From Thioclava sp. GXIMD4216 (GTDB lineage: Bacteria; Pseudomonadota; Alphaproteobacteria; Rhodobacterales; Rhodobacteraceae): 64,000 nucleotides of DNA. Shown in pieces: positions 1 through 64,000 of this stretch. Each line of letters opens with the position of its first letter. Positions within the stretch are counted from its first letter, which is position 1. Where the stretch lies: assembly GCF_037949285.1 (NCBI RefSeq), contig NZ_CP149926.1, positions 434,001 to 498,000 on the forward strand, read 5' to 3'. Position numbers and translations under genes: made by a program. The notes beneath the pieces are model-generated. The model searched no databases. It saw only the letters and a list, made by a program, of their open reading frames with translations, and was not told the DNA's origin.

Positions 1-1
1 T

Positions 2-226
2 CGCTACATCCAGACCCACCCGACGGAAGGCGAGTTTCCCGTCCCGCAGGCCGACTTCGATGGCACCGCCGAAATCTGGTTCGATAGCCCTGAAGGGATG
101 AAAGCCGTGCTCGGATCAGAAACCTACGAACAAGCGGTTTTTCCAGACGAGCAAACCTTCCTCGACCATGAGAACACGCTCATCCTCGTGGGTGAGCAAA
201 CCGAGATCATCGAGGAGAAGGCATAG
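2..226 (+). CDS. EthD-family protein, C-terminal fragment
   Basis: An open frame enters from the left edge and ends with TAG at 224-226, leaving 74 residues. The text resembles the C-terminal half of small EthD / ferredoxin-like-fold proteins: an acidic strand with AEIWFDSPEGM, then a run ending in LDHENTLILVGEQ, where a conserved FxD...V pattern is usual. EthD proteins are small dimeric alpha/beta barrels, often of unknown substrate. The start lies outside the window, so length and neighbours cannot be judged. Assignment rests on motif resemblance only. Confidence 0.6.
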   Translation, partial: RYIQTHPTEGEFPVPQADFDGTAEIWFDSPEGMKAVLGSETYEQAVFPDEQTFLDHENTLILVGEQTEIIEEKA

Positions 227-492
227 TCGGAAAAGTGGTAGCGCCGTGGTGAGTGAGGTTATGAAAGCGCCCGCTTCTTCCCTATGGCTGCTCGGAGGTA
301 GGATGACCTAAGCTGGAGCAGCGACCGGCGAACGGCGGCATTGTCCGCGTTGCTGACGTTGGCCTAAGCAATCACGCTGCATGGAGCCATGAATGACCGG
401 TCTAGGGAAGCACCCCGCAGCGATGACCAGCCTGGTGAACGGCGGCTATGGGCCGATCGCGTCGATAGGGTGGCGCGACCCTCGTGATGGGG

Positions 493-516
493 CCGCCGCA
501 TGACCGGTTTGAGCCC
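493..516 (-). repeat. 24-bp inverted repeat, left arm
   Basis: The 24 bases here are the exact reverse complement of 1200-1223. Similarity continues in decayed form for roughly 70 bases outside this core (about 420-492 against 1224-1300, with a shared ACGAGGGTC and GGCCC blocks). The two arms flank the VOC gene, which suggests copies of a dispersed element inserted on either side of it. Confidence 0.75.
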
Positions 517-618
517 AGACTACCACATGCAGCTAACGCAACATTCTGCAGATGCAGAAAGGTCGCGCCGGTAATTCCGGCCCTGTCCGGACATTCGCCA
601 AGCTGGCTCCGCTGGAGC

Positions 619-640
619 GCAGCTTCCCCAAACCGGCCGT
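619..640 (+). repeat. Dispersed 23-bp core repeat, copy 1 (diverged)
   Basis: Reads GCAGCTTCCCCAAACCGG and then CCGT. It matches the same core at 1308-1330 and 2428-2450, all in the same orientation, with a handful of substitutions. No coding context is seen. Confidence 0.55.
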
Positions 641-718
641 CCGTGGCATCATGCAGCGTGACCCGGCAGCCCGATGTCGGCAATGCGGACGAAACCGACA
701 TTCCGTCTTTGGCCAGCA

Positions 719-1144
719 TCAAGCGCCGGGCCTACGCATTCCAAGGTCCTGAAAGAACCGTAGCAGATAGCCATCCGGGTCGGCGACCACGAATTGCCTG
801 TTTCCTCCTTCGGCATCCCCAACGCGATACCATTTTTCCTCCACAGGAAGAAAAAGTGGGTGGTTGATGTCGGCTAGAGCTTCAACAAGCGGGTCCACAG
901 ATGGCACACGGATTTGAACATTCAGGCCCATACCAAAGGGATAGCTTACAGGAAGATACCCATCATCGAAGGTGCGGCCTTGTCCTATCTGATCGATCAT
1001 CAGCTCCGCATCGCCAAGTTGGAGATAGCAGAAGCCTTCTTCGGGACGCTCATAGGCGCACTTGAAACCAAGCACATCGCAATAGAACGCCTTTGAACGA
1101 CGCCAATCCGAGACTGAAAATTCGGGAACTAGTGCGTTAGCCAA
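719..1144 (-). CDS. VOC-superfamily (glyoxalase/bleomycin-resistance fold) protein
   Basis: Predicted 141-residue single-domain protein of the vicinal oxygen chelate fold: an N-terminal FSVSDWRRSKAFYCDVLGF strand-helix, a middle FCYLQLGDAELMID strand, and a C-terminal QFVVADPDGYLLRFFQDLG unit with the usual DPDGYLLRF signature. Family members are metal-dependent enzymes or drug-binding proteins acting as dimers; the substrate cannot be read here. I place the start at a TTG preceded by GGAGG with 7-base spacing. The frame stays open further upstream, but there it runs through repeat sequence and has no ribosome binding site. The single-copy VOC layout fits a bleomycin-binding-like protein. Confidence 0.8.
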   Translation of the reverse strand: MANALVPEFSVSDWRRSKAFYCDVLGFKCAYERPEEGFCYLQLGDAELMIDQIGQGRTFDDGYLPVSYPFGMGLNVQIRVPSVDPLVEALADINHPLFLPVEEKWYRVGDAEGGNRQFVVADPDGYLLRFFQDLGMRRPGA

Positions 1145-1199
1145 ATCATGCCCTCCAAAATTATCAGCCAGCTCTAGCTCGAGGTTACCCGTCCGGAAA

Positions 1200-1223
1200 G
1201 GGCTCAAACCGGTCATGCGGCGG
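1200..1223 (+). repeat. 24-bp inverted repeat, right arm
   Basis: Begins GGGCTCAAACCGGTCATG and is the exact reverse complement of 493-516. It sits directly upstream of the VOC gene. The motif CTCAAACCGGTCAT recurs near 2436-2449, upstream of the methyltransferase gene. Confidence 0.75.
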
Positions 1224-1307
1224 TACGGCTGCCCGATACGAGGGTCACGCAACGGTACCGACGTGTCTGGCCCTGAGCCGACATCCGTTCGACTGGCCAA
1301 GCTGGTC

Positions 1308-1330
1308 GCAGCTTCTCCGAACCGGACATT
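1308..1330 (+). repeat. Dispersed 23-bp core repeat, copy 2
   Basis: Reads GCAGCTTCTCCGAACCGG then ACATT. It is a direct copy, with a few changes, of 2428-2450 and 619-640, lying in the gap between the VOC and hydrolase-like genes. Confidence 0.55.
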
Positions 1331-1394
1331 GCCCTTCTTTTATAAGGCCACGATAAAGGAACACAGTCTTTTGGCCCACACGGGGAGTTCCGGA

Positions 1395-2366
1395 ATGAAA
1401 TTTGGTCTGTCTTTGATTCTGATCCTGATCGCAGGGCCTTCTCTTTCTCAAACTGTTCCAGGACTTGCTCATCTCTTGGACACATCCGAGGGCGCGCGCC
1501 CTCTGTCCGTGTCGATCTGGTATCCGTCCGAGGCAAAAACATCGGGCTCTGTCGGTGGAAATCCCGTTTTCGAGGGGGTTACAGCAGCACCAAATGCGGA
1601 GTTCACGCATAGCGCGCTCCCGCTGGTGATTGTGTCACATGGCGGCCTGCGATCTGCGCCTGATTCAGGTGCCTGGCTCAGTTCCGCCATCGCTCGGGCA
1701 GGCTTCGTTGTGGCCGAAGTCAATGCACCGCACCCGGACAACGCGGCCGCTGCCCTGAACGAAATCTGGCAAAGACCCTGGGACATCAGCCGCGCGATTG
1801 ACCTGGTGCTGACCGATACGACTTGGGGGCCGCGAGTTGATGAAACCAAGGTATCAGTCGCTGGATTCGCACTTGGCGCGACCGCTGCCCTGTCCGTCGG
1901 CGGAGCAGAGTTTGATGTCGCCAGCTACCTTCACTCTTGCGCGCCGGACAGAGAACAGCGCGGACCGGATTGCGGGTGGTTAGCTGCCCAAGGCGTCGAC
2001 ATGTCGGCCACCAACCTGGACGGCCTGGCTGGGATGGCGCGAGACCCCCGCGTGACTTCGGTAATAGCCATAAACCCGGAATATCCGGAAGACCTGGGTT
2101 CGGTGCCGGCGGGTGTTCGGACGCTATCGATTTCCCTTGGCAAGCCCGAGAGCACATCGGCTGATGATCAGCAGACTCCGTCCTTTGTCTTGCCCCAAGC
2201 ATCGATACTCGATGCCTTCTCCGTTTGCACGTTAGCCGGACCGAAGATCCTGATGGAGGAAGAAGGTGATGCATCGATCTGTGGTGTATCTTCGGACGCA
2301 CGCCGGGCGATCCATCAAGACGTCTCTGACGCAGTCATATCCTTCCTGAATGGCGGTCCCAAATAA
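1395..2366 (+). CDS. Secreted alpha/beta-hydrolase-fold protein lacking the Ser nucleophile
   Basis: Predicted 323 residues with a Sec signal peptide (MKFGLSLILILIAGPSLSQ) and a dienelactone-hydrolase-like alpha/beta hydrolase body. Visible landmarks are the oxyanion strand LVIVSHGG, the AEVNAPHPDN loop and the nucleophile elbow. That elbow reads GFALGA, so the serine of the usual GxSxG is Ala159 (codon GCA, one base from TCA). If the frame is correct, ordinary Ser-His-Asp esterase chemistry is not possible, and the protein may bind rather than hydrolyse. The start was chosen for the signal peptide; the frame also stays open upstream through repeat DNA. Function unknown. Confidence 0.75.
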   Translation: MKFGLSLILILIAGPSLSQTVPGLAHLLDTSEGARPLSVSIWYPSEAKTSGSVGGNPVFEGVTAAPNAEFTHSALPLVIVSHGGLRSAPDSGAWLSSAIARAGFVVAEVNAPHPDNAAAALNEIWQRPWDISRAIDLVLTDTTWGPRVDETKVSVAGFALGATAALSVGGAEFDVASYLHSCAPDREQRGPDCGWLAAQGVDMSATNLDGLAGMARDPRVTSVIAINPEYPEDLGSVPAGVRTLSISLGKPESTSADDQQTPSFVLPQASILDAFSVCTLAGPKILMEEEGDASICGVSSDARRAIHQDVSDAVISFLNGGPK

Positions 2367-2739
2367 GCTGAAGGTGATGATCAGACGGCCCATACCCGTC
2401 GTTCGCCAGGACCACCAACGCCACAGTGCAGCTTCCTCAAACCGGTCATTCAAGGCGCCGAGCAGCATGGACTAGGGCGCCCAGGCCAGCAGAGCGGACA
2501 TCCCGGGCCTTCGCGAGAGCGGTCAAATTGACTTTTCTCGCCACACGGTTAATACTGCTCGCATGGTTGAGAAAGACATCCACATTGTCGCCCGGTTGGC
2601 CGGTATCCCCTTGGCGGGATGCCGGGAAGACAATCACGTGACCTGACCACGCTGATTGCAGCCTCGGCCTCGCCCTTATGGACGAGGCGCTTTGGCGTGG
2701 GAAACGTGCCTTGTCCTCCCCCTTTCTCTGGAGACACTC
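2367..2739. other. Intergenic region with repeat copy, no gene seen
   Basis: About 370 bases between the hydrolase-like gene and the methyltransferase. Overlapping frames on both strands lack ribosome binding sites and recognisable protein content. It contains the best third copy of the dispersed core repeat. No clear promoter or terminator could be read. Confidence 0.5.
2428..2450 (+). repeat. Dispersed 23-bp core repeat, copy 3
   Basis: Reads GCAGCTTCCTCAAACCGG then TCATT. It combines the core seen at 1308-1330 with the CTCAAACCGGTCAT motif of the 24-bp inverted repeat, showing that both belong to one repeat family. Confidence 0.6.
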
Positions 2740-3471
2740 ATGGCACAGAATATCTACGACGACCCCGATTTCTTCGCTGGCTACAGCCAGCTTCCCCGAC
2801 AGGTGCAAGGGCTGGATGGTGCGCCGGAATGGCCCGCCATCCGCGCGTTGCTGCCGGACGTCACAGGCAAGAAGGTGGCCGATCTGGGCTGCGGCTTCGG
2901 TTGGGCATCCCGCTGGTTTCGAGAAAACGGTGCAGCTTCGGTTCTAGGGCTTGATCTGTCTCGGAACATGATCGACCGAGCCCGGGCCGACACTGACGAT
3001 GCCGCCATCGACTATCGCATCGGCGATCTCGACACGCTTGATCTTCCGCAAGCCGCATTCGATCTGATTTATAGTGCGCTAACCTTCCACTACGTACAGG
3101 ACTTCGGGCGGCTGATGCGTGCGATCCACCGCGCGCTGTCGTCCGGCGGCGATCTGGTTTTCACTATAGAACACCCGATCTTCATGGCCGCGACCTATCC
3201 GCATTGGATCAAGGACAAGGACGGTCGGAAAACCTGGCCGGTCAACGGCTATTCAATGGAGGGCGAACGCCGCACCGATTGGTTCGCGGAGGGTGTGCTG
3301 AAGCACCACCGGACGCTGGCGACCACGATCAACACGCTGCTGGCCGCAGGCTTCGCGCTGCGCCGGATCGAGGAATTTGCCCCGGCGCCGGATCAGATCG
3401 CGGCGATGCCGCAACTGGCCGAAGAGATGGAACGGCCGATGATGCTGATGGTTTCGGCATACAAGATCTAA
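2740..3471 (+). CDS. Class I SAM-dependent methyltransferase
   Basis: Predicted 243-residue Rossmann-fold methyltransferase of the UbiE/BioC-like (Methyltransf_11) type. Motif I is VADLGCGFG at residues 46-54, followed by the acidic motif II region LGLDLSRNMIDRA and the post-motif strand FDLIYSALTFHYV. The C-terminal half (IEHPIF, then HRTLATTINTLLAAGF) is the substrate-side region seen in many small-molecule methyltransferases. The substrate is not predictable. The start was chosen at an ATG behind CTGGAGA. It stands alone, with repeat DNA upstream and a GC-rich hairpin just after the stop. Confidence 0.85.
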   Translation: MAQNIYDDPDFFAGYSQLPRQVQGLDGAPEWPAIRALLPDVTGKKVADLGCGFGWASRWFRENGAASVLGLDLSRNMIDRARADTDDAAIDYRIGDLDTLDLPQAAFDLIYSALTFHYVQDFGRLMRAIHRALSSGGDLVFTIEHPIFMAATYPHWIKDKDGRKTWPVNGYSMEGERRTDWFAEGVLKHHRTLATTINTLLAAGFALRRIEEFAPAPDQIAAMPQLAEEMERPMMLMVSAYKI

Positions 3472-3478
3472 TCTGGTT

Positions 3479-3505
3479 GCCGCCCGGCCTTTCTGACCGG
3501 GCGGC
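3479..3505 (+). terminator. GC-rich hairpin after the methyltransferase gene
   Basis: A perfect 9-bp stem (GCCGCCCGG / CCGGGCGGC) with a 9-base loop begins 7 bases after the stop codon. No U-run follows, so it may act as a weak or Rho-assisted terminator or only as an mRNA end stabiliser. Confidence 0.4.
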
Positions 3506-3661
3506 GTACCACCAAATGGCGTGTAAGGGTTAAAAGCGGCCATGCGGCGGCGCACGCACATGTCTCCCAGGTGCGCCGTCGATCCGGCCCAATCCGGACA
3601 TTAGAAACCAAATGAGGGAGGTCCGCATAGAGCCAAGGTTCTCGATACAAGCTTTTCGAAC

Positions 3662-3687
3662 GCAGCCGAGCATGCATGCTCGGCTGC
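3662..3687. terminator. Perfect 26-bp palindrome between convergent genes
   Basis: GCAGCCGAGCATG is followed directly by its reverse complement, ending 4 bases beyond the stop of the multicopper oxidase gene. It could terminate the leftward copper operon, although no clear T-run follows on either strand; a protein-binding site is the alternative. Confidence 0.4.
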
Positions 3688-3691
3688 TCTA

Positions 3692-5209
3692 TTAGACGTT
3701 CGTAGTAACCTGCAACTCGGTCATCATTCCTGTCGCGAGGTGGCCCATATGGTGACAATGTAGCATCCAGCGCGCAGTCTCTCCGGCATCGAAGGCGATG
3801 GTGACCATGCTCATCGGTGGCACCACGACTGTATCGCGTCTGGCCCCCGCAAAACGGCGGCCGTTAATCGCCACGACCTGGAACACATGGCCATGTAGAT
3901 GCATCGGATGCGCCATCATCGACATGTTGTGGAAGGTCATCTCGACCCGCTCGCCATGGATTACCGGAATGGGTGCATGATTGGCCCAGACCTGACCGTT
4001 GATCGTCCAGCGATAGGGATCCATGCTGCCGCCCAGCATAACATCGTGGTGACGGCTGACCTCGCGCGCGGGAAGGCTTTGCACTGCCCGCAGCCGGTAT
4101 TCCAGATCTAGATCCTGCGTCGCGGCCGGTGTTTCGGTCTCCGCATCGCCTGATAGCTTTGCGATCGTAGCGCCTGCGCTGGCCAGAACAAGGCCGGTCT
4201 GCTTGGTGCTGCCCTCGCGCTTGGCAAGAACCGGATAGGCCCCGCTTTGCGCAGGAAGATCCACAAGGATATCCATCCGCTGAGCCGGAGAAATCGGGAA
4301 ACGGCTGCCCGCCACGGGCTGGACTTGCTCGCCATCCACCGCGACCAGCGCCCCCTCGAGCGCGCCAAGATCGAGCCAATAGGCGGTCATCGAGGAGCCG
4401 TTTATGACGCGCAGACGGACGCGCCCGCCCTTTTCCACCGTCACGACCTCCGGATCGTCGAGCGTGCGGTCATTGGCGAGATAGGCGTCGAACTCGAAAT
4501 CGTTCAGATCCATCGCCATACCGGACATATGATCCATTCCCGATTCGCTGGAATGGTCCATGGTCATGCTAGACATATCCATGCCCGACATATTCCCATG
4601 CGACATAGTTTGGTGAGACAGGGGCGCAGAGCCGCCTCCCATCTGATGGCCCGACATATCATGGCCCTCCATATGGCCACCGGCCAGCTGGTCGAGCACC
4701 TCCTCCGGCGCGAGGAAGCTGAAATCATGGAGGAACATCACGACCTCCCGCCGGTCCTCCGCCTGTTCCTCGGCGCTCCGGACAATGAGAGGCGCCGCCA
4801 GCAGGCCAAGCTCGTGCTGGGGCACATGCGAATGCATCCAGAACGTGCCCGCACGGGGTGCGAAATCATAGGCGCGGATCTCGCCCACCTCCAGCATCGG
4901 GTTGGTATTGGGCGCACCATCCTGCGCATTGGGCGGGATCTGCCCATGCCAGTGGATGATCGTCTCCATATCGAGATCATTTGTCAGATCGACGCGGAAA
5001 CGCTCACCGGGGGCGAGGGTCAGCCCTTGGGTGCCCTGTGCATTCACAAGGCCCATAACGGTGGCGGCGCGCCCGTTTACCTCAAGGGTGCGAGTGGTCG
5101 CCTTGAGGCTATGCGCGGCGCCTTGCGCCTTCACGCGGGCAGGAAGAAGCAGGCCAGCTGATGTGGCAACACTTGCGGCCAGAAAGCCGCGACGGGTCAA
5201 TGTGGTCAT
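3692..5209 (-). CDS. Multicopper oxidase, CopA/PcoA-like, Tat-exported
   Basis: Predicted 505-residue three-cupredoxin-domain oxidase that would oxidise Cu(I) in the periplasm. A twin-arginine signal is visible (TRRGFLAA, residues 5-12). Type 2/3 copper ligands appear as HWH (86-88), HSH (126-128), HPMHLHGHVF and WMLHCHHMGHLATGMM near residues 481-496, which carries the type 1 Cys and axial Met. A Met/His-rich insert of about 55 residues (repeats such as MSGMDMSSMTMD) lies in the middle, as in copper-binding CopA proteins. The start is an ATG after GGAGAT. It is the last gene of the copper operon, 44 bases after a small secreted protein. Confidence 0.92.
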   Translation of the reverse strand: MTTLTRRGFLAASVATSAGLLLPARVKAQGAAHSLKATTRTLEVNGRAATVMGLVNAQGTQGLTLAPGERFRVDLTNDLDMETIIHWHGQIPPNAQDGAPNTNPMLEVGEIRAYDFAPRAGTFWMHSHVPQHELGLLAAPLIVRSAEEQAEDRREVVMFLHDFSFLAPEEVLDQLAGGHMEGHDMSGHQMGGGSAPLSHQTMSHGNMSGMDMSSMTMDHSSESGMDHMSGMAMDLNDFEFDAYLANDRTLDDPEVVTVEKGGRVRLRVINGSSMTAYWLDLGALEGALVAVDGEQVQPVAGSRFPISPAQRMDILVDLPAQSGAYPVLAKREGSTKQTGLVLASAGATIAKLSGDAETETPAATQDLDLEYRLRAVQSLPAREVSRHHDVMLGGSMDPYRWTINGQVWANHAPIPVIHGERVEMTFHNMSMMAHPMHLHGHVFQVVAINGRRFAGARRDTVVVPPMSMVTIAFDAGETARWMLHCHHMGHLATGMMTELQVTTNV

Positions 5210-5253
5210 TGGAAATCTCCGTAAAACCGTTGGGGAAGAGGTTTTGGCGAAGA

Positions 5254-5577
5254 TCAGAGACGTGGGGGACGGCGCAGCGGTGCGACGATCTCGGAGGCCA
5301 GATCGAGCTGGAAGCCCGAGCGGTCCATAGCGCGGGCAAGCGGGCGGACCGAAAGCTGCGCACTCTCTTCCCGCGTCGCCTGCGACAGAAGGCAATCCAT
5401 CGTGCAGGACGCGCTATGGGCATGGCCTTCATGGTGATGGTCAGGCTCGGCCATTGCGGCACAGCAGCGCTCGGCAGGCTGGATCATGGATGCAAAGCTC
5501 GCCCCCGGCCCGAAAACGGACCAGAGCACGAGCGTCATCACCAGAACGGGGCGCAGGAGCCGGAGCATCGTGACCAT
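5254..5577 (-). CDS. Small secreted Cys/His-containing protein of the copper operon
   Basis: Predicted 107 residues. The N-terminus is a hydrophobic signal or anchor (LLRPVLVMTLVLWSVFG) and the mature part has a CC pair, a His cluster (DHHHEGHAHS) and a CTMDC motif, all plausible metal ligands. I recognise no named family. Its place between a copper ATPase and a multicopper oxidase, with short gaps and the same direction, suggests a periplasmic copper-handling role (inference). Two in-frame ATGs (residues 1 and 4) are possible starts. Confidence 0.65.
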   Translation of the reverse strand: MVTMLRLLRPVLVMTLVLWSVFGPGASFASMIQPAERCCAAMAEPDHHHEGHAHSASCTMDCLLSQATREESAQLSVRPLARAMDRSGFQLDLASEIVAPLRRPPRL

Positions 5578-5627
5578 GCTCAGAACCTACCCTGCGCCTG
5601 ATCCGGCGTCAGATCACATTCCCGAGA

Positions 5628-8063
5628 TCAGAGCTTCTGTCCCCGCAGCCGCAAAGCATTCCCGATCACCGAGACCGAGGACAGGCTCATGGCCAGCGCC
5701 GCGATCACCGGCGACAGGAGCACCCCAAAGATCGGATAAAGGATACCCGCCGCGATCGGCACGCCCGCAGTGTTATAGGCAAAGGCGAAGAAGAGGTTCT
5801 GGCGGATATTGCGCATTACCGCCTGCGCCAGTCTGCGCGCCTTGACGATGCCACGTAGGTCGCCCTTCACCAGCGTCAGACCCGCGCTTTCCACAGCCAC
5901 ATCGGCCCCCGTGCCCATCGCGATGCCGACATCGGCAGCCGCCAGCGCAGGTGCGTCATTGACCCCGTCACCCGCCATGGCAACGGACGCGTCCCCTTTG
6001 CGCAACTCCTCCACCAGCTTGGCCTTGCCTTCGGGCGAGACACCGGCGCGGATCTCGTCGATCCCCAGTTTGCGGGCCACGGCCGCGGCGGTGCGCTCGC
6101 TATCGCCGGTAGCCATCACGATGCGCAGCCCCGCTTCATGCAGCGCCTTGATCGCCTCGGGGGTTGTGTCCTTGATCCGGTCGGCCACCGCGACAACCCC
6201 GATGATCCGGTCGGCCTCGGCCAGCATCATCGCCGTTTTGCCCTCGTCCTGCAGCGCCTCGATCCGGTCTGTGACCTGATCGGGATCGGCCCCGCAATCG
6301 CGCATGAGGGCCGCGTTGCCGAAGGCCACCTGACGGCCCTCGATCCGCGCCATCACGCCTTTGCCGGTAATTGCCTCGAACCCTTCGGCCTCGATCTTCG
6401 GCGCGTCCTTCGCCCCTGCCAGAATGGCTTCGGCCAGCGGATGTTCCGAGCCCCGCTCGAGGGCTGCCACCAGCGACAGGATGCGCTCCTCCTCACCCTC
6501 GAGGGCCACCACATCGGTCAGCGTCGGGCGGCCTTCAGTCAGGGTGCCGGTCTTGTCGACCACCAGCACATCCACCTTGGCAAAGCGTTCCAACGCCTCG
6601 GCATCGCGCACCAGCACCCCCTCGGATGCGCCGCGCCCCGTGCCCACCATTACCGACATCGGCGTGGCCAGCCCCAGCGCACAGGGGCAAGCGATGATCA
6701 GCACCGAAACGGCGGCCACCACTGCATAGCCAAGCGCCGGAGACGGCCCGAAGACCATCCATGCAATGGAAGCCAGCACAGCGCAGGCCACCACCGCAGG
6801 CACGAAGAACAGCGCCACACGGTCGGCCAGCCCCTGGATGGGCGCGCGCGAGCGCTGTGCCTGACCCACCATCGACACGATGCGCGAGAGCGTGGTCTCC
6901 GCCCCCACCGATTGCGCTTCCATCACGAAACTGCCGGTTTTGTTGAGCGTGCCGCCGGTCACCGTATCGCCTTCAGCCTTTTCCACCGGAACCGGCTCGC
7001 CCGTCAGCATGCTCTCGTCAATGGTCGAGCCCCCTTCGGTGATGGCCCCGTCCACCGGCAACGTCTCGCCCGGGCGCACCCGCAGCCGGTCCCCTGCCTG
7101 CACCTGATCAAGCGGCACATCCTCCTCGCCCGCGTCACTTACCCGCCGCGCGGTCTTGGGCGCGAGATCCATCAGCACGCGGATCGCATCGCCCGTCTTC
7201 TCGCGCGCGGTCAGCTCCATGATCTGGCCCAGAAGCACCAGCACCAGAATGACGGCTGCCGCCTCGAAATAGATCGGCGGCTGGCCGTGCATATCGCGCA
7301 GCGCCTCGGGGAAAATACCGGGGGCCAGCAGCGAGACCAGCGAGAACCCGTAGGCCGCCGCCGTCCCCAGCGCGATCAGCGTCCACATATTGGGTGAGCG
7401 GTTGGTGACGGATTTCCAGCCCCGCACGAAGAACGGACGACACAGCCACAGAACCGGCGTCGCCAGCACGAATTGCAGCCACAGGAAGGGCCGCGCCCCG
7501 ATCCAGTCCTCGAACGGCACCCCGATATGCGCCCCCATCTCGAGGATGAACACCGCCGCCGCCAGCGGCCCCGCGATCCACAGCCGCTTGCGGAAATCGA
7601 CAAGTTCAGGGTTCGGCCCCTGATCGACAGAAGGCGTCATGGGTTCCAGCGCCATCCCGCATTTCGGGCAGTCACCCGGCTGGTCCTCGACGATCTCGGG
7701 ATGCATCGGACAGGTATATTGCATGCCCTCGGGCATCGCCTTGGGCGCGGGCCGATCGCCCAGATAGGCCTCGGGATCGGCCTTGAATTTGCTCTCGCAA
7801 TTTTCGGAGCAGAAATAGAACTTCTCGCCTTCCAGCTTGTGGAAATGCACCGCCGTCCCGCGATTGAGCGTCATGCCGCAGACCGGATCCTTGGCCTCGA
7901 TATAGTCTTCGGACGCGGCCACGAACTTGTCGTGACAGCCCTGCGAGCAGAAATGATAGCTATGGCCATCATGCGTGGCACTGGGCTTTCCGGCATGGGG
8001 GTCAACAGTCATTCCACAAACAGGATCGCGGGTGACAGGGCTGGAATGGGCGTGGTCTTTCAT
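5628..8063 (-). CDS. copA: Copper-exporting P1B-type ATPase with two YHS domains
   Basis: Predicted 811-residue inner-membrane pump that exports Cu(I) from the cytoplasm using ATP. In place of N-terminal HMA domains there are two YHS/TRASH-like modules (DPVCGM at residues 13 and 59, each followed by FCSxxC) and a heavy-metal-binding zinc-ribbon-like motif (YTCPMHP ... CPKCGM, 116-137). Downstream come the CPC metal site (ACPCALG, near 457), the phosphorylated Asp in DKTGTLT (near 502), the [11 protein letters not shown]-loop, [10 protein letters not shown], and the YN and MSxSS motifs of copper ATPases in the last helices. It is the first gene behind a CueR-type promoter. The start was chosen where the YHS module begins. 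Confidence 0.93.
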
Positions 8064-8095
8064 GATCGCGGGTCCTTTTGGTTGGTCCGCCTCTC

Positions 8096-8126
8096 CAGAT
8101 AGGGCCTCCAGTAGCTGGAGGGTCAA
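8096..8126 (-). promoter_or_regulatory. MerR/CueR-type promoter of the copper operon, 19-bp spacer
   Basis: On the minus strand TTGACC (8121-8126) and TATCTG (8096-8101) are separated by 19 bases, the over-long spacer typical of promoters that MerR-family activators untwist. The spacer holds a dyad CCTCCAG-TAG-CTGGAGG (8105-8121), which fits a CueR operator. Transcription would begin about 25 bases upstream of the ATPase start codon. Confidence 0.8.
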
Positions 8127-8230
8127 GCATGAAGGACGAAAAGATCGGCTTTTGGCCCAACGTGCTGGTCCCCACCCTGTTCCCGCTGCCTCGATGCGCT
8201 ATTGTGATCTGTTGCACATGGAGGGACAAA

Positions 8231-8656
8231 ATGAATATCGGCGAGATATCCAAAGCAACCGGCCTGCCAGTAAAGACCTTGCGCTATTACGAGGAGATCG
8301 GCCTTATCAGCCCGTCGCGTGCGCCCAACGGGTATCGCCTCTATGACGCAAAGGAGCTCGAACAGCTCCAGTTCCTTTCTCAAGCGCGCGCGATGGGGTT
8401 TCCTCTCGAGGAATGCCGAAGCCTCTTGGCTTTGTTGGCCGACAGATCGCGCGCCAGCCGTGATGTCCATGACCTGGCCCATACCCGTCTTCTTGAGGTC
8501 CAGAAACGTATTGCCGATCTCAAGGCTCTGGAAATGCGGCTCGAGGAGATGATGGCCAGATGCCGTGACGACGACAACCCTGACTGCGCCATACTGGATA
8601 GTCTCAGTAGGTTCGGAACGAAGATCACGCAGCCCGATGAAACGCGTCGAACATAG
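8231..8656 (+). CDS. cueR: CueR-like Cu(I)-responsive MerR-family activator
   Basis: Predicted 141 residues. The N-terminal winged helix (MNIGEISKATGLPVKTLRYY) binds DNA and is followed by the dimerisation helix. The metal-loop cysteines C111 and C119 have the CX7C spacing of copper/silver sensors, and Ser76 stands where CueR has the serine that marks monovalent-metal sensing. It is transcribed away from the copper ATPase and would activate it by distorting the 19-bp-spacer promoter. The start is an ATG after GGAGGG. Distinction from other MerR sensors rests on the Ser/Cys pattern and on the neighbours. Confidence 0.9.
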   Translation: MNIGEISKATGLPVKTLRYYEEIGLISPSRAPNGYRLYDAKELEQLQFLSQARAMGFPLEECRSLLALLADRSRASRDVHDLAHTRLLEVQKRIADLKALEMRLEEMMARCRDDDNPDCAILDSLSRFGTKITQPDETRRT

Positions 8657-9122
8657 GTCCACAGAGTATTGATGGCACTGTTTGCAGGCCTTAGATTTTT
8701 AATGGCGGCCTTTTACGTGTCAGAGTTAAGCAAATAACTTTCGAAGCGGCTATATTTTTCCGAAGCTGCCATTGACGCAACACGCAGCGAAGGGCCGGTT
8801 TCCGCCCTTATTGTCTGATTATGTCACGTTCGAGACATGATCAGACATTTGCAGAGAACTATCGGTATGGATGCTTTTTTGCGCGGAATGAATTCGACCC
8901 ACAAAAGGCGCTCGCTTGATGTGACGCTGCATAGGCCCTGCGACCTCAGTCGCAGGTAGTTCGACGAGGCGTTTCTGAGAATTGCCAGACAACCTGTATT
9001 GCTATTTTGGGATAGTGTGTCGGCCAAGACACCCAAGTGTGTTGGATTTACCATATTGACTGCGGTTTGGTAGCTTTATGCTCCAAATCTGCACTCTTAT
9101 GGTCCAACTACACAAAGAAGGA
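8657..9122. other. Intergenic region, no gene recognised
   Basis: About 465 bases, noticeably more AT-rich than the flanking genes, between cueR and tRNA-Thr. The only long frame (minus strand, 8824-9054, 76 codons) has no recognisable content or ribosome binding site. One perfect small hairpin is present (CCTGCGAC / GTCGCAGG, 8937-8956). The base composition and lack of genes fit decayed accessory DNA. Confidence 0.45.
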
Positions 9123-9198
9123 TGGTGCCGCTGAAGGGACTCGAACCCCCGACCCCATCATTACGAATGACGTGCTCTACCAGCTGAGCTACAGCGGC
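9123..9198 (-). tRNA. tRNA-Thr (anticodon CGT)
   Basis: On the minus strand the molecule starts GCCGCTGTAGCTCAGCTGG. Acceptor stem GCCGCTG pairs with CAGCGGC, the D-loop reads AGCTCAGCTGGTAGAGC, the anticodon loop is TTCGTAA inside the CGTCA/TGATG stem, and the T-arm contains GGTTCGAGTCC. CCA is encoded (9123-9125). Anticodon CGT reads the threonine codon ACG. Confidence 0.96.
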
Positions 9199-9272
9199 AT
9201 CCTTCTTTTACACGGCCCTATTTGTGACTTAGGCCGCCTGCAAGTAACTGGCTTTGCACTTCCTTCATTCAC

Positions 9273-9331
9273 GGGCGGACCCATTTGATACGAATGATGT
9301 GCTCTGCCAGCCAATCTACACCTGTACGGTG
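9273..9331 (-). pseudogene. Decayed tRNA-Thr-like fragment
   Basis: On the minus strand this stretch reads TGTAGATTGGCTGGCAGAGC and then ACATCATTCGTATC, which lines up with the D-arm and anticodon arm of the intact tRNA-Thr about 75 bases away (shared GCTGG, AGAGCAC, TCATTCGTA). The anticodon stem no longer pairs and no acceptor or T-arm can be built, so it is not functional. It may be a leftover of duplication or of integration at the tRNA locus. Confidence 0.6.
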
Positions 9332-9377
9332 TGGCGCGGCAATTAGCATGCCGCGCCGGGGATGTGTAGCCCCTATT

Positions 9378-10934
9378 TTATCCCAAAGCGGATTTCTTTT
9401 GATCTTCTCCGGTTCCGGCAGACATCGAGGGGTCCGACCCCGTGCTGTTTTCATCCGCAGGAGGCTCTTCGGTCGCCCCGGTCACGATCTCGGCCTCTTC
9501 AACCTCGATCCCCGCCTCTTCGGCATTCCGCTCTGCCTCGCTTTCGGTCATCACGGCCGGAGCCCCCACGATCAACGGCAGCATCTCTGCCCCATGCGGC
9601 AGGGGCTGGTCCGATTTCGGCGGCTCGCGCCAGCTAAGCGTATCGAACCCACCGCAATTATCGCAGACCGGTGTCCACTCGCTTTGGATATTCTGGCAAG
9701 CGTCACAGCACCATTGCGGGCCACGCGGCGCGGTCAGCGCCTTGGCCAGCCAGCCACGAACGACCGCGTCATCCGAGCCTTCGCCACGCTCTACCGCAGC
9801 CATGATGGCCAGCACGCGCGAGGTGGGATGGGTGTCGGCCAGATTGCCCAGCGCCCGACGCGCCTCGGGGAAGTTTTCCGCCGCGATATTCAGCTCGGCC
9901 CGCAAAAGACGGGTCTCTTCGTGATCGGGGCGCAGCACCAAAAGCTTCTGGAAGCGCTTCAGGCGCGCCTGCGGGGTCTCGTCGGGCAGGATCGCCGCAT
10001 AGGCAGATGCCAGATCCGGATGCGGCTGGGCCTCCCATGCCTTGCGGATCACCCGCTCTGCATTCTTCGGCTTGCCCTTCTCGATATAGGAACGGGCCGC
10101 CAGGGCCGCCGCCGGAATCAGATCGGGCGAGGACTTATTGGCTGCAATCGCGGCTTCGCGGGCCTCGATGCTGGCCCCCTCGTCGAGAATACCTTTGGCC
10201 TCTTGCAGCGCCAGCACCGCGTCACGGCGCTTGGCCACATCTTTCGGCAGCAGACCGCTATGCCGCTTATAGCTGATCACCTTGCGGGCATCGCTCCACT
10301 CGCCCTTCTCGGTCGAGAGCTTGAGCAGCGTATCCTGCGTTTCCTCATGCGACGGTTTGAGAGCATAGGCTTTCTGCGCAAGCGCCAGCGCGGTATCGGT
10401 ATCGCCCTCGGCCAGCTTCTGGCGCATCAACCCCCGCACACCGATAAAACGGGTGCGCTGGTCCGATAGCAAAAGCTTGTAGGCTTCTGTCGCTTTCTTG
10501 GTGTCCCCTTTGGTTTCCGCCGCCTGCGCGACCAGAAGATTGGTCAGCTCGGGGCGGCCCAGCAGGCGTTGCGCCTTCTTGGCCTGGGAATAGGCCAGAC
10601 GCCCCTCGCCCGATGCGACAGAAATCATGCCATCGGCCAGCGCCTTGTAACCGCGACGCTCGCGCGAACGGTCAAAATAGCGGGTCAACGCGGTCTCGTC
10701 ACCCACGAGAAACCGCAAAAGCGCGACCACAAAGCCCACCAGTTTCAGGAAAATGAACACGGCAAGGATCAGCACGAGCGCGGCGATAATCGCCTGAACC
10801 GGACCGAGGTTATATTCCACCCCTGCCAGAACGACCTGCACCCCATCCGCCGAACTGGCCAGCGTCATCGCGCCATAAGTGACACCGGTGACCGCAATCA
10901 GAAAGACAGCGATTTTGATGAAAGACCAAAGCAT
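9378..10934 (-). CDS. hemY: HemY-like membrane-anchored TPR protein
   Basis: Predicted 518 residues. Two N-terminal membrane helices (about residues 4-26 and 47-72) are followed by the HemY N-domain and tetratricopeptide-like helical repeats. The C-terminal part has a paired-cysteine zinc-ribbon-like motif (CCDACQ near 408 and VCDNCG near 421-426), then an acidic low-complexity tail. HemY proteins sit in the inner membrane; their role in haem metabolism is inferred from linkage to hemD. It follows the mitofilin-like gene by 12 bases, giving the order hemD, mitofilin-like, hemY. Not to be confused with the Gram-positive HemY oxidase. Confidence 0.85.
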   Translation of the reverse strand: MLWSFIKIAVFLIAVTGVTYGAMTLASSADGVQVVLAGVEYNLGPVQAIIAALVLILAVFIFLKLVGFVVALLRFLVGDETALTRYFDRSRERRGYKALADGMISVASGEGRLAYSQAKKAQRLLGRPELTNLLVAQAAETKGDTKKATEAYKLLLSDQRTRFIGVRGLMRQKLAEGDTDTALALAQKAYALKPSHEETQDTLLKLSTEKGEWSDARKVISYKRHSGLLPKDVAKRRDAVLALQEAKGILDEGASIEAREAAIAANKSSPDLIPAAALAARSYIEKGKPKNAERVIRKAWEAQPHPDLASAYAAILPDETPQARLKRFQKLLVLRPDHEETRLLRAELNIAAENFPEARRALGNLADTHPTSRVLAIMAAVERGEGSDDAVVRGWLAKALTAPRGPQWCCDACQNIQSEWTPVCDNCGGFDTLSWREPPKSDQPLPHGAEMLPLIVGAPAVMTESEAERNAEEAGIEVEEAEIVTGATEEPPADENSTGSDPSMSAGTGEDQKKSALG

Positions 10935-10946
10935 GGCCGTCCCTCC

Positions 10947-12176
10947 TTATTGGACCTGCGAGGCAAGCGAAGCGACTGCCTCCTCAGCGGCGACACGTTT
11001 CTGTGCCTGAGCAACCCACCCCGACAGAATGTCCTGCGACACCTGCGGAAGGGCAGAAATTTCGGTAATGGCAGTTTTGAAGTCCCCCGCATCGACAGCG
11101 GCCTGCGCACGCGACAGCACGGCATCCGGCCCGCTGCCCTCTTGCGGGGCCACGGAACGCGCCCCTGTCTGCGTCAGAAGGAACGTCTCTATGCGGGCGC
11201 CCAGATTATCTCCGGCATCCGCGCGACGGGCCGCATCCAGTGCGCTCCGTGCAGGCGCGGGGAAGGCCTCCTGTAGTGCCTTGGTGCTTTGGGGTTCGAT
11301 CCCTAGCGCCTCCGGCACATCAAGCTTTGCATCGCGCGCCTGTGCCACGGGTTCGGCAATCGGGGTGCCATTGAGGAGCGCAGCGCGGATTTGCGCAATG
11401 GCCGCGCGGGCACGGGCACGGCGCTCTGCCTCTTCGGCGGCCGCCGCATTGGGTCCGGTCACCCCTTCAAGTTTGGACTGCAGCGCAGTGATCTGCTCTT
11501 GCAGGCCAGAGATATCGCCCCCCCCAGATTGCCCCTGAGACTGGCCCATTGCCGCCATATTGTCCTGTAGCGCCGAAACGCTTTGCTGCAACGCGCTAAC
11601 CTGCGACGACAGATCGGCCACGGATCCTTCCAGCGCAGAGCTGTCAACGGCCTGTTGCGGCGTGAAAATCCTTGCCTGAAGATCTTGCGGAAGCTGCGGC
11701 AATGCCCAGATCGCGGCAGCAGCCCCGATGACCGCCGCCACAACGCCGCCTGCCAGTAGCGCCCCGAAACCACCCCGCTTTTCGACAACCGTATGCGAAG
11801 CAACCGGCGCGACCGCAGGTTCGACCACAGGCTCTGGCGTCTCGGGCTCTGCAAGAGGCGCCGCCTCCACGGGGGCGGTATCTCCGGCCTCCGGCGCATC
11901 CTCTTTCTGTTCGGCCTCTTTCTGTTCGGCCTCGACCTGCTCTGCGGCAACGATATCATCGCTGCCAAAGGCCGTTTCTTCCGCCAGCCCCTCGTTGCGG
12001 CCTTCCAGCGGATCATCCGTCTCCACCTCTTCCGCCTCCGGTGCGGTATCGGCAGGCTTTTGCGCGGTCAGGGTGTCTGAGAGAGGCTCCGGAACGGCCG
12101 GGACGGATTCAGGCGTAACGCTTTCATCCTTCGCTGCATCAGGTTTTTCCGATTTCTTATCCTCGGGTGCAGCCAC
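10947..12176 (-). CDS. Mitofilin-like (COG4223) inner-membrane protein
   Basis: Predicted 409 residues starting at GTG behind AGGAGG with 7-base spacing; the open frame continues upstream but overlaps hemD. The first 130 residues are very rich in Glu, Pro and Ala, one membrane helix follows (about 137-160, LAGGVVAAVIGAAAAIWAL), then a coiled coil (SQVSALQQSVSALQDNMAAM region) and a helical C-terminal domain. This layout is that of the alphaproteobacterial relatives of mitochondrial Mic60/mitofilin, which shape inner-membrane folds and are commonly found between hemD and hemY. Function here is inferred from that conserved placement. Confidence 0.82.
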   Translation of the reverse strand: MAAPEDKKSEKPDAAKDESVTPESVPAVPEPLSDTLTAQKPADTAPEAEEVETDDPLEGRNEGLAEETAFGSDDIVAAEQVEAEQKEAEQKEDAPEAGDTAPVEAAPLAEPETPEPVVEPAVAPVASHTVVEKRGGFGALLAGGVVAAVIGAAAAIWALPQLPQDLQARIFTPQQAVDSSALEGSVADLSSQVSALQQSVSALQDNMAAMGQSQGQSGGGDISGLQEQITALQSKLEGVTGPNAAAAEEAERRARARAAIAQIRAALLNGTPIAEPVAQARDAKLDVPEALGIEPQSTKALQEAFPAPARSALDAARRADAGDNLGARIETFLLTQTGARSVAPQEGSGPDAVLSRAQAAVDAGDFKTAITEISALPQVSQDILSGWVAQAQKRVAAEEAVASLASQVQ

Positions 12177-12243
12177 GGCAATTCCTCCTAAGCAATCCGC
12201 TGTATTGAACCGTGGCCACTCTAGCCCCCGGATCAACCTCTCT

Positions 12244-12957
12244 TCAAGTCGCAACGCTCCGACATGCCAAACGCTTGAGAAGCTCGACCATCGCAGCCGA
12301 ACTTGTTTCCCGTGAAACCTCGATATGGGCGTTTGCCACAGCTGCAAGCTGCCGAGCTACAGTAGTGCTGATTGCGCCAAGGTATAGGGGGGCATGGTTT
12401 TCCGGCAAATATTTCGTAAAGATCTGTGCCGTACGCGGTGAAAAAACCGGCACCAAAACAGGGGTTTCTTCCGAAAGAAGTGCAAGCGCCTGCCTTGTCG
12501 GACGCTGCGGCACCTGTCGATAGACCTGAAGCGCAAAGGCCTGCCGCCCCGCCGCCAGAAGCCCGCCCACCAGATCATGGGCCAGATGATCGCCACAGAC
12601 ATGGACAAACGGCCCCGCACCGCCTTCGGCCAGAATCTGTTGTTCAAGCGCCTTGGCCTGCCCCGCACCGACGCGCACCGCATATCCGGCCTGCCGCGCC
12701 ACCTCGGCCGTGCGTGCCCCCACGCACCATGCCCGCCGTCCCTGCATCCGGGGAAAAGCCGCCGCAAAAGGCGCAACCGCCTGCTGCGAGGTAAAGACCA
12801 GATCGCCCTCCGGACAGTTTGCGGGGGGAAGCGGCTCGATTTCGATCAGGGGCGAACACAGCGCGGGCAGGGTCACGCCCGCAGCCCGCAACGCGGCCAG
12901 AAACCGCGCATTCGCTTCGGCGGGACGGGTCAGCAAAAGGGTCGGAAACGGGTCCAT
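12244..12957 (-). CDS. hemD: Uroporphyrinogen-III synthase
   Basis: Predicted 237-residue two-domain enzyme that closes and inverts ring D of hydroxymethylbilane to give uroporphyrinogen III, the branch point of haem, sirohaem and cobalamin. Features are the N-terminal LLLTRPAEANARFLAALRA, the VFTSQQAVAPFA strand-helix and the second-domain SPRTAQIFTKYL. HemD is poorly conserved, so the call leans on these landmarks and on the neighbours hemY and tsaD. I place the start at MDPFPT, where AGGA lies 5 bases upstream; an ATG two codons earlier is an alternative. A parS-like palindrome lies inside the C-terminal coding region (12304-12319). Confidence 0.85.
   Translation of the reverse strand: MDPFPTLLLTRPAEANARFLAALRAAGVTLPALCSPLIEIEPLPPANCPEGDLVFTSQQAVAPFAAAFPRMQGRRAWCVGARTAEVARQAGYAVRVGAGQAKALEQQILAEGGAGPFVHVCGDHLAHDLVGGLLAAGRQAFALQVYRQVPQRPTRQALALLSEETPVLVPVFSPRTAQIFTKYLPENHAPLYLGAISTTVARQLAAVANAHIEVSRETSSAAMVELLKRLACRSVAT
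12304..12319. promoter_or_regulatory. parS-like site (14/16), inside hemD
   Basis: TGTTTCCCGTGAAACC differs from the alphaproteobacterial parS palindrome TGTTTCACGTGAAACA at two positions. It lies about 28.5 kb from the putative origin and 21 kb from parAB, so it could be a peripheral ParB-binding site. Confidence 0.5.
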
Positions 12958-13053
12958 CGGCATCCTGTTCGGGGCAAAGGGCCGTGAGCGCGGGATTGTC
13001 TCATGCCCCAAGCAGTGTTACCTGCAGCCTGACCCATACGCAATCGAGGCACC

Positions 13054-14148
13054 ATGGCCCGGACCCTGACTTTTCTTGGTATCGAATCCAGCTGCGATGA
13101 CACGGCCGCTGCCATCGTGCGTCACGGCGATGACGGCACACAGATTCTGGCCAGCATCGTTTCGGGCCAGACCGAGTTGCATGCAGCCTTTGGCGGCGTT
13201 GTCCCCGAAATTGCAGCCCGCGCCCATGCCGAAAAGCTCGATCTTTGTGTCGACCAGGCGCTGGAGCAGGCGCAGCTCGGGCTGACGGATCTGGATGGGA
13301 TCGCGGTCACGGCAGGCCCCGGCCTGATTGGCGGCGTGATGTCGGGCGTGATGTGCGCCAAAGGAATTGCCGCCGGAACGGGACTGCCCCTGGTGGGGGT
13401 CAACCATCTGGCGGGCCATGCGCTGACCCCGCGCCTGACCGATGGCATGGCCTTTCCCTATCTGATGCTGCTGGTCTCGGGCGGGCATTGCCAGTTCCTG
13501 ATCGCCCACGGCCCCGAGGAATTCACCCGTCTGGGCGGCACGATTGACGATGCACCGGGCGAGGCCTTTGACAAAACCGCCAAACTTCTGGCCCTGCCCC
13601 AACCCGGTGGCCCCAATGTCGAGACCGAGGCCGAGGGCGGCAATCCCAAAGCCTATGCCTTTCCGCGCCCGCTTCTGGACCGTCCGGGATGCGATATGTC
13701 TTTTTCGGGGCTCAAGACCGCGCTTTTGCGCACCCGTGACGAGGTCGTGGCCCAGCATGGCGGCCTGCCGCGCGCCATTCGCCGCGATATCTGCGCCAGC
13801 TTCCAAGCCGCCGTGACCGATGTTCTGGTCAAGAAATCGCGGCGTGCCCTGACCGAATATATGGACCTCGCGCCCAGCGCCCCCGGTTTTGCCGTGGCCG
13901 GCGGGGTGGCCGCAAACCGTGCCATCCGCGCGGGGCTCGAAAGCGTGGCAACCGAATTTGGCGCAACATTTGTGGCTCCCCCCCTGCGGCTTTGCACCGA
14001 TAACGCCGCGATGATTGCATGGGCAGGCCTGGAACGTTTCCGGCTGGGGCATCGCGATGGCATGGATCTGGTCGCGCGCCCGCGCTGGCCGCTGGACCGC
14101 AAAGCGGCCCCCTTGCTGGGGTCGGGCAAGAAAGGGGCAAAGGCGTGA
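13054..14148 (+). CDS. tsaD: tRNA N6-threonylcarbamoyladenosine transferase TsaD
   Basis: Predicted 364 residues of the ASKHA fold ([14 protein letters not shown] at the N-terminus). TsaD transfers the threonylcarbamoyl group onto A37 of tRNAs that read ANN codons, working with TsaB and TsaE in the cytoplasm. Metal-ligand histidines are visible in HLAGH (118 and 122), and the phosphate-binding and substrate loops read [11 protein letters not shown] and LVSGGHCQF. Length is normal. The gene diverges from hemD, and its stop overlaps the gpsA start by 4 bases (GTGA), so the two are probably co-translated. Confidence 0.96.
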
Positions 14149-15098
14149 TTTCGGTTCTGGGATCAGGGGCTTTCGGCACCGCACTGGCGATCAGCCTGTC
14201 GCAAAACGGTCCCGTCACGCTATGGTCGCGTGATGGCGAGCAGGTCCGCGCGATGCGTGAGACCCGCGAGAATGCCAAACGCCTGCCGGGGGCCAGCCTG
14301 CCCGATGCCATCACCATCACCGCAGATCTGGATGCCGCCTGTCGGGCGCAGACCATCCTTCTGGCGCTTCCCATGCAACGGACCGCTGCCTTTCTGGCCG
14401 AACATGCCCAGCTTCTGAAAGGCAAGACGCTTGTCAGTTGCTCCAAGGGAATCGATCTTGAAACCGGCAAGGGACCGACGGCGCTGATGGCCGCCCTTGT
14501 ACCGCAGGCGCGCGCCGCCATCCTGACCGGCCCGAGCTTTGCCGCCGATATCGGGCGTGGCTTGCCGACCGCGCTGACGCTGGCCTGCGCGGATGGGGCC
14601 GAGGCGCTTCAGGCCGAACTCTCCACTCCCAGCCTGCGCCTGTATCGCAGCGCCGATACCATCGGGGCCGAACTGGGCGGCGCCCTGAAGAACGTGATCG
14701 CCATCGGCGCGGGCGTCGTGATGGGCGCAGGCATGGGGGATTCCGCCCGCGCTGCCCTGATGACCCGCGGTTTCGCGGAAATGAACCGGCTGGCCGTGGC
14801 CCGTGGTGCACGCCCCGAAACACTGTCGGGGCTAGCGGGCTTTGGTGATCTGGTGCTCACCTGCACCTCCAGCCAGTCACGCAATTTCCGCCACGGCTTT
14901 GCGCTTGGCGCAGGCGAGACCATAGACCAGACTGTGACCGTAGAGGGTGTGGCCACTGCCCATGCGGTTGCGCGTATGGCCGAACATGGCGGAATCGAGA
15001 TGCCGATCGCAGTGATGATCGCCGCACTTTGCGACAACCGAATGACCGTGGCGCAAGCCACTCTGGCGCTGCTTTCGCGCCCTTTGAAGGAGGAATGA
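14145..15098 (+). CDS. gpsA: NAD(P)+-dependent glycerol-3-phosphate dehydrogenase
   Basis: Predicted 317 residues starting at GTG inside the tsaD stop. GpsA reduces dihydroxyacetone phosphate to sn-glycerol 3-phosphate, the backbone precursor of phospholipids. The N-terminal dinucleotide-binding motif is [14 protein letters not shown], the substrate domain carries [14 protein letters not shown] with the catalytic Lys, and NRLAVARGA and [12 protein letters not shown] are typical of the C-terminal helical part. It overlaps tsaD and abuts a YciI-like gene, forming a tight four-gene unit. Confidence 0.96.
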
Positions 15099-15365
15099 AT
15101 GTTCTACGCCGTAATCTGCCGCGACAAGCCCGACCACCTGCAAACCCGTCTGGACACGCGCGAGGCGCATCTGGCCTATCTCAAGGAAACGGGTATCGTG
15201 GCACAGGCAGGCCCCTTCCTCGAGAATGGCGCGATGTGCGGGTCTTTGGTCGTGCTTGAAACCGACAGCCTTGCCGCCGCACAGGATTGGGCCGCAAATG
15301 ATCCCTATGCCAAGGCGGGTCTCTTCGAAAGCGTCTCTGTCATGGAATGGAAGAAGGTCATCTGA
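15099..15365 (+). CDS. YciI-like protein
   Basis: Predicted 88-residue ferredoxin-fold protein of the YciI family: MFYAVICRDKPDHLQTR, then a conserved HLAYL helix, the AGPF turn and the ANDPYAKAGLFESV segment with the invariant DPY. Family members carry a His/Asp pair that could be catalytic, but the reaction is not established for this type. The ATG follows the gpsA stop with no gap, and an AGGAGG lies just upstream. Linked to gpsA and to an EVE-domain gene as in other Rhodobacterales (established pattern as I recall it). Confidence 0.88.
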   Translation: MFYAVICRDKPDHLQTRLDTREAHLAYLKETGIVAQAGPFLENGAMCGSLVVLETDSLAAAQDWAANDPYAKAGLFESVSVMEWKKVI

Positions 15366-15787
15366 TGCGTTACTGGCTGTTCAAATCCGAGCCCAACAAG
15401 TTTTCCTGGGACCAGCTCGTTGCCAAAGGAGAGGCGGGCGAGGAATGGGACGGCGTGCGTAACTATCTGGCGCGCAACAATATGCGCGAGATGAAGATCG
15501 GCGATCGCGGGCTGTTCTACCATTCCAATATCGGCAAGGAAGTGGTGGGGATCTGCGAGGTCTGCGCCGAAAGCGCCCCAGACAGCACCACCGATGATCC
15601 GCGCTGGGATTGCGTGCATATCCGCGCGGTGCGTCCGGTCAAGCTGCCCGTGACGCTGGCCGATGTGAAAGCGGAGCCACGGCTGGCAGAGATGGCCCTC
15701 GTGACATCGATGCGGCTTTCGGTACAGCCGGTAACGGAAGAGGAATGGCGCATCGTCTGCGCGATGGCCGAAACCGACCCGAACTGA
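15365..15787 (+). CDS. EVE-domain protein
   Basis: Predicted 140 residues covering one EVE (PUA-like) domain: MRYWLFKSEPNKFSWDQL at the N-terminus, WDGVRNYLARNNMREM, and the GLFYHSNIGKEVVGI strand. EVE domains bind modified bases in DNA or RNA in the proteins that have been studied; the ligand here is unknown. The start overlaps the YciI stop by one base. Alphaproteobacterial genomes often keep this gene in housekeeping settings, so a role in RNA rather than in defence is more likely (inference). Confidence 0.9.
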   Translation: MRYWLFKSEPNKFSWDQLVAKGEAGEEWDGVRNYLARNNMREMKIGDRGLFYHSNIGKEVVGICEVCAESAPDSTTDDPRWDCVHIRAVRPVKLPVTLADVKAEPRLAEMALVTSMRLSVQPVTEEEWRIVCAMAETDPN

Positions 15788-16070
15788 GCCATCGACCAGA
15801 GCCGGACATAAAAATGAGGGTTCCGGCACCCCTACCAGAACCCTCACCACCCCACGTGCACCCCTACGCACCACACGTGAAACTCTATTTGGTTCTGGCC
15901 TTCCTGGCCGGTATCTATGGGTATAAGCCAAGTTTTGCCGCAAAGCAAAAGATAATCGCTTAAAAATAGAGTATTTACAGTGTGTTAATGGAACACATAC
16001 GGTTGCGCTTGCCAATCCGGCCATTCTCGAGAAAGATTGCCGGACCCCGAAGGCCTGCTATCATCACATC

Positions 16071-16766
16071 ATGAACACCGTCATCATCGTCGCCCACGGC
16101 TCCCCCTCGGATCCGGAGCCAAAGCAAGCCGCACTGAAAGCTCTTGCGGCCAAGGTGCAGTCGTTTTGCCCCGATATCCCTGTCAAAGCCGCCACTCTGG
16201 CCAAACAGGGGGCGCTGGAAAGCGCGCTGGAGGATTGCGAAAATCCGGTGATCTATCCGTTTTTCATGGCGGAAGGCTGGTTTACCAAACGCGAAATTCC
16301 ACGCCGGCTGGAAAAGATGGGCCGAAGCGCTGCGCATATGGACCCGTTCGGTATTGATCCGGCGTTGGAGGCGCTGATTCTGCAAGACAGCCTGCAGGCC
16401 GCCAAGGATGCCGGTCTGGAGCCTGCCGAAACGGATCTGATCCTTTGTGCGCACGGCTCCAAGATTGCCCGTCGTTCGAAAGACAGCGCCTATGCGATGG
16501 CGCAGAAACTACAGGCCGCGGGATCGTTCTGGCGGGTGCGCGTGGGGCTGATCGAAGAAGCCCCCTTTATCGAGACCGTCGCCAGAACAAGCCGTCAGGG
16601 CCTGTGCCTGCCTTTCTTCGCATTGCGCGCCGGTCATGTCGAAGGTGACATTCCCCATGCGCTGCGTCTGGCAGGCTTTACCGGCCCGCTTCTGGCACCG
16701 ATTGGCGAGCATGCGGCGATACCCGCGCTGATTGCACGCGCCATCACGCGCTATATCGCAAATTAA
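16071..16766 (+). CDS. CbiX/SirB-like sirohydrochlorin chelatase family protein
   Basis: Predicted 231 residues with two tandem CbiX-like halves. Each begins with a strand ending in a candidate metal-site histidine (VIIVAHGSPSD at the start and LILCAHGSKIARR near residue 125). Chelatases of this family insert Co or Fe into sirohydrochlorin; shorter or variant forms exist whose activity is unproven. It stands alone, 283 bases after the EVE gene and 137 bases before pstS. The family call is firm, the substrate is not. Confidence 0.75.
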   Translation: MNTVIIVAHGSPSDPEPKQAALKALAAKVQSFCPDIPVKAATLAKQGALESALEDCENPVIYPFFMAEGWFTKREIPRRLEKMGRSAAHMDPFGIDPALEALILQDSLQAAKDAGLEPAETDLILCAHGSKIARRSKDSAYAMAQKLQAAGSFWRVRVGLIEEAPFIETVARTSRQGLCLPFFALRAGHVEGDIPHALRLAGFTGPLLAPIGEHAAIPALIARAITRYIAN

Positions 16767-16799
16767 CTTTTTCCTGGAGTTTTTCCCGAGAACGGCCGT

Positions 16800-16843
16800 T
16801 TGTCATATAAGCGTTACACAACGTTCGCATAAGCGTCACAGCC
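16800..16843 (+). promoter_or_regulatory. Tandem Pho boxes upstream of pstS
   Basis: Four 11-base units follow one another: TGTCATATAAG, CGTTACACAAC, GTTCGCATAAG, CGTCACAGCCG. The recurring (T/C)GT(C/T)AC-like hexamers every 11 bases match PhoB binding sites, which consist of two such half-sites each. ATAAGCGTTACA and ATAAGCGTCACA repeat 22 bases apart. PhoB is encoded five genes downstream, giving autoregulation on phosphate starvation. Confidence 0.75.
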
Positions 16844-16903
16844 GCCCTCTAGCACAAGCAGCGAGCCCATAGGGGCCCGTTTAAGATCTTCTGGGAGAGA
16901 ACC

Positions 16904-17944
16904 ATGAACACTGTTAAGCTGACGGCATCCGCCCTTGCCATCACCGTTGCCTCCACGGCAGGTGCCTTTGCGCGTGACAATATCCAAGTCGCAGGCTCGT
17001 CCACCGTTCTGCCTTACGCCTCGATCGTGGCGGAAGCTTTCGGCGAAAACTTCGATTTCCCCACTCCGGTCGTTGAATCGGGTGGCTCTTCCTCGGGTCT
17101 GAAGCGCTTCTGCGAAGGGGTCGGTGAAAACACCATCGACATCGCGAACGCCTCGCGCGCCATCAAGGACAAAGAGATCGAGACCTGCCACGCCAATGGC
17201 GTCAATGACATCATTCAGGTCCGCATCGGCTATGACGGGATCGTCTTCGCCAGCCAGAAAACCGGCCCCGAATTTACCGCCTTCCAACCGGCAGACCTCT
17301 ATAACGCGCTTGGCGCCAAAGTCCTGAAAGACGGCAAGCTGGTCGATAACAGCTATGCCAAATGGTCGGATTTCAACGCCGATCTGCCGGATGTCGAGAT
17401 CGCAGCCTATATCCCGGGCACCAAACACGGCACCCGTGAAGTGTTCGAAGAGAAAGTCCTCGTTCAGGGCTGCAAGGATTCCGGCGCGCTGGACGCAATG
17501 GTCTCGGGTGGCATGGACGAGAAAGACGCCGAAAAGGCCTGTATGTCGGTGCGCACCGATGGCAAATCGGTCGATATCGACGGCGATTACACCGAAACCC
17601 TCGCCCGCATCGCCTCGAACCCCGATGGCGTCGGCGTCTTCGGTCTGGCCTTCTACGAGAACAACACCGACAAGCTGAAAGTGGCCACGATGGGCGGCGT
17701 CGAACCCTCGACCGAAACCATCGCCTCGGGTGACTATCCGGTGTCGCGTCCGCTCTACTTCTACATCAAGAAGGCACATATCGGCGTGATCCCCGGACTG
17801 AAAGAATACGCGGAATTCTTCGTCTCCGACGAGATCGCAGGCCCCGATGGCCCGCTGGCACAATACGGTCTGGTCTCCGATCCGGAACTGGCAACAACCC
17901 AACAGGACGTTGCTGACGAGAAAACCATGGGATCGGGCATGTAA
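16904..17944 (+). CDS. pstS: Phosphate ABC transporter, periplasmic phosphate-binding protein
   Basis: Predicted 346 residues with a Sec signal peptide cut near AFA-RD (residue 23). PstS captures phosphate in the periplasm and hands it to PstCA. Phosphate-site loops are visible as VAGSSTVLPYA (residues 29-39), ESGGSSSGLKRF and PGTKHGTREVF. A strong GGGAGA ribosome binding site precedes the ATG. A hairpin with a U-rich tail follows the gene, which would let pstS be made in excess over the membrane components. Expression is expected to be driven by the Pho boxes just upstream. Confidence 0.95.
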   Translation: MNTVKLTASALAITVASTAGAFARDNIQVAGSSTVLPYASIVAEAFGENFDFPTPVVESGGSSSGLKRFCEGVGENTIDIANASRAIKDKEIETCHANGVNDIIQVRIGYDGIVFASQKTGPEFTAFQPADLYNALGAKVLKDGKLVDNSYAKWSDFNADLPDVEIAAYIPGTKHGTREVFEEKVLVQGCKDSGALDAMVSGGMDEKDAEKACMSVRTDGKSVDIDGDYTETLARIASNPDGVGVFGLAFYENNTDKLKVATMGGVEPSTETIASGDYPVSRPLYFYIKKAHIGVIPGLKEYAEFFVSDEIAGPDGPLAQYGLVSDPELATTQQDVADEKTMGSGM

Positions 17945-17968
17945 TCTGCCCTACCCGGCTTATTCGGG

Positions 17969-17991
17969 GGGCGGCAGATCCTGTGCCGCCC
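17969..17991 (+). terminator. Partial terminator between pstS and pstC
   Basis: Stem GGGCGGCA / TGCCGCCC (8 bp) with a 7-base loop, followed by TCTTCTTTGTTTCT. It lies 25 bases after the pstS stop, inside the operon, and would attenuate transcription into pstCAB. Confidence 0.65.
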
Positions 17992-18045
17992 TCTTCTTTG
18001 TTTCTCCGCCTTTCACCTTGGCATACTCAATCGATCGGAGCTGAC

Positions 18046-19506
18046 ATGCCTGCTATCTGGCTTTTGGTTATCGTGCTGGTGCTCGCGGCCCTTGGCTTCG
18101 TGCTGGGCCTTTCCCGTGCCCTGTCCTCTGCGGGGGGCGACAGCCGCATTCTCCATTCGCTCCCGAGTTATTATGGCAGCAACGTCGCGATGATGACGCT
18201 TGTGCCTGCCCTTCTGGTGCTGGCCGTCTGGCTGATCGCGCAGCCCTTCGTGGTCAATATGCAGGTCACCGCGGCCATCCCCGCGGCCACGGTTGAGGAA
18301 CATGGCAATATCAGCCTGATGATGTCGGATGTGACACGTCTGGCCGAGGGGCTGGATATCGCGGTTGCCAAAGGGGCCATGACCGCCTCGGAAGCCGCCC
18401 ATCTGCAAGCAGGCGGCACTCTGCGCGCGAAGATGGCAGGTCTGGGTGTGGCGCTTGGCTCGCAGGTCGATGCCCCCACACTGAAGGCCGCACAGCACTA
18501 TCGCAGCCTCACCGCCACCGGCAATATGATCCGCATGGTCGTGGTGCTGGGCGTGGCCATCGGGTTCTTCCTGCTGACGCTGAAAGCCACCCATAAAGAC
18601 CTGCGCGCCCGCAATATCGTGGAGCGCGGCATCAAGACGCTGCTGATTTTGGCGGCGTCCATCGCCATTCTGACTACCATCGGGATCGTACTGTCGCTGA
18701 TCTTCAACACGGTGCATTTCTTCCGCCTCTATCCGGCGACGGATTTCTTCTTCGGCACCAACTGGACGCCCTCCTTCGGGGGTGGCTCGCAACTGGGCAT
18801 CCTGCCGCTTCTCTGGGGCACGCTTTACATCAGCTTCATCGCGCTGGCCGTGGCCGTGCCGATTGGCCTTTTCGCCGCGATCTACCTGTCGGAATATGCG
18901 TCCAAGCCGGTGCGCGCGATTGCCAAGCCGTTGCTGGAAGTGCTCGCCGGTATCCCGACCATCGTTTACGGCCTCTTCGCGCTGCTGACCGTGGGCCCCG
19001 CCCTACAGACGGTCTTTGGCCGCGACGGGCTGGACTGGATGGGGGCGGCAAGCTCGGTGATGACCGCGGGTCTGGTGATGGGCATCATGCTGATCCCCTT
19101 CGTCTCCTCGCTGTCCGATGACATCATCAACGCCGTGCCGCAATCGCTGCGCGACGGCTCTTACGGGCTTGGTGCCACCAAATCCGAAACCATCAAACAG
19201 GTGGTCTTCCCCGCCGCCCTCCCGGGCATCATCGGGGCGATCCTTCTGGCCGCCTCGCGCGCTATCGGCGAGACGATGATCGTGGTGCTGGGGGCCGGTG
19301 CCGCCGCCCGCCTCAGCCTCAATCCCTTCGAGGCGATGACCACCGTGACCGCCAAGATCGTCAGCCAGCTGACGGGTGACGCCGATTTCGCCTCGCCCGA
19401 GGCTCTGGTGGCCTTCTCTCTGGGCATGACGCTTTTCGTCATGACCCTCGCGCTGAACATTGTCGCGCTCTACATCGTGCGCAAGTATCGGGAGCAATAC
19501 GAATGA
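18046..19506 (+). CDS. pstC: Phosphate ABC transporter permease PstC
   Basis: Predicted 486 residues, longer than the enterobacterial protein because of an N-terminal extension with two or three additional membrane helices and a periplasmic loop (residues 1-200). The permease core shows the helix AVAVPIGLFAAIYLSEYA, the conserved VLAGIPTIVYG and the EAA loop near ALPGIIGAILLAASRAIGET. PstC with PstA forms the phosphate channel in the inner membrane. The ATG follows CGGAG. The stop overlaps the pstA start by 4 bases (ATGA). Confidence 0.95.
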   Translation: MPAIWLLVIVLVLAALGFVLGLSRALSSAGGDSRILHSLPSYYGSNVAMMTLVPALLVLAVWLIAQPFVVNMQVTAAIPAATVEEHGNISLMMSDVTRLAEGLDIAVAKGAMTASEAAHLQAGGTLRAKMAGLGVALGSQVDAPTLKAAQHYRSLTATGNMIRMVVVLGVAIGFFLLTLKATHKDLRARNIVERGIKTLLILAASIAILTTIGIVLSLIFNTVHFFRLYPATDFFFGTNWTPSFGGGSQLGILPLLWGTLYISFIALAVAVPIGLFAAIYLSEYASKPVRAIAKPLLEVLAGIPTIVYGLFALLTVGPALQTVFGRDGLDWMGAASSVMTAGLVMGIMLIPFVSSLSDDIINAVPQSLRDGSYGLGATKSETIKQVVFPAALPGIIGAILLAASRAIGETMIVVLGAGAAARLSLNPFEAMTTVTAKIVSQLTGDADFASPEALVAFSLGMTLFVMTLALNIVALYIVRKYREQYE

Positions 19507-20846
19507 CCGACGCCGCTGCAAACACCCCCGAGCGCCGCTCGATCCACCACCCCGACGCCCGCACCCGCAAACGCAACGCGCAGGAAAAACGCTTCCGTGC
19601 GATGGGGATCGGGGCCATAGGTCTGGGTCTGGTCTTTCTGGTGGTCCTTCTGTTCACCATCCTGACCAATGGCGTCTCGGCCTTCCAGCAGACATTCATC
19701 AATGTGCCGGTCTATCTGGACCCCGCGAAACTGGACAAGAAGGGCAATCGCGACCCTGCCGATATCGCCAAGGTCTCGACCTTCGGCTATGGCCCGCTGA
19801 TCGAGAACGCGCTTCTGGATACGGTCCAGAAAGCAGGCATCGATACCGCGCTGACCAAAGCCAAGGATATGAAGAACCTGATCTCGGCTTCTGCCGCCAA
19901 TGTGGTGCGTCAGGACGTGATCAATGACCCCTCGCTGATCGGCCAGACGCTGACCTTCAAGGTGCTCGCCTCGTCGCGCGTGGATGGCTACCTGAAAGGC
20001 CGTGTGCACCGCAACGAGATCGCTTTGGATAAAAACATCACCGTGGCGCAGCTCGACCTGACCGATGCGCTGGTCGAGGCCGGTATTGTGAAGAAACAGT
20101 TCAACTGGGACTTCATCACCGGATCGGACGCCTCGGAAAGCCGCGCCGAGCAGGCCGGTATCGGCACCTCGATAATCGGCTCGCTGTTCATGATGCTGGT
20201 GGTGCTGTTCCTGTCGCTGCCCATCGGGGTAGCAGCCTCGATCTATCTGGAAGAATTCGCGCCGCAGAACAAATGGACCGACCTGATCGAGGTGAATATC
20301 TCGAACCTCGCTGCGGTTCCTTCGATCGTCTTCGGTATCCTTGGCCTCGCGGTGTTCATCCAGTTCATGCATCTGCCGCAATCGGCGCCGCTGGTCGGTG
20401 GTCTGGTGCTGACGCTGATGACCCTGCCGACGATCATCATCTCGACCCGTGCCTCGCTGAAGGCCGTGCCGCCCTCGATCCGTGACGCCGCGCTGGGGAT
20501 TGGTGCCTCGAAGATGCAATCGGTCTTCCACCATGTGCTGCCGCTGGCCATGCCCGGCATTCTGACCGGCACGATCATCGGCCTTGCGCAGGCTCTGGGC
20601 GAGACCGCGCCGCTGCTGCTGATCGGGATGATCGGCTATATCGCCTCCAACCCGCCGGATGGCATCATCGCGGGGTTCCTGTCGCCCAACTCCGCGATGC
20701 CCGCACAGATCTATGAATGGGCAAAACGCGCCGACCCCGCCTATTATGAACGGGCATGGGGGGGCATCATTATCCTCCTGGTGTTCCTGCTGACGATGAA
20801 CATCATTGCAATCATCCTGCGCCGCAAATTCGAGCGCCGCTGGTAA
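19503..20846 (+). CDS. pstA: Phosphate ABC transporter permease PstA
   Basis: Predicted 447 residues, with a long N-terminal part (about 200 residues, one membrane helix near 38-58 and a periplasmic domain) ahead of the six-helix permease core. Core marks are [33 protein letters not shown] and the EAA loop [26 protein letters not shown]. The DUF3333-like N-terminal extension is usual in alphaproteobacterial PstA. It overlaps pstC by 4 bases. Confidence 0.95.
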
Positions 20847-20859
20847 GGGACCCACCATC

Positions 20860-21657
20860 ATGAACGACATGAGACTGACGGAGAGAAAAGTGGACGCCAA
20901 GGATATGAAAATCCAAGCCCGTAAGGTGCAGGTCTATTACGGTGACACTCACGCCATCAAGGATGTCGATGTCGATATCCTCGACAAGACCGTCACCGCC
21001 TTTATCGGGCCGTCGGGCTGCGGGAAATCGACCTTCCTACGCACGTTGAACCGGATGAATGACACGATCGACATCTGTAAGGTCAAGGGCGAGATCCTGC
21101 TGGACGGCGAGGATATCTACGACAAGCGTGTGGACCCCGTGCAGCTGCGTGCCAAGGTGGGGATGGTGTTCCAGAAGCCCAACCCCTTCCCCAAGTCGAT
21201 CTATGACAATGTGGCCTATGGCCCGCGTATCCACGGTCTGGCCAAGAACAAGGCCGATCTGGACGAGATCGTGGAACGCGCCCTGCGCGGTGCCGCCATC
21301 TGGAACGAGGTGAAGGACCGCCTTCAGGCCCCCGGCACGGGCCTTTCGGGTGGCCAGCAGCAGCGTCTGTGCATCGCGCGCGCCGTGGCGACCTCGCCCG
21401 AGGTTCTGCTGATGGACGAGCCCTGCTCGGCGCTGGACCCGATTGCCACCGGTCAGGTCGAAGAACTGATCGACGAGCTGCGCACGCAGTTCTCGGTGGT
21501 GATCGTGACGCACTCAATGCAGCAGGCGGCCCGCGTGTCGCAGCGCACTGCCTTCTTCCACCTCGGGAACCTCGTGGAATATGGCGAAACGGGCGATATT
21601 TTCACCAACCCCAAAGACCCGCGCACCGAGGCCTATATCACTGGCCGGATCGGCTAA
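20860..21657 (+). CDS. pstB: Phosphate ABC transporter ATP-binding protein
   Basis: Predicted 265 residues, a normal PstB length. Walker A is GPSGCGKST (residues 50-58), the ABC signature is LSGGQQQR, Walker B is [12 protein letters not shown] and the switch His lies in [10 protein letters not shown]. It hydrolyses ATP on the cytoplasmic face of the PstCA channel. I chose the ATG of MNDM, which has AAGGGA 9 bases upstream and begins 13 bases after the pstA stop. Confidence 0.97.
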
Positions 21658-21684
21658 GGGACGACAGGAAGAGAAGGATAATAA

Positions 21685-22398
21685 ATGAGCCAAGAACATA
21701 TTTCTTCCGCTTTCGACCGTGACCTGGAGGCCGTTCAGGCGCTTGTCGTGAAGATGGGCGGCATGGTTGAACAGCAGATCCTTGATGCTGCCGAAGCCCT
21801 TGAAAGCCGCGATGAAGAGCTGGCCCAACGCGTGCGCGCGCAGGATAAGGCCATCGACGCGCTTGAAGAGCAGATCAACGAGGAAGCGGCCCGCATCATT
21901 GCGCTGCGGGCGCCTGTGTCGCGCGATCTGCGTCTGACGCTGTCGGTGATCAAGATCGCGGCCAGCCTTGAACGTGCGGGTGACTACGCCAAGAATATCG
22001 CCAAGCGAACCCAGATCCTGATGGATGTGCCGGCCGTTGACGGGTCGTCGAAGGCGATCCGCCGTATGGCGCAGGCGGTCGAGGGCATGCTCAAGGATGT
22101 GCTGGATGCCTATATCCAGCGCGACCCGCAACTGGCCCGCGATGTGCGCGACCGTGATGTGGAAGTGGACCAGATGTATAACGCGCTGTTCCGCGAGTTC
22201 CTGACCTATATGATGGAAGATCCGCGCAATATCACCGGCTGCATGCATCTGCATTTCATCGCGAAGAATATCGAACGGATGGGCGACCATGCGACCTCGA
22301 TCGCCGAGCAGGTGATCTATCTCGTCACCGGCGAGACCCCCGATGAAGAACGCCCGAAGCAATCGAGCGTGATACCGATGGATACGACGGAGAAGTAA
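21685..22398 (+). CDS. phoU: Phosphate signalling protein PhoU
   Basis: Predicted 237 residues made of two PhoU helical bundles, each with the metal-site D/E pattern (LAQRVRAQDKAIDALEEQ and LARDVRDRDVEVDQMYN). PhoU links the Pst transporter to the sensor kinase PhoR and keeps the regulon silent when phosphate is plentiful. It lies between pstB and phoB, with only one base before the phoB start, so transport and signalling are made together. Confidence 0.96.
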   Translation: MSQEHISSAFDRDLEAVQALVVKMGGMVEQQILDAAEALESRDEELAQRVRAQDKAIDALEEQINEEAARIIALRAPVSRDLRLTLSVIKIAASLERAGDYAKNIAKRTQILMDVPAVDGSSKAIRRMAQAVEGMLKDVLDAYIQRDPQLARDVRDRDVEVDQMYNALFREFLTYMMEDPRNITGCMHLHFIAKNIERMGDHATSIAEQVIYLVTGETPDEERPKQSSVIPMDTTEK

Positions 22399-22399
22399 C

Positions 22400-23092
22400 A
22401 TGTCCCCGGCACAACAGCCCTGTGTTCTGGTGGTCGAGGACGAATCGGCCCAGCGTGAAGTTCTTCAGTATAACCTTGAAGCCGAAGGGTTTCGCGTTGT
22501 GATGGCGGTCAATGGCGAAGAGGCGCTGTTGATGGTCAAGGAAGAGAAGCCCGACCTGATGGTGCTGGACTGGATGCTGCCCAATGTCTCGGGCATCGAG
22601 ATCTGCCGCCGCGTGAAAGCCTCGGGCGACACACGGCACATCCCGATCATCATGCTCTCCGCGCGCTCGGAAGAAACCGACCGCGTGCGCGGGCTGGAGA
22701 CGGGGGCCGATGACTATGTCGTCAAACCCTATTCGGTGGTTGAACTGATGGCGCGGCTGCGCACCCAGTTGCGTCGCACCCGCCCCGCCACGATGGGCGA
22801 GCGGCTGAATTTCGAGGATATCATCCTTGATAGCGCCGAGCACCGTGTCTTCCGCGATGGCCAGCCACTGAAACTGGGTCCGACCGAATTCCGCCTGCTG
22901 TCAACCTTAATGGAAAAGCCGGGCCGTGTGTGGACCCGCGACCAGCTTCTTGACCGCGTCTGGGGCCGCGACATCTATGTCGACACCCGCACCATCGACG
23001 TGCATGTGGGCCGGTTGCGCAAGGCGTTGATGGCCCACGGCGGCAATGATCCCGTGCGCACGGTGCGCGGCACCGGTTACAGCTTGGGCTGA
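22400..23092 (+). CDS. phoB: Phosphate regulon response regulator PhoB
   Basis: Predicted 230 residues: receiver domain with acidic pair E13/D14, phospho-acceptor D57 (LMVLDWMLP), the KP lysine in VVKPYS, and an OmpR/PhoB winged helix ending in TVRGTGYSL. It binds Pho boxes and activates RNA polymerase when phosphorylated. No phoR lies in this cluster, so the kinase must be encoded elsewhere. The 3' end overlaps the convergent PfkB-kinase gene by 16 bases. Confidence 0.96.
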   Translation: MSPAQQPCVLVVEDESAQREVLQYNLEAEGFRVVMAVNGEEALLMVKEEKPDLMVLDWMLPNVSGIEICRRVKASGDTRHIPIIMLSARSEETDRVRGLETGADDYVVKPYSVVELMARLRTQLRRTRPATMGERLNFEDIILDSAEHRVFRDGQPLKLGPTEFRLLSTLMEKPGRVWTRDQLLDRVWGRDIYVDTRTIDVHVGRLRKALMAHGGNDPVRTVRGTGYSLG

Positions 23093-23964
23093 TTGTCCAG
23101 AAAATCCTCGACATCGGCACGGGTCGGAATGGCATCGGCTGTTCCCGCCCGTGTGACCTTGAGCGCAGAGGCGGCCGAAGCCAGACGCATCGCCCGTTCC
23201 CGCGTGCATCCTTCGGCCAGCGCCGCTGCCAGATAGCCCGCGAATGTATCGCCTGCCCCCGTCGTATCGACCGGTGTCACGGGAAAGGCCGGCATCACGA
23301 TCAGCCCGCCGGTTTCCAGATTGTGCCAAGTAGCCCCCTGCGCGCCCTTGGTCACCACGATCTGCTTCACGGGCAACTCCTGTAAGCTAAGCCCGAAACT
23401 GGCGCAAAGAGCACGCGCCTCGCCCTCGTTCACGATCAGCAGCGAGACATAGGGCAGCACGGCACGCACAGCCGCCTCGTCAAAGGGGGCGGCGGAATAG
23501 ATCACGAACAGCCCCCGCTCGGCAGCCAGTTGCGCCGCCTCGACCTGCAGGCCCGTCTCGTTCTGCAAGATCATCAGATCGCCGTCCTCGGCCTGATCCA
23601 ATGCCTCGTCCAGCGCGGTTTCGGGAATGGTGCGGTTGGCTCCGGGATGAAGCACGATCGAATTCTCGCCCGCCTGATCGACATAGATGATCGCATGGCC
23701 CGAAGCCTCACGCACGATGACCACCTGCGAGCAATCGACACCGGCCTCCTCCATCCGTTCGACCATCCAGCGCCCTTCCGCCCCGATGGCCCCGATATGG
23801 CGGATCTGTGCCCCCGCACGGGCACAGGCAACCGATTGGTTGGCCCCTTTCCCCCCCAGACCGCGGTCATATCCAACGGATGCCAATGTCTCGCCCGGTT
23901 GTGGCAAATGCGGCAAGCGGTAGAAAAAATCCGCATTGATCGAGCCAAGATTGAAGATTTTCAT
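23077..23964 (-). CDS. rbsK: PfkB-family carbohydrate kinase, ribokinase-like
   Basis: Predicted 295 residues. The N-terminal substrate motif is GSINADFFYRLPHLPQPGET, the GGKGANQS loop follows, and the C-terminal PfkB signature DTTGAGDTFAGYLAAAL holds the catalytic Asp and the anion hole. Ribokinase phosphorylates D-ribose at O5; other sugars or nucleosides are possible because no ribose transport genes are nearby. Transcribed against phoB, with a 16-base overlap of the 3' ends. Confidence 0.85.
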   Translation of the reverse strand: MKIFNLGSINADFFYRLPHLPQPGETLASVGYDRGLGGKGANQSVACARAGAQIRHIGAIGAEGRWMVERMEEAGVDCSQVVIVREASGHAIIYVDQAGENSIVLHPGANRTIPETALDEALDQAEDGDLMILQNETGLQVEAAQLAAERGLFVIYSAAPFDEAAVRAVLPYVSLLIVNEGEARALCASFGLSLQELPVKQIVVTKGAQGATWHNLETGGLIVMPAFPVTPVDTTGAGDTFAGYLAAALAEGCTRERAMRLASAASALKVTRAGTADAIPTRADVEDFLDNQPKL

Positions 23965-24023
23965 AAAGCCCCCGAAAGATGCCAGCCCCTTGGAAGGCTA
24001 CTCTTTTGCAGTCGGAAAGAACA

Positions 24024-24057
24024 AGGTCCGGCAAAGGGTTTCCCCCTTGCCGGACCT
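24024..24057. terminator. Strong hairpin after the malic enzyme gene
   Basis: AGGTCCGGCAA pairs with TTGCCGGACCT (11 bp), with further G-C pairs inside. On the minus strand, downstream of maeB, it is followed by TGTTCTTTCC; on the plus strand by GTTTTGTTTT. It would separate maeB from the kinase gene. Confidence 0.7.
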
Positions 24058-24082
24058 GTTTTGTTTTACAGTTTTGTGGCGC

Positions 24083-26341
24083 TTATTTCGCGCTACAGGC
24101 CGCCAGCGCCGCCATATTGACGATGTCGGACACAGTCGCGGTGGTCGAACACACCTGAATCGGATGTTCCACGCCGGTCAGGATCGGGCCGATCACGGTG
24201 GCCCCGCCCATCTCTTGCAACAGCTTGATCGAGATCGAGGCCGAGTGACGCGCGGGCATGACCAGAATATTGGCCGGACCCGACAGGCGGCAGAAGTCGT
24301 ATTTCTTCATCACCGACGCATTGAGCGCCACATCCACAGCCATCTCGCCGTCATATTCGAAATCGGCGCCACGCGCGTCGAGCACCTGCGGCGCGACATG
24401 CATCTTCTGCGAGCGTTCCGACACCGGATAGCCGAAGGTCGAGAAGGAACAGAAGGCCACGCGCGGATCAAGCCCCAGCGAACGGGCAACCCCCGCTCCG
24501 GCGGTTGCGATATCGGCCAGATCGTTCTCGTCGGGCCATTCATGCACCAGCGTATCGCCCAGTAGCACGATCTTGCCCTTGTTCAGCACGGCAGTAATGC
24601 CGACGGCCCCGCTTTCCGAGGTGGCATCAACCACCTTGTTGATGCGTTCCAGCACATGGGCCGATTTGCGGGTCACACCGGTCACCAGCGCATCGCCATG
24701 ACCATGCACCAGCATCAGCGCCGCAAAAACGTGACGGTCGCGGGCGGCCATCTTATAGGCATCCTCGCGGTCCACCCCCTGACGCTGCAGGCGCTTGTAG
24801 AGGAAGTCGCGATAGGCATCGAGGTGCTTGGTATTGGCGGCATTCACCACGGTCAGCTCGCGGAAGGCATCGCCAAGACCTGCGCTTTCCAGATTTTCGC
24901 GCACCTCGTTCTCGCGGCCCACCACAATAGAGGTGCCGGTACCGGACCGCTGGTATTGCACGGCCGCGCGCAGCACGCGCAGATCATCGCCCTCGGCAAA
25001 GATCATACGGGCCTGCGCCTTGCGCGCACGGGCATGGATCGACTGCAGGATCGTCGCGGTCGGGTCCATACGGGCCCTCAGGCTATGGACATAGGCCTCC
25101 ATATCGATGATCGGACGACGCGCCACACCCGTCTCCATACCGGCTTTGGCCACCGCAGGCGGGATCACATGGATCAGACGCGGGTCGAAGGGCGTGGGGA
25201 TGATATAGTCGCGCCCGAAAGACAGCTTGCGGCCATAGGCCATTGCCACCTCATCCGGCACGTCCTCGCGGGCGAGTTTCGCCAGCGCCTCGGCACAGGC
25301 GATCTTCATCTCGTCATTGATCGCGCGGGCATGGATATCGAGCGCCCCGCGGAACAGATAGGGGAAGCCCAGCACGTTATTGACCTGGTTCGGATAATCC
25401 GAACGGCCCGTCGCCACGATCGCATCCTCGCGGACCTCATGGGCCTCTTCGGGGGTGATCTCGGGGTCGGGGTTGGCCATCGCGAAGATGACCGGATTAT
25501 CGGCCATCGATTTCACCATATCCTGCGTCACAGCGCCCTTGGCCGAGACACCAAGGAACACATCCGCCCCTTCCATCGCATCTTCCAGCGTCCGCGCCGT
25601 GGTCTCGATCGCATGAGCCGATTTCCACTGGTTCATGCCCTCGGTGCGACCTTTATAGATCACGCCCTTGGTGTCGCACATGATGCAGTTCTCGTTACGC
25701 GCGCCCATCGTCTTGATGAGTTCAAGGCAGGCGATACCTGCCGCACCGGCGCCATTGAGCACGATCTTGCAGTCCTCGATCTTCTTGCCCGAAATCTCGA
25801 GCGCGTTCAGAAGGCCCGCCGCACAGATCACCGCCGTGCCGTGCTGGTCATCATGGAACACCGGAATATCCATCTGTTCCTTCAGCGCCTGTTCGATGAT
25901 GAAACATTCGGGCGCTTTGATGTCTTCAAGGTTGATGCCGCCGAAAGTCGGCTCCATCAGCTTGACGGCCTTGATGATCTCGTCGGCCTCCATCGTATCC
26001 AGTTCGATATCGACGGCATTCACATCGGCGAATTTCTTGAACAGAACCGCCTTGCCTTCCATCACGGGCTTGGACGCCAGCGCGCCAAGATTACCCAGCC
26101 CCAGAATGGCCGACCCATTCGAGATAACGGCAACCATATTGCCTTTGACCGTGTAGTCATAAGCGGTCTCGGGGTTCTCGGCGATGGCTTCCACCGGAAC
26201 CGCCACCCCCGGGCTATAGGCCAGCGACAGGTCGCGCTGGGTGGTCATGGGGGTGGTCGGGGTAATTTCGAATTTCCCCGGCGTGGGCTCCAAGTGATAG
26301 CTCAGAGCTTCTTCACGGGTGATTTTGTTCTTTCCGGACAT
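24083..26341 (-). CDS. maeB: NADP-dependent malic enzyme with C-terminal phosphotransacetylase-like domain
   Basis: Predicted 752 residues, the usual size of the two-domain MaeB type. The N-terminal malic part shows TPTTPMTTQRDLSLAYSPGVA, FHDDQHGTAVICAAGLLNAL and the NADP-binding LNGAGAAGIACLELI; the C-terminal 320 residues resemble phosphate acetyltransferase (LVHGHGDALVTGVTRK) but in this family act in regulation rather than catalysis. It decarboxylates malate to pyruvate and makes NADPH. It is monocistronic, with a terminator downstream and mutS diverging upstream. Confidence 0.95.
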   Translation of the reverse strand: MSGKNKITREEALSYHLEPTPGKFEITPTTPMTTQRDLSLAYSPGVAVPVEAIAENPETAYDYTVKGNMVAVISNGSAILGLGNLGALASKPVMEGKAVLFKKFADVNAVDIELDTMEADEIIKAVKLMEPTFGGINLEDIKAPECFIIEQALKEQMDIPVFHDDQHGTAVICAAGLLNALEISGKKIEDCKIVLNGAGAAGIACLELIKTMGARNENCIMCDTKGVIYKGRTEGMNQWKSAHAIETTARTLEDAMEGADVFLGVSAKGAVTQDMVKSMADNPVIFAMANPDPEITPEEAHEVREDAIVATGRSDYPNQVNNVLGFPYLFRGALDIHARAINDEMKIACAEALAKLAREDVPDEVAMAYGRKLSFGRDYIIPTPFDPRLIHVIPPAVAKAGMETGVARRPIIDMEAYVHSLRARMDPTATILQSIHARARKAQARMIFAEGDDLRVLRAAVQYQRSGTGTSIVVGRENEVRENLESAGLGDAFRELTVVNAANTKHLDAYRDFLYKRLQRQGVDREDAYKMAARDRHVFAALMLVHGHGDALVTGVTRKSAHVLERINKVVDATSESGAVGITAVLNKGKIVLLGDTLVHEWPDENDLADIATAGAGVARSLGLDPRVAFCSFSTFGYPVSERSQKMHVAPQVLDARGADFEYDGEMAVDVALNASVMKKYDFCRLSGPANILVMPARHSASISIKLLQEMGGATVIGPILTGVEHPIQVCSTTATVSDIVNMAALAACSAK

Positions 26342-26462
26342 GTGGGCCGATATCCTTCTTGCAAGTCACAATCTTCTTAGCCGCTTGGGGCCTGCGTCTC
26401 AATAGATTGCGGGCCGGCTTCGCCTTTTGTAGGGTCCGCCACGAGCAAACAGGGGGCAACCG

Positions 26463-29099
26463 ATGGCAAAGCCGACCGTCACACCGATGATGGAACAATA
26501 TCTGGGGATCAAAGACGCCAATCCGGGGGCTTTGCTGTTCTACCGCATGGGCGATTTCTACGAGATGTTCTTTCAGGATGCGGTCGAGGCGGCTGCGGCG
26601 CTCGATATCGCGCTGACCAAGCGCGGCAGCCATGAGGGCGAAGAGATCCCGATGTGCGGCGTGCCCGTCCATGCCGCCGAGGGCTACCTGCTGACGCTGA
26701 TCCGTAAGGGATTTCGCGTGGCGATTGCCGAACAGCTCGAAGATCCCGCCGAGGCCAAGAAGCGCGGCTATAAATCGGTCGTCAAACGCGATGTCGTGCG
26801 GCTGGTCACCCCCGGCACCCTGACCGAGGAAAGCCTTCTGGAAGCGCGGCGCCACAATTTCCTTGCGGCCTATTCCGCCCTGCGGGATGAGGGCGCGCTG
26901 GCATGGGTCGATATCTCGACCGGTGAATTCCGTGTGATGGCCTGTGCGCCTACGCGTCTGGGACCGGAACTGGCCCGCCTGACACCACGCGAGGTGCTGG
27001 TGTCGGATAGCGGCGAAGAGGCCTTCCGCGAGGTGATCGAGGATGTGAGGGCCGCCGTGACCCCCTTGGCGCGGGCGGTGTTTGACAGTGCCTCGGGTGA
27101 ACAGAAGCTGCGCGATCTCTATCAGGTGGGCTCGCTTGAGGCCTTTGGCAGTTTCACCCGTGCCGAGCTTTCGGCCATGGGCGCGATTGTCGACTACCTC
27201 GACCTGACCCAACGCGGCAAACTGCCACTTCTGCGCCGCCCCCAGCGCGAAGAGGCAGGCACCATCGTGCAGATCGACGCCTCGACGCGGCGCAATCTGG
27301 AACTGACACAGGCTCTGTCAGGCGGGCGTGAAGGGTCTTTGCTGAACGTTATCGACCGCACTGTGACGGCGGGTGGGGCGCGTCTGCTGGAACGTCGCGT
27401 GGCGGCCCCCTCGCGCGATCTGGCGCAGATCCATGCCCGCCATGACACGGTGGCGTTTCTCGTGGAACAGACCCGTTTTACCGAAGACCTGCGGTCTGAT
27501 CTGAAGCGCTGCCCCGATATGGACCGCGCCCTGTCGCGGCTGGCGCTGGACCGCGGCGGCCCGCGCGATATGGCCGCGATCCGCAATGGCTTAGGTCAGG
27601 CGGGCGGGCTTTATGATGTGATCACAGGCTCTGAGGCTCCGCGTTTGTTACAGGATGCGGCGCAGGCACTACAGGGCCATGATGCGCTGGTGGCGCTGCT
27701 GGATGCCGCCCTGATTGCCGAGCCGCCGCTGCTGGCGCGTGATGGCGGGTTTATCGCGCAGGGCTATGATGAGGAACTCGACGAAACGCGCCGCCTGCGC
27801 GACGAGGGGCGCGGCGTGATTGCGGGTATGCAGGCCGGATTTGTCGAGGAAACCGGCATTTCGAGCCTGAAGATCAAGCATAACAACGTGCTGGGCTATT
27901 TCATCGAATGCACCTCGACCCATGCCGAGAAGATGCTGTCGCCGCCCCTGTCCGAGAAATTCATCCATCGTCAGACCACCGCCAATCAGGTGCGTTTCAC
28001 CACCGTAGAGCTGTCAGAGCTGGAAACGCGCATCCATAATGCCGGTGCGCGGGCGCTGGAGATCGAAAAGCGGCTCTATGACAGGCTGAAAGCCGCGATC
28101 ATGGATCAGGCAGGGCCGATCGGCGAAGCGTCGCGTGCGCTGGCCAAGATTGATCTGGGCTGTGCTTTTGCCGACCTGGCGCGCTCGGGTGACTGGGTCC
28201 GCCCCGAGATCGACAGCTCCCGCGCGTTTGAAATCACCGCAGGGCGGCATCCGGTGGTGGAACATGCGCTCAAGCGCTCGGGCACGCCGTTTATCGCCAA
28301 TGATTGCGGGCTGACCAAAGACAGCACGCCTGCGATCTGGCTGCTGACCGGCCCGAATATGGCGGGTAAATCGACCTTCCTGCGGCAGAATGCGATCATC
28401 GCGCTACTGGCGCAGGCGGGCAGCTTTGTGCCTGCGGAACGGGCGCATATCGGGCTGGTGAGCCAGCTGTTTTCCCGTGTGGGGGCCGCCGATGATCTGG
28501 CGCGGGGGCGCTCGACCTTCATGGTCGAGATGGTCGAAACCGCAGCGATCCTCAATCAGGCCGATGACCGTGCGCTGGTGATTTTGGACGAGATCGGGCG
28601 CGGCACCGCCACCTATGACGGGCTGTCGATTGCTTGGGCGGTGATGGAGCATCTACATGCCACCAACCGCTGCCGTGCCCTTTTTGCGACCCATTACCAC
28701 GAGATGACCGCGCTTTCCGCCAAATTGGACGGGGTGGAAAATGCGACCGTCAGCGTGAAGGAACATGCGGGCGATGTGATCTTCCTGCATGAGGTGAAGA
28801 AGGGTGCGGCAGACCGGTCCTACGGGGTGCAGGTCGCGCGCTTAGCGGGTCTGCCCGATAGCGTGGTATCACGCGCGAAATCGGTGCTGGATATGCTGGA
28901 AAAAGGCGACCGTGACAGCGGTGCCAAGAAACAGATGCTGATTGATGATCTGCCGCTTTTCGCCTCTGCGCCGCCGCCTGCGCCAGTGCCGCAAGGCCCC
29001 AGCCCGCTGGAAGAACGCCTGAGCGGGATCAATCCCGATGACCTGTCCCCGCGCGAGGCGCTACAGGCGCTTTATGAGCTGCGCGAGATGCTGAAATGA
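26463..29099 (+). CDS. mutS: DNA mismatch repair protein MutS
   Basis: Predicted 878 residues. The mismatch-reading Phe-x-Glu motif is present near residues 37-39 (MGDFYEMFF), the core and clamp lie in the middle, and the ATPase domain shows Walker A GPNMAGKST (near 630) and Walker B VILDEIGRGTATYDG. MutS recognises mispairs and recruits MutL. The C-terminal LSPREALQALYELREML is the usual dimer/tetramer helix. The start ATG follows GGGGGCAACCG. It diverges from maeB and converges on grpE. Confidence 0.97.
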   Translation: MAKPTVTPMMEQYLGIKDANPGALLFYRMGDFYEMFFQDAVEAAAALDIALTKRGSHEGEEIPMCGVPVHAAEGYLLTLIRKGFRVAIAEQLEDPAEAKKRGYKSVVKRDVVRLVTPGTLTEESLLEARRHNFLAAYSALRDEGALAWVDISTGEFRVMACAPTRLGPELARLTPREVLVSDSGEEAFREVIEDVRAAVTPLARAVFDSASGEQKLRDLYQVGSLEAFGSFTRAELSAMGAIVDYLDLTQRGKLPLLRRPQREEAGTIVQIDASTRRNLELTQALSGGREGSLLNVIDRTVTAGGARLLERRVAAPSRDLAQIHARHDTVAFLVEQTRFTEDLRSDLKRCPDMDRALSRLALDRGGPRDMAAIRNGLGQAGGLYDVITGSEAPRLLQDAAQALQGHDALVALLDAALIAEPPLLARDGGFIAQGYDEELDETRRLRDEGRGVIAGMQAGFVEETGISSLKIKHNNVLGYFIECTSTHAEKMLSPPLSEKFIHRQTTANQVRFTTVELSELETRIHNAGARALEIEKRLYDRLKAAIMDQAGPIGEASRALAKIDLGCAFADLARSGDWVRPEIDSSRAFEITAGRHPVVEHALKRSGTPFIANDCGLTKDSTPAIWLLTGPNMAGKSTFLRQNAIIALLAQAGSFVPAERAHIGLVSQLFSRVGAADDLARGRSTFMVEMVETAAILNQADDRALVILDEIGRGTATYDGLSIAWAVMEHLHATNRCRALFATHYHEMTALSAKLDGVENATVSVKEHAGDVIFLHEVKKGAADRSYGVQVARLAGLPDSVVSRAKSVLDMLEKGDRDSGAKKQMLIDDLPLFASAPPPAPVPQGPSPLEERLSGINPDDLSPREALQALYELREMLK

Positions 29100-29100
29100 C

Positions 29101-29124
29101 AAAGGGGGCCAAGCGGCCCCCTTT
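29101..29124. terminator. Bidirectional terminator between mutS and grpE
   Basis: A perfect 10-bp stem (AAAGGGGGCC / GGCCCCCTTT) with loop AAGC begins just after the mutS stop. A- and T-runs at its edges let it work on both strands, as expected between convergent genes. Confidence 0.8.
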
Positions 29125-29128
29125 TCAA

Positions 29129-29144
29129 TGCGTCACGTGAAACA
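29129..29144. promoter_or_regulatory. parS-like site (14/16), mutS-grpE gap
   Basis: TGCGTCACGTGAAACA keeps the central TCACGTGA and the right arm of parS, with two changes in the left arm. It lies between the terminator and the grpE stop, so it is not constrained by coding. Confidence 0.55.
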
Positions 29145-29699
29145 TCACTTCGGCGTCGAGCTGACACCGACCTTGGCCGGACGCAGCAGACGGTCGTGGA
29201 TCATAAAGCCCACATCCATCACCTGAATGATGTCGCCCGCCACGGTGTTCGGCACGGGGGCTTCGAACATCGCTTCGTGATGGGTCGGGTCGAATTTGTC
29301 ACCCACCTGCGGCGCGATCTGGTTGATACCGTGCTTTTCGAAGACGTTCAGCAACTCGCGCTGGGTCAGTTCGACGCCCTCGATCAGCGCCTCGGCTTTT
29401 TCGCGCAGCTCGTCCGAGATAGCGTTCAGCGCACGCTGCATATTGTCGAAAACCGGCAGCATGTCGCGGGCCAGACGCGACCCACCGTAATTTTCGGCAT
29501 CGCGGCGTTCTTTATCGGCACGCTTGCGCGAATTCTCGGCATCGGCCAATGCGCGCATCCAGCGGTCGCGCAGCTCGTCGCGTTCGGCACGCAGGGCTTC
29601 AAGCTCGCCCTCGCCTTCGTTCATGATGTCTTCGAACGTCTCGTCGAGATGAACCTGATCTTCGCTCATTTCGTCTTTTTTGTCGCTCATGCGTTTCAT
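29145..29699 (-). CDS. grpE: Nucleotide exchange factor GrpE
   Basis: Predicted 184 residues. The N-terminal acidic coiled coil (EDIMNEGEGELEALRAERDELRDRW...) is followed by the beta-sheet domain with the family signature (VGVSSTPK end, DPTHHEAMFE, GDIIQVMDVGFMIHDRLLRPAKV). GrpE releases ADP from DnaK in the heat-shock folding cycle. The start ATG overlaps the hrcA stop (ATGA); a second ATG three codons later is possible. dnaK and dnaJ are not adjacent. Confidence 0.95.
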   Translation of the reverse strand: MKRMSDKKDEMSEDQVHLDETFEDIMNEGEGELEALRAERDELRDRWMRALADAENSRKRADKERRDAENYGGSRLARDMLPVFDNMQRALNAISDELREKAEALIEGVELTQRELLNVFEKHGINQIAPQVGDKFDPTHHEAMFEAPVPNTVAGDIIQVMDVGFMIHDRLLRPAKVGVSSTPK

Positions 29700-30757
29700 C
29701 CTTTGCCCCGGCCCGACAGCATCCGCCCGACCAGTTGCGCTGTATAGTCCACGATCGGCACGATCCGCCCGTAATTCAGCCGTGTCGGGCCGATGACGCC
29801 AATCGCACCGATTATCTTTCGATCAGCGTTCATATAGGGACTTACCACCAGAGAGGAACCCGAAAGTGAAAAAAGCTTGTTCTCGGAGCCAATAAAAATG
29901 CGCACACCGTCCCCGTCCTGCGCCAGATCGAGAAATTCCGCGATGTCACGCTTGCGTTCCAGATCATCAAACAAGGTGCGGATACGGTCGAGATCGGAGA
30001 TCTGCTCCAGAAGATTCGACTGTCCGCGCACGATCAGGCGTTCGTAAGAGGTGCCCTTGTCCTCCCATTCGGCCAGCCCCTGCTCGACCAGATCAGCCGC
30101 CAGCGTGTCCAGCTCGGCACGGCGGTTTCTGATTTCATCGGCCATCACGTGGCGCAGCTCGGTCAGGGTGCGCCCCTCGGCCAGCGAGTTGATGAAATTC
30201 GCCGCCTCCCGTAGCGAGGATGGCGTCTGGCCGGGCGGCGGTGTGAAGACACGGTTTTCGACCTGACCATTGGCAAAAACCAGCACCACCAGCGCACGGT
30301 CGGGCGCAAGGCCCACAAATTCGATGTGTTTGATCGGCGCTTCCTGCTTGGGCGACAGAACAAGGCTCGCCCCATGCGTCATTCCCGACAGTGCCGAGCC
30401 GACGCGGTCCATCAGATTGCCTAGATCGGGATCATTGCCGCCAACGCTGGCATCCAGCGCCGCGCGGTCCTCGGCCCCCAATGTGCCGACCTCCATGAAA
30501 CCGTCGACAAACATCCGCAGCCCCATCTGCGTCGGCACCCGCCCCGCCGAAATATGCGGGCTGTCCAGCAGACCGAGGAATTCGAGATCGTTCATCACAT
30601 TGCGGATGGTTGCCGCCGAAAGCTTTTCGCTCATCATGCGGGTCAGGCTACGCGAGCCGACCGGATCGCCGGTTTCCAGATAGCCCTCGACCACGCGGCG
30701 GAATACCTCGCGCGAGCGGTCATTCAGCTCTGTCAGGGTCTGTTTTTGCTCTGTCAT
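29696..30757 (-). CDS. hrcA: Heat-inducible transcription repressor HrcA
   Basis: Predicted 353 residues. The N-terminal winged helix (SREVFRRVVEGYLETGDPVG then SRSLTRMMSEKLSAATIRN) binds CIRCE elements upstream of chaperonin genes, and the GAF-like regulatory domain carries MGLRMFVDGFMEVG and the C-terminal GAIGVIGPTRLNYGRIVP signature. HrcA is stabilised by GroEL. I placed the start at MTEQKQ, with AGGAG about 10 bases upstream. No CIRCE repeat was seen upstream of hrcA-grpE, so groESL is probably the target. Confidence 0.94.
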   Translation of the reverse strand: MTEQKQTLTELNDRSREVFRRVVEGYLETGDPVGSRSLTRMMSEKLSAATIRNVMNDLEFLGLLDSPHISAGRVPTQMGLRMFVDGFMEVGTLGAEDRAALDASVGGNDPDLGNLMDRVGSALSGMTHGASLVLSPKQEAPIKHIEFVGLAPDRALVVLVFANGQVENRVFTPPPGQTPSSLREAANFINSLAEGRTLTELRHVMADEIRNRRAELDTLAADLVEQGLAEWEDKGTSYERLIVRGQSNLLEQISDLDRIRTLFDDLERKRDIAEFLDLAQDGDGVRIFIGSENKLFSLSGSSLVVSPYMNADRKIIGAIGVIGPTRLNYGRIVPIVDYTAQLVGRMLSGRGKG

Positions 30758-30882
30758 GGTCTCAAAACTCCTGAGCCGCAGTAAACGGGTTGCGAGAGCG
30801 ATCGTCAATCTGTCCTGAGCCCTTGCATCATACGAGGAAGGCGCGCAAATGGGGCAGGACGATTTACACCAAAGGAGCGGAT

Positions 30883-31596
30883 ATGCGGCCCTCAGGACGG
30901 AACCTCAACGAAATGCGCAAGGTCACTATCGAGACCGGTGTTACCAAACATGCCGAAGGGTCCTGCCTGATCAAGGTGGGCGACACCCACGTGCTATGCA
31001 CCGCAACCATCGAAGACCGCGCGCCGTCGTTCCTGAAAAATACCGGTCTTGGCTGGGTAACGGCGGAATATGGCATGCTACCCCGCGCCACCCATTCGCG
31101 CACCCGTCGCGAGGCCGCCGCTGGCAAACAGGGTGGCCGCACCGTCGAGATCCAGCGCCTGATCGGTCGGGCCTTGCGTGCAGGGCTTGACCGGAGCGCC
31201 CTTGGCGAGCGGCAGATCGTGATTGACTGCGATGTCATTCAGGCCGATGGCGGCACGCGCTGCGCCTCGATCACCGGTGGCTGGGTGGCGCTGCGTCTTG
31301 CCACCAACAAACTGCTGGCCAAGGGGATCATCACCTCCGATCCGCTGATCGACCATGTGGCGGCTGTCTCCTGCGGGATCTATGCGGGCCAGAATGTCTG
31401 CGACCTCGATTATGCCGAGGATAGCGAGGCCGGTGTGGACGGCAATTTCATCATGACCGGCAAGGGTAAGCTGATCGAGGTACAAATGTCGGCAGAAGGC
31501 TCTACCTATACCCGCGATCAGATGAACCAGCTGATGGATCTTGCCGAAAGCGGGATTGCAGAACTGGTTGCCGCACAGAAGGACGCTATTGGATGA
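30883..31596 (+). CDS. rph: Ribonuclease PH
   Basis: Predicted 237 residues, normal for the family: [19 protein letters not shown] at the N-terminus, the phosphate-binding [20 protein letters not shown] region and the catalytic strand [20 protein letters not shown]. RNase PH trims the 3' ends of tRNA precursors using phosphate. AAAGGAG lies 6 bases upstream of the ATG. It diverges from hrcA and overlaps rdgB by 4 bases. Confidence 0.97.
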
Positions 31597-32204
31597 GAAA
31601 ATTCACAGAGAAAAAACTGCTTGTCGCGACCCATAACGCCGGCAAGCTGGAAGAAATATCGGAACTTCTGAAACCCTATGGCATCGAATGCGTAGGTGCC
31701 GCCGAACTGGATCTTCCCGTGCCGGACGAGACGGAAACCACCTTTGTCGGCAATGCACGGATCAAGGCCCATGCCGCCGCCAAAGCCACCGGCCTGCCCG
31801 CGCTGTCGGACGATAGCGGCATCGAGGTGGATTGTCTGGGCGGGGCGCCCGGTGTCTATACCGCCGATTGGGCAGAGACCCCCAATGGCCGCGATTTCAA
31901 GATGGCGATGGAAAAGACATGGGCCGAGTGCGAAAAATCCGGCGCTGACCGGCCACGCACGGCCCGGTTCTGCTCGACCCTCGTTCTGGCATGGCCGGAC
32001 GGGCATGACGAGGTCTTCGAAGGCATCTGCGAGGGTCATCTTGTCTGGCCTATGCGCGGCGAACAGGGGCATGGCTATGACCCGATGTTCCAGCCGCAAG
32101 GCTCGAGCCATACCTTCGCCGAGATGAGCCACGAGCGCAAAAACCAGTTGTCGCATCGCGCGGCCGCCTTCAAGAAACTGACCGAGGCTTTCGAGCCTGC
32201 CTGA
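31593..32204 (+). CDS. rdgB: dITP/XTP pyrophosphatase (RdgB/HAM1)
   Basis: Predicted 203 residues. The nucleotide-binding N-terminus is [19 protein letters not shown], the acidic metal site is [21 protein letters not shown] with the following YTADWA, and the C-terminal [10 protein letters not shown] plus [10 protein letters not shown] is typical. It hydrolyses dITP, ITP and XTP and so keeps deaminated purines out of DNA. The ATG overlaps the rph stop (ATGA). Confidence 0.97.
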
Positions 32205-32209
32205 CCTGT

Positions 32210-32225
32210 TGTGCCACGTGAAACA
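32210..32225. promoter_or_regulatory. parS-like site (14/16), rdgB-hemW gap
   Basis: TGTGCCACGTGAAACA has two changes from parS, both in the left arm. It sits inside a larger perfect hairpin, GTGCCACGTG-AAA-CACGTGGCAC (32211-32233), in the 48-base gap between rdgB and hemW, so it could also be an RNA structure. Confidence 0.5.
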
Positions 32226-32252
32226 CGTGGCACCCACCACCGGAGTGCGCCC

Positions 32253-33422
32253 ATGACGACTGCTATTGAAGATTGGCGCGCCGGAGGGTTCGGACTTTAC
32301 ATCCATTGGCCATTCTGCGCCGCAAAATGTCCCTATTGCGATTTCAATTCCCATGTCACGGCCTCTATCGACCAGAAAGTCTGGGCCGAGGCCTATCTAT
32401 CGGAAATCGACCGTCTCGCAGGTGAAACCGGGGGCCGTGTGCTGAACACGGTGTTTTTCGGTGGCGGCACGCCGTCGCTGATGGATCCGGATGTGGTTGA
32501 CGCCATTCTGACCCGCGTGCGCAAAAGCTGGCGCATGTCGAATGATCTCGAGATCACGCTGGAGGCGAACCCCACGAGCATCGAAGCGGGTCGCTTCAGA
32601 GCCTATTCCGAAGCGGGCGTTAACCGTGTGTCGATGGGCATGCAGGCCATGAACGATGCCGATCTGCGTAAACTGGGGCGGATGCATTCGGTTGCGGAAG
32701 GCCGCAAAGCCTTTGATATCGCGCGTTCCGTCTTTGATCGCGTGAGCTTCGATCTGATCTATGCACGACAAGACCAGACCCTGTCCGACTGGCGCAAAGA
32801 GCTCTCGGAGGCGCTGTCGATGGCGATTGACCACCTTTCGCTTTATCAACTGACAGTTGAGGAAGGCACTGTTTTCGGTGCACGGGCAGAGCGTGGACTT
32901 CTGAAGGGATTGCCCGATGATGACAGTGCTGCGGATATGTATCTGCTGACACAAGATATAGCGGAATCGGCCGGTTTTCCGGCCTATGAAGTGTCTAACC
33001 ATGCGAAAGAAGGCTCTGAAAGCCGGCATAACCTGATTTACTGGCGCTATGGTGACTATGCCGGTATCGGTCCAGGCGCACATGGTCGTTTGACCCATGA
33101 TGGGATCCGCCATGCGACGGACACCCTCAAACAACCCGGTGCATGGATAGATCAGGTCCGCAAAACGGGGTCTGGCGAGCTTTCCCGCGAGGCTCTGCCG
33201 CGCAGTGAGGAAGTGATTGAATTCCTGCTGTTCGGCATGCGGCTTCAGGAGGGTCTGGATGTGACACGCTACGAAGCACTAAGCGGCGCGCAACTGCCAC
33301 AGGATCGCATCGCCTATCTTGTCGATATCGGCATGTTAGAGACGGATCAAACGAAAATCCGCGCCACCCGTGAAGGTCGCGCGGTTCTCAATGCGGTTAT
33401 CCGTGAACTGATGCCGGATTAA
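32253..33422 (+). CDS. hemW: Radical-SAM haem chaperone HemW
   Basis: Predicted 389 residues. The radical SAM cluster motif is CAAKCPYCDF (CxxxCxxC with the following Cys of the HemW type), near residue 24; GGGTPSLM and the C-terminal HemN_C domain (EVIEFLLFGMRLQEGLD) follow. HemW proteins bind haem and deliver it rather than oxidising coproporphyrinogen, although they were long annotated as oxygen-independent oxidases. The ATG has GGAG about 9 bases upstream. The stop codon overlaps that of convergent parB by 2-4 bases. Confidence 0.93.
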   Translation: MTTAIEDWRAGGFGLYIHWPFCAAKCPYCDFNSHVTASIDQKVWAEAYLSEIDRLAGETGGRVLNTVFFGGGTPSLMDPDVVDAILTRVRKSWRMSNDLEITLEANPTSIEAGRFRAYSEAGVNRVSMGMQAMNDADLRKLGRMHSVAEGRKAFDIARSVFDRVSFDLIYARQDQTLSDWRKELSEALSMAIDHLSLYQLTVEEGTVFGARAERGLLKGLPDDDSAADMYLLTQDIAESAGFPAYEVSNHAKEGSESRHNLIYWRYGDYAGIGPGAHGRLTHDGIRHATDTLKQPGAWIDQVRKTGSGELSREALPRSEEVIEFLLFGMRLQEGLDVTRYEALSGAQLPQDRIAYLVDIGMLETDQTKIRATREGRAVLNAVIRELMPD

Positions 33423-34300
33423 AGTTTTGTCAGCATCTGACAGATTGCATCAAGCTGCTCGAGATCTTTATAGCTGAGAACAACCGTCCCGCCCTCTTCG
33501 CCTCTATGATTGATCTCGACCTTCATGCCGATTGTCGCGGAAAGATCGGCTTCCAGCGCACGAGTATCCGCATCCTTTTCAATCACAGGGCGGTTTTTCG
33601 GCTTTTTCTCGGCTGTCGGAGACTTGGCCTTACGCTCGACTTCGCGAACCGAAAGACCTTTTGACACCGCTTCTTTCGCCAAACCGATCGGATCGTCGGC
33701 GGTAATCATTGCGCGCGCATGACCGGCGGTCAGACGCCCGTCGCGCAAATATTCCTGAACTTCGTCGGGCAGATTGAGAAGGCGCAAAAGATTCGCAATA
33801 TGGCTGCGGCTTTTCGAAAGAGCCTCGGCCACCTTTTCCTGCGTATGACCGAAACGATCCATCAACTGGCGATAGCTCAGCGCCTCTTCCAGAGGATTGA
33901 GGTCTGCACGCTGAATGTTCTCGATAATGGCGACTTCAAGAACTTCGGTGTCGTTGAAATCCCGAATAATGACCGGAAGCTCGTGCAACTGCGCCAGTTG
34001 CGACGCCCGCCAGCGGCGTTCCCCCGCAACGATCTCGTACATATCGCTTTTAGAAGGATGCACCCTGACGATGAGCGGCTGAATGACACCCTTCTCACGA
34101 ATAGAATCCGCCAGCTCCTGAAGCGCCTGCTCGTCGAAATGACGGCGCGGCTGTTCGGGATTGGGTTCGATCTTCTCGATCGGGATGAAACTTTCGGGAC
34201 GACGCGGCACCGTATTATCCTGGTTCGGTTCAATATTTACATCAGCCATCAGGGCACTCAATCCGCGCCCCAACCCCCGGCGTTCAGGCTTCTTGCTCAT
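33419..34300 (-). CDS. parB: Chromosome-partitioning protein ParB
   Basis: Predicted 293 residues. The N-terminal GLGRGLSALMAD leads into the CTPase domain with IEPNPEQPRRHFD and GERRWRASQLA, then the helix-turn-helix that reads parS (TQEKVAEALSKSRSHIANLLRLL) and a C-terminal dimer domain. ParB loads on parS palindromes and spreads as a CTP-dependent clamp, moving sister origins with ParA. The start overlaps the parA end by 17 bases. Two perfect parS sites lie in the two genes just upstream. Confidence 0.97.
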   Translation of the reverse strand: MSKKPERRGLGRGLSALMADVNIEPNQDNTVPRRPESFIPIEKIEPNPEQPRRHFDEQALQELADSIREKGVIQPLIVRVHPSKSDMYEIVAGERRWRASQLAQLHELPVIIRDFNDTEVLEVAIIENIQRADLNPLEEALSYRQLMDRFGHTQEKVAEALSKSRSHIANLLRLLNLPDEVQEYLRDGRLTAGHARAMITADDPIGLAKEAVSKGLSVREVERKAKSPTAEKKPKNRPVIEKDADTRALEADLSATIGMKVEINHRGEEGGTVVLSYKDLEQLDAICQMLTKL

Positions 34301-35117
34301 GTGCCCCCCTGCGATTTGCGCCTTCGTGGCGCTCCAATAATTCTTTTGCAAGAGCACGATAGGCTTTCGCCCCGCGTGACCCGCTATCATAATGCAAAAC
34401 GGATTGCGCATAAGACGGCGCTTCAGAGATCCGGACATTGCGCGGAATCATCGTTTTGAAGACGATTTCGCCCAAAGTCGCCCGTGCATCGGCTTCGACC
34501 AGCTGCGAGAGGTTGTTACGGACATCATACATGGTGAGAACGACCCCCTCGATGCGCAAATTCGGGTTCGCGCCCTGCCGCACCTCTCGAACACTCAGCA
34601 TCAGCTGCGATAGACCCTCAAGTGCGAAAAATTCGGCCTGAAGCGGCACAAGCACGGAATCTGCTGCCACCATCGCATTAACCGTCAGAAGACTTAAGGA
34701 CGGCGGGCAATCAATCAGGATATAATCCAGTTCAAGATCATTGATGTCTTCGGAACGTAGCGCCTTCTGAAGCAGGAAGCTGCGCTGATCGGCATCATGG
34801 AGTTCCATATCGGCAGAGGCCAGATCAGTTGTTGCAGGACTGAGCCACAGGCCGTCCCATTGCGTTTTGACAACAATATCACCAACGTCTGCCTCCCCCG
34901 TCAGCAGATCATAGGTGCTGTAATCACGATCTTCGAGTTCCAACCCAAGCCCGGTCGATGCGTTTCCCTGCGGATCAAGATCAACCACAAGAACACGGCA
35001 GCCCTGCTCGATCAGTGCGCTGGCAAGGTTGATCGCCGTAGTGGTTTTTCCTACGCCACCCTTCTGGTTGGTCACCGCAATAATACGCGGCGCCTTTATC
35101 AAGGAACGGTCAGACAC
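34284..35117 (-). CDS. parA: Chromosome-partitioning ATPase ParA
   Basis: Predicted 277 residues starting at GTG with AGGAG 6 bases upstream. The deviant Walker A is NQKGGVGKTTTAINLA (residues 17-32), Walker A' is VLVVDLDPQGNASTG and Walker B is YILIDCPPSLSLLT. ATP-bound ParA dimers coat the nucleoid and pull ParB-parS complexes. It lies between rsmG (8-base overlap) and parB, the conserved origin-proximal arrangement. Confidence 0.97.
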   Translation of the reverse strand: MSDRSLIKAPRIIAVTNQKGGVGKTTTAINLASALIEQGCRVLVVDLDPQGNASTGLGLELEDRDYSTYDLLTGEADVGDIVVKTQWDGLWLSPATTDLASADMELHDADQRSFLLQKALRSEDINDLELDYILIDCPPSLSLLTVNAMVAADSVLVPLQAEFFALEGLSQLMLSVREVRQGANPNLRIEGVVLTMYDVRNNLSQLVEADARATLGEIVFKTMIPRNVRISEAPSYAQSVLHYDSGSRGAKAYRALAKELLERHEGANRRGAHEQEA

Positions 35118-35718
35118 GCTCTGCTCCTGAGATTTTTAGTATTGTTGCATCTGGATCTGTGTTGCTTCTAAAAGCTTCATATTTGAAGGTCCATGACTTT
35201 TGCGCCTCGAGCACTTCACTTTTCCAATTCACCCCTTTCGGGAAAAGGAAAATAGCATTTTCACGCTGGTGGTAGGTTGAGAAGTCAAGAAGCATGTCAA
35301 GGGCAGCCAAGGCCCGCGCTGAAATAACATCGGCTTGTAACGAAGGGATATCCAGAATTCTCTGGCTGTGAACCTGCGCCGAAATAGACAACTCGCGAAT
35401 GCAAGTCATCAGAAATGCGCATTTGCGCTGATCGCTCTCAACAAGATGCACCTGAGCTGCCGGATTATGTTGGGCCGCCAAAATTGCCACAACTATCCCC
35501 GGTAGACCGCCGCCAGATCCCAAATCGACCCAGCGCTTCCATGATAGCGTCGGGTCATAAATTTGAATAGAATCTGCCAGATGCCGTTTCTGAAACTGCG
35601 ATATCGTCGATTTCGCCACAAGATTGATCGCAGGATTCCACTTTTTGACCAGCGCTTCATAAATTTCGAAACGCTCGATTGTTTCACGTGAAACATCAAT
35701 GAGGAAATTAGGCTCCAT
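35110..35718 (-). CDS. rsmG: 16S rRNA (guanine-N7)-methyltransferase RsmG (GidB)
   Basis: Predicted 202 residues. The SAM-binding motif is VDLGSGGGLPGIVVAIL and the acidic strand is VHLVESDQRKCAFL; the second part has ISARALAALDMLL as usual. RsmG makes m7G at G527 of 16S rRNA. The N-terminal codons for DVSRETI spell out a perfect parS site (35680-35695), a coding and binding overlap that is widespread in this gene. Confidence 0.96.
   Translation of the reverse strand: MEPNFLIDVSRETIERFEIYEALVKKWNPAINLVAKSTISQFQKRHLADSIQIYDPTLSWKRWVDLGSGGGLPGIVVAILAAQHNPAAQVHLVESDQRKCAFLMTCIRELSISAQVHSQRILDIPSLQADVISARALAALDMLLDFSTYHQRENAIFLFPKGVNWKSEVLEAQKSWTFKYEAFRSNTDPDATILKISGAERV
35680..35695. promoter_or_regulatory. 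Perfect parS site in the rsmG start region
   Basis: TGTTTCACGTGAAACA is an exact match to the consensus 16-bp parS palindrome. It lies 0.6-1.4 kb from the parA start and 2.3 kb from parB, on the side towards the origin. Confidence 0.92.
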
Positions 35719-35727
35719 AGCTGCGCC

Positions 35728-37599
35728 TCACGCTGACTTCTGTTTCCGCGACTGGCGCAGTTTCGCCAGAATCAACGCCAACGCAGCTGGTGTCACACCA
35801 TCGACACGCCCCGCCTGTCCAAGAGTGCTAGGTTGTGCCTTGCCGAGTTTGAGCCGGAGTTCGTTCGAAAGACCAGACAGACCCGAATAGTCAAAATCCT
35901 CAGGAATTTTCCAAGCTTCATCGCGCTGCATTGCTGCAATATCTCGCTCCTGACGGATAAGATAATTTGCGTAAAGCGCGTCTTTCGCTAACTGATCGGA
36001 AATTTCGGGACCGATATCCTGAAGTTCAGGGAATACCCGCGCCATATCGTCAAAAGTTATGTCAGGGAAAGACAGGAAGGAAAATGCAGACCGACGCTGT
36101 CCATCTTGATTAACCTTGAACCCATGAGAGATCGCCTCTTTCGGCGTCAGAACACAGGCTTCCATAAGCGCGCGCCCTGCGTCCATCGCTTCTTGTTTTG
36201 CCAGATATGCGGCGGTCCGAACATCGGATACGCAGCCGATTTCCAATGCGAGTGGGGTCAAACGTTGATCGGCGTTATCTGCCCGAAGGGAAAGCCGGAA
36301 CTCCGCTCGCGATGTAAACATGCGGTAAGGTTCCGTTACTCCGCGGGTGATAAGATCATCAACCATCACACCGATATAGCTCTGCGTGCGCGAAAACTGG
36401 ACCTGCTCCCGCCCTAGCGCAGCAGCCGCGGCATTCAGACCGGCAACCAGGCCTTGCGCAGCAGCTTCTTCGTATCCAGTGGTGCCATTAATTTGCCCCG
36501 CCAGATACAATCCGGGTTGCGCGCGCATTTCCAAAGAGGAATTTAAGCTGCGCGGATCGACGTAATCATATTCGATCGCATATCCGGGTTGGAGAATTTC
36601 AACATTCTCAAGCCCTCGCATCGAACGCACATATTCATGTTGAACGTCTTCGGGAAGAGACGTCGAAATACCGTTAGGATATACGGTATCATCATCAAGT
36701 CCCTCTGGCTCCAGAAAGACCTGATGCGATGTCTTATCCGCAAATCGAACAATCTTATCTTCGATTGAAGGGCAATACCGCGGCCCTATCCCTTCAATAT
36801 GTCCCCCATACATTGCTGAACGGGACAGATTTTCGCGAATAATCTGATGCGTCACTTCGTTGGTATGCGTGATCCCGCAAGAGATCTGCCGCACCAGCGG
36901 CTTCTTATTCAGAAAACTGAACATGGCCGGATCATCATCACCGGGCTGACTTTCAAGAATTGACCAATCAATGGTCTTACCGTTCAACCTTGGTGGCGTG
37001 CCTGTTTTAAGGCGCCCCAGAGGGAGATCCAAGGCTTTCAGCCTATCGGCAAGCGGAACGGACGGGCGATCTCCCATGCGTCCACCAGGATAGCTTTTAT
37101 CACCGATGTGGATAACACCGTGCAAAAACGTGCCAGTCGTCAAGACGACCGACTGACATTCTATTTCTGCGCCATCTGCAAGCATCACACCGGCAATGCG
37201 ACCATTTTTAATCACAAGATCAACGGCTTCGCCTTCAACGACCTCAAGATTGGCCTGTTGAGCTGTAAGATCAGCCATCGCCTGACGATAAAGCTTTCGG
37301 TCCGCTTGGGCTCTTGGTCCCTGAACCGCGGGCCCTTTGCGCCGGTTAAGAAGACGGAACTGGATCCCTGCCCTATCGGCTGCAACACCCATAACACCGT
37401 CCATCGCGTCAATCTCGCGAACAAGGTGCCCCTTACCAAGCCCCCCTATCGCCGGATTGCACGACATAACGCCTATCGCCTCACGGCGAAGTGTGACCAA
37501 CGCAGTCTTTGCGCCCATGCGAGCGGCTGCATGGGCTGCTTCGGTTCCGGCATGTCCGCCGCCGACAACAATAACGTCAAAATGTTTCACGTGAAACAC
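35728..37599 (-). CDS. mnmG: tRNA uridine-5-carboxymethylaminomethyl modification enzyme MnmG (GidA)
   Basis: Predicted 623 residues. The FAD-binding motif is [20 protein letters not shown], followed by [20 protein letters not shown], the second FAD signature [18 protein letters not shown], and the C-terminal helical domain that binds MnmE. With MnmE it modifies U34 of several tRNAs. The start is uncertain: GTG at 37599 and GTG at 37590 both lie in or beside a perfect parS site, and AGGAG is better spaced for the second. It begins 2 bases after the mnmE stop. Confidence 0.95.
37583..37598. promoter_or_regulatory. Perfect parS site at the mnmG start
   Basis: TGTTTCACGTGAAACA matches consensus parS exactly and spans the first codons of mnmG. 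With the rsmG copy it forms a pair 1.9 kb apart, both within 5.3 kb of the putative origin. Confidence 0.92.
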
Positions 37600-37601
37600 T
37601 C

Positions 37602-38888
37602 CTATTTCCCGATGCAAAAACTCAAGAATATCTCATCCAAGAGATTCTCGACATCCACCCTGCCCAACAGAGATTCCAAAGACCGAGCGGCCTCCCGCAG
37701 ATAAACCGCAGAAAGTTCAGGACGGTCGAAACTGCTCATTACCTCATTTCGCGCCGAATCCAAAGCCCGGTTTGCATTAATGAGTGCATCACGATGTCGT
37801 TCCCGCGTCATGATCCCTGCCCCCTCGGCTTGAGCAAGAAGACGCTGCGTAATCTCGGCAACAAGCTGGTCTATTCCCGCGCCGGTTTTTCCTGACACGC
37901 GAAGCCCTTCCCCGCTTACAATATCGGCTTTTCCATAAGCGATCAGATCTCCCGCATGTGGCTCTAGGAGAGGTAACTCTTCCCCATCCAGCAAGAAAAC
38001 CCGCAGATCGGCGTCTTTGGCTCGACTGATCGCGCGATCTACTCCAATCGCTTCGACAATATCTGTGGTCTCCCGCAATCCGGCGGTATCCAGTAATGTA
38101 ACCGCCAATCCCGCCAGATCCATGCGAACTTCGATCACATCCCTTGTCGTGCCGGCAATCTCGGAAGTAATTGCGGCCTCTCTTCCCGCTAACGCATTGA
38201 GAAGTGTTGATTTTCCAGCATTAGGACGGCCAACAATCGCCACCTCGAAACCATCGCGAATACGCTCGGCTGCGCCAAAACGCCGGATTTCCTCGCTCAA
38301 ACTGCTTTGAACGGCATCAATTTCCGCAAGAACTTCAGGCGTCACATCGACCGGTACATCTTCATCGGCAAAGTCGATGGTCACTTCCAACAGCGCTGCA
38401 GCTCTGACCAACCGCTCTCGCCAGCCGTCCACGACCTTCCCGACAGAGCCAGACAGAACTTTAAGAGCCTGTTTTCTTTGGGATTCTGTTTCCGCCTCGA
38501 TGAGATCAGCCAGACCTTCGACCTGAGAAAGATCCAAGCGCTCATTCTCCATCGCGCGGCGGGTGAATTCGCCCGCTTCCGCCATTCGGAGGTCGGGATT
38601 CGTGCCCAAGGCCCGCAAAACCGCACTCACTGTCGCCACGGCTCCGTGGATATGGAATTCTACGACCTCTTCGCCGGTAAAACTATGCCCCTTGGCAAAG
38701 GGCAGCACCACTGCCTCGTCCAGCGCCTCACCCTCTAGCCGCAACACACGCAGCGCGGTCTGTCGCGCAGGCGGCAATGTCCCGCAAAGACGCGAGGCAG
38801 CTTCCCAGGCTTTCGGCCCGGAAATACGAATAACGGCCACCCCCGCTTTTCCGCGGGCAGTGGCCAGTGCAAAGATCGTATCCATCAT
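37602..38888 (-). CDS. mnmE: tRNA modification GTPase MnmE (TrmE)
   Basis: Predicted 428 residues: N-terminal folate-binding domain ([20 protein letters not shown]), helical domain, an inserted G domain with P-loop [12 protein letters not shown], switch [10 protein letters not shown], and the C-terminal FCIGK tail whose Cys is conserved. The G4 motif reads YGKAD rather than the usual NKxD, which is worth noting. MnmE works as a K+-dependent dimer with MnmG. It is 18 bases after the rho stop, so rho through parB may form one long transcription unit. Confidence 0.95.
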
Positions 38889-38906
38889 ATCCCTCTCGGG
38901 AACGGA

Positions 38907-40199
38907 TTAACCGTTCATGGAGTCGAAGAATTCCGAATTCGTTTTGGTCTGTTTGAGCTTCGAGATCAGGAACTCGATCGCATCGGTCGTGCCCATCGGG
39001 TTGAGGATGCGGCGCAACAGATAGGTCTTCTGCAGATCCTTCTGTTCAACCAGCAGATCCTCTTTCCGCGTACCGGATTTAAGGATATCCATCGCCGGGA
39101 AGACGCGCTTGTCGGCCACCTTGCGGTCCAGCACGATCTCCGAGTTCCCCGTCCCTTTGAATTCCTCAAAGATGACCTCATCCATGCGCGAACCGGTATC
39201 GATCAGCGCGGTCGCGATGATTGTCAGCGACCCGCCCTCTTCGATGTTCCGTGCCGCCCCGAAGAAGCGTTTAGGGCGTTGAAGCGCGTTGGCATCCACA
39301 CCACCGGTCAGAACCTTGCCCGAGCTCGGCACCACGGTGTTGAACGCGCGCCCCAGACGGGTGATCGAGTCGAGCAGGATCACCACATCGCGCTTGTGTT
39401 CAACCAGACGCTTGGCTTTTTCCATCACCATCTCGGACACGGCCACGTGGCGCGTTGCCGGTTCGTCGAAGGTCGAGGAAACAACCTCCCCCTTCACCGA
39501 ACGCTGCATATCGGTCACCTCTTCCGGACGTTCGTCGATCAGAAGCACGATCAGATAGCACTCGGGGTGATTTTTCTCGATCGAGGTGGCGATATTCTGC
39601 AGCAGAACCGTTTTACCGGTCCGCGGCGGTGCCACGATCAGCGACCGCTGCCCCTTCCCGATCGGAGCAACCAGATCGATGATCCGTGCCGAGCGATCCT
39701 TGATCGTCGGGTCCTCGATCTCCATTTTCAGGCGCTCGTCGGGATAAAGCGGCGTCAGGTTATCAAAAGCAACCTTGTGACGCGCCTTTTCGGGCTCTTC
39801 AAAGTTAATTTTCTCGACTTTGGTCAGCACGAAATAGCGTTCGTTTTCGCCCGGAGAGCGGATGATGCCCTCGACGGTGTCGCCAGTGCGCAACGCATGC
39901 TGGCGGATCATGTCGGGCGAGACATAGATATCGTCCGGACCCGGCAGATAGTTGGCCTCGGTCGAGCGCAGGAAGCCGAAACCGTCCTGCAACACTTCCA
40001 GAACCCCGTCCCCGCCAATGGTGATGTCTTCTTCGGCATGCGCTTTCAGCAGTGCGAACATCATTTCGCCCTTGCGCATGGTCGAGGCGTTCTCGATTTC
40101 CCACTCTTCGGCCATAGCCAGCAATGCCTTGGGGCTTTTCGCCTTCAGGTCAGCCAGATTCAGACGCTCGTCTTCGGGATGCGGACGCTCTTCGGTCAT
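38907..40199 (-). CDS. rho: Transcription termination factor Rho
   Basis: Predicted 430 residues. The N-terminal Rho domain ([19 protein letters not shown]) and the RNA-binding OSB fold ([20 protein letters not shown]) precede the ATPase with P-loop APPRTGKT, Walker [15 protein letters not shown] and the R-loop GKGQRSLIV region. The hexamer translocates on RNA and releases RNA polymerase. Its position beside hemJ and the origin is conserved in many alphaproteobacteria. Confidence 0.97.
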
Positions 40200-40321
40200 G
40201 AATTCCCCTCGCTTTCGGGCCAGCCGAAACGAAATCTCGATGTAATTGGAACGACTCCCGGCCAGGACGGTCGGGGTTTTGTCCTGCGCTAGATCAAAAT
40301 CGCCCGCGAGTCAACGATTGC

Positions 40322-40798
40322 CTAGAATTTCACGATCACGGCGATGACAATCAGAACCATGAAAAGCGTGGGGAGCTCGTTCATCATCCGGTAGGTTTTG
40401 CCGCTACGGGTATTGCGGCCATTCACAAAATCTTTCCGGCGCAATCCAAGCCAGTGATGAAACCACGTCATCCCGATCACCGAAGCCGCTTTGACCCACG
40501 ACCACGCCATCGTCCAGTCAACAACGCCAGGGATCAGAACCAGACACAGACCGAAGCTCCATGCCGAGATCATCGCAGGGTTCATGATCGCTTTCAAAAG
40601 CAGACGCTCCTGATGCTGGAACAGAAGATCCATTTCCGAACCCGCTGTGACACCCTGCTTCTTGAGCCCTTCCACGTGATACACGAAGAGCCGTGGCAAA
40701 TAGAACAGCCCTGCCATCCACGCCAGCACCGACATCACGTGGAAGGCTTTGATCCACGGATAATAGATCGCGAGAAAATCTTGCACGGCTGTCAGCAT
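40322..40798 (-). CDS. hemJ: Protoporphyrinogen IX oxidase HemJ
   Basis: Predicted 158-residue membrane protein with four helices (UPF0093 family). The helix IKAFHVMSVLAWMAGLFYLP contains the conserved His that binds haem b, and LPRLFVYH and the K in LLLKAIMNPAM are also family marks. HemJ oxidises protoporphyrinogen IX in the penultimate haem step of bacteria that lack HemG and HemY oxidases. I start at MLTAVQ, which has GGAG 9 bases upstream. It runs leftward, away from the origin region. Confidence 0.92.
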   Translation of the reverse strand: MLTAVQDFLAIYYPWIKAFHVMSVLAWMAGLFYLPRLFVYHVEGLKKQGVTAGSEMDLLFQHQERLLLKAIMNPAMISAWSFGLCLVLIPGVVDWTMAWSWVKAASVIGMTWFHHWLGLRRKDFVNGRNTRSGKTYRMMNELPTLFMVLIVIAVIVKF

Positions 40799-40830
40799 GG
40801 CTTGGTCTCCGGTGTTAGGCGCCAATCTCT

Positions 40831-40880
40831 CTCTAAAAATAAAAATATAATTAAGAAAGAATAGAAGATGATTATAGGCC
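40831..40880. promoter_or_regulatory. AT-rich candidate DNA-unwinding element
   Basis: Contains TCTAAAAATAAAAATATAAT followed by further A/T-rich sequence, in marked contrast to the GC-rich surroundings. It flanks the first DnaA boxes, as expected of an origin unwinding element. Confidence 0.65.
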
Positions 40881-40915
40881 CTGTGGATACTGTGGATTCA
40901 CCGTTATTCCCTGAT

Positions 40916-40932
40916 TTATCCACAGTGGATAA
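40916..40932. promoter_or_regulatory. Overlapping inverted DnaA boxes
   Basis: TTATCCACAGTGGATAA is a 17-base near-perfect palindrome: a consensus DnaA box (40916-40924) shares its last base with an inverted one-mismatch box (40924-40932). Confidence 0.85.
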
Positions 40933-41025
40933 ACTATTTGCCCACAGAGTCGATAACCTGCACGATTTAACAAGAAAAAATCATGTTTTCAAATGTTTGC
41001 AAAGTTTGCAAAGTCCGATTCGGCT

Positions 41026-41034
41026 TGTGGATAA
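41026..41034 (-). promoter_or_regulatory. DnaA box (perfect)
   Basis: TGTGGATAA on the plus strand, equal to TTATCCACA on the minus strand, inside the candidate origin and just after a GATTC methylation site. Confidence 0.85.
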
Positions 41035-41197
41035 ACTGGTGGGAAAAGTTAACCTATATGAGTCGCTCACAGACTGAGGAAGACTCTTCTCACAGGTGGA
41101 AAAATATCTTCGAAGCTGCGTGAAACCTGCCGATAACTGTGGAGGAAATCGCCTGTCGGGGTTATCCCCTGTTTTATACATACGGTTACCGAGAGGC

Positions 41198-41206
41198 TTA
41201 TCCACA
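41198..41206 (+). promoter_or_regulatory. DnaA box (perfect) overlapping the maf start
   Basis: TTATCCACA whose last base is the A of the maf ATG. DnaA bound here could affect maf expression as well as origin assembly. Confidence 0.8.
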
Positions 41207-41805
41207 TGACTATCCCCATCCTGCTGGCGTCCCAGTCCGAAATTCGGGCCCAATTGCTGCGCAATGCGGGGCTGGAAATCGTGGCAAAACCCGCCCGTAT
41301 CGATGAAGAGATGATCCGTGCCTCGATGCAGGCAGAAGGTGCATCGCCGCGTGATGTCGCTGATTTTCTGGCCGAGATGAAAGCCAAGAAGCTCTCGCGC
41401 AGCGTCGCTGGCGTCATGGTTCTGGGGGCGGATCAGGTGCTTGATCTGGAGGGGCGGATCTTTTCCAAGCCGGACACCCAGGAAGCGGCGATTGAACAGT
41501 TACGCGCTCTTTCGGGCAAGACGCATAAGCTTTTGTCGGCGGCTGTGATCATACGTGATAATGAACCGCTCTGGCGGCATGTCGGCGTTGTGCGCCTGAC
41601 GATGCATGATCTCTCGGAAGGGTTTATCGAGGATTATGTCACGCGTAACTGGGAGTCTATCCGGCAGGCTGTCGGATGCTACAAGCTTGAAGAAGAGGGT
41701 GTGCGCTTGTTTTCCAAGGTGGAAGGCGATTATTTCCACGTATTGGGACTGCCGTTAATGGAGTTTCTGAACTGGTTGCGTGCGCGTGGGGAGCTGACAA
41801 CATGA
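41206..41805 (+). CDS. maf: Maf-family nucleotide pyrophosphatase
   Basis: Predicted 199 residues. The N-terminal [18 protein letters not shown], the [16 protein letters not shown] strand-loop and the [31 protein letters not shown] region are the standard Maf pattern. Maf proteins hydrolyse non-canonical or modified NTPs; exact substrate preference is not readable. It is the first gene on the right side of the origin and overlaps aroE by 4 bases. No clear Shine-Dalgarno is seen because the upstream DNA is a DnaA box. Confidence 0.93.
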
Positions 41806-42638
41806 GCCATAAGAAAATTCCGCTGGCCGGTGTGATCGGTCATCCCGTGTCGCATTCACGTTCTCCGGCATTGCACGGGTTCTGGCTGCGCAGCTATGGC
41901 TTGTCAGGTTATTATGTGCCGATGGATGTCGCGCCTGCGGATCTGGAAGCGGTTTTGCGCGGCTTGCATAAGGCCGGATTTGTGGGGGTGAATATTACCA
42001 TTCCCCACAAGGAGGCAGCTCTGGCGCTGGCAGATGAGGTCAGCGACCGTGCTAAGCTGATCGGGTCTGCCAATACGCTGGTTCTGGCGGAAGATGGCAG
42101 TATTTTTGCCGATAATACGGATGGTTATGGTTTTATCGCGAATTTACGGCAAAGCGCTCCCGATTGGGAACCATCGGCGGGTCCTGCCGCTGTTCTAGGG
42201 GCTGGTGGGGCTGCGCGGGCCATTATTGTTTCCCTGTTGGAAGCTGGTGTGCCTGAAATCCGGCTGTGCAACCGCACCAAGGCCCGTGCCGAGGCGCTGG
42301 CCGAAAGCTTCGGTCCGAAGGTCAGGGTGTATGACTGGGAGGAGGCCGCAGCCATTTTTGACGGGGTGGCAACAGCGGTTAATACCACGTCTTTGGGAAT
42401 GGAGGGCCAACCGCCATTCGACATCTCGCTGGATCTGTTACCGGAAACCGCATTGGCAACAGATATCGTCTATATTCCGCTGCTTACGGCTTTCCTGCAA
42501 AAGGCACAGGCGCAGGGATGCCGGATTGTGGACGGGCTGGGCATGCTGTTGCATCAGGGACGTCCGGGGTTTGAGCGCTGGTTCGGTCAAAGTCCCGAGG
42601 TAACCGAGGCCCTGCGCATCGAGGTTCTGGGTCAATGA
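41802..42638 (+). CDS. aroE: Shikimate dehydrogenase
   Basis: Predicted 278 residues. Shikimate-binding residues lie in [17 protein letters not shown] and [11 protein letters not shown] (catalytic Lys), NADP binding in [19 protein letters not shown] with the following [10 protein letters not shown], and the C-terminal [16 protein letters not shown]. It reduces 3-dehydroshikimate on the path to chorismate. The ATG overlaps the maf stop and the TGA overlaps the coaE ATG. Confidence 0.97.
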
Positions 42639-43234
42639 CCCGTCCTTTCATATTGGGCCTGACCGGCTCTATCGGAATGGGGAAATCGACCACGGCAGCT
42701 CTTTTTGCGGCTGCGTCCATTCCGGTTTGGGATGCGGATGCGGTCGTGCGTCAGCTTTATGATCTGGGCGGCGCTGCCGTTGCCCCGATCGCGGCGCAGT
42801 TTCCGAATGCCGTCAAGGATGGGAAGGTTGACCGCAAGGCATTGAAGGCGCTGTTGAAAGACACACCCGAGGCGATGGTCCAGCTGGAGGCGATCGTGCA
42901 TCCGTTGACCGCGCAATCTCGGACGGAGTTCGTGGCATCCCATTTGCAGGAGCCGCTGATTGTTCTGGATATTCCGCTTTTGTTTGAAACCGGCGCCGAT
43001 AAAGTCTGTGATGCCGTTCTGGTGGTCAGTGCCCCTGCCGAGATCCAGAAACAGCGCGTGCTTTCACGTGGAACAATGAGCGAAGCGGAGTTCGAGCTTA
43101 TTCTGTCCAAGCAGATGCCGGATGCGGAAAAACGTGCGCGCGCGGACTATGTCATCGAAACGCTTGATGTTGAAACTGCGGCTCGGGATGTGCGACGTCT
43201 GATTGACCAGATCATGGAGAAGCCTCATGCGTGA
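42635..43234 (+). CDS. coaE: Dephospho-CoA kinase
   Basis: Predicted 199 residues. The P-loop is [17 protein letters not shown], the substrate loop [12 protein letters not shown] follows, and the lid region has [22 protein letters not shown]. It phosphorylates the 3'-OH of dephospho-CoA, the last step of CoA synthesis. Start and stop both overlap neighbours (aroE 4 bases, dnaQ 8 bases). Confidence 0.97.
43060..43075. promoter_or_regulatory. Weak parS-like site (13/16) inside coaE
   Basis: GCTTTCACGTGGAACA keeps the central TTTCACGTG but differs at three positions. It is the only candidate on the right side of the origin and may be chance. Confidence 0.25.
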
Positions 43235-43913
43235 GATTGTTCTTGATACCGAGACCACCGGATTTGAACCGAACGAGGGCCACCGTATCGTTGAAATCGG
43301 TGCGGTCGAGCTGTTCAACCATATGCCGACCGGCAATCACTACCACCAGTATATCAACCCCGAGCGGGACATGCCGACAGAGGCGTTCCAGGTGCATGGT
43401 TTGGGGAATGAGTTTCTGGCTGATAAACCGAAATTCATTGAAATCGCACAGGATTTTCTGGATTTTATCGGACCGGATTCCAAGCTGGTGATCCATAACG
43501 CCAAATTCGATATGCGGTTTCTCAATGCCGAACTTGGCTGGGTGAAAAAGCCGTTGATCGCTGATGACCGCGCGGTCGATACGCTGACAATGGCGCGGCG
43601 GATGTTTCCCGGGTCTCCGGCCACGCTTGATGCGCTATGTCGGCGGTTTTCTATCGATAACTCCTCGCGGACGCTGCACGGGGCCCTTCTGGACAGTGAA
43701 ATTCTGGCCGAAGTCTATCTGGAACTTATTGGCGGGCGTCAGCCGGGCTTTGGTCTTAATCTTGATCAGCATGCCCAAAATGCTGGCCCTTCCGAGATCT
43801 GGCGCCCTGCACCACGTCCTCAGGCCCTGCCCTCCCGCGTGACCGAAATCGAGGCGGCGGCCCATGCCGCTTATGTCGAGAAGCTGGGAGAAAACGCAAT
43901 CTGGAAACGCTGA
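43227..43913 (+). CDS. dnaQ: DNA polymerase III subunit epsilon (proofreading exonuclease)
   Basis: Predicted 228 residues. DnaQ exonuclease motifs are I ([12 protein letters not shown]7 and E9), II ([11 protein letters not shown]) and III ([17 protein letters not shown]). It removes misinserted bases during replication. The C-terminal tail binds the polymerase alpha subunit. The ATG lies inside the coaE end with GGAGAAGC upstream. Confidence 0.96.
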
Positions 43914-44010
43914 CTAATTGGTAAAACATAGTCTGAAATCCATTTTTCCATTCTATTGTTGGGGGAAATCGCGTAAAGGGCGGCTCAAGTGAAGGGGCTG
44001 GGAGGAAACC

Positions 44011-45063
44011 ATGCTTGATTTTACCGCCATGCGCGCGACGCTCGCCGAAGTCTATGACCTGACACCTTCGGTCGAACTGGCCAGTTCTATGGCCGATATC
44101 CATGCGAAGATGGATCGGGTTATTCCGTTTCCGGACTTTGTCCGTTACGCCCCTTATATTGCGGCTATCAATAAGCTGAAGGCCGAAAAAAACGCGGTTA
44201 TTCTGGCACATAACTATATGACGCCGGAAATCTATCATGGCGTGGCAGATGTTGTTGGGGATAGCCTGCAACTTGCCATCGAAGCGACCAAGGTCGAGGC
44301 GGATATTATCGTGCAATGCGGTGTGCATTTCATGGCCGAGACGTCGAAAATCCTCAATCCGGCGAAAACGGTGCTGATCCCTGATGTCGAGGCAGGCTGT
44401 TCGCTGGCCGAAAGCATCACTGCCGAAGGGATTGCCCAGATGCGCGCCAGATATCCGGGCGCGCCGGTTGTGTCTTATGTGAATACCACCGCCGAGGTGA
44501 AAGCGGCATCCGATATATGCTGCACGTCCTCGAACGCGGCCCAGATTGTGGCGGCCTTGCCCGAAGAGACGATCATCATGACGCCGGACCAGTATCTGGC
44601 GCAGAACGTTGCCAATATGGTGCCGCAGAAAAAGATCGTCTGGTGGGAGGGCTCCTGTATCGTGCACGAGCAATATACGCCAGAAGATATCAATGATTTC
44701 CGTGCGATGAACCCGGGCACCATGATCATTGCGCATCCCGAATGCCCACCCGATGTGGTGGATGCCTGCGATTATTCCGGTTCGACCAGCGGGATCATCG
44801 ACTATGTCACCACCAATAAACCTGCCAAGGCGATGCTGGTGACGGAATGCTCTATGGCATCCAATATATCAGACGCTTTGCCCGAGATCGAATTTACCGG
44901 TCCGTGCAATATGTGCCCCTATATGAAGAAGATCACGCTCGAAAAGATCCTTTGGGCGCTGCATACCGGCTCCGAAGCGGTCGAAGTCGATCCCGAGGTG
45001 GCCGGTAAGGCGCGGGTCGCTGTTGAGCGGATGATCGAGCTTTCGAAGGCGGTCGCCAAGTGA
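44011..45063 (+). CDS. nadA: Quinolinate synthase
   Basis: Predicted 350 residues. NadA condenses iminoaspartate with dihydroxyacetone phosphate into quinolinate using a [4Fe-4S] cluster. Candidate cluster cysteines are in VQCGVHFMAE, in VEAGCSLAES and in FTGPCNMCPYMK; VILAHNYMTPEIY is the triose-binding N-terminal motif. The stop overlaps nadB (GTGA). The third gene of the pathway, nadC, is not next to it. Confidence 0.96.
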   Translation: MLDFTAMRATLAEVYDLTPSVELASSMADIHAKMDRVIPFPDFVRYAPYIAAINKLKAEKNAVILAHNYMTPEIYHGVADVVGDSLQLAIEATKVEADIIVQCGVHFMAETSKILNPAKTVLIPDVEAGCSLAESITAEGIAQMRARYPGAPVVSYVNTTAEVKAASDICCTSSNAAQIVAALPEETIIMTPDQYLAQNVANMVPQKKIVWWEGSCIVHEQYTPEDINDFRAMNPGTMIIAHPECPPDVVDACDYSGSTSGIIDYVTTNKPAKAMLVTECSMASNISDALPEIEFTGPCNMCPYMKKITLEKILWALHTGSEAVEVDPEVAGKARVAVERMIELSKAVAK

Positions 45064-46628
45064 CCGAGCTTGCCACCAGTCGCGTTGTGATCATTGGCGC
45101 GGGGCTTGGGGCACTTTACGCGGCAATGCGGCTGGCGCCCCGTCCGGTTCTTGTCATTTCGCCTGAAAAGCTGGGCGAGGGGGCATCTTCGGTTTGGGCG
45201 CAGGGTGGGGTTGCGGCAGCTATGGCGGCAACCGACAGTTTCGAAGCCCATGCGCGTGACACCGAAATTGCGGGGGCGGGCACTGTGGTGCCTGAAATCG
45301 CGCAGATGGTCACCTCCGAGGCGGCCCGACATATTCTGCGCCTGACCGAAATCGGAACGCCTTTCGACCGTGATGCCAGTGGCGGCTATGTCATGTCCCG
45401 CGAGGCGGCGCATTCCGCCGCGCGGGTGGTGCGGGTCAAGGGCGATCAGGCCGGGCGCGAGATCATGCAAAGCCTGATTGCCACCGTGCGCGCCACGCCT
45501 TCGATACAGGTCCTTGAGGGCGTTATGGCCGTTGATCTGCACCAGAGCGGCGATCGTGTGACCGGTGTCTTTCTGACGCGCGCGGACCAGCCCTCGGAAA
45601 GCGTTCTGCTTCATGCGCCTGCGATCCTGATGGCCGGCGGTGGTTCGGGCGGGTTGTTTGCCGTTACGACCAATCCGGCGCGGATACGGGGGCAGGTGAT
45701 CGGCATGGCGGCGCGGGCAGGGGCTGTGATTGCCGATGCCGAATTCGTGCAGTTCCATCCCACGGCGATTGCTGTCGGATTGGATCCTGCGCCTCTGGCG
45801 ACCGAAGCCTTGCGGGGCGAGGGCGCAGTTTTGCTGAATAACATGGGGCAGCGCTTCATGCTGGACGAGCATCCTGATGCCGAGCTTGCCCCGCGCGACA
45901 TCGTGGCCCGTGCCGTTTACCGCGAATATCAGGCTGGCCGGCAGCCGGTTCTGGATACCCGCGCTGTGCTCGGTGCCGAGATACACGAGCGTTTCCCGTC
46001 TGTCGCACGGGCTTGTCTGGCTGCGGGGATCGATCCGGCCTTGACCCCCATTCCGGTGGCTCCGGCGGCGCATTACCATATGGGCGGTATCTGGGTTGAC
46101 AGGCTGGGCCGGACTAGCCTGAAGGGCCTCTGGGCCTGTGGTGAAGCGTCTTCGACCGGGTTACATGGGGCCAACCGGCTGGCATCGAACGGGCTTCTGG
46201 AGGCGCTTGTCTATGGCCGGATCTGTGCGGATGACATCGGCAAGGAAATCGCGCTTTGTGATGCGCCCGAAGTCACATTGGATTTTGCCGCCGGTGGTCG
46301 TCAGCCTTGCGCGGATACTATCGCCAAGCTGCGTCAGGCGATGACGGATGGGGTCGGTGTCATTCGGGATAAGGCGGGGCTGGAAAAAACGATTTCTGTT
46401 ATTTCTGAAATGTCGAGAAATGAGGAAAATATCGTTTTCCAGAATATGCTGGCCACCGCGACACTGATTGCCTGTGCCGCCCATCAGCGCCGCGAAAGCC
46501 GTGGCGGGCATTTCCGTTCGGATTATCCGCAGCCCGATCCTGCACAGGCCCAACGCAGCCTGATGCTGCTGGCCGAGGCCGAGGCGCTGCGCGACAGGGT
46601 GTCGGCCTCTCTCGCGCAGCCTGCTTGA
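45060..46628 (+). CDS. nadB: L-aspartate oxidase
   Basis: Predicted 522 residues starting at GTG. FAD-binding VVIIGAGLGALYAAMRLA, the substrate loop SVWAQGGVAAAM, EFVQFHPTAI, and HYHMGGIWVDRLGRTSLKGL mark the succinate dehydrogenase/fumarate reductase flavoprotein family; ANRLASNGLLEALVYG near the end is typical of NadB. It oxidises L-aspartate to iminoaspartate for NadA. It converges on rppH, one base apart. Confidence 0.96.
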   Translation: MTELATSRVVIIGAGLGALYAAMRLAPRPVLVISPEKLGEGASSVWAQGGVAAAMAATDSFEAHARDTEIAGAGTVVPEIAQMVTSEAARHILRLTEIGTPFDRDASGGYVMSREAAHSAARVVRVKGDQAGREIMQSLIATVRATPSIQVLEGVMAVDLHQSGDRVTGVFLTRADQPSESVLLHAPAILMAGGGSGGLFAVTTNPARIRGQVIGMAARAGAVIADAEFVQFHPTAIAVGLDPAPLATEALRGEGAVLLNNMGQRFMLDEHPDAELAPRDIVARAVYREYQAGRQPVLDTRAVLGAEIHERFPSVARACLAAGIDPALTPIPVAPAAHYHMGGIWVDRLGRTSLKGLWACGEASSTGLHGANRLASNGLLEALVYGRICADDIGKEIALCDAPEVTLDFAAGGRQPCADTIAKLRQAMTDGVGVIRDKAGLEKTISVISEMSRNEENIVFQNMLATATLIACAAHQRRESRGGHFRSDYPQPDPAQAQRSLMLLAEAEALRDRVSASLAQPA

Positions 46629-46629
46629 G

Positions 46630-47109
46630 CTATTTCACGAGATCTTTGAATTCGGCCAGAACGGTTTCATAGACCTTGCGCTTGAACGGCACGATCGAGG
46701 TGATCAGCTCGTCGGCGGATTTCCATGCCCATTCCGAGAATTCGGGATGTTCGGTGGCAATATTGACCGCGCTATCCTCGGCCAGAAAGCGGAAGGCGAA
46801 CCATTTCTGTTTCTGGCCACGATATTTTCCGCCCCAGACCTTGCCCAAAAGCTCGTCGGGAAGATCATAGGTCACCCAGTCTTCGGTCTTGCCAAGCTTT
46901 TCGACCATATCCGCAGTCAGGCCGGTTTCCTCCCATAGCTCGCGCAGACCGGCTTCTTTGGGCTTTTCACCCTCGTCGATACCGCCTTGCGGCATCTGCC
47001 ATGCGTCGACCTTGGCATCGATGCGCTTTCCGGCCCAGATCAGGCCGTCGTGATTGATCAGCACGATACCGACGCAGGGCCGGTAGGGGAGCTTGCTGAA
47101 ATCCTGCAT
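46630..47109 (-). CDS. rppH: RNA pyrophosphohydrolase RppH (Nudix)
   Basis: Predicted 159 residues. The Nudix box is [22 protein letters not shown], framed by [21 protein letters not shown] and the [13 protein letters not shown] strand of the NudH/RppH type. The enzyme removes pyrophosphate from 5'-triphosphate mRNA ends and so triggers decay. Located after ctpA in the same direction, with a terminator between them. Confidence 0.93.
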
Positions 47110-47131
47110 ATCCGTTGTCCTTCAAAGAAAA

Positions 47132-47149
47132 GGGGCCCCGAAGGGCCCC
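47132..47149 (-). terminator. Terminator after the ctpA-like gene
   Basis: GGGGCCC pairs with GGGCCCC across loop TTCG (minus strand), followed by TTTTCTTT. It lies between the protease stop and the rppH start on the minus strand. Confidence 0.78.
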
Positions 47150-47155
47150 GTCCTG

Positions 47156-48565
47156 TTACTTTTTCGTCTCTGCTTTTTGCGGCGCGGGGGCGGGCGCTTC
47201 TGTCGCATCTTGGGCCGCCTTCTCGGCAACCTCCGGTGCGATAGCACTCAGACCTTTGAGGATATCGATCGCATAGGCCAGCTGGTAGTCCTGCTTGCGC
47301 AGTTCTGCCGCATCGGCTGCACGCTTCATCTCTTCTTCGGCCTGCTTTTTCTCTTCCTCGGTCATCGAGTCATTGCTGAGAACGCCACGCAGATCGGCCT
47401 CGGAGCGCATATGGCTTGCGCTGCTGGCCGTATCATCCTCTTCCGCATTGGCTTGCGGGGCGGGTTGGGCCACAACGATATCGGGCGCAATCCCCAAAGA
47501 CTGGATCGACCGGCCCGAGGGGGTGTAATAGCGCGCGGTGGTCAGACGCATCGCGCCTTCATTCTTGATCGGCATAACGGTCTGAACCGAGCCTTTGCCA
47601 AAGCTCTTCTCGCCCACCACAATCGCACGGCGATGGTCTTGCAGGGCACCGGTCACAATTTCGGATGCCGAGGCAGAGCCGCCATTGATCAGGACCACAA
47701 TCGGTTTGCCCTGTGCCAGATCGCCCGGCGTGGCGTTGAAACGCTCGCTGTCTTCGGGGTTGCGGCCGCGGGTCGACACGATCTCGCCCTTGTCGATAAA
47801 GGCATCCGACACTGCAATGGCCTGCGTCAGAAGACCACCGGGGTTGTTGCGCAGATCCAGCACGAAGCCCGAGACCTTGTCCATCCCGCCAGCTTCCTTC
47901 ACCTTCTCTTCAAGCTGCTGCTTGAGATTGGGGAAGGTCTGGTCGTTAAAGGTCGAAATCCGCAGCACCACGGTCGATCCTTCCAGACGGCCTTTCACAG
48001 CGGTCATCTTGATCGTATCGCGGGTCATGGTCACGTCGAAGGGGTCTTGTTCGCCCTTGCGCGCGATGGTGACGGTGATTTCGGATCCCACGGGACCGCG
48101 CATCAGATCGACCGCCTGATCAAGGGTCAGCCCCAGAAGGCTTTCCCCATTCACATGGGTGATGAAATCGCCGGTTTTCAGGCCCGCTTCGGCGGCAGGG
48201 GTCCCATCCATCGGGGACACGACTTTGACAAAGCCGTCTTCCTGCGTCACCTCGATACCAAGACCGCCAAAGCTGCCGCGGGTCTGGACCTGCATATCCT
48301 GATAATCGTCGGGCGGCATATAGCTCGAATGCGGATCGAGCGAGCTGAGCATCCCGTTCACAGCGGCTTCAATCAGCTTCTTGGGGTCGGTTTCCTCGAC
48401 ATAATCCTTGCGGATACGCTCGAAGATGTCGCCGAACAGGTCGAGCTGCTCGTAGACCGCGGCATTGTCATCCGCTTCCTGCGCCATCAGGGGCGCGGCG
48501 ATCTGCGTCGACATCACGATCCCTGCGACCGTTCCGCCCAGAGCCGCCATGACCAGTTTTCTCAT
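47156..48565 (-). CDS. ctpA: S41-family C-terminal processing peptidase
   Basis: Predicted 469 residues with an N-terminal signal or anchor (KLVMAALGGTVAGIVMS). A PDZ domain (GGLGIEVTQEDGFVKVVSPM) precedes the catalytic region, with nucleophile Ser in NGGSASASEIVTGAL and Lys in VGEKSFGKGSVQ. The tail is Lys/Glu-rich. Such proteases trim periplasmic or outer-membrane proteins and often regulate peptidoglycan hydrolases. It lies 21 bases after the EnvC-like gene, which supports a cell-wall link. Confidence 0.93.
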   Translation of the reverse strand: MRKLVMAALGGTVAGIVMSTQIAAPLMAQEADDNAAVYEQLDLFGDIFERIRKDYVEETDPKKLIEAAVNGMLSSLDPHSSYMPPDDYQDMQVQTRGSFGGLGIEVTQEDGFVKVVSPMDGTPAAEAGLKTGDFITHVNGESLLGLTLDQAVDLMRGPVGSEITVTIARKGEQDPFDVTMTRDTIKMTAVKGRLEGSTVVLRISTFNDQTFPNLKQQLEEKVKEAGGMDKVSGFVLDLRNNPGGLLTQAIAVSDAFIDKGEIVSTRGRNPEDSERFNATPGDLAQGKPIVVLINGGSASASEIVTGALQDHRRAIVVGEKSFGKGSVQTVMPIKNEGAMRLTTARYYTPSGRSIQSLGIAPDIVVAQPAPQANAEEDDTASSASHMRSEADLRGVLSNDSMTEEEKKQAEEEMKRAADAAELRKQDYQLAYAIDILKGLSAIAPEVAEKAAQDATEAPAPAPQKAETKK

Positions 48566-48586
48566 CCTAACCTCAATCCCGTCCTA

Positions 48587-49741
48587 TTATTTCGAGCCGT
48601 GAGCAAACCAATCAGCAGGATTGATCGGCTCGTCGCCCTTGCGTAATTCCATATAAAGCGTTTCCGTTCGGTCGGCGCTACTACCTTTGACGGCGCTGTC
48701 GACAAATTCGACACCGAATTCACGGGCGCTTGGTTCTTTGCCACCCATCATGCCCAATGCACCGCCTTGCGGCACAACGTCACCCGTTTCTCCATACACG
48801 GTTCCCAGCCCTGCCAGAACCAAAAGATATCCGTCCGATGGTTCGATCACCATCACATTTCCGTAGTCCAGAAGCGGGCCGAGATAACGAATAGTTGCAG
48901 GCCAGGGGGCGGTTACCAAGGCCGAAGGGGCAGTGGCGATCACCCAGCCGGGGCGGCGAATACCGGCGGCATCGGCCTCATTATACTTGCGTAACACACT
49001 GCCGATCACCGGCAGGGGCAGTTTTCCCTTGGCAGACTGGAAGTCATTGACCGGCGCGCCGATATCGCTGTCCAGATCCAGAATGCCGCTGGCAAAGGCT
49101 TCCAGCGTATCGGCGCTTTGCACGAGCTGCTGAAGATCCTGTGGCGTTTCCAGATAACGTCCGGGCAGCGCCTCGCGCTTGGCAATGGCTTCGGCAAGCT
49201 GGGTGCGCGCGCGCTGGACAGATTCCATGCCCTTGGCCAGAACGTCGATTGCGCCTTGCTGGATGTCGCGCATCTGTTTGATCTCGTCGAGCTTGACCGA
49301 AAGCTCCTTGGCTTGCGCTTGCAGGGCAGGGGTCACCGATCCGAGGATCATGCCGGAGCGGGCCGTGCCGACCGGACCCGCAGGATGCATCAGCAGCATC
49401 GGGCCGTCGGATTGCTGCATGGACGACATCACCCCCAGCAGCCTGCCGATTTCATCACGTTTGCCATCGAAGCTCTGTTTGATTTCCGCTTCGCGAATGG
49501 CAAGGCGCCGCAATCCGTCGCGCAGCGCACTCAGCCCGTGCTCGTAGGCGTTGATCGTGGCAGTCAGGCTTTCGATCCGTTCGGATTTGGTCTTCGCATC
49601 ATCCATGGCGGCAATGGCACCGCGCAGATTTTGCGCGGCTTGCAAAGCATTATCCATTGCCGGATTACCTGCGGCAAAGATCGCACCGGACATCAGGCCA
49701 TAAAACAGGGCCGAACCAAGAAACCGAAAGCCGAACCGCAT
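48587..49741 (-). CDS. envC: EnvC-like murein hydrolase activator, degenerate LytM domain
   Basis: Predicted 384 residues with a signal peptide (FRFLGSALFYGLMSGAIFA), a long coiled coil (residues 25-190) and a C-terminal LytM/M23-fold domain (NVMVIEPSDGYLLVLAGLG, GDVVPQGGALGMMGG). The HxH and H/D metal ligands of active M23 endopeptidases are absent, as in EnvC activators of amidases, which act at division. It starts at the base where gpmI ends and precedes the protease gene. Exact partner amidase unknown. Confidence 0.88.
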   Translation of the reverse strand: MRFGFRFLGSALFYGLMSGAIFAAGNPAMDNALQAAQNLRGAIAAMDDAKTKSERIESLTATINAYEHGLSALRDGLRRLAIREAEIKQSFDGKRDEIGRLLGVMSSMQQSDGPMLLMHPAGPVGTARSGMILGSVTPALQAQAKELSVKLDEIKQMRDIQQGAIDVLAKGMESVQRARTQLAEAIAKREALPGRYLETPQDLQQLVQSADTLEAFASGILDLDSDIGAPVNDFQSAKGKLPLPVIGSVLRKYNEADAAGIRRPGWVIATAPSALVTAPWPATIRYLGPLLDYGNVMVIEPSDGYLLVLAGLGTVYGETGDVVPQGGALGMMGGKEPSAREFGVEFVDSAVKGSSADRTETLYMELRKGDEPINPADWFAHGSK

Positions 49742-51273
49742 CAGAGATCGATCAGGCTCTGGCCCGTCATTTCTTCCGGCACGGGCAGGCCCATCAGCCC
49801 CAGAAGCGTCGGGGCCAGATCGGCAAGACGGCCCGTATGCAACTTGGCATCAGCCGGCCCGCCCACCAGTGCGACAGGCACCAGATTGGTGGTATGCGCG
49901 GTATGCGGACCACCGGTTTCGGGGTCGATCATGGTTTCACAGTTGCCGTGATCGGCGGTGATGACCATCGCGCCGCCAACCTTTTCCAAAGCCTCGCGCA
50001 CGCGGCCGATATCGCGGTCGATCTCTTCACAGGCGGCCATCGCGGCTTCCAGCGATCCGGTATGGCCTACCATATCGCCGTTGGCATAATTCACCACGAT
50101 CAGGTCGTAGCCTGCCTCGATCGCTTCGACGAATTTATCGGTCACTTCGGGGGCGGACATTTCGGGCTGCAGATCATAGGTCGCCACTTTCGGCGATTTC
50201 GGCATGAAACGGTCCTCGCCCTCCCACGGCTCTTCCTTGCCACCATTCAGGAAGAAGGTCACATGCGGGTATTTCTCGGTTTCGGCAAGGTGGAACTGGC
50301 TCTTGCCCTGTTTCGAGACCCATTCGCCCAGCGTATTGACGATTTTCTTTTTGGGGTAGGCGGTTGTCATATAGGCGTTATGGCTGTCGGAATATTCGAC
50401 CATGCCCAGCAGAGCCGCCCATTCGGGGCGGGCAGATGTATCGATACCGTCTTCGGCAAAATCGGGGTCAGCCAGGGCCTTGAGGATTTCGCGCGCACGG
50501 TCAGCGCGGAAGTTGAGGCAGAAGAAACCGTCGCCCGATTGCGTGCCCTTGTAATCGCCGATGACGGTGGGCGCGATAAATTCATCCATCTTGCCCGCGT
50601 CATAGCTTTGCTTGACGGCTGCCTGAGGCGTTTCGGCATGCGACACATCCCCTGCGGCTTTGGTGATCGCGTCATAGGCGCGCCCGACACGTTCCCAACG
50701 GTTGTCGCGGTCCATTGCCCAATAACGCCCGATCACGGTACCCACACGCGCCCCTTCCGGCAGACGGTCCATCAGTTCGTCGATAAAGCGCGCCGCACTG
50801 TCGGGGGCCACATCGCGCCCGTCAGTGATTGCATGCAGCACAACCGGAACACCGGCCTCGGCCAGCGCGCGGCATCCCGCCAGAACATGTTCGATATGAC
50901 CATGCACGCCGCCATCCGACACCACCCCGAACAGATGGGCGGTTCCGCCGGATTGCTTCATCTTCTCGGTAAAGGCCAGCAGCGCCTCGTTCTTGAAAAA
51001 CGACCCGTCCTCGATGGCCAGATCGATCTGGCCCAGATCCATCGCTACCACGCGGCCCGCACCGATATTGGTGTGGCCCACTTCCGAATTGCCCATCTGT
51101 CCCGTCGGCAGCCCGACATCGGGGCCGAAGGTGATCAGCGTTGATTTCGGACATTCGGCCCAGATCCGGTCGATATTGGGGGTTTTGGCAAGGGCAGGGG
51201 CGTTGCCGACCGTCTCGGCGCGTTCGCCCCAACCGTCAAGAATACAAAGAACAACGGGCTTAGGATGGGTCAT
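49741..51273 (-). CDS. gpmI: 2,3-bisphosphoglycerate-independent phosphoglycerate mutase
   Basis: Predicted 510 residues of the alkaline-phosphatase fold. CILDGWGERAE at the N-terminus holds the first metal Asp, QMGNSEVGHTNIGAG contains the phospho-acceptor Ser, and VVNYANGDMVGHTGSLEAA and VITADHGNCETMID carry the second metal site. It interconverts 3- and 2-phosphoglycerate in glycolysis, with Mn2+. The ATG follows AGAGG. It heads the gpmI-envC-ctpA unit. Confidence 0.97.
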   Translation of the reverse strand: MTHPKPVVLCILDGWGERAETVGNAPALAKTPNIDRIWAECPKSTLITFGPDVGLPTGQMGNSEVGHTNIGAGRVVAMDLGQIDLAIEDGSFFKNEALLAFTEKMKQSGGTAHLFGVVSDGGVHGHIEHVLAGCRALAEAGVPVVLHAITDGRDVAPDSAARFIDELMDRLPEGARVGTVIGRYWAMDRDNRWERVGRAYDAITKAAGDVSHAETPQAAVKQSYDAGKMDEFIAPTVIGDYKGTQSGDGFFCLNFRADRAREILKALADPDFAEDGIDTSARPEWAALLGMVEYSDSHNAYMTTAYPKKKIVNTLGEWVSKQGKSQFHLAETEKYPHVTFFLNGGKEEPWEGEDRFMPKSPKVATYDLQPEMSAPEVTDKFVEAIEAGYDLIVVNYANGDMVGHTGSLEAAMAACEEIDRDIGRVREALEKVGGAMVITADHGNCETMIDPETGGPHTAHTTNLVPVALVGGPADAKLHTGRLADLAPTLLGLMGLPVPEEMTGQSLIDL

Positions 51274-51361
51274 GGCGGCCTCTTTCAAATCAGCAGGTTC
51301 TGCATAAGCGTTCCTCAGCCATGCGGCAAGTTTCTCGGACAGGTTCTCCGAAATTCGGCGA

Positions 51362-52087
51362 TCAAGCGGCGGTGAACAGAATTCGGGCCGCCTTTGGCTC
51401 GGAACAAGGGATTTCAGTTAAAAATGCGGCATTGAACAGGGTTTCCAACGCCTCATCCGGTTCATCGGCGTAAGAGCGGCGCAGATCAAGAACCACGGCC
51501 CCGCCCATACGCAACGTTTTTTGGAAGATCGGCAGATAGGTCGGGATCGGGTAGTGAAACCCGCAGGATAATGTGGAGATGACCAGATCGGCATGCAGCC
51601 CGTCAATCTGCTCCGGCGTCTTGCGCGGGTTGATCCGGCGCACCCGCTTGGCGCCGTTTTGACGCAAAAGCTCTGCCGCTTCGGCCAGCGAGGCATATCC
51701 CGCCCCTGTCTCCGCCCAGAAATGGTATTGTTCCGGCGTCTCCTCGATATCGATCAGTAGGAAGGCCGGATCGTGATCGACCAGCAGGAAAAGATCCCCC
51801 AAAGCCTGACCGCATCCGATATCGATCACCGATTTCGGCTCTATCTGGGCTTTGGCAAGGGCTGCGGCCAGATGCTGGTGATCGGCATGCAATTCACCAA
51901 GGACGGAGTCGAATATGGCGCGACGATGCGTTTCTGCGTCCTGCATCAGCGGGGTAGGGTCTCCGTTACTCCATGCTTTCTGGGCCGATCTCGAAATATG
52001 GCGCGTGCGTTGATAGCCCAGCAGAGCGATCCCGCGCGGTGACAGGGCCTCATCCGAAAACATCTGGAACTCAGAGGCTTGCATCAT
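51362..52087 (-). CDS. Class I SAM-dependent methyltransferase-fold protein
   Basis: Predicted 241 residues. The SAM motif is SVIDIGCGQALGD near residue 90, an acidic FLLIDIEETPEQYHFW follows, and a strand with DLVISTLSCGFHYPI lies where the substrate-side motif is expected. I do not recognise the subfamily. It starts 8 bases after the rlmH stop in the same direction, so it may be translated with the rsfS-rlmH pair; I placed the start at MMQASEF behind AGGGC. Substrate unknown. Confidence 0.7.
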   Translation of the reverse strand: MMQASEFQMFSDEALSPRGIALLGYQRTRHISRSAQKAWSNGDPTPLMQDAETHRRAIFDSVLGELHADHQHLAAALAKAQIEPKSVIDIGCGQALGDLFLLVDHDPAFLLIDIEETPEQYHFWAETGAGYASLAEAAELLRQNGAKRVRRINPRKTPEQIDGLHADLVISTLSCGFHYPIPTYLPIFQKTLRMGGAVVLDLRRSYADEPDEALETLFNAAFLTEIPCSEPKAARILFTAA

Positions 52088-52095
52088 CTGCCCTG

Positions 52096-52563
52096 TTAGA
52101 CGCGGTGATAGGGGGTACCGGCCAGAATTTGTCCGGCGCGATAGATCTGTTCGGCCAGCATGACGCGCACCAACATATGCGGCCAGACCATTTTCCCGAA
52201 GCTGATCGAGAAATCTGCGCGCTGGCGCAGGGAAGGGTCGATACCGTCCGCGCCACCGATGATAAAGCACACATCCCGCGCCTGATCGCGCCAGCCACCC
52301 AGTTTTTCCGCGAAATCGGGCGAGGAAATAACCTGCCCGCGTTCGTCAAGCGTAACGATCGCGGCCCCTTCGGGGATCGCGCGTTCAAGCAGCTTGGCTT
52401 CTTCCGCCATTCCCAGATTGCGTTTGTCTTCGACTTCAACGACCGAAGCGGACCCCAGCCCAAGGCTACGGCCCGCTTTGTTGAAACGGTCGAGATAGTC
52501 GGTGATCAGCGTCAACTCTGGGCTTTTGCGCAGCCTGCCTACCGCCAGAACGGTTACTTTCAT
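52096..52563 (-). CDS. rlmH: 23S rRNA (pseudouridine1915-N3)-methyltransferase RlmH
   Basis: Predicted 155 residues, the standard SPOUT size. MKVTVLAVGRLRKSPELTLITDYLDRF at the N-terminus, the LDERGQVISSPDFAEKLG strand, and the knot region FIIGGADGIDPSLRQRADFSIS and SFGKMVWPHMLVRVMLAEQIYRA are diagnostic. It acts on intact 70S ribosomes. It lies 16 bases after rsfS, a common pairing. Confidence 0.96.
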   Translation of the reverse strand: MKVTVLAVGRLRKSPELTLITDYLDRFNKAGRSLGLGSASVVEVEDKRNLGMAEEAKLLERAIPEGAAIVTLDERGQVISSPDFAEKLGGWRDQARDVCFIIGGADGIDPSLRQRADFSISFGKMVWPHMLVRVMLAEQIYRAGQILAGTPYHRV

Positions 52564-52579
52564 CTTGCGGCTATCCGGA

Positions 52580-52957
52580 TCAGATGGGGTCGCCCGTCGG
52601 CACCCACATTTTTTCCAGTTGGTAGAATTCGCGCACTTCCGGACGGAACACATGAACGATGACATCATTCGCGTCGACCAAAACCCAATCGCCGGCTTCT
52701 TTGCCCTCGATTTTGCAGATGATACCGAATTCGTCTTTCAGCCGCTCTGCAAGTTTCTCGGCAATGGCGGCCACCTGACGGCTGGAGCGGCCAGAGCAAA
52801 TCACCATATGATCCGAGATCGACGACCGGCCGGCCAGATTGATCGTAACGATTTCTTCGGCCTTGTCGTCATCAAGCGAGCTGAGGACGCGTTCTAGAAT
52901 TTGGTCGCTTTTCAAATTGGTACTTGCCACGATATTAGCAGTCATAGGCACCACCAT
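52580..52957 (-). CDS. rsfS: Ribosomal silencing factor RsfS
   Basis: Predicted 125 residues (DUF143). SSLDDDKAEEIVTINLAGRS, ISDHMVICSGRSSRQVAAIA and GDWVLVDANDVIVHVFRPEVREFYQLEKMW form the whole family signature. RsfS binds uL14 and blocks subunit joining in poor nutrients. The start is uncertain: ATGs at 52957 and 52945 both lack a good Shine-Dalgarno, and the frame opens to 53029. A GGAGG at about 53007 instead precedes an out-of-frame ATG. Confidence 0.9.
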   Translation of the reverse strand: MVVPMTANIVASTNLKSDQILERVLSSLDDDKAEEIVTINLAGRSSISDHMVICSGRSSRQVAAIAEKLAERLKDEFGIICKIEGKEAGDWVLVDANDVIVHVFRPEVREFYQLEKMWVPTGDPI

Positions 52958-53106
52958 TGCACCGGAATTGACCGCTGCGAGTTCAGGATGAGACAGGACA
53001 TAGTCCTCCGAGAGTTGCACGCCGTCCAAGCCCCGACGCTGGGCATGAGGTCAAAATAACATCCGGCGCAGGAAATCTCAACTTTGGCTGGAGGAAATTC
53101 GACGCG

Positions 53107-53358
53107 TCATGTGAAGCGGGCCGCACGATCGCGTTCAAGTGCCCGTTTTTCTGCGCGGTCCAGACGGGTAATAATCTGGGAAAGGCCTTCTCCGCGCGCT
53201 TGTGCGCGTGACCAGATCTTGTGGCACGAGCGGGCAGACCAAGGCAGGGCGGCTTGCGCGACCCACCGCCTGAGCGGCGCAGGCAGCGCATCGTAATTTT
53301 GCATCGTATTGGTTTTCAAAGGGCGCTTCAGGCGCGTCGAGCCCAGATTTCCCACCAT
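53107..53358 (-). CDS. Small DUF6525-like protein
   Basis: Predicted 83 residues. MVGNLGSTRLKRPLKT then MQNYDALPAPLRRW and AALPWSARSCHKIWSRAQA resemble a small Rhodobacterales family of unknown function that I recall as DUF6525. The body is basic, without membrane segments. The ATG follows GGAG by 6 bases, but that ribosome binding site lies in the arm of a strong hairpin (53363-53406), so translation may be controlled. The frame also stays open through the hairpin. Confidence 0.6.
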   Translation of the reverse strand: MVGNLGSTRLKRPLKTNTMQNYDALPAPLRRWVAQAALPWSARSCHKIWSRAQARGEGLSQIITRLDRAEKRALERDRAARFT

Positions 53359-53362
53359 GTCT

Positions 53363-53406
53363 GCTCCGGCTATATGTAATAATATATCATTACATATAGC
53401 CGGAGC
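53363..53406. repeat. Perfect 18-bp inverted repeat over a ribosome binding site
   Basis: GCTCCGGCTATATGTAAT (53363-53380) pairs without mismatch with ATTACATATAGCCGGAGC (53389-53406) across an 8-base A/T loop. In the minus-strand transcript the 3' arm ends in CCGGAGC, the Shine-Dalgarno of the DUF6525-like gene, 4 bases before its ATG. The stem is AT-rich inside and GC-rich at its base. The sequence is otherwise unlike its surroundings. Confidence 0.9.
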
Positions 53407-53464
53407 GATTTTCAAGCCGCCTGAAAAGCCGCCCTTGCAGAGCGGCTTTCAATGGGGCGAAACC

Positions 53465-55552
53465 TCAGAAGTCTTCCCAGTCATCGTTGATATCAGGACC
53501 ATTGGCCTGTTTCTTGATAACAGGCTGTGGTGCCGGTTTGACGGCGGTCTTCATAGGGGCTGCCGGTTTTGCGTTAGACGGGACAGGCTTTGGCGTTGAA
53601 GCGGCGCTCCACGATCCCGACCGGTTTTCCGACGTTTTGGAGACGGGCTGACAGAGTTTGAATTGCGCGGTGGAGCTTCGCAGATCACTTGCGGCAAGTG
53701 TCAGTTGCTTGCTGGCCATCAGCGTGTCCTGGAAAAGTGCCGTATTTTGCTGGCTATTGGCATCCAGATGCGCGACCGAATTGTTGATCTCGGACACACC
53801 GGCAGATTGTTCGGTGGCCGAACGGGCAATATCCGAAACATGGTGCGAAATGCGCGATACCGATGCGGCGATCCGTTGCAAGGCGCTGCCTGCTTCGTTG
53901 ACCATTGTTGCGCCCTTGGACACGTGGTCCCCGCTTTCCGAAATCAAAGTGTTGATTTCCCGAGCGGCTTCCGATGACCGTTGCGCCAATGCGCGCACTT
54001 CCGAAGCCACCACAGCAAAACCGCGACCGGCCTCCCCTGCGCGGGCAGCTTCTACCCCGGCATTGAGTGCCAGAAGATTGGTCTGGAAGGCGATATCGTC
54101 AATCACATCGATGATCCGCGAGATCCGGCCAGAGCTGTCCTGAATTTGCTGCATCGCATCCACGGCTTGCGAAACAACATCTCCGCTACGTTCGGCCTCG
54201 CCACGGGCTTCCTGCACGACCTTGTCGGCCTCTGTCGCGCCTTGAGCGGCTTGCTGGACGGAAGAGGTCAGTTCTTGCAGGGCTGCGGCTGTTTCTTCCA
54301 GAGTCGCCGCGGTGGTTTCTGTCTTGCGGGCGACATCTTCGGACGAGGCCGTGATATCAAGCCCCTGCTGTTCGATCACCTCGGCAGTCTGGCTGATTGT
54401 CCCGATGAGACTTTCCAGCTTGGTGACCGTACGATTGAAGTCATTGCGCAGTGTTTCATACTCTGCCGGAAATGCTGTTTCCAGCCGGCGGGTCAGATCG
54501 CCCTCTGCCAGAGCGTTCAGAGCAATGGCCAGTTCGGAAACCACCTTACGCTGTTTGTCGGCATTGGCTTCCCGTTCGGCATCGCTTTGGGCGCGCATAA
54601 GGTCACGCTCGGCCTGATCGGCGGCGCTGCGCTCCATCTCGCGGCGTTCGGCGGCAAGGGCCTCTGTTTCGCGATGGCGACGCTCTTCCTCGGCCTGGGC
54701 CTTCAGGGCCTCCTGCTCCGCCTTATGGCGGCTGGCTTCCTGTTCCATTTCTGCGCCACGACGGATCGACATCTGGAAGGTCTCGACCGCCCGCGCCATT
54801 TCCCCGATTTCGTCTTTTTGCCCCGTGAAAGGAACGGCACTGTCCACATCACCATCCGACAGACGCCCCATACGCAGCTTCAGATCGTGGATCGGAGCGG
54901 TTACAGAACGGGCGATCAGCCAGCAGACCAGTCCGACAAGGATGAAACCGGCAATGAAGATGGCTGCGGCAATATTGCGGATCTGGGCGATCTGGGCCTG
55001 AATATCTTCGATATAGGAGCCGGTAGCGATGACCCAGCCCCAGGGTTCGAAGGCGCGGGCATAGCTGATTTTCGGAATCTGTTCGTCTGCGCCATCATCT
55101 CCGGTGCGTTTCGAACTGTAATGCAACAGCCCGCCGCCTGCTGTGGCAAGATCGCGCAGATCGCGATAGACATAAATACCGTTTGGATCGGTGAACTGGC
55201 TCTGGTCCTGACCGGCGCGCTGGGGATCACGGCCATGCGCGACAAGTTTCATATCATTCGTAAAAGCAAAAAGATAATTGCCGTCATCATAGCGGGCGGC
55301 GTTCAGAATCCGCGCGCCTTCCGCTTTGGCCCCATCAAGCGTGCGTCGGCCCTTGGCAACGTCTTCTTGCAGGGCGACAAGCTGGCTGACATTGCTATCG
55401 ACAACATCGCGAAGATGGGCCTCGCGCATCTCATATGTATTTCTGACCATAAAGCTGAACATGGTGACCGCAATGGCCAGGCTGGTCAGAACGGAAAATA
55501 CGATAATCGAATAAATCCGCGTGGAAATCCGCAGATTCGAGACAAACTTCAT
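53465..55552 (-). CDS. Methyl-accepting chemotaxis protein with Cache sensor
   Basis: Predicted 695 residues: N-terminal membrane helix (residues 10-34), a periplasmic single-Cache domain ([39 protein letters not shown]), a second helix near 205, HAMP, a long Glu/Ala coiled coil, and the MCP signalling domain with [21 protein letters not shown]. The last residues, DDWEDF, resemble the pentapeptide that tethers CheR/CheB in high-abundance receptors. AGGAG lies 7 bases before the ATG. No che genes are adjacent. The ligand is unknown. Confidence 0.93.
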
Positions 55553-55687
55553 GACAACACTCCTGATATCACCAGAAGAGGTTGTAAACGAAACTCGTGA
55601 ATCCTTTCTTGCCAGCCGCCTTTTCACGCGCGCGCCGGACAGGAAAACATATATTTCCAGAGTGTTTTTTCGATCTTCGCGCAAAGA

Positions 55688-55715
55688 AAAACCCGCCAAG
55701 GTTGCGGCGGGTTTT
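55688..55715 (-). terminator. Terminator after the carboxyspermidine dehydrogenase gene
   Basis: AAAACCCGCC pairs with GGCGGGTTTT across an 8-base loop; on the minus strand the stem is followed by TCTTTGC after a run of T. It lies 24 bases past the dehydrogenase stop. Confidence 0.85.
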
Positions 55716-55739
55716 CTGTATCATCTCATGACTGTAGAC

Positions 55740-56984
55740 TCAGGCATTCCATGCCTTGTCTTCGCCACCAATGCCGCCAATCTGCACGCGGGTCGGCAGA
55801 CCGATCTTGTCGAGGATGGTGAAGAAGGGCTTGGGATCCAGCTCTTCGACGTTCTTCATCGTCTTGGCATCCCATTCGCCCGAGGCCACCAGCATGGCAG
55901 CCGCCACCGGCGGCACACCTGCCGTATAGGAGATGCCCTGCGAGCCGACTTCCTCATAGGCCTCTTTGTGGTCGGCCACGTTATAGACGAACAGCTCGAC
56001 ATCCTTGCCGTCTTTCGTGCCCTTCACCAGATCACCGATACAGGTCTTGCCGGTATAATCAGGTGCCAGCGAAGACGGATCGGGCAGCACGGCCTTCACG
56101 ACCTTCAGCGGCACCACTTCCTGACCTTCGGCGGTTTTCACCGGCTGCTCGGACAAGAGGCCCAGCGATTTCAGCACCGTGAAAACGTTGATATAATGGT
56201 CACCGAAGCCCATCCAGAAACGCACATCGGCCTGCGGATAGTTGGTTGCCAGCGAATGCACCTCGTCATGGCCCGACTGATAGGCCTTGGAGGGGCCCAC
56301 CACCGGAAGATCCCATGTCTTGCCCGAGGCAAACATCGAGGTTTCCTTCCATTTCTGGTCTTCCCAGTAATAGACGGTGCCGGTGAATTCGCGGAAGTTG
56401 ATCTCGGGGTCGAAGTTCGTCGCGAAATAGCGGCCATGCGAGCCCGCGTTGATATCGACGATATCGATCGACTTCACTTCGTCCATCTGGTCGATGGCGA
56501 AACGCGCATAGGCATTCACCACGCCCGGATCGAAGCCCGCGCCCAGAATGGCGGTGATGCCCTTCTCGGTGCAGGTATCGCGGCGCTTCCACTCGTAATT
56601 GGCATACCACGGCGGCGTCTCGCAGATCTTCTCGGGCTCTTCATGGATCGCGGTGTCGATATAGGCGGCGCCGGTCTCGATGCAGGCGTCCAGCACATAC
56701 ATATTCACGAAGGCAGAGCCTACATTGATGACGATCTGCGCATCCACCTTGCGGATCAGATCAGTCACGGCCGCCGTGTCGCGCGCATTGACTTCATGCG
56801 TGTCGAACGTGCCGTCGACTTTCATCGCCTTCTTCTCGTGAACACTGGCAACGATGGCATCGCATTTCGACTTCGTGCGCGACGCGATATGCAGCGCCCC
56901 GAACACATCGTTGTTTTGCGCGCATTTATGCGCCACGACCTGCGCCACGCCACCGGCACCGATGATGAGCACGTTCTTTTTCAC
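55740..56984 (-). CDS. Carboxynorspermidine/carboxyspermidine dehydrogenase (saccharopine-dehydrogenase family)
   Basis: Predicted 414 residues. The N-terminal NAD(P)-binding motif is VLIIGAGGVAQVVAHKCA, the middle has INVGSAFVNMYVLDACIETG and ILGAGFDPGVVNAYARFA, typical of the LYS1-like carboxy(nor)spermidine dehydrogenases. The enzyme condenses L-aspartate semialdehyde with putrescine or diaminopropane to give the carboxylated polyamine. It lies 49 bases after the decarboxylase gene, and the pair forms spermidine without decarboxylated SAM. A strong terminator follows. Confidence 0.9.
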   Translation of the reverse strand: MKKNVLIIGAGGVAQVVAHKCAQNNDVFGALHIASRTKSKCDAIVASVHEKKAMKVDGTFDTHEVNARDTAAVTDLIRKVDAQIVINVGSAFVNMYVLDACIETGAAYIDTAIHEEPEKICETPPWYANYEWKRRDTCTEKGITAILGAGFDPGVVNAYARFAIDQMDEVKSIDIVDINAGSHGRYFATNFDPEINFREFTGTVYYWEDQKWKETSMFASGKTWDLPVVGPSKAYQSGHDEVHSLATNYPQADVRFWMGFGDHYINVFTVLKSLGLLSEQPVKTAEGQEVVPLKVVKAVLPDPSSLAPDYTGKTCIGDLVKGTKDGKDVELFVYNVADHKEAYEEVGSQGISYTAGVPPVAAAMLVASGEWDAKTMKNVEELDPKPFFTILDKIGLPTRVQIGGIGGEDKAWNA

Positions 56985-57033
56985 TTCGGCTGTCTCCTTT
57001 TTCTCTTGGACAGGGGAAGGGGGCTTTTAACCC

Positions 57034-58131
57034 TCAGGACAACGAAGACCGGTAGTCTTCGTAGGTGAATTCGCGGACCGGCGTGATGGTGCCGTCCTTC
57101 TCGCGGATGGCAATGGCGGGCATGGCCACACCGTTGAACCAGTTCTTCTTGACCATCGTATAGCCTGCCGCATCGGCAATGCTGATACGGTCGCCAATTT
57201 CCAGCGGCGCGTCAAAACGGGCATCGCCAAAGATATCACCCGCAAGGCAGGTTTTGCCCGCAATCTGATATTCATGCGCGCCATTCTGCGGCAGTTTCGC
57301 CGTTTCGCGATAGATCAGCAGGTCCAGCATATGCGCCTCGATCGAGCTATCGACAATCGCGACCTTCTTGCCGTTATCGACGATATCCAGCACGGTGACC
57401 TCAAGGCTGGCGGTCTTGGTGATCGAGGCCTCGCCCGGTTCCAGATAGACCTGCACGCCGAGGCTTTGGGAAAACGCCTTCAGACGGGCGGCCAGTTTTT
57501 CAAGCGGGTAGCCCTCGCCGGTGAAATGGATACCGCCGCCAAGGCTGACCCAATCGAGCTTTTTCAGGAAAGACCCGAATTCGGTCTCGATCCGCGTCAA
57601 CTGGCTGTCGAACAGGTCGAAATCGCCATTCTCGCAGTTGTAATGGATCATCACGCCGGAAATCCGGTCAAGCGCGCTTTCCAGACGCTCCAGATCCCAT
57701 TCGCCCAAGCGCGAGAATTGCCGCGCGGGGTCTGCCAGATCAAACCCCGAGGTCGAGAACCGCGGGTTCAGCCGCAGACCGGACTGGATGCCTTTGGCCT
57801 GCGCCTTGGCGGCGAAACGGTCGAGCTGGCTGAGCGAGTTGAAGATGATCTTATCGGCATAGGAAATCGCCTCGTCGATCTCGTGATCGGCCCAAGCCAC
57901 GGAATAGGCATGGGTTTCCTTGCCGAATTTCTCATGCCCCAGATGCAACTCGTAAAGCGAGGAAGACGTCGTGCCATCCATATAGTCGCGCATCGTGTCA
58001 AACACCGACCAAGTGGCAAAGCATTTCAGCGCCAAAAGCGCCTTGGCGCCCGATAGCTCCCGCAGGCGCGCGACCTTTTCCATATTCTGGACCAGCTTTG
58101 CGCGATCAAGCAGATAGAATGGCGTTTGCAT
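57034..58131 (-). CDS. nspC: Carboxynorspermidine/carboxyspermidine decarboxylase
   Basis: Predicted 365 residues of the PLP-dependent alanine-racemase-fold decarboxylases. The PLP Lys lies in ALLALKCFATWSVFD (near residue 35), HYNCENGDFDLF and SLGGGIHFTGEGYP bind PLP phosphate, and YLEPGEASITKT and [11 protein letters not shown] are conserved active-site segments. It removes CO2 from carboxyspermidine to make spermidine. GGAG lies 7 bases upstream of the ATG. First gene of the pair. Confidence 0.92.
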   Translation of the reverse strand: MQTPFYLLDRAKLVQNMEKVARLRELSGAKALLALKCFATWSVFDTMRDYMDGTTSSSLYELHLGHEKFGKETHAYSVAWADHEIDEAISYADKIIFNSLSQLDRFAAKAQAKGIQSGLRLNPRFSTSGFDLADPARQFSRLGEWDLERLESALDRISGVMIHYNCENGDFDLFDSQLTRIETEFGSFLKKLDWVSLGGGIHFTGEGYPLEKLAARLKAFSQSLGVQVYLEPGEASITKTASLEVTVLDIVDNGKKVAIVDSSIEAHMLDLLIYRETAKLPQNGAHEYQIAGKTCLAGDIFGDARFDAPLEIGDRISIADAAGYTMVKKNWFNGVAMPAIAIREKDGTITPVREFTYEDYRSSLS

Positions 58132-58218
58132 AGGGCATCTCCGGATATCGGGGCATTCGTTTGGCCATATAGGGCCGATATACCCCGCCCGCAAGCGAAG
58201 CCTTTATGACGGAAGGCT

Positions 58219-58923
58219 TCAGTCCACCTTCAGGCGCGACGGTTCAACCGCCAGCGTATAGCCCTTGCGGGCAATGTTGCGCACCAGCAGCTCGGCCACA
58301 AGCTGGTTGCCCAGACTGTCGCGCAGCCGCTTGATACGAGTGGCGCCTGCGGCTTCCTCACAATCGGCCTCGGGTTTGCCGCTGATCATCGCCTCGATCT
58401 GGATGCCGGTCAGAATGTCATCATCCAGCCGCGCCTCGGCCAGAACGGCCAGAGTCTCAATCGCGGCAGGGGTCAGGGTAAAGCCCATGTCATTCAGCAT
58501 CACCATATTCTCGGCCCGCAGGATGCGCAGGGATTGCACCTCGATGCCCTGACGGCTGATCTCGGCCATACGTTTGTTCTGCGCGATGATCATGATCAGG
58601 AAGACCAGCGCCACCACCAGAAGCGCCGTGGCAAAGACCAGTAGGATGAAGATGATCATCCGGTAGCTTTGCAGCACCTCGGAAAAGGCCGTGCCCGATT
58701 GCGCCAGCACCTCCAGAAGGCGCAGCTGGGTGGGCTGGGTCAGCGCGTCATTGGCGACAAAGATCTGCTCGACCCGCGTGTTGAAGGCATCCGCATCCGG
58801 CAGCGCCAGAAACAGCAGCGCCGCCGCCAGCCCCAGAATGGTGGTGATGGCCACCACGCCCCAGATCAGCGCCCGCTGCCCTGTCCGTAGCCCCTCAGTA
58901 ACGGAGGAAATAGCTTCCCGCAC
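58219..58923 (-). CDS. Two-helix membrane protein with winged-helix-like C-terminal domain
   Basis: Predicted 234 residues. Two membrane helices (about residues 18-42 and 88-113) bracket a 45-residue periplasmic loop; the cytoplasmic part ends in a helical domain followed by TRIKRLRDSLGNQLVAELLV and ARKGYTLAV, which resembles the recognition helix and wing of OmpR/ToxR-type domains in which the GYxL hairpin is usual. That would make a ToxR-like membrane-anchored regulator, but the fold call is weak and the DNA-binding domain is C-terminal rather than N-terminal. It overlaps the next small gene by 29 bases. Confidence 0.55.
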   Translation of the reverse strand: MREAISSVTEGLRTGQRALIWGVVAITTILGLAAALLFLALPDADAFNTRVEQIFVANDALTQPTQLRLLEVLAQSGTAFSEVLQSYRMIIFILLVFATALLVVALVFLIMIIAQNKRMAEISRQGIEVQSLRILRAENMVMLNDMGFTLTPAAIETLAVLAEARLDDDILTGIQIEAMISGKPEADCEEAAGATRIKRLRDSLGNQLVAELLVRNIARKGYTLAVEPSRLKVD

Positions 58924-59179
58924 TTTGCTTCCTTTTTTCCAGCCCGTCGTCCCCGAATACGGAAACGATATTGAGTAGCGTCCAGCCGCCGCGTTTCAGG
59001 CGCGGTGCCAGCGCAGCCCGCGCCGCATCACGGCTGCAGGCAGTGTCGGGGAGTTTCGCAACCCCGTAATGCAGCCGCAAGGGATCGTCCTGCTTGGCCT
59101 TGTAATCGGCATAACAGTCCGCATGCGCAGGGGCTGCAAGGGCACATATAAGTGCGAGGATGATGGCAACAGGTTTCAT
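58895..59179 (-). CDS. Small secreted protein, unknown function
   Basis: Predicted 94 residues with a signal peptide (MKPVAIILALICALAAPAHA). The mature part has two cysteines (ADCYADYKAKQDD and LPDTACSRDA) that could form a disulfide, and ends in SAGSYFLRY. The pattern recalls a small periplasmic family seen in Rhodobacteraceae, without known function. It precedes the two-helix membrane protein with a 29-base overlap, so the two are likely co-expressed. The start was chosen for the signal peptide. Confidence 0.65.
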   Translation of the reverse strand: MKPVAIILALICALAAPAHADCYADYKAKQDDPLRLHYGVAKLPDTACSRDAARAALAPRLKRGGWTLLNIVSVFGDDGLEKRKQSAGSYFLRY

Positions 59180-59387
59180 AGGCCGGATTTTGCGCAAGAG
59201 CGCTTTGCCATTCAATAGCAAAGGCTTTTTAGGCGGATGTTATCCGATGACACGCTGTTGATCCGCATGGTTCTGCCGATGATATCCAATGACAACGCGG
59301 CGATATTGCCTGTCTGGCGGGAGACAGCGCATCAGGGGCTATCCGCTTCGCAACTGTGCCGGAGCCTGTTCTATCAGGAGTTAGACC

Positions 59388-59858
59388 ATGTCCCTCTCGA
59401 CCCGCGTTATTGCCGCAACGACGGCCCTTGCGCTGAGCCTTGCCGCCGTTTCCCCCGCCGCCGCGATGGATTCCGACCAGAAGAAAGCGCTCGGTGTCCT
59501 GATCGGGATCGGCGCAGCCGCTGTGCTGATCGACAATATGAATGACAAGAGCAGCAAACGAGACAGCCAGCCCAGACCGCCCGCCTATAGCTGGGATGAC
59601 CGCGGCGATTCCCGTTGGAATGAAAGCCGTCATGACAGGCGGTATGATCGCGCGCCAAGCTATGCGCAATCTTGTGCCATGAAGGTGCGCACCAATCGCG
59701 GTCTGGCCGAGGTTGTCGATAGACGCTGCGCGGAACGCACGGCAGACCGCCGACTGCCCCAGAGCTGCCTGATCGACATCCATAGGGGCGGGCGCACGCA
59801 GACCGTTTACGGCCAGAACTGCCTTGCGGATCGCGGAGTCCGCATGCGCCGCCACTAG
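59388..59858 (+). CDS. Secreted Arg/Asp-rich protein, unknown function
   Basis: Predicted 156 residues with a signal peptide (TRVIAATTALALSLAAVSPA), a short hydrophobic stretch (KALGVLIGIGAAAVLID), a charged Arg/Asp-rich linker and a C-terminal domain with four Cys (YAQSCAMKV, VDRRCAERT, PQSCLIDIH, YGQNCLADR). The spaced cysteines suggest two disulfides. AGGAG lies 7 bases before the ATG. No named family recognised. Confidence 0.7.
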   Translation: MSLSTRVIAATTALALSLAAVSPAAAMDSDQKKALGVLIGIGAAAVLIDNMNDKSSKRDSQPRPPAYSWDDRGDSRWNESRHDRRYDRAPSYAQSCAMKVRTNRGLAEVVDRRCAERTADRRLPQSCLIDIHRGGRTQTVYGQNCLADRGVRMRRH

Positions 59859-59946
59859 GCACAGCCTCCGCTGCGGCTTGTCGGGCGTGACAGATCGTCG
59901 GGCATTGCAGATTGTCGGGGACCGGTGGGATGTGCAAAAACAGCAT

Positions 59947-60579
59947 ATGAACACAAAAACTTCCCCCGATTATTCCTTCGAGGCCGCGGCGCATGCCCGC
60001 GGCTTTGTCTCTGTGGCTGGTGTCGACGAGGTCGGACGCGGGCCGCTTTGTGGCCCCGTAACGGCGGCGGCGGTCATTCTGGACCCCGCCCATATCCCCG
60101 AGGGGCTCAATGATTCCAAAAAACTCAGCGCCAAACGCCGCGCCGAGTTGGTCGAGGCGATCAAGGCACATGCTATATGGTGTGTGGCCCATGCCAGCGT
60201 CGAGGAAATCGACGCGCTCAATATCTACCACGCCTCGCATCTTGCGATGGTGCGCGCCGTGGAGGGGCTGTCGCAACAGGCCGACCACGCGCTTGTTGAC
60301 GGGAATCGCGTGCCGAAAGATCTCCGGATCAGCGCGGAACCGATCGTCAAAGGTGACGGGCGCTCGGTGTCGATTGCGGCGGCCTCGATCCTTGCCAAAG
60401 AGGAACGCGATGCGCTGATGGTGTCGCTGGCGCAACAGTATCCACAGTATGGCTGGGAGCAGAACGCAGGTTACCCTACGGCGCAACATCTTGCCGCCCT
60501 TCAGGAATTTGGTGTGACCCCAGTACATCGGAAAAGCTTCAAGCCCGTCCACAATATCTTGTGCCAAGTCAAAATATAG
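59947..60579 (+). CDS. rnhB: Ribonuclease HII
   Basis: Predicted 210 residues. The catalytic region VAGVDEVGRGPLCGPVTAAA holds the D-E pair, DSKKLSAKRRAELVEAI and HALVDGNRVPKDL supply the third acid, and GDGRSVSIAAASILAKEERD is the final motif. It nicks single ribonucleotides in DNA and degrades RNA-DNA hybrids. The frame extends upstream without a signal for a start; MNTKTS was chosen by family length. Confidence 0.94.
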   Translation: MNTKTSPDYSFEAAAHARGFVSVAGVDEVGRGPLCGPVTAAAVILDPAHIPEGLNDSKKLSAKRRAELVEAIKAHAIWCVAHASVEEIDALNIYHASHLAMVRAVEGLSQQADHALVDGNRVPKDLRISAEPIVKGDGRSVSIAAASILAKEERDALMVSLAQQYPQYGWEQNAGYPTAQHLAALQEFGVTPVHRKSFKPVHNILCQVKI

Positions 60580-60629
60580 CCCTCTGGTGCAATTAAAGAA
60601 ATTGACGCTTCGGGCCGGTTCCGCCATGT

Positions 60630-60638
60630 TTATCCACA
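60630..60638 (+). promoter_or_regulatory. Perfect DnaA box upstream of ccrM
   Basis: TTATCCACA lies 112 bases before the ccrM start codon, in the 170-base gap after rnhB. The same nine bases occur three times in the candidate origin (41198, 40916 and, inverted, 41026). DnaA could regulate ccrM from here (inference). Confidence 0.6.
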
Positions 60639-60668
60639 CAAGATCGGCAAAAATGTCGGCACGTATAG

Positions 60669-61865
<1,197 letters not shown>

Positions 61866-61959
61866 TCCACGGCAAGCTACGGAATAAGACCCCTTGGCCT
61901 TCCGGCCTCGGGGCCATGACCGCCAGCGCCCATGTTTACTGCCACAGGGCGCTACCTTG

Positions 61960-61987
61960 CCCCGCCGACTGCCGGCGGGGTCTTTTT
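61960..61987 (+). terminator. Strong intrinsic terminator after ccrM
   Basis: CCCCGCCG pairs with CGGCGGGG across a 5-base loop, followed by TCTTTTT. It lies about 95 bases after the ccrM stop and just before the convergent MarR gene end. Confidence 0.88.
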
Positions 61988-62003
61988 GACTCGATTGATG
62001 GTG

Positions 62004-62459
62004 TTATTTGCCGTTCTGCCCGACAGCTTCCAACTTGGCGCGCAATTCGCGCATGACGGGCAGCGCCTGACGCACTTTTTCCGGCCCGATGTCGCGCACG
62101 ATATCGGTGATCACCGGCATCAGCGCCGCAAAGGCGGCGTCGCGGGCGGATTTCCCTGCCGGGCTGATCGACACGAATTTGCGCCGCGCATCATCCCAGT
62201 CGGGACGGATATGCACATGCCCCGCCCAGACGAGTTTGGACAGGGTATTGGTCATCGCGCCACGCGTCACATGGAAGGTCGCCGCAAGCTGGGCCGGTGT
62301 GCGCTCTTCCGACAGATAGGCCAGATGGTTGAGCACCGAGAAATGCGACAGCTCCATGCCCTTGGGCAGCACACGGCTGACGACGTTGCGCGCCAGCTGG
62401 TCGGCCATGAAAACCTCGGAAAACAGGGCTGCCGCAAGAGGGTCGAATTGCTCGCTCAC
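62004..62459 (-). CDS. MarR-family transcriptional regulator
   Basis: Predicted 151 residues with a central winged helix: LSHFSVLNHLAYLSEERTPA, the recognition helix TRGAMTNTLSKLVWAG and the wing DWDDARRKFVSISPAG. MarR dimers usually repress a neighbouring export or detoxification gene until a ligand binds. No obvious target is adjacent except grxC, which lies 12 bases upstream in the same direction, so it may be the second gene of a pair. Confidence 0.9.
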   Translation of the reverse strand: MSEQFDPLAAALFSEVFMADQLARNVVSRVLPKGMELSHFSVLNHLAYLSEERTPAQLAATFHVTRGAMTNTLSKLVWAGHVHIRPDWDDARRKFVSISPAGKSARDAAFAALMPVITDIVRDIGPEKVRQALPVMRELRAKLEAVGQNGK

Positions 62460-62471
62460 TGGCCTGTGCCC

Positions 62472-62729
62472 TTAACCGGCCAGCATCGGGTCAAGCTGAC
62501 CCTTGGCATCCAGCGCATGCAGGTCGTCGCAGCCACCCACATGGATATCGCCGATGAAGATCTGCGGCACGGACCGTTTGCCACCCGCGCGATTGGTCAT
62601 CGCCAGACGCAGGTCGGGATCGGCACCGACATCGGTTTCTTCATAAGCCACGCCTTTCTTGTCCAGAAGCCGCTTGGCGGCGATGCAATAGGGGCAGGTC
62701 CGGGTGGTGTAAATCTCGACGCGTTTCAT
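62472..62729 (-). CDS. grxC: Glutaredoxin 3
   Basis: Predicted 85 residues: active-site CPYC at positions 13-16 (IYTTRTCPYCIAAKRLLDKK), the cis-Pro in KRSVPQIFIGDIHVGGCDDL and the GSH-binding G-C/D turn. It reduces disulfides and glutathionylated proteins in the cytoplasm using GSH. Standard length. Followed 12 bases later by the MarR gene. Confidence 0.96.
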   Translation of the reverse strand: MKRVEIYTTRTCPYCIAAKRLLDKKGVAYEETDVGADPDLRLAMTNRAGGKRSVPQIFIGDIHVGGCDDLHALDAKGQLDPMLAG

Positions 62730-62765
62730 ATCGGTTCCTTTCGGGTCAGGGCGATTTACCGCGAT

Positions 62766-63548
62766 CTAGGGATCTTTTGCAACGCGGGCAAGGCACAGGA
62801 CATATATCTTGGGTGCATCTAAAGGTCGTACCGCATCATAGGCGGCGCGTAATGTGGCACCCGAGGTCATCACGTCATCAATCAGAACGATCTTGCGGCC
62901 TTTCGCCCGATCTGCCCGTTTCGGATGCAGGGCAAAGACGCCTGCCACATTCTCGGCGCGCTGTTTGCGGTCCAGTCCCTCTTGCGGCGGGGTCATCCTG
63001 ATGCGCCGGAGCAGATCGACACAGAGTTCGCCGCCTGTCTCGCGGGCGAGAGCCTGCGCCAGAAGCGCGGCCTGATTGTATTTGCGCCTGATCAGCCGGA
63101 AGCGATGCAGCGGAACGGGCACCAGAAGACAGGTCTCGTCCAGAATATCCCGCCCCGCCTCGGCCATCCAGCGCCCGAAAGGACGGGCAAGTTCGGTGCG
63201 GTCGCCATGTTTGAAGCCCAGGATCATGGCGCGGGCGGTCCCGTCATAGCGCAGGGCGGCGCGCGCTTTGTCCCAAGGGGGCGGAGTGCGCAGGCAGGCG
63301 TCGCATTGTTCGATGCGGTCCGACTGGCCGGGGAGAGGGGCACCGCAGGTCTCGCAGGACAGCCCGCGAATGAACCCCGTTCGGGGCCAGCAGTCAGGGC
63401 ACAGCACGCCTTCCTCTGAGACCGGTGCCTGACAGGCGATGCATAGCGGCGGGTAGATCAGACGCAGAGCCGCCCGTGCCTGACGGCGCAGCCCTGCAAT
63501 CGCCTCTGGTCTTCGGGGCGCTTCGGAATTACTCTTCGGCCTTATCAT
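62766..63548 (-). CDS. comF: ComF-family phosphoribosyltransferase-like protein
   Basis: Predicted 260 residues. An N-terminal double zinc ribbon (CIACQ, CPDC, CETCG, CDAC at residues 36-86) is followed by a phosphoribosyltransferase-like domain with KYNQAALLAQALAR and the PRPP loop VLIDDVMTSGATL. ComF is needed for DNA uptake in competent bacteria, but alphaproteobacterial members are found without competence systems. A GGAGG lies before the ATG. Its start codon overlaps that of the divergent methyltransferase gene by two bases. Confidence 0.92.
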   Translation of the reverse strand: MIRPKSNSEAPRRPEAIAGLRRQARAALRLIYPPLCIACQAPVSEEGVLCPDCWPRTGFIRGLSCETCGAPLPGQSDRIEQCDACLRTPPPWDKARAALRYDGTARAMILGFKHGDRTELARPFGRWMAEAGRDILDETCLLVPVPLHRFRLIRRKYNQAALLAQALARETGGELCVDLLRRIRMTPPQEGLDRKQRAENVAGVFALHPKRADRAKGRKIVLIDDVMTSGATLRAAYDAVRPLDAPKIYVLCLARVAKDP

Positions 63549-64000
63549 GACGACACCTCCGCTTCTGACCGACCGCCCCGCCCTTGACCGCCAACGCCTG
63601 CGTGCGCGGGCGCGCGGGCTTGATGCGTTTTTGCAAGAAGAGGCGGTGGCCGATCTTCAGGAAAGGCTGATCGAGGTTAATAGAACCTTTACATCGCCCG
63701 CCCTGATTGCGGCTTTCCCCGAAATCTGGACCCCTGTGCTACCTGATGCCAAGATCGTGCCCGATGCCGAGGTGCTTGACCTTGAAGAGGGGGCGCATGA
63801 TCTGGTGGTGCACGCCTTTGCGCTGCATTGGGCCAATGATCCGGTGGGGCAGATCGTGCAGGCGATGCGGGCGCTCAAACCTGACGGGCTGTTCATCGGC
63901 ATCCTGTTCGGTGGCCAGACCCTGCATGAATTGCGCGCGGCACTGGCCGAAGCCGAAGCCGCGGTGACAGGTGGCCTCAGTCCGCGTGTCGTTCCGATGG
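63547..64000 (+). CDS. BioC/NDUFAF5-like methyltransferase, N-terminal part
   Basis: The frame runs from an ATG at 63547 to the right edge (151 residues, no stop), so it is truncated by the window. The N-terminal LTDRPALDRQRLRARARG and the later VVHAFALHWANDPVGQIVQA and ALKPDGLFIGILFGG match the alphaproteobacterial relatives of NDUFAF5, a SAM-dependent enzyme. The SAM-binding motif I is degenerate in this region. It diverges from comF with overlapping start codons. Confidence 0.75.
   Translation, partial: MTTPPLLTDRPALDRQRLRARARGLDAFLQEEAVADLQERLIEVNRTFTSPALIAAFPEIWTPVLPDAKIVPDAEVLDLEEGAHDLVVHAFALHWANDPVGQIVQAMRALKPDGLFIGILFGGQTLHELRAALAEAEAAVTGGLSPRVVPM

Follow-up and report, generated by a model that had tools for sequence, protein, structure and literature searches.

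The 407-bp gap between hemJ and maf (40799–41205 of the window, the whole 64-kb stretch of DNA analysed here) was identified as the predicted origin (oriC) of the 2.74-Mb chromosome (contig C1), a reading to which we assign a probability of about 96%. It is strongly supported by a GC-skew minimum at 40738, nearby parS sites, unstable DNA within the gap and the conservation of the gap and its DnaA boxes in relatives. The gap is almost certainly where copying of the chromosome begins in this member of the Rhodobacteraceae (probably of the genus Thioclava); it follows the ordinary bacterial plan and is common to relatives. Sequence elements, skew, strand polarity, synteny and conservation were all computed in this analysis, and from them we infer that DnaA binds the gap, that replication starts there, and where and on which strand the duplex opens. 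The results narrow the origin to 407 bp of the chromosome. They also allow an accident of lineage to be told apart from what the family keeps: boxes of fixed strand, one beside maf and one at about −190, and, in the A-rich part, the (GAT)n-GTAGG element, which is strand-specific. The gap has a GC content of 42%, compared with 59% for the window, and it is flanked as follows.

33419–40199, minus strand (all genes): parB, parA, rsmG (gidB), mnmG (gidA), mnmE (trmE) and rho
35680–35695, no strand assigned: parS-type site TGTTTCACGTGAAACA, at the 5′ end of the rsmG reading frame
37583–37598, no strand assigned: parS-type site TGTTTCACGTGAAACA, at the 5′ end of the mnmG reading frame
40322–40798, minus strand: hemJ (protoporphyrinogen oxidase; UPF0093), from profile matches
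40799–41205, no strand assigned: hemJ–maf intergenic gap, predicted chromosomal origin (oriC), from the box cluster, skew minimum, unwinding region and conservation
41206–41805, plus strand: maf nucleotide pyrophosphatase, followed by aroE, coaE and dnaQ

GC skew and strand polarity around the gap

The cumulative GC skew, which the original prediction had named as a check, reaches its in-window minimum at 40738, 61 bp from the gap. Among the blocks sampled (818 kb), all five between base 1 and 475 kb have negative skew, all ten between 475 kb and 1.66 Mb have positive skew, and all seven from 1.78 Mb onward are negative again. The cumulative maximum lies at approximately 1.77 Mb; on a circular contig the two arms would measure about 1.30 and 1.45 Mb. 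The signal is weak: the value at 40738 is only 66 counts below that 25 kb rightward, and several 10-kb blocks run against the trend, both on the left (360, 390 and 400 kb, positive) and on the right (480, 490, 580 and 670 kb, negative). Since the dif pattern had no match in the genome, the terminus was placed by skew only. The GGGNAGGG motifs, which we take to be FtsK-orienting sequences, switch polarity at the gap, with one on the plus and eight on the minus strand of the window to its left and six on the plus and one on the minus strand to its right.

Leading-strand genes had been described as running away from the gap on both sides. This holds for the nearest named genes, with parB to hemJ on the minus strand and maf, aroE, coaE and dnaQ on the plus strand, but it did not extend to the whole window by crude ORF picking, which returned 19 minus and 15 plus ORFs on the left and 11 plus and 12 minus ORFs on the right; this picking is unreliable and omitted mnmG in favour of antisense ORFs. 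The hemJ match scored 129.4 bits, under the NCBIfam cut-off of 138.05, and exceeded the Pfam cut-off. Exact GTTTCACGTGAAAC cores occur only twice in the genome, at 35681 and 37584 of the window, 3–5 kb from the gap, and cores with one mismatch occur at six more sites elsewhere; the identity of these cores and of the surrounding TGTTTCACGTGAAACA sites as parS is presumed from the motif. The dnaA gene lies 207 kb from the gap.

DnaA boxes and unstable DNA within the gap

The following elements were located within the gap by box scanning, stability calculation, alignment and comparison with relatives.

40827–40876, no strand assigned: predicted A+T-rich unwinding element (DUE), the least stable 50 bp of the 64-kb window, from nearest-neighbour stability
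40853–40881, plus strand: DnaA-trio-like stretch ahead of GGCCC, corresponding to the relatives' (GAT)n-GTAGG, from the published BUS rule
40882–40890, minus strand: DnaA box with one mismatch (GTATCCACA), adjoining the unwinding element, from the box scan and the trio-rule search
40891–40899, minus strand: weak tandem DnaA box with two mismatches (GAATCCACA), from the box scan and alignment
40916–40924, plus strand: exact DnaA box, from the box scan, alignment and relatives
40924–40932, minus strand: DnaA box with one mismatch, head to head with the 40916 box and having one base in common with it
40995–41012, plus strand: tandem GTTTGCAAAGTTTGCAAA, common only to the own genome and its nearest relative
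41026–41034, minus strand: exact DnaA box, conserved in strand and position in most relatives
41091–41103, no strand assigned: CACAGGTGGAAAA, two weak head-to-head DnaA-like cores, from the 17-row alignment
41138–41146, minus strand: weak DnaA-like box (TCCTCCACA, two mismatches), mostly conserved in the 17-row alignment
41162–41170, plus strand: weak DnaA-like box (TTATCCCCT, two mismatches), mostly conserved in the 17-row alignment
41198–41206, plus strand: exact DnaA box ending on the A of the maf start codon

All five boxes of the original prediction were found as claimed, namely exact copies of TTATCCACA at 40916 (plus), 41026 (minus) and 41198 (plus) and near-exact copies at 40882 and 40924, and the last exact box does have base 41206 in common with the maf ATG. 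Read from the unstable DNA, the gap proceeds from AAGAAAGAATAGAAGATGATTATAGGCCC on the plus strand to the tandem boxes TGTGGATAC and TGTGGATTC, followed by the overlapping 40916/40924 pair, the GTTTGCAAA tandem, the minus box at 41026, the weak cores and the plus box at 41198. The segment 40827–40876 abuts the first box and has a nearest-neighbour mean of −1.021, compared with a window mean of −1.533 (sd 0.094). Three marks by which an oriC is recognised are thus found here: a cluster of DnaA boxes (three exact and two near-exact) in a non-coding gap of 407 bp, a GC-skew minimum at the site (818 kb sampled of the 2.74-Mb contig; shallow to the right) and an A+T-rich, easily melted element adjoining the boxes.

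At least three exact boxes were obtained in 0 of 20,000 first-order Markov sequences (mean 0.004), and the whole 3.84-Mb genome holds 29 exact boxes. The chance expectation originally given for a 9-mer in 400 bp, about 0.003 per strand, had to be corrected to 0.0015 per strand, or 0.003 for both. At least three boxes with no more than one mismatch within 400 bp were found at two places in 818 kb of own sequence, the hemJ–maf gap with five boxes (three exact) and C1:2484197 with three boxes (two exact). The latter cluster, in the dnaG frame (L028:4197–4253, C1:2484197–2484253), has its two exact boxes 48 bp apart and a near-exact one within 400 bp; lying inside a reading frame, it was rejected as an origin.

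DnaA boxes occur outside origins too, this second cluster exists, and the skew is shallow right of the gap, all of which would fit a site at the gap (datA- or promoter-like) that titrates DnaA or is regulated by it, with the true origin elsewhere on C1. We consider such a site most improbable, since both the skew and the GGGNAGGG polarity switch at the gap, the parS sites and parAB lie near it, and the least stable DNA of the window adjoins its first box, whereas the second cluster sits in coding DNA in a skew-negative block between other negative blocks.

Conservation of the boxes among relatives

A maf match was obtained in 95 of the 101 genomes searched; 25 matching genomes were left out of the locus set, and 70 loci were examined, 57 from the same family (own genome included) and 13 from other families. 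A divergent hemJ–maf gap of 300–460 bp was present in 47 of the 57 same-family loci (the family gaps); eight of the other ten were without hemJ in the fetched stretch and two had a gap of more than 1 kb. One genome (G016) had no box within 900 bp of maf. A second set comprised the best 80 of 544 confirmed loci, 77 of which have a hemJ–maf gap. The two sets amount to 124 gaps (47 + 77, the window's own included), and removal of five that were identical between them left 119 distinct gaps. Seventeen gaps were aligned, comprising that of the own genome, 15 from its genus and that of G031, a member of its family.

Among the 77 gaps from the best 80 of 544 loci and the 47 family gaps, respectively, a plus-strand box at −32 to −5 of maf was found in 73 and 41, with no minus-strand box at that position in either set; a minus-strand box at −206 to −176 in 52 and 29 (plus strand, 1 each); a minus-strand box at −350 to −300 in 43 and 28 (opposite strand, 10 and 3); and a plus-strand box at −290 in 23 and 29 (minus strand, 19 and 16), the last showing no clear strand bias among the 77. 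Equal-length control segments in neighbouring genes contained no box in any of these 77 loci from the best 80 of 544. When the maf-start box was excluded, 27 of the 77 (best 80 of 544 loci) contained no or one box with at most one mismatch. Most relatives retain the boxes where synteny is retained, and the loss that had been proposed as the refuting outcome was not seen.

The arrangement had been suggested to be specific to this lineage. For the maf-proximal box this did not hold: a plus-strand box on the maf side in 73 of the 77 gaps (best 80 of 544 loci) indicates that it is family-wide and not lineage-specific. Direct contact of the box with the ATG is a minor variant: 13 of these 77 (best 80 of 544 loci) have exact TTATCCACATG where maf is estimated to start, and one more has it 12 bases further upstream. 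Lineage specificity was borne out for the GTTTGCAAA tandem, which is present as described with copies at 40995 and 41004 and was found in 2 of the 47 family gaps (that of the own genome, G000, and that of its nearest relative, G008) and in none of the 77 from the best 80 of 544 loci. Its 17-bp core is not repeated exactly elsewhere in the genome, where one further site matches it at two mismatches; the tandem sits between the two groups of boxes and is retained in G008, all of which might be expected of a recognition site required by this origin. Such a role is nevertheless improbable, because the tandem is missing from the other 45 family gaps and from all 77 (best 80 of 544 loci); the 17-row alignment, in which this spacer is poorly conserved, includes 15 of the 45. 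The GTTTGCAAA tandem is an accident of lineage.

The remaining elements are kept to differing depths. The TGTGGAT core of the 40891 box is invariant in the 17-row alignment, and the box at the 40916 position is weaker or missing in many relatives. The sequence CACAGGTGGA at 41091–41103 is near-invariant in the 17 aligned gaps and fades across the wider family; the palindrome TCCACAGGTGGA at up to two mismatches was found in 26 of the 47 family gaps and 39 of the 77 (best 80 of 544 loci), at more than one place. Being scattered and decayed in the wider family despite its near-invariance in the 17 rows, it was rejected as a family-wide core element. GANTC (CcrM-type) sites number five in the gap, compared with 61 in the 64-kb window. 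Eight of the 17 closest gaps have at least three, and G054 (L084) has 11 in its gap. A GANTC methylation cluster was not retained as an origin feature; 30 of the 47 family gaps have no or one site, the shuffled expectation being about 1.3. No CtrA site of the form TTAA-N7-TTAA and no strict IHF consensus was found in the gap, which has one TTAACC half-site at 41049, and control of this origin by CtrA or IHF was rejected for want of strict-consensus sites.

A triplet element in the A-rich part of the gap

The original prediction overlooked a triplet element in the A-rich part. Under the published BUS rule (at least three NAN triplets, no farther than 16 bp from a box that has two mismatches at most), the window has five NAN triplets (40853–40867) and a spacer of 14 before a box with one mismatch, a result reached by 2 of 100 shuffles; a second reading, made by eye, gives four triplets (40864–40875) and a spacer of 6. 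The rule is loose, as 43 of the 70 loci match it on the plus strand (not all at the same place) and 15 on the other. On the hemJ-proximal side of the 17 closest gaps, A-rich DNA is followed by GAT repeats, TAGG or a close variant, CC and a box, in that order. In order and strand this resembles the basal unwinding system of Bacillus subtilis, with AT-rich DNA, triplets, GGCC and a TGTGGAT box pair (PMC8287927 and PMC8235120, excerpted text), and it differs from that system in that the relatives' repeat is mostly 3′-TAG-5′ and that the join to GGCC and the box fades beyond the closest relatives.

Two or more tandem copies of GAT are present in the first 130 bp of 84 of the 119 distinct gaps and absent from 35, while the same 130 bp contains tandem ATC, the reverse complement, in one gap and tandem TAG in seven. 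GATGATG was found on the plus strand of 50 of the 77 gaps (best 80 of 544 loci) and 35 of the 47 family gaps (shuffle expectations 1.15 and 0.65, respectively) and on the other strand of none. A lenient search for the full join of triplets, GGCC and box returned all 17 closest gaps and 26 of the 119 overall, which indicates that beyond the close relatives the triplets are better kept than the GGCC/box link; a family-wide triplet–GGCC–box module was rejected on this count.

Read by eye in the middle-adenine register, the repeat is mostly 3′-TAG-5′ and not the trio consensus 3′-GAT-5′, and a single 3′-GAT-5′ (5′-TAG-3′) overlaps GGCC, one base out of register. Rhodobacteraceae origins might open on a DnaA-trio variant whose triplet order is opposite to the B. 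subtilis consensus, in the form of a repeated 3′-TAG-5′ offset by one base from the single 3′-GAT-5′ at GGCC. We regard this reading as doubtful. If it is true, the DnaA filaments of the family would recognise only the middle adenine in single-stranded DNA, or would have altered their preference. In Helicobacter pylori, opening was blocked when the polarity of the trio was reversed (PMC8235120, excerpted text), so the opposite order would, if true, be a real difference.

The (GAT)n-GTAGG stretch may alternatively serve hemJ, as part of the leader or promoter of this minus-strand gene, and not unwinding. Where found, it lies within the hemJ-proximal 130 bp, and the contrast between 84 of 119 gaps with tandem GAT and 26 of 119 with the full join (17 of 17 only among the closest) indicates that the triplets are not always tied to the GGCC-side box. 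The latter count led us to rate the trio variant lower and a role in hemJ expression higher. We still consider the hemJ role rather unlikely, given that in the closest gaps the GGCC and DnaA boxes come after the triplets, matching the published unwinding module, and that the triplet stretch is at the edge of the least stable DNA. Only this element might teach something new, as a clean substrate for how strictly DnaA reads the single-stranded trio motif; the rest is an ordinary oriC, with one modest, testable twist.

With the gap as oriC, DnaA would load on the exact boxes at 40916, 41026 and 41198 and then spread to the weaker boxes. Starting at the 40882/40891 pair, it would pass the GGCC spacer, extend along the plus strand of 40827–40881, which is A-rich and trio-like, and open this stretch; helicase loading there would give rise to two forks, the leftward one passing through rho, mnmE, mnmG and parAB and the rightward one through maf, aroE, coaE and dnaQ. 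The newly copied origins would then be segregated by ParB on the two parS sites.

Comparison with known origins

An Ori-Finder analysis pinpointed oriC in 101 Rhodobacteraceae, with nearness to parAB as one criterion, and left eight strains unresolved (PMC6699656, excerpted text); origins were predicted likewise in 179 genomes of five alphaproteobacterial orders (PMC8116508, excerpted text). The hemJ–maf gap is like the former in family, DnaA boxes, low GC content, GC-disparity minimum and nearness to parAB. The words hemJ and maf do not occur in the main text of PMC6699656, and its excerpted text describes no internal layout. Titles and abstract openings of the papers listed for DnaA-trios in Rhodobacter and Alphaproteobacteria and for the Thioclava oriC yielded no internal layout of this origin. 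Rhodobacteraceae may well be among the organisms covered by the broad trio survey (PMC8287927).

Origins of the Caulobacter/Rickettsia type lie between hemE and COG1806 (PMC1914354, excerpted text). The gap resembles Caulobacter crescentus Cori and the Rickettsia ori in being an intergenic AT-rich region with DnaA boxes, and differs in being bounded by hemJ and maf. In this genome hemE (PF01208) is located at C1:133089–134111, 341 kb from the origin, and COG1806 (PF03618) had no match, while the Caulobacter positive control was matched. hemE and gcrA stand side by side (C1:133089–135172).

Three loci from outside the family bear on this difference. COG1806 is directly upstream of maf in L121 and L122, and in L118, another alphaproteobacterium, hemE faces maf across a gap. 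Together with PMC1914354 (excerpted text), these loci suggest, as the simplest reading, an old order hemE–ori–COG1806–maf; the family would later have lost the two boundary genes and kept the blocks on either side in place. The gap of L118 contains four boxes in the strand order −, +, −, +, the same as that of the hemJ–maf gap.
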